Positions 1 through 12,427 of a stretch of DNA of 12,427 nt are shown here, piece by piece. The notes under the pieces were generated by a model. The model searched no databases and was not told the origin of the DNA. It saw nothing but the letters and a program-made list of their open reading frames with translations. Within the stretch, counting starts at the first letter, position 1; each line of letters opens with the position of its first letter. Origin of the DNA: Promethearchaeota archaeon (GTDB taxonomy: Archaea > Asgardarchaeota > Lokiarchaeia > Sigynarchaeales > SOKP01); the NCBI GenBank assembly GCA_016839635.1, contig JAEOTV010000041.1:1-12427 (forward strand), given 5' to 3'. The translations under genes were made by a program, and so were the position numbers.

Positions 1-86
1 ATACCGAGGATAACGTTTCCAACACCGGAAGCGGCAAGTACAACAGCGAGAATTATTATTGCTAAATTTTTCTTTTCCATTTCCAT
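1..86 (-). CDS. 5' end of an exported or membrane-anchored protein (partial)
   Basis: Only about 28 codons lie in the window; the gene runs off the left edge. Two in-frame ATGs, at 86 and 80, precede a short basic stretch and then a continuous hydrophobic run (NLAIIILAVVLAASGVGN). This is a good N-terminal signal peptide or single membrane anchor. From memory, similar starts (Lys-Lys-Asn-Leu, long hydrophobic run, SGxGN) are common in extracellular solute-binding proteins of ABC transporters in Lokiarchaeal genomes, so a substrate-binding protein is the best guess, but no mature domain is visible to test it. There is no lipobox cysteine in the visible part. It is oriented like the UbiA-like gene to its right, but the 327-bp gap makes co-transcription unlikely. 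Confidence 0.55.
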   Translation of the reverse strand, partial: MEMEKKNLAIIILAVVLAASGVGNVILG

Positions 87-413
87 ATTGAAATTCACTT
101 TATGTTGTAATTTTTTACAATTTTTTTGTAGATATGTTGTTAAATAGTGATCAAAATTCGTAGCCTTATAAGTCTTATCCTTTTTTTTTCATCCTTATTT
201 CAAATCGTAAAAGGTTTTTCAATATATGTGAAATACTTATATTTAAGGGTTATTAAATTCTTGACAAATTATTCATTAATACTCATTTAATTCGAAAAAA
301 AAGTCTTTTTTATGTTTTTATTGTCTAATTTAATTCATTCTTATAATAAAGAGTCGACAGATATAGATGGGAATAAAATGGGATTTCTTCTTAGATATCT
401 ATTAGCTAAATCA
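87..413. other. Non-coding intergenic region, 327 bp
   Basis: This AT-rich stretch lies between the stop of the UbiA-like gene and the start of the partial left-edge gene, both on the minus strand. It should hold the 3' end of the first transcript and the promoter of the second. I found no convincing ORF or RNA gene. Visible elements are a perfect TTGTAA-TTTT-TTACAA inverted repeat at 105-120 followed by a T run to 127, and a TATA-like stretch on the minus strand near 232-246. Neither can be assigned firmly. Confidence 0.6.
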
Positions 414-1349
414 CTAATTATAGTAAAATGAGAAAAATAATAAAATCACAAGGAGTAGTGCAGCTATTATTATACCTTTATCAAGAAGTGCTTTTTCTGT
501 GTTACGAGCTATCTCTGGTTTAGATGAAGTCAAATACATATATCTCATAATTATATAAAGGGCTATGGGTATTGAGAATATTACTAAATATTCATTTGGA
601 TTAAAAATTACAGGTTCATATAAATTAAATTTTATAATAAGATAAAGAGAATAGGTCATAAAAAGTGCTCCAGCAGTTATTAAATGAAATTGCTCAAGTA
701 ATTTAGCAGAATATTGGTCATATACTTTTTTATGTTCAATAGCTTTTTCTTTTCCAAGAAATTCTAAATCACCTTTTCTTTTAGCTATGCTTAAAAATAG
801 AGCCACTTCAAATATAGCTAGAAATAACCAAGCGGATACAAATTCTCCAATAATTGCACATCCTGCTAAAGCTCTCCAAAGATAACCAGTAGACAAAATA
901 ATTATATCAATAAAAGCATATCTTTTAAAGAAATGGTTATAGAGTTGCCCTGTAATAATCATTAGGGTTATTATTACTATAAAACCTAAATTAAGATTTA
1001 GGAAAATTATAGAGAGAACGAAAATTCCGCCTAAAATTATTAATAATCCCACCGCAAAAATAATGGAAAGTTCTCCTGATGCAAGTGGTTTTTTTTTTAT
1101 TTTTTCAAGATGTTTTCTATCTTTTTTAATATCTGCTATATCATTAATAATATAATTAAAGGAAGAAGCACAACATAACAATACAAACCCTATTAACAAA
1201 TTGTCGTAAAGAGTAGTCTCAAATAATCTTTGACTAAAAAAAATCCCAACAAATATCAATACGTTTTTATAATATTGCCGTACACGTAGAAGGTAGAGGA
1301 AATTTTTAATTTTACTGGTCATTGTTAACTTCTTGAAAGACTCATCCAT
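414..1349 (-). CDS. UbiA-family prenyltransferase, polyprenyl-phosphate phosphoribosyltransferase type
   Basis: A 311-residue integral membrane protein of the UbiA superfamily. It has the first Asp-rich motif NDxxDxxxD at residues 69-77 (N69, D70, D73, D77), which binds Mg-diphosphate in this fold. A second conserved region around residues 141-163 (FKRYAFIDII, then GYLWRALAG) matches the subgroup of decaprenyl-phosphate phosphoribosyltransferase, as do the opening LRVRQYYKNVLIF, the PLASGELS segment at 88-95 and the EHKKVYDQYS segment near 205-214. That enzyme transfers 5-phosphoribose from PRPP to a polyprenyl phosphate, giving a lipid-linked pentose donor. About eight membrane segments are visible and the length is normal. 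The start is an ATG at 1349, with a second ATG at 1322 as an alternative. It begins 11 nt after the M48 peptidase stop and is the last gene of that run. Superfamily is certain; the PRPP-dependent reaction is inferred from motif resemblance, and a lipid or quinone prenyltransferase is the main alternative. Confidence 0.82.
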   Translation of the reverse strand: MDESFKKLTMTSKIKNFLYLLRVRQYYKNVLIFVGIFFSQRLFETTLYDNLLIGFVLLCCASSFNYIINDIADIKKDRKHLEKIKKKPLASGELSIIFAVGLLIILGGIFVLSIIFLNLNLGFIVIITLMIITGQLYNHFFKRYAFIDIIILSTGYLWRALAGCAIIGEFVSAWLFLAIFEVALFLSIAKRKGDLEFLGKEKAIEHKKVYDQYSAKLLEQFHLITAGALFMTYSLYLIIKFNLYEPVIFNPNEYLVIFSIPIALYIIMRYMYLTSSKPEIARNTEKALLDKGIIIAALLLVILLFFSFYYN

Positions 1350-1360
1350 ATTAAATTTTA

Positions 1361-3892
1361 TTAAGGAATAATAATTCTTTCTGGTTTAAATTTCTTTAAG
1401 ATTTTGAAACCCAATCTACTTGTTAAACTTGTTTCTGATTTTAATTGGAAAATAGCGCTACTAAAATCAAAAAGTATTATTTCTATTTCCTTATAGGGTA
1501 TCAGAATATCTTTTCCAAAAATATTTTTTAACAAAATTACATTTCTATTGTTATTTTCTTCAGATAAGTCTTTTTTAGATTTTTGTGTCTTAACATCAAT
1601 TTTTTGAATATATCCTATTTCTAAATTATTCACTGGTTTTTTAAGGTATACATACACTAGAAGGCTTCTTTCTAATAACCAATTCATTATAGTAATCTCA
1701 GAATTTCTAAATTGGTCAGTTCTACTAATTGATAAGAAAATATTTTTTGGTCTAATAATTAATTCACTAAGAGGATATGTTATAATATTTTCAGGAGTTT
1801 GATTGTCAGACATCTGTATTCGAAATTCGCTTAATTTATCTGCTGGAATGATATTTTTACATTTGTAAATATGTAACTCTCCTTTGGTTTTTAAAAAAAT
1901 GTCAAGATCTTTAAGATTTTTGATTATTAATACTGAGTTTGTTAATTTTGTTTTTTTGATTGGCTCTTGAATTTTCTTACCGTTTTTATCTAAAAAGATA
2001 TAATATCCCTTCTTATTATCATTATGTAACTTAATATCAGTTAAAGTTAAGGGAAAATCCTTATGAAAAAAGTATTGTTCCTTCATATTGATTTGAATTC
2101 GTGCATATTTCGAGGAATATAATAAATCTTTTTGATTTGTTTTCAAATTTTGTACAACAAATACTTCAGGATCACTGATATCATCAGAAAATTGAACATC
2201 CATTAATTTACCAACGATAATTTCATCTGTAATTAGATTTCTAAAGATATAGTCTTTTTTTAATTCAAATTGGTATAATTCTTTTCTTTTGATATTCTCC
2301 ATTAATACAGGAAAATCATCAATTTCAAAATATTCTTTAAATTTTTCATTTGTAATGGTTTTAAATTTTTTTCGTGCTTCTTCAAATTTTAAGGCATATT
2401 GCTTTTGTTTAGATCTTCTTAGGCAAATAAAGGGAAGAATTGCTTCTTTACCCGGCTTAATTTTATTATCCAATATAGCAGCAATTCTAAAATAACTGGG
2501 AGGATGAGAATTCAAAAAAGTAGCTAAGAGTGAGGTTCTTGATGGTTTAATCATTGAACGATTAAGGTATTTTGCGGTATTCATATAGTCTAGAAGTTGA
2601 TTGTCTCTTGTAATTTTTTCTTCACATAATAACATTGTATTTAATCCAATTTCCCTCCCAGTTGCATAAAAACTCTCGAGATTGTAGAGTGCTTTAACCA
2701 GTTCATTTGCGTATCCTACTCTCTTTGTTCTCAAATCAGCTTTTCCTTCTAGAATTCTAACAAATATAAATAAAAAGAAGTAAATAACCAAATTCAGCAG
2801 TATAAATACAATTAATGGGATCTGAGGATCTCCAAATGTATAATCATAGAAGGTAGCTGGAATACCTAGGAACATTCTTATTATTAAATCTAAAGTGGTG
2901 ATTAATGTTAAAATCAATGTGTGTTTACCTTTAGTGTGTGCTAATTCATGAGCAATAATACCTTTTAATTCATCTTTTGGAAGTTCATTTATATCATTAG
3001 CAATTATGGCAATTCTTTTATCAAATATAGAACCATAAGCCATAGCATTTAAAATTGGATATTTTCCAAATCCAACTTTAACTTTTCCTTTAATTCCAAT
3101 AGTATTTTTTATTTCATTCACAATATTCAATATATTTTCATTTTTTACTTTATCAATTCCAAGTAAACTGTCTAATATGAATCCTGATATAAAATATACT
3201 CCCCAATTTACTAAAATCAAAATAAAATAAACATTTAAGAAGAAGTCCATAATTTTAAATCCATTAGAACCAATAGGTTTATTTACAAGAAAATTTACTG
3301 GAGTATATTGATTGATAAATACAACAGCTAACCATGCAATAATATACAGAAATAGTGTTAAATATTCGGGGCTCATGAATCGCCAAACAATCAAATATTT
3401 TCTTCCAAATAACAGAAATCCTAAAATAAGAATTATCCAGAAGGAAAATGCAAAACTAGTATTGATATAAAATGGATCTCTAAGATAATAGGAAAATAAA
3501 CCAGCAATAAATATAATGTTATATGTAATTAAAGAAATTATTAACACTTTATTTAGTACGGGATAATCTTTTAATTCAAAAATTCCTATCCATAAATATA
3601 TTGAGAAAGCACCCATAATTGAAGTTAAAAAATCTTTTGAAAAGAAAAAAATAAGAAAGAAGAAAAATAAAATAGCGATAATATCACTCATTTCACTTCT
3701 TTTGCCATTTTTAGCCCACTGATAAAATTCTTCAATAGTTAATAAATATAGAAGAAGAGTAGCTAAAAAAGTCCAATCAATTAGAATATCTACTAAATTA
3801 AATTTTAATAAGAAATAATTTACCAACACAAAAATACTAACTGAGGAAATAGGATATGAAATCAAAAGAAAATACCTTATCTTTTTTTTCAA
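1361..3892 (-). CDS. Giant M48-family membrane metallopeptidase with long C-terminal domain
   Basis: 843 residues with three parts. Residues 1-250 hold about eight membrane segments. Residues 250-475 are an M48 (HtpX/Ste24-type) zinc protease core: HELAH at 315-319 supplies H315, E316 and H319; the third zinc ligand is probably E382 in EGKAD; and the family's HPP motif is at 463-465. Two further hydrophobic segments, about 325-345 and 358-380, flank the active site. Residues about 500-843 form a soluble, lysine-rich, beta-predicted tail that I do not recognise; two stretches (560-600 and 759-806) look like repeated small beta-barrel units. HtpX is usually about 290 residues and Ste24 about 430, so both the N-terminal membrane block and the tail are extra. 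The start is TTG at 3892 with an AAGG purine tract about 8 nt upstream. It follows the sugar-phosphate transferase by 60 nt and precedes the UbiA-like gene by 11 nt. The likely role is membrane-protein quality control or maturation; the substrate is unknown. Confidence 0.87.
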   Translation of the reverse strand: MKKKIRYFLLISYPISSVSIFVLVNYFLLKFNLVDILIDWTFLATLLLYLLTIEEFYQWAKNGKRSEMSDIIAILFFFFLIFFFSKDFLTSIMGAFSIYLWIGIFELKDYPVLNKVLIISLITYNIIFIAGLFSYYLRDPFYINTSFAFSFWIILILGFLLFGRKYLIVWRFMSPEYLTLFLYIIAWLAVVFINQYTPVNFLVNKPIGSNGFKIMDFFLNVYFILILVNWGVYFISGFILDSLLGIDKVKNENILNIVNEIKNTIGIKGKVKVGFGKYPILNAMAYGSIFDKRIAIIANDINELPKDELKGIIAHELAHTKGKHTLILTLITTLDLIIRMFLGIPATFYDYTFGDPQIPLIVFILLNLVIYFFLFIFVRILEGKADLRTKRVGYANELVKALYNLESFYATGREIGLNTMLLCEEKITRDNQLLDYMNTAKYLNRSMIKPSRTSLLATFLNSHPPSYFRIAAILDNKIKPGKEAILPFICLRRSKQKQYALKFEEARKKFKTITNEKFKEYFEIDDFPVLMENIKRKELYQFELKKDYIFRNLITDEIIVGKLMDVQFSDDISDPEVFVVQNLKTNQKDLLYSSKYARIQINMKEQYFFHKDFPLTLTDIKLHNDNKKGYYIFLDKNGKKIQEPIKKTKLTNSVLIIKNLKDLDIFLKTKGELHIYKCKNIIPADKLSEFRIQMSDNQTPENIITYPLSELIIRPKNIFLSISRTDQFRNSEITIMNWLLERSLLVYVYLKKPVNNLEIGYIQKIDVKTQKSKKDLSEENNNRNVILLKNIFGKDILIPYKEIEIILFDFSSAIFQLKSETSLTSRLGFKILKKFKPERIIIP

Positions 3893-3922
3893 AGTAAATA
3901 CCTTTTTTATAGCAAGTTTTTG

Positions 3923-3932
3923 TTATTTATAG
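3923..3932 (-). promoter_or_regulatory. Possible internal TATA box upstream of the M48 gene
   Basis: On the minus strand CTATAAATAA lies about 31-40 nt upstream of the TTG start, in the 60-nt gap after the sugar-phosphate transferase gene. It fits an archaeal TATA box giving a very short leader, so the peptidase and UbiA-like genes may have their own promoter as well as read-through. AT-richness makes chance matches common. Confidence 0.3.
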
Positions 3933-3952
3933 TTCAATTATCAACTAGGTTT

Positions 3953-5326
3953 TTAAGTAGCAATTTTCTTTTTCTTCATTTTTGCAATTTCACTCCAGAA
4001 ATATTTAATTGTTACCAAATACCACAATAGCAGTATAGGAATCATTAGTACAAATGAAATTAATAAGTTTATTGGAAAATTTATTATTCCAACCTTTAAA
4101 TTTCCAAGAGGAAGCGGCATAATTACAGCTTCAACGAAAACCAAAAATAATAATATAGAACTTAAAAGTATTATCATTAAAGCAATTATTCCTTTAATTC
4201 TTGGAAATTTGTATAATAAAAAAATGGTGGGAGCTATAAAAGCAAGAAGGCAAATAATTAAGATAAAGATGTTCAAGTTTCCTAGAGTAACCTGCATAAG
4301 CAAGATTGATAAGATTGAAAAGAAACCAGAAATTATTGATATTACATAGAAATTTATTACCAATTCTGGTTCTTTTAATGGTCCCCTTGCTAAAATTAAA
4401 CGAGGTAAGGTTAAAACAGCATCTTTTTGATCTGAGGCTTTAATTCTATCATCCTCTAGTAAAATTATGTCTTCTTTACTCTCTCTGACACCACTACTAC
4501 TTTCAAAAAACCCACGTATGGAATAAATATAATAAAAACTGTTAAAAATATGAATTAATAACACACAAAAGGTAGCAACCTCTAATGATCCAAATAACAT
4601 TATACATGCTATCATTGCCCCCATACTTAGTGTACCTACATCTCCAGGAAAGATTCTTGCAGGATACTTATTAAAAATAAAAAAAGGAATTATTACTGCT
4701 ATGACTGGAACTGTAAAAATCACACCTTCAGCGGAGTTCCAGATTAGACTACAAATAAATAAAAAACATATGGCAATTAAACATGTTCCTGAACCTTCAC
4801 CGTTATACCCTTCTAACATATTTACGGTATTAGTAAAAACAGCGACAATTAGAGGTACTAGGAAAGGATATATAATTGTCAATCTTGTTCTATCGAGAAA
4901 CGGAATTGTTGGTGAAGTTATGGTTATAAAACCAATAAAATTTGCTATAAAGATGATGCCACCCGAAAATATTGATAAAATGATTTTATATCGTGAGCGT
5001 AATTTTCTTCTATCATCTATATAACCAATAAATCCAGCTAATAACACAGTTAGAAGAAAAATTAGAGTTTCATTAAAAAATGTTGGAAAAAATATTATTA
5101 AAAGAATTGAGGAAAATACTAAACCAACTAGTAAACTTAATCCTCCAGACTCTGCAATTTCAGGTTTTTCATTTTTATGAATATCATTCCCAACGAATCC
5201 TTTCCTTTTCATGAAATTTACTAAATAAGGGAGGATAATATAAGTTATTGAAAATCCAACAATAAATATAATACATAGGAATAGAATATCTAAAAAATTC
5301 CAATTTAAATCAGTAATATATGTCAT
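3953..5326 (-). CDS. ALG7/DPAGT1-like polyprenyl-phosphate sugar-1-phosphate transferase (MraY/WecA superfamily)
   Basis: 457 residues with about ten or more membrane helices. Superfamily landmarks appear in order: the cytoplasmic FVGNDIHKNEKPEIAESGG segment at 44-62; the catalytic Asp pair D104-D105 (GYIDDRRKLRSRYK); TNTVNMLEGYNGEGSG at 165-180, whose spacing and NxLxGxNG core resemble eukaryotic ALG7/DPAGT1; and NKYPARIFPGDVGTL at 219-233 with D229 at the position of the third catalytic Asp of DPAGT1. Such enzymes move a sugar-1-phosphate, usually GlcNAc-1-P, from its UDP form to dolichyl or polyprenyl phosphate, the first committed step of lipid-linked N-glycan assembly. A luminal or cytosolic insert at about 275-320 (acidic, then LPRLILARGPLKEPEL) corresponds in position to the sugar-recognition loop of DPAGT1. 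It is the first gene of the minus-strand membrane run, downstream of the tRNA. The family is clear; the sugar is inferred. Confidence 0.9.
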   Translation of the reverse strand: MTYITDLNWNFLDILFLCIIFIVGFSITYIILPYLVNFMKRKGFVGNDIHKNEKPEIAESGGLSLLVGLVFSSILLIIFFPTFFNETLIFLLTVLLAGFIGYIDDRRKLRSRYKIILSIFSGGIIFIANFIGFITITSPTIPFLDRTRLTIIYPFLVPLIVAVFTNTVNMLEGYNGEGSGTCLIAICFLFICSLIWNSAEGVIFTVPVIAVIIPFFIFNKYPARIFPGDVGTLSMGAMIACIMLFGSLEVATFCVLLIHIFNSFYYIYSIRGFFESSSGVRESKEDIILLEDDRIKASDQKDAVLTLPRLILARGPLKEPELVINFYVISIISGFFSILSILLMQVTLGNLNIFILIICLLAFIAPTIFLLYKFPRIKGIIALMIILLSSILLFLVFVEAVIMPLPLGNLKVGIINFPINLLISFVLMIPILLLWYLVTIKYFWSEIAKMKKKKIAT

Positions 5327-5461
5327 TTTTTTCTTTTTGTTTAGTTTAAAAACTCTGTTAGATCACAGAATGTAAAGTTAAAAATATTTTATGTATTAAA
5401 TTTTTTATTTTTCAATATTGAGAAATAAGAAATAAATAGCCCGGCACGGATTCGAACCGTG

Positions 5462-5491
5462 TTCGCTATACACATCATAATGACGTGTATT
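5462..5491 (-). other. tRNA-Gln intron 2 (variable loop/T-stem boundary)
   Basis: This second 30-nt insertion lies between the variable loop and the T stem. It contains a 10-bp hairpin (ATACACGTCA with TGATGTGTAT, one G-U pair) closed by a 3-nt loop. The bulges are AC|A and AA|C, again cut after the second base, with a CGCG/AGCG helix between them (three pairs plus a G-A mismatch). Removal leaves variable loop CGAC followed by a perfect T stem. The architecture closely mirrors intron 1. Confidence 0.78.
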
Positions 5492-5524
5492 GTCGCGGGG
5501 TTCAAGGCCCCAAATGCTTGGCCA

Positions 5525-5554
5525 TTTTGCTTAATACAATAATGTTGTATTAAT
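5525..5554 (-). other. tRNA-Gln intron 1 (D loop, after nucleotide 15)
   Basis: This 30-nt insertion interrupts the D loop. Its core is a perfect 9-bp hairpin, TTAATACAA-CATTA-TTGTATTAA. Splicing after the second base of each 3-nt bulge (AG|A and AA|T) restores a standard archaeal D loop. The helix between the bulges is GTGT with GCAA: three pairs (one a G-U) plus a G-A mismatch. No outer helix is evident, so this is a relaxed bulge-helix-bulge. The exact boundaries are inferred from restoring a canonical cloverleaf. Confidence 0.78.
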
Positions 5555-5617
5555 CTACACCACCGGGCTAATTAAGTAAATAAATGCCAGAATTATGTAA
5601 ACATCATTTAATAATTT

Positions 5618-6253
5618 TTAAATATTAAATGGCTTAAGATCTTGATTAAAAAATTCTTCATCTAATAAATTTTTATGGTTTTCAAGGAATTTAATTTCAG
5701 TTTTTTTATTACGATATTTATCCGGTAGCATCTGTGGAATTGTATCAATAATTGGATACCAGCGTTTACACTCAGTACATAATAGGATGCCCGATTTTAT
5801 TTCGAATTCAAGCTTTATTTTATTTATTAGATACAATTCTGGTAAAATACCATCAAGTTGGTTAATGTTTGGATTTTTTGAAAACTCTTTAATTCTTGAT
5901 TTAACATCTGAATTTATGATTTCAATACATTTCTTACTTAATTTATGAGTAGTATTATCATAAATATTTTCAAATTCAATTAAACTTGAGATAGTTAAGT
6001 CAAGATAAGATTTTAGTAGGGTTTTTTCAATTATAATATTATCCTTCACCAAGATTTCATTATCTTTATGAGAAATCTCAAAAATTTTCTCGTTTTTAAT
6101 AAAATTAAGATCTCTATTAGTATAAAGAGAAATTATTGATTGAAATTCCTCTGGTTCATTTTCAAAAGAAAAGATATATAATTTTAAAGGATAATTTTTA
6201 TCTATTGGGCATGCTAGTATATCAAACAACCATGGTTTCATAAACTCTAACAC
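5618..6253 (-). CDS. trm112: Trm112-like methyltransferase-activator protein
   Basis: Up to 211 residues, with the N- and C-terminal signatures of Trm112: LFDILACPIDK at 9-19 and GILLCTECKRWYPIIDTIPQMLP at 155-177. In yeast and archaea Trm112 is a small zinc-binding partner that stabilises and activates methyltransferases acting on tRNA and translation factors. Here the two half-sites are separated by about 135 residues of lysine/asparagine-rich helical insert, as in eukaryotic Trm112 and longer than the compact bacterial form. Only three candidate zinc ligands are visible (C15, C159, C162); D18 stands where a second N-terminal Cys could be, which I believe is common in archaeal members. The first usable start is GTG at 6253, but ATG at 6241 (residue 5) fits family starts better and I prefer it, giving 207 residues. 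It follows the ribophorin-like gene by 10 nt (22 nt with the ATG), so co-transcription is likely. The methyltransferase partner is not in the window. Confidence 0.78.
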   Translation of the reverse strand: MLEFMKPWLFDILACPIDKNYPLKLYIFSFENEPEEFQSIISLYTNRDLNFIKNEKIFEISHKDNEILVKDNIIIEKTLLKSYLDLTISSLIEFENIYDNTTHKLSKKCIEIINSDVKSRIKEFSKNPNINQLDGILPELYLINKIKLEFEIKSGILLCTECKRWYPIIDTIPQMLPDKYRNKKTEIKFLENHKNLLDEEFFNQDLKPFNI

Positions 6254-6263
6254 TCAAACAATC

Positions 6264-8156
6264 TTATAATAAATAACTTCTTAATTGCTGAATTAATTTA
6301 TCAATCGTGCGGTCAATTTTTCTTCTTCTTTTTTTGAAATTATCTGATAATTTAAGATATGCTGCTCTCGATGGTAATCTTCCTCTCTTATATCTAGATT
6401 CCAATAGTGCAAGACTATCTTTAACACTTATTCTCTCAGCTTCTAAAATGTCTAGTCTTTTTACAATATTTTCAAATACTTCACCTGATTCTATCAATGA
6501 TTTTTTAAAAGGATTAATTTCTTTCTGAATTTCATCGATTTTAGCATTATTTTTATTTAAAATATTTTTATACTTCTTTTTCGCCATTTTTTTCCTTTTA
6601 GCAGCATCTTCTGCTTGTCTAATTTCTAAAATTAGTGCATTTTTTTCCTCATTTAATGAACAATATTCTCTAATTTCATTAACAGGGATATACTGTACTT
6701 TAATAGCAGCGATATCTTTATCTATTTTTCTTGTTTTTCCTACAATAACATATACTGAGGCTATTAATATAATTAAAATAATAATTATAAAAGGTCTTAA
6801 GAGTAAATTAAAAATATCAATAGTAAAAGTGAACTGTATTCTTTTATTTTCTCCCGGAGCGACATAATCTGAAAAAAACACCATTGTGATCATTCCTTGA
6901 GATTTTTTAACAGCGTCAGGAGGGTCGGTTATATCATCGATTTTCAAACATCCATCAATAATTATGTTGATTGTTTGTTCTTTTCCCAAATAATCAAAGG
7001 TGGTTGTAAGTGCATTAATATTAATTGATTCTTGAAACCAATTATTTGAAGAGAAATTCTCAAAAGGTAAATAGTATTCAATATTAAATCTAAACGAAGA
7101 ATTGGGCAGCATTACCACTCGATTTGCTACTAATTCAATAGAAACTGTTTTAGAACTTGTTCCAGGAGTGTTTTCTACATTTACACCTAAAATTTCTCCA
7201 AGATCATCTGAAATATATAATCCATTTGCTGAACCTGGAATGTTAATTAAAATAATTCTTGAAGCTTTAATGCCTAAATTTCTCAATAATATATTCTCTC
7301 GAACTCTGATTATCCCCCAGGGGGAAATAAATATTTCACGAGTAATTTCTTCGATCTCTAATTTATTACTTTCTTGATGTTTAACCCAAATCTGTACTTT
7401 CTTATAATTATCCAAGTTTGTTAAAAAAGGTTCTATAAAATCATCACCAATATCACTACTAATAGTTTCAAAATCATATGTTCTAGCATTGAGACCTGGA
7501 TTATAAAGACCCCAATCATCGGAAATATCCTCATCTTCACCACTAAATACGGGGAAAAAGTAGTAAGCTACTATTTGCCCTTCTGCTTTATATGGTAATA
7601 TTGGAAACGTGAGACCTTTATAGTTAATATAGTGTTCTGGTTCTCCAGTTTCATCAGTTATATAATAAGCTTTAGTTAGATCTCTTAAAACCTGTCTAAA
7701 GATAATAGTTTTCGATTGATATGGTAATAATGGAGAATCAAAGTAAATAGCAAACATTTCGAATTCATTCATTACCATATTTAAACGGTCTGTTAATAAT
7801 GTACTTTCACCTACTAATCTTTCTTCAGAAACACTCGTAGATTCAAAATATATTAGGTTATTTGAATGGTTTAGTGGAATTCCAACTAAAATTGAACTTA
7901 TTGGGTTGTTATTACGATTCTCTATTGTTAAAATATCACGGATTTTTATCAAGCCATACTGACCTAAATCCACCCGTCTATTAATATAAGTTAAAATTAT
8001 ATTTTCTGCTCCTTCTTGACTAATAGCAGGTTTTGGATCAGTTTTCTCATCTCGATTTGAATAATTAAACTCAGAAATTGTCGGAATAAATAAAATATTC
8101 ATAAAAAATACAAAAAATAGTATAAAGATAATTAAAGATCTTGTTCTTTTTGACAT
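6264..8156 (-). CDS. rpn1: Ribophorin I (OST subunit)-like membrane protein
   Basis: 630 residues, close to eukaryotic ribophorin I (about 600). The topology is the same: an N-terminal signal or anchor at 8-27, a large external beta-rich domain to about 450, one membrane helix at about 453-473, and a basic cytosolic coiled-coil tail to 630. Collinear resemblances to human ribophorin I, recalled from memory, include EIFISPWGIIRVREN (274-288) versus VIEVSHWGNIAVEEN; YISDDLGEI versus YYRDEIGNV; the EYYLPFENF segment near 360 versus GYNLPSYEY; the post-membrane KIDKDIAA (477-484) versus SITKDPAA; and the end, KIDRTIDKLIQQL versus KIDHILDAL. In eukaryotes this subunit binds substrates and the ribosome near the translocon within the oligosaccharyltransferase. 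Four N-glycosylation sequons lie in the external part (N31, N97, N352, N367). The gene is divergent from Sec61beta and heads the Trm112-like gene. Homology is inferred by eye, but it covers the whole length. Confidence 0.82.
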   Translation of the reverse strand: MSKRTRSLIIFILFFVFFMNILFIPTISEFNYSNRDEKTDPKPAISQEGAENIILTYINRRVDLGQYGLIKIRDILTIENRNNNPISSILVGIPLNHSNNLIYFESTSVSEERLVGESTLLTDRLNMVMNEFEMFAIYFDSPLLPYQSKTIIFRQVLRDLTKAYYITDETGEPEHYINYKGLTFPILPYKAEGQIVAYYFFPVFSGEDEDISDDWGLYNPGLNARTYDFETISSDIGDDFIEPFLTNLDNYKKVQIWVKHQESNKLEIEEITREIFISPWGIIRVRENILLRNLGIKASRIILINIPGSANGLYISDDLGEILGVNVENTPGTSSKTVSIELVANRVVMLPNSSFRFNIEYYLPFENFSSNNWFQESININALTTTFDYLGKEQTINIIIDGCLKIDDITDPPDAVKKSQGMITMVFFSDYVAPGENKRIQFTFTIDIFNLLLRPFIIIILIILIASVYVIVGKTRKIDKDIAAIKVQYIPVNEIREYCSLNEEKNALILEIRQAEDAAKRKKMAKKKYKNILNKNNAKIDEIQKEINPFKKSLIESGEVFENIVKRLDILEAERISVKDSLALLESRYKRGRLPSRAAYLKLSDNFKKRRRKIDRTIDKLIQQLRSYLL

Positions 8157-8310
8157 AATTATTTAACTTTCCTATGAAATTATCTAAGAGTAATGAAAAT
8201 TATTAATAAAAATTTATCAAAAATATTATTACTTGTCAAAATAAAATTTTATATGCTTTTGCTTATTATTAAAATAAGATTATCTAAATATTCTTTATTT
8301 ATATTTAATT
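8157..8310. promoter_or_regulatory. Divergent promoter region between ribophorin-like and Sec61beta genes
   Basis: These 154 bp of very AT-rich DNA separate two genes transcribed outward, so they must contain both promoters. On the minus strand an AGGA lies about 15 nt before the ribophorin-like ATG, rather far for a ribosome binding site. On the plus strand a TATA-like element is present at 8247-8255. Shared control of the two genes is possible but nothing in the sequence proves it. Confidence 0.55.
8247..8255 (+). promoter_or_regulatory. Candidate TATA box of the Sec61beta gene
   Basis: TTTTATATG lies 56-64 nt upstream of the Sec61beta ATG. A start about 25 nt downstream would give a leader of roughly 30 nt. 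No clear Shine-Dalgarno motif precedes the ATG. The call is tentative because the whole region is AT-rich. Confidence 0.35.
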
Positions 8311-8532
8311 ATGTCATCTAGAAGAACTCAATCAAGACGTACTAAAAGGAGAAGTGGAACTGCCCCCATGCCAATGGGAGGAGCAGGATTAATGAGATTC
8401 TTTCAAGATAGCTCAGTAGGAATAAAAGTTGGCCCAATTAGTACAGTTATATTATCTATAGTTCTCATATTAATAGTAATACTTGCACATTTAGGTGTTT
8501 TTAACTGGTTATTCGCTCCTGGTGGGGGATAA
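8311..8532 (+). CDS. secG: Sec61beta (SecG-type) subunit of the protein translocon
   Basis: 73 residues: a basic, flexible N-terminus (residues 1-15, seven Arg and one Lys), a glycine-rich linker, the Sec61beta signature AGLMRFFQDSSVGIKVGP at 25-42, one tail-anchor helix at about 43-62, and a short GGG end. This is the standard archaeal/eukaryotic Sec61beta plan, in which the protein sits beside the SecY/Sec61 channel with its N-terminus in the cytosol. The signature resembles human GGMWRFYTEDSPGLKVGP (from memory) nearly position for position. The N-terminus (about 24 residues before the signature) is longer than in many compact archaeal versions. It is head-to-head with the ribophorin-like gene and followed 43 nt later by the MazG-like gene, possibly in one transcript. 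Confidence 0.95.
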   Translation: MSSRRTQSRRTKRRSGTAPMPMGGAGLMRFFQDSSVGIKVGPISTVILSIVLILIVILAHLGVFNWLFAPGGG

Positions 8533-8564
8533 TGTCTCTTTCTGTAAGAATATGATATTTGATT

Positions 8565-8570
8565 GGTGAT
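8565..8570 (+). promoter_or_regulatory. Shine-Dalgarno site that selects a TTG start
   Basis: GGTGAT, a classic archaeal anti-16S complement, ends 5 nt before the TTG at 8576. An ATG in the same frame at 8552 is closed by an in-frame TGA five codons later, so TTG is the only sensible start of the MazG-like gene. Confidence 0.7.
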
Positions 8571-8575
8571 TAAGG

Positions 8576-8869
8576 TTGAAAATTTCAGAATTTCAGAATT
8601 TGATTAAAGGTCTTTATTTTAATAAAGACCAAAGTAGAGGGATTAATATGACTTTTATTTGGTTAATTGAAGAAATTGGGGAATTTGCTCGTATACTAAG
8701 AAGTAAGGAAATTAGTATTGCTGATGCTTCAGAAGAATTATCAGATATTATTGCTTGGACAAGTTCTATAGCAAATTTACTAGGTATTGACCTTGAATCT
8801 GCTATTTCAAAAAAATATCCTGGAGTGTGTTTTAAGTGCAAATCAAATCCTTGTGTTTGTGGTAAGTAG
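8576..8869 (+). CDS. MazG-like nucleotide pyrophosphohydrolase, archaeal short form
   Basis: 97 residues forming one all-alpha MazG-type unit. Metal-binding acidic motifs are EExxE at 32-36 (E32, E33, E36) and EExxD at 53-57 (E53, E54, D57), which hold the Mg ions used to split NTPs or dNTPs into NMP and pyrophosphate. The family acts as a house-cleaning enzyme on non-canonical nucleotides. The C-terminus carries CxxC-(4)-CxC (C85, C88, C93, C95), a probable zinc site typical of the archaeal short MazG-like group. The length is normal. Translation starts at TTG, supported by the GGTGAT site just upstream. It lies 43 nt after Sec61beta on the same strand; no functional link between the two is evident. 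Confidence 0.88.
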   Translation: MKISEFQNLIKGLYFNKDQSRGINMTFIWLIEEIGEFARILRSKEISIADASEELSDIIAWTSSIANLLGIDLESAISKKYPGVCFKCKSNPCVCGK

Positions 8870-8985
8870 TTATTTTCTTCATCAATTATTTATGATTAAT
8901 AATTACATTAGATCTCTTGACATATTAAATTTTTAAATAATAATAAAATCATTTCAAAAAAAAATAAAACTTTGTCATCATTTTT

Positions 8986-10104
8986 GTGTTTACAATGAGT
9001 CTTTCAGGTAAGAGAATTTGGATTGATATTGAACAGCCCAAAACTGCAATAATGTTTAAATCTCTCTTAAATATGTTTGAAAATGAAGGTGCAAAGATAT
9101 TAACTACTGCTCGAAATTATGATTCCACATATCAAATTTTAGATGATTCTGACATAAGGTATAAAAAAATTGGAATGCATGGTGGTGAAAAATTAGAAAA
9201 TAAGTTAGGAACGTATATAGATCGCTTGAAATCTCTTTTTCCGATAATAAAAAGATTTTCGCCAGATTATTTTGTGACTTTTCTATCCGTGGAAGGAACA
9301 AGAATAGCTTATGGTTTAAAAATTCCCTCCATCGCGATGAATGACGAGCCACGAAATGAACCGGTATGCAAGTTAATCCATCCATTTATAGGTAATATAA
9401 TCACTCCAGAATGTATACCACTAGAATTATATGTAAATCTTTATGCAGATCTCGAAAAAATTATCAGGTATAATGGACTTGATGAAATAGCATGGATTTC
9501 AGAATATACTCCAAATCCAGGCATTCTCGAAAGATTTGACCTAAAAAAAGGAGAATATGTGATAATAAGAACTGAACCTACCCATGCTTCATATCTAATT
9601 CATAAAACTAGACCTGAAGAAACTCAGATAAAAACATTTTTACCCCCAATTTTCAAGGAATTTCCAAATCATAAATTCTTCCTATTAGTTCGTTCAAAAC
9701 TACAAGAAAACTATCTCTCTAAAGGACTTAAAACTCTGAATAATGAAAACAATATTGTTATAACTCAATATCTACCAAATTTAGTGGATTTATGCTTCTA
9801 TGGAGCGTTAGTTATTAGTGGAGGTGGAACAATTGTGAGAGAATCAAGTTTACTAAATGTTCCAAGTATAGAATTTTTTCCAGGAGAATCTGCACCCCAA
9901 GATAAGTTTTTAATAACAAATGGATTTCCTTTGGAACACTTGCGAGATTCAAATCAAATAGTTAATAAAACTATCAGTATCCTTAATCAAGGTCCTACTC
10001 CTGACAGATATAAAACTTCTTCATTTAAAGAGAAAATTGATAAGTTTGACAATCCTAATGAAGTTTGCTTTAAACATGTAAAGAGGAATTTAATAGCAAA
10101 ATAA
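8986..10104 (+). CDS. DUF354-family protein with GT-B-like fold
   Basis: About 370 residues. It opens with KRIWIDIEQPKTAIMF at 9-24, followed by a Rossmann-like pattern (GAKILTTAR), matching the DUF354 N-terminus. In the second half ISGGGTIVRESSLLNVPSI at 277-295 is the conserved glycine-rich, Glu-containing loop that in GT-B enzymes and UDP-GlcNAc 2-epimerases contacts the nucleotide sugar. No signal peptide or membrane helix is seen, so it is probably cytosolic. The family's reaction is not established to my knowledge; nearby sugar enzymes suggest nucleotide-sugar or surface-glycan metabolism. The first in-frame start is GTG at 8986, but ATG at 8995 (residue 4) is a better fit and gives 369 residues. 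An A-rich TATA-like stretch at about 8959-8968 would imply an almost leaderless message from that ATG. The stop faces the GT4 gene stop across 17 bp. Confidence 0.8.
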   Translation: MFTMSLSGKRIWIDIEQPKTAIMFKSLLNMFENEGAKILTTARNYDSTYQILDDSDIRYKKIGMHGGEKLENKLGTYIDRLKSLFPIIKRFSPDYFVTFLSVEGTRIAYGLKIPSIAMNDEPRNEPVCKLIHPFIGNIITPECIPLELYVNLYADLEKIIRYNGLDEIAWISEYTPNPGILERFDLKKGEYVIIRTEPTHASYLIHKTRPEETQIKTFLPPIFKEFPNHKFFLLVRSKLQENYLSKGLKTLNNENNIVITQYLPNLVDLCFYGALVISGGGTIVRESSLLNVPSIEFFPGESAPQDKFLITNGFPLEHLRDSNQIVNKTISILNQGPTPDRYKTSSFKEKIDKFDNPNEVCFKHVKRNLIAK

Positions 10105-10121
10105 AAAGTAATTATTAGATC

Positions 10122-11234
10122 TTATTCATTTTGGATGAATTTCTGATATAGGTTTTCAAGTTTTTTCCCTACTTCCTCCCATGTATATCTCTTTATAAAT
10201 TTTTGAGCTTGCTCAATTAGAGTTTGTCTTTTAGAGTCATTACGCAACAAACTAACTATTTCTTTTGCTAATTTTCTTGGATGTCTAGGTGATACAAAGA
10301 TAGCGTGATCTTTTAAAACCTCTCTATAGGCAACCATTGATGAACAAATAACAGGAGTTCCACAAGCTATTGCTTCAATTGGAGTTAGACCAAAACCTTC
10401 AGAAGCATAAGAATAAGTCACGAAAATATCACCCATCGAGTAGAATGTAGGAATTTCTTTTTCAGACACAAATCCGATGAAGTGAATATCCTTATACTTA
10501 CGCTTCCATTCTTGGTAAGTTTTTTCCATATAAAAATCTGGTTTACCACCCATCACTAAATTAAGATCAGGGATCTCCTTTTTGGCTATCTGATAAGCTT
10601 CAATAATATCATCTACTCCTTTATATTTAGCTATGCGTCCAATATATAGAAGAATTGGACCTTTTATTTTTAATTCTTCTTTTAATTTTTGAGCTTCTTT
10701 AGGAAGGGGTTTATATTTATCTCCGATCGCAGAATAGAGATTGAATAAATTATTAATATCAATTTTAGGTATGTAATACTTGATCTCTCTTCTTATAAAT
10801 TCGGAACATGTTGTGACAAATGTAGATTTCTTAACGATATATTTAATCAGGAACTTTTCAATTGGAATTCTGGTAAACCTCGTCTCAAATGGTCCTAAAT
10901 CATGAATTGTTGAAATGAATCTTTTTTGATTGGCTAAGATTATTGGTAAAGCTCCTTTAGGGCTATTTCCGTGTATTATATCAAATTCATTCTTTTTTAG
11001 ATATTTTATAGTGTGTAAATTAAATTGCGGAAACCAGAAAAATCTCCTTCTAATTATGTTTGTTTGTATTATATTTGGATCAGTAAGTTCAATATTCCAT
11101 TTTCCTGTAATTACTTTGACATTATGACCTTGACTTTTCAAATAATTGTAAATCCCCGTAAAGAATTTAGCAGCTCCATCTTGGGTATCTGGAGCAAATG
11201 TTAAAGAAACGAAACAAATGTTTAATTTATCCAT
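10122..11234 (-). CDS. GT4-family glycosyltransferase
   Basis: 370 residues with the two-domain GT-B layout. The N-terminal acceptor domain begins NICFVSLTFAPDTQDGAAKF, the usual GT4 glycine-loop region. The C-terminal donor domain begins near 195 with LLYIGRIAKYKGVDDIIEA. The EX7E motif is present as E279 (SEGFG) and E287 (PIEAIACGTP), which bind the nucleotide-sugar donor and mark a retaining enzyme. No membrane helix is seen; GT4 enzymes of this kind act on the cytoplasmic face on lipid-linked or surface glycans. Donor and acceptor cannot be read from sequence. It starts with ATG 41 nt after the methionine aminopeptidase stop, on the same strand, so read-through is possible. The end converges closely with DUF354. 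Confidence 0.92.
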   Translation of the reverse strand: MDKLNICFVSLTFAPDTQDGAAKFFTGIYNYLKSQGHNVKVITGKWNIELTDPNIIQTNIIRRRFFWFPQFNLHTIKYLKKNEFDIIHGNSPKGALPIILANQKRFISTIHDLGPFETRFTRIPIEKFLIKYIVKKSTFVTTCSEFIRREIKYYIPKIDINNLFNLYSAIGDKYKPLPKEAQKLKEELKIKGPILLYIGRIAKYKGVDDIIEAYQIAKKEIPDLNLVMGGKPDFYMEKTYQEWKRKYKDIHFIGFVSEKEIPTFYSMGDIFVTYSYASEGFGLTPIEAIACGTPVICSSMVAYREVLKDHAIFVSPRHPRKLAKEIVSLLRNDSKRQTLIEQAQKFIKRYTWEEVGKKLENLYQKFIQNE

Positions 11235-11275
11235 TTTAACTTAGCAAGAAATATTGGGTATTGAGAATAATATTT

Positions 11276-12253
11276 TCAAGTTAGTTGTTCAAATCCATCT
11301 TCGGTTAAGAGGATGGTCTCCTCAATTTGTGCTACATATACCCCTTTTTTTTCGGCTAATACATAATGTACCTGTAATTTTCCTTGCTGAATTAACTCTT
11401 GAAGTCCAAATGCAATACCTAATCTAAATTCTTTTGCTAGCCATCTCTCTGCAAATGGTAGAGTTTTATAGTTTTTATTAATATAGCCAAGAAGTTGTTT
11501 TGAGGTTTTTCTACGTAAAGGGACTCTACCAGCATAAGGATTAAGTTCATAAATATATGAATATTGGGTGTTATGAATTGATCCTTCCCCAGTACTAGCG
11601 AATATCTCAATAGAAAAAACATCACCAGCATCCATTATATCACCCCCTTGAGATCCCAATTCAGGTAATTGTTTCTTACCATGAACCGTCCATCTTTCAA
11701 TTTGATGGCCACCAAGTTCTCTAATTGGATTATAGTTAAAACCTTTAACAATTTCCTCTATCTTTCTACCAATATCTCGAGTATTTGTTTTTGGTTTGAC
11801 CATCATTTTGGCTGCATCAAGAGCAACATCTGTTGCCTGTATAATATGTTCAAGTGATTCTTCTTCACTAAAGCTCATAGAGAATGCAGTGTCTACGATA
11901 TATCCATCAATATGAACACCCAAATCAATCTTGACTAAATCACCGTCGGTAATTTCTAAACCATCATCTTTTATGGGTGATGTGTAGTGTGCCGCAATAT
12001 TATTAATACATAAATTTACAGGGAAAGCACATAATCCTTCTAATTCCTCAATTTTCGCTTCTGTTTCAGATATTAAATCATAAGCTTTTGCTCCTACTTT
12101 AATTTTGGGTTTAATAAACTTCTTTACTTCTTGAGCAATTTTTCCAGCTTTTCGAAGAGATTCAATTTTAATTTTTTCCTCTTTTTCTTTATCCAACTCT
12201 TCTTTACTTTTTTCTTCTTGAGTTTCGCTTTTTAGATTTCCATTCTCAGTCAT
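11276..12253 (-). CDS. map: Type II methionine aminopeptidase with charged N-terminal extension
   Basis: 325 residues. It removes the initiator Met from new proteins in the cytosol. All expected active-site residues are present: substrate-binding H89 (AAHYTS), metal ligands D110 and D121 (KIDLGVHIDGYIVD), H183 (GGHQIE), E216 (SIEIFAS) and E311 (QIEET), with H191 (TVHG) as the second catalytic His. The type II insertion, about 60 residues of helical segment after 240, is present. Archaeal enzymes are usually about 295 residues; the extra part is a Lys/Glu-rich, probably disordered N-terminus at residues 1-32, recalling in miniature the charged extension of eukaryotic MetAP2. The ATG at 12253 is preceded by a TATA-like element at 12284-12293, which implies a short leader and supports this start. 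Confidence 0.95.
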   Translation of the reverse strand: MTENGNLKSETQEEKSKEELDKEKEEKIKIESLRKAGKIAQEVKKFIKPKIKVGAKAYDLISETEAKIEELEGLCAFPVNLCINNIAAHYTSPIKDDGLEITDGDLVKIDLGVHIDGYIVDTAFSMSFSEEESLEHIIQATDVALDAAKMMVKPKTNTRDIGRKIEEIVKGFNYNPIRELGGHQIERWTVHGKKQLPELGSQGGDIMDAGDVFSIEIFASTGEGSIHNTQYSYIYELNPYAGRVPLRRKTSKQLLGYINKNYKTLPFAERWLAKEFRLGIAFGLQELIQQGKLQVHYVLAEKKGVYVAQIEETILLTEDGFEQLT

Positions 12254-12283
12254 TATAATAACTAATGTGGGTTTTGATAAAAA

Positions 12284-12293
12284 TATTTTTTAA
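12284..12293 (-). promoter_or_regulatory. Candidate TATA box of the methionine aminopeptidase gene
   Basis: On the minus strand TTTAAAAATA lies about 31-40 nt upstream of the ATG. A start about 25 nt downstream would give a leader of roughly 10 nt. It is one of several AT-rich possibilities but the best placed. Confidence 0.35.
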
Positions 12294-12302
12294 ATAAGTA
12301 TT

Positions 12303-12320
12303 AACTTTATTAATAAAGTT
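12303..12320. repeat. Perfect 18-bp palindrome upstream of the methionine aminopeptidase promoter
   Basis: AACTTTATTAATAAAGTT is its own reverse complement. It lies about 10 bp upstream of the candidate TATA box, where an activator or repressor dimer could bind. The sequence is almost all A/T, so a chance origin is possible. Confidence 0.4.
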
Positions 12321-12427
12321 TATATTAAAATTAGATTAAAATTAAAAATAAAAATAATATTATTATATTATTATCTTATTAGATCAATAACCTACTATTT
12401 GTTCAAGTTGATAAATCTTTGAGCGAA

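Follow-up and report, generated by a model that had tools for sequence, protein, structure and literature searches.

Gene organization around the OST1 gene

The stretch of DNA analysed here (hereafter the window; 12,427 nt) carries on its minus strand a gene for ribophorin I, or OST1, embedded in a series of genes read in the same direction. In humans, ribophorin I assists in glycosylating newly made proteins at the ribosome. Upstream, on the minus strand, lie genes for a group-1 glycosyltransferase and a type II methionine aminopeptidase. Downstream, OST1 is followed in order by a Trm112-like gene, a tRNA gene, a transferase gene of the PF00953 family, an M48-type peptidase gene and a gene for a UbiA-family prenyltransferase. 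Two genes upstream of OST1, MazG-like and DUF354, are read from the opposite strand; they keep their place beside OST1 in the named Lokiarchaeal loci L001-L005 and L007. Features are collected in Table 1.

Table 1. Features of the OST1 gene, its product and its neighbors (window coordinates; residue numbers refer to OST1).
Feature	Position	Strand	Basis or remark
Ribophorin I/OST1 gene	6264..8156	-	630 aa, 630 codons, ATG to stop
Hydrophobic N-terminal segment, residues 4-30 (signal peptide or signal anchor)	8067..8147	-	Hydropathy; predicted helix 2-22
External beta domain 1, residues 53-258	7383..8000	-	Predicted strands; alignment to OST1; PF04597 match 56-297
External beta domain 2, residues 266-446	6819..7361	-	Predicted strands; alignment to OST1
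SPWG, residues 278-281	7314..7325	-	44-sequence alignment
Single membrane helix, residues 448-473	6738..6815	-	Hydropathy 442-478; predicted helix 448-485
Cytosolic four-helix bundle, residues 489-630	6267..6692	-	8WHN homologue; fold comparison
Trm112-like zinc-ribbon protein, 211 aa	5618..6253	-	PF03966; 10 bases after OST1
tRNA-Gln(TTG), two apparent 30-nt introns	5437-5569	-	ARAGORN after removing both stretches
Polyprenyl-phosphate GlcNAc/MurNAc-1-phosphate transferase family (PF00953)	3953..5326	-	PF00953 106.8 bits, cut-off 27
MazG-like gene	8576-8869	+	Upstream of OST1
DUF354 gene	8986-10104	+	Upstream of OST1

The zinc ribbon of the Trm112-like protein is split by a long insert, the Pfam match spanning residues 9-170, and the protein scores below the NCBIfam Trm112_arch cut-off. 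In 36 of the 64 loci whose OST1 measures up to 640 aa, a Trm112-like gene lies downstream of OST1 on the same strand, no more than 200 bases away. From its sequence, the PF00953 gene is a candidate for the Alg7/AglH-type first enzyme of lipid-linked glycan synthesis. Its product scores nearly alike against MraY (38.8 bits) and DPAGT1 (38.1 bits), so that scores alone assign it to neither Alg7 nor MraY, and it falls far below both NCBIfam MraY cut-offs.

The tRNA-Gln gene in the gap between these two genes was missed by ARAGORN and Rfam scans of the intact window sequence. Once two 30-nt stretches are removed, ARAGORN calls a 73-nt tRNA-Gln. The apparent introns occupy positions 5525-5554 (D loop) and 5462-5491 (between the anticodon arm and the T arm), with splice points approximate. 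Some relatives (e.g., L070, L073 and L081) have a tRNA-Gln free of insertions; in others (among L001, L003-L005 and L060-L086) insertions lie elsewhere, by eye including the T loop. Intron positions thus seem to vary between close relatives. Of 19 loci scanned with ARAGORN, 11 have a tRNA-Gln(TTG) near OST1: L007, L070, L073, L081 and all but one of the eight long-form loci L040-L047 (see below).

Architecture of the OST1 protein

The original prediction, that the gene encodes a full-length ribophorin I homologue in an archaeon, was borne out: the protein scores 47 bits against the ribophorin I model PF04597 (cut-off 25). No NCBIfam model matched it at E <= 1e-3. DUF3450 and other helical families matched by OST1 relatives were discarded as they look generic, DUF3450 being below cut-off for the window protein. 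In the predicted structure, the external part superposes on the tandem beta-domain fold of Ost1/OST1, and the C-terminal part forms the cytosolic four-helix bundle seen in human OST1 and in its homologue from strain MK-D1 (8WHN). By fold comparison, the second beta domain is also similar to a domain of LTA4 hydrolase/M1 aminopeptidases. SPWG, in the external segment noted at the outset, is invariant in all 44 aligned sequences, its counterpart in human OST1 being SHWG. The predicted topology likewise held: hydropathy reveals two segments only (residues 4-30 and 442-478), that is, a hydrophobic N-terminus and one membrane helix near residue 450, as in ribophorin I. The membrane helix is probably oriented with the tail in the cytosol, because the tail is basic.

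Distribution of OST1 and other OST subunits

Among the matches listed, the closest named relative of the window OST1 belongs to Lokiarchaeota isolate LW30_13 (89% identity). A 44-row profile was built from the window protein and 43 others (51-90% identical to it), drawn from the best 120 of 248 sequences found. This profile was used to map OST1 because the Pfam model is too weak alone in this clade: PF04597 finds OST1 in 3 of 6 related genomes, all six having the gene, and matches 25 of the 44 aligned sequences at E <= 0.01. Of the 148 genomes sampled from the phylum, 113 gave an OST1 match and 35 gave none. STT3, which is not encoded in the window, is present in all 18 genomes checked. Five of 14 control genomes also gave hits in the OST3/OST6 search, one of them over the cut-off, suggesting that some of the OST3/OST6 matches are likely other proteins. 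Matches to PF05753 (TRAP beta) occurred in 16 of 18 genomes, several in frames longer than 1,000 aa, and were not relied on.

Linkage between OST1 and the transferase gene

Gene neighborhoods were compared at 116 loci: the window, L002, L007 and one locus for each of the 113 matching genomes, with the 35 matchless genomes excluded. The best-scoring OST1 frame was taken per locus; frames cut by contig edges (e.g., L083, L095, L102, L106, L121 and L144) were kept and classed by visible length. Transferase genes were located with a profile seeded with the window's transferase. One was found within 5 kb of OST1 at 67 of the 116 loci, and at 34 of the 49 with at least 5 kb of sequence on both sides. 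Among these well-flanked loci, the transferase accompanies OST1 at 28 of the 30 where OST1 has at most 640 aa, at all 6 where it exceeds 850 aa and at none of the 13 where it measures 641-850 aa. The intermediate class comprises 26 loci (e.g., L051, L052, L057-L059, L107 and L114-L117); no transferase gene was found within 5 kb in any of them, half (13) being flanked by 5 kb on both sides.

The arrangement of the pair differs between groups. The transferase gene lies downstream on the same strand at 31 loci, including the window, L001-L005 and L007; at 23 loci of the long-form group it sits 79-316 bases upstream and is read from the other strand. At one further long-form locus it overlaps OST1, probably from a frame called too long, and 12 loci show other arrangements. 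That the pair stays together while its arrangement changes points to selection; since tRNA-Gln(TTG) is also kept nearby, some of the linkage may reflect common descent of the region. In 18 chosen genomes, the PF00953 gene is present once in 17 and twice in one; it neighbors OST1 in 12 and lies apart from it in 6 (G100, G029, G009, G056, G091 and G094). No report of the linkage was found in the open-access literature searched.

Long OST1 forms with an FKBP-fold domain

OST1 proteins longer than 850 aa (L040-L047 and other loci) carry an N-terminal extension with an FKBP-fold domain, supported by both profile and fold, and an Ig-like domain. The stretch preceding the FKBP domain looks DOMON-like by eye. 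Forms L040-L047 match the 44-row profile through their external domains and tail (E 2.5e-27 to 1.7e-38), PF04597 being over its cut-off in only 1 of 6 long forms scanned. Active FKBPs have a catalytic Phe-Asp pair; in the corresponding columns of the long forms, F occurs in 3 of 24 sequences and D in 1 of 24, and the pair is not conserved. A search of the open-access literature returned no report of FKBP-OST1 fusions.

Discussion

The OST1 identity of the window protein is settled as far as computation goes. The ribophorin I assignment was correct, yet already published for the group: passages of PMC11417166 describe OST1 of MK-D1 (Candidatus Prometheoarchaeum syntrophicum, WP_147663064.1), give a crystal structure for its cytosolic bundle (8WHN) and report that it binds human ribosomes, and so remove the novelty originally implied. 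The accompanying notion of archaeal OST as a lone AglB subunit fails for this phylum, as text in PMC10307638 refers to earlier reports of Ost1 and Ost3 from Asgard archaea and describes five more subunits, three of them restricted to Heimdallarchaeia; part of PMC8813620 counts OST3/STT3/ribophorin among the features universal to the known Asgard phyla. The window OST1 is an additional, well-supported member of a known family.

The gene very probably encodes the OST1/ribophorin I subunit of a lokiarchaeal oligosaccharyltransferase, with a tail that would dock on the ribosome. What was computed here is the sequence homology, the fold over the full length, the topology from hydropathy and the conserved proximity to a gene whose family starts lipid-linked glycan synthesis; by homology to the tested relative, the protein is best read as an OST subunit that would dock on ribosomes. 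Ribosome binding is published for the MK-D1 homologue, whereas the window protein is known here from sequence and predicted structure; the two bundles, the only part compared, are 42% identical. The N-terminal signal segment most likely inserts the protein into the membrane, presumably that of the cell rather than the ER membrane of human ribophorin I (RPN1). The two beta domains would then lie outside the cell beside STT3/AglB, with which OST1 may assemble in this organism; the single membrane helix would lead to the four-helix bundle in the cytosol. By analogy with MK-D1, the bundle could bind the organism's own ribosomes, keeping the glycosylation complex beside the protein-conducting channel, and proteins would thereby gain N-glycans while leaving the cell.

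Human and window tails are alike by fold, not by sequence; a tail-only sequence profile gave no homology to the human tail (E 1.1) and is not counted as support. The solved chains of yeast Ost1 align only as far as model residues 475-489 and hence are without the cytosolic bundle, which in this respect makes the archaeal OST1 more like the human protein than like yeast Ost1.

An unlikely alternative to the OST subunit is a surface scaffold of ribophorin fold that has left the oligosaccharyltransferase, or has yet to join one, and uses its charged helical tail for another cytosolic contact. Eukaryotic contamination or recent transfer from a eukaryote, which could appeal to the long-held view of ribophorin I as eukaryotic and to a passage of PMC4973528 in which BLASTp showed no archaeal or bacterial likeness to accessory OST subunits, is so improbable that we set it aside, given seven loci from records that carry the name Lokiarchaeota or Lokiarchaeia (the six longer of them with genes ordered as in the window, glycosyltransferase through UbiA), the matches in 113 of 148 genomes, and an identity of 15-18% to human OST1 against 51-90% to the 43 aligned relatives.

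Human cells recruit FKBP11 to the OST translocon. It is conceivable, at somewhat short of even chances, that Asgard OST1 is the hub of an assembly for translocation, glycosylation and folding older than the ER. Its gene would be tied to the gene starting lipid-linked glycan synthesis and its tail would dock the ribosome; in relatives named mostly Thorarchaeota, OST1 would bear its own FKBP-fold domain for binding nascent chains, doing in one chain what FKBP11 recruitment does in human cells.

The family that the window OST1 extends links protein secretion in archaea with that in eukaryotes. The protein also agrees with the idea that the ribosome-facing tail is ancestral, though the solved yeast chains lack it. 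Two leads merit following up, the linkage and the fusion. Both can be tested: in many Asgard genomes, the first joins OST1 to an Alg7/MraY-family gene that is mostly single-copy, and the second would equip the glycosylation machinery of archaeal cells with a folding-factor domain.
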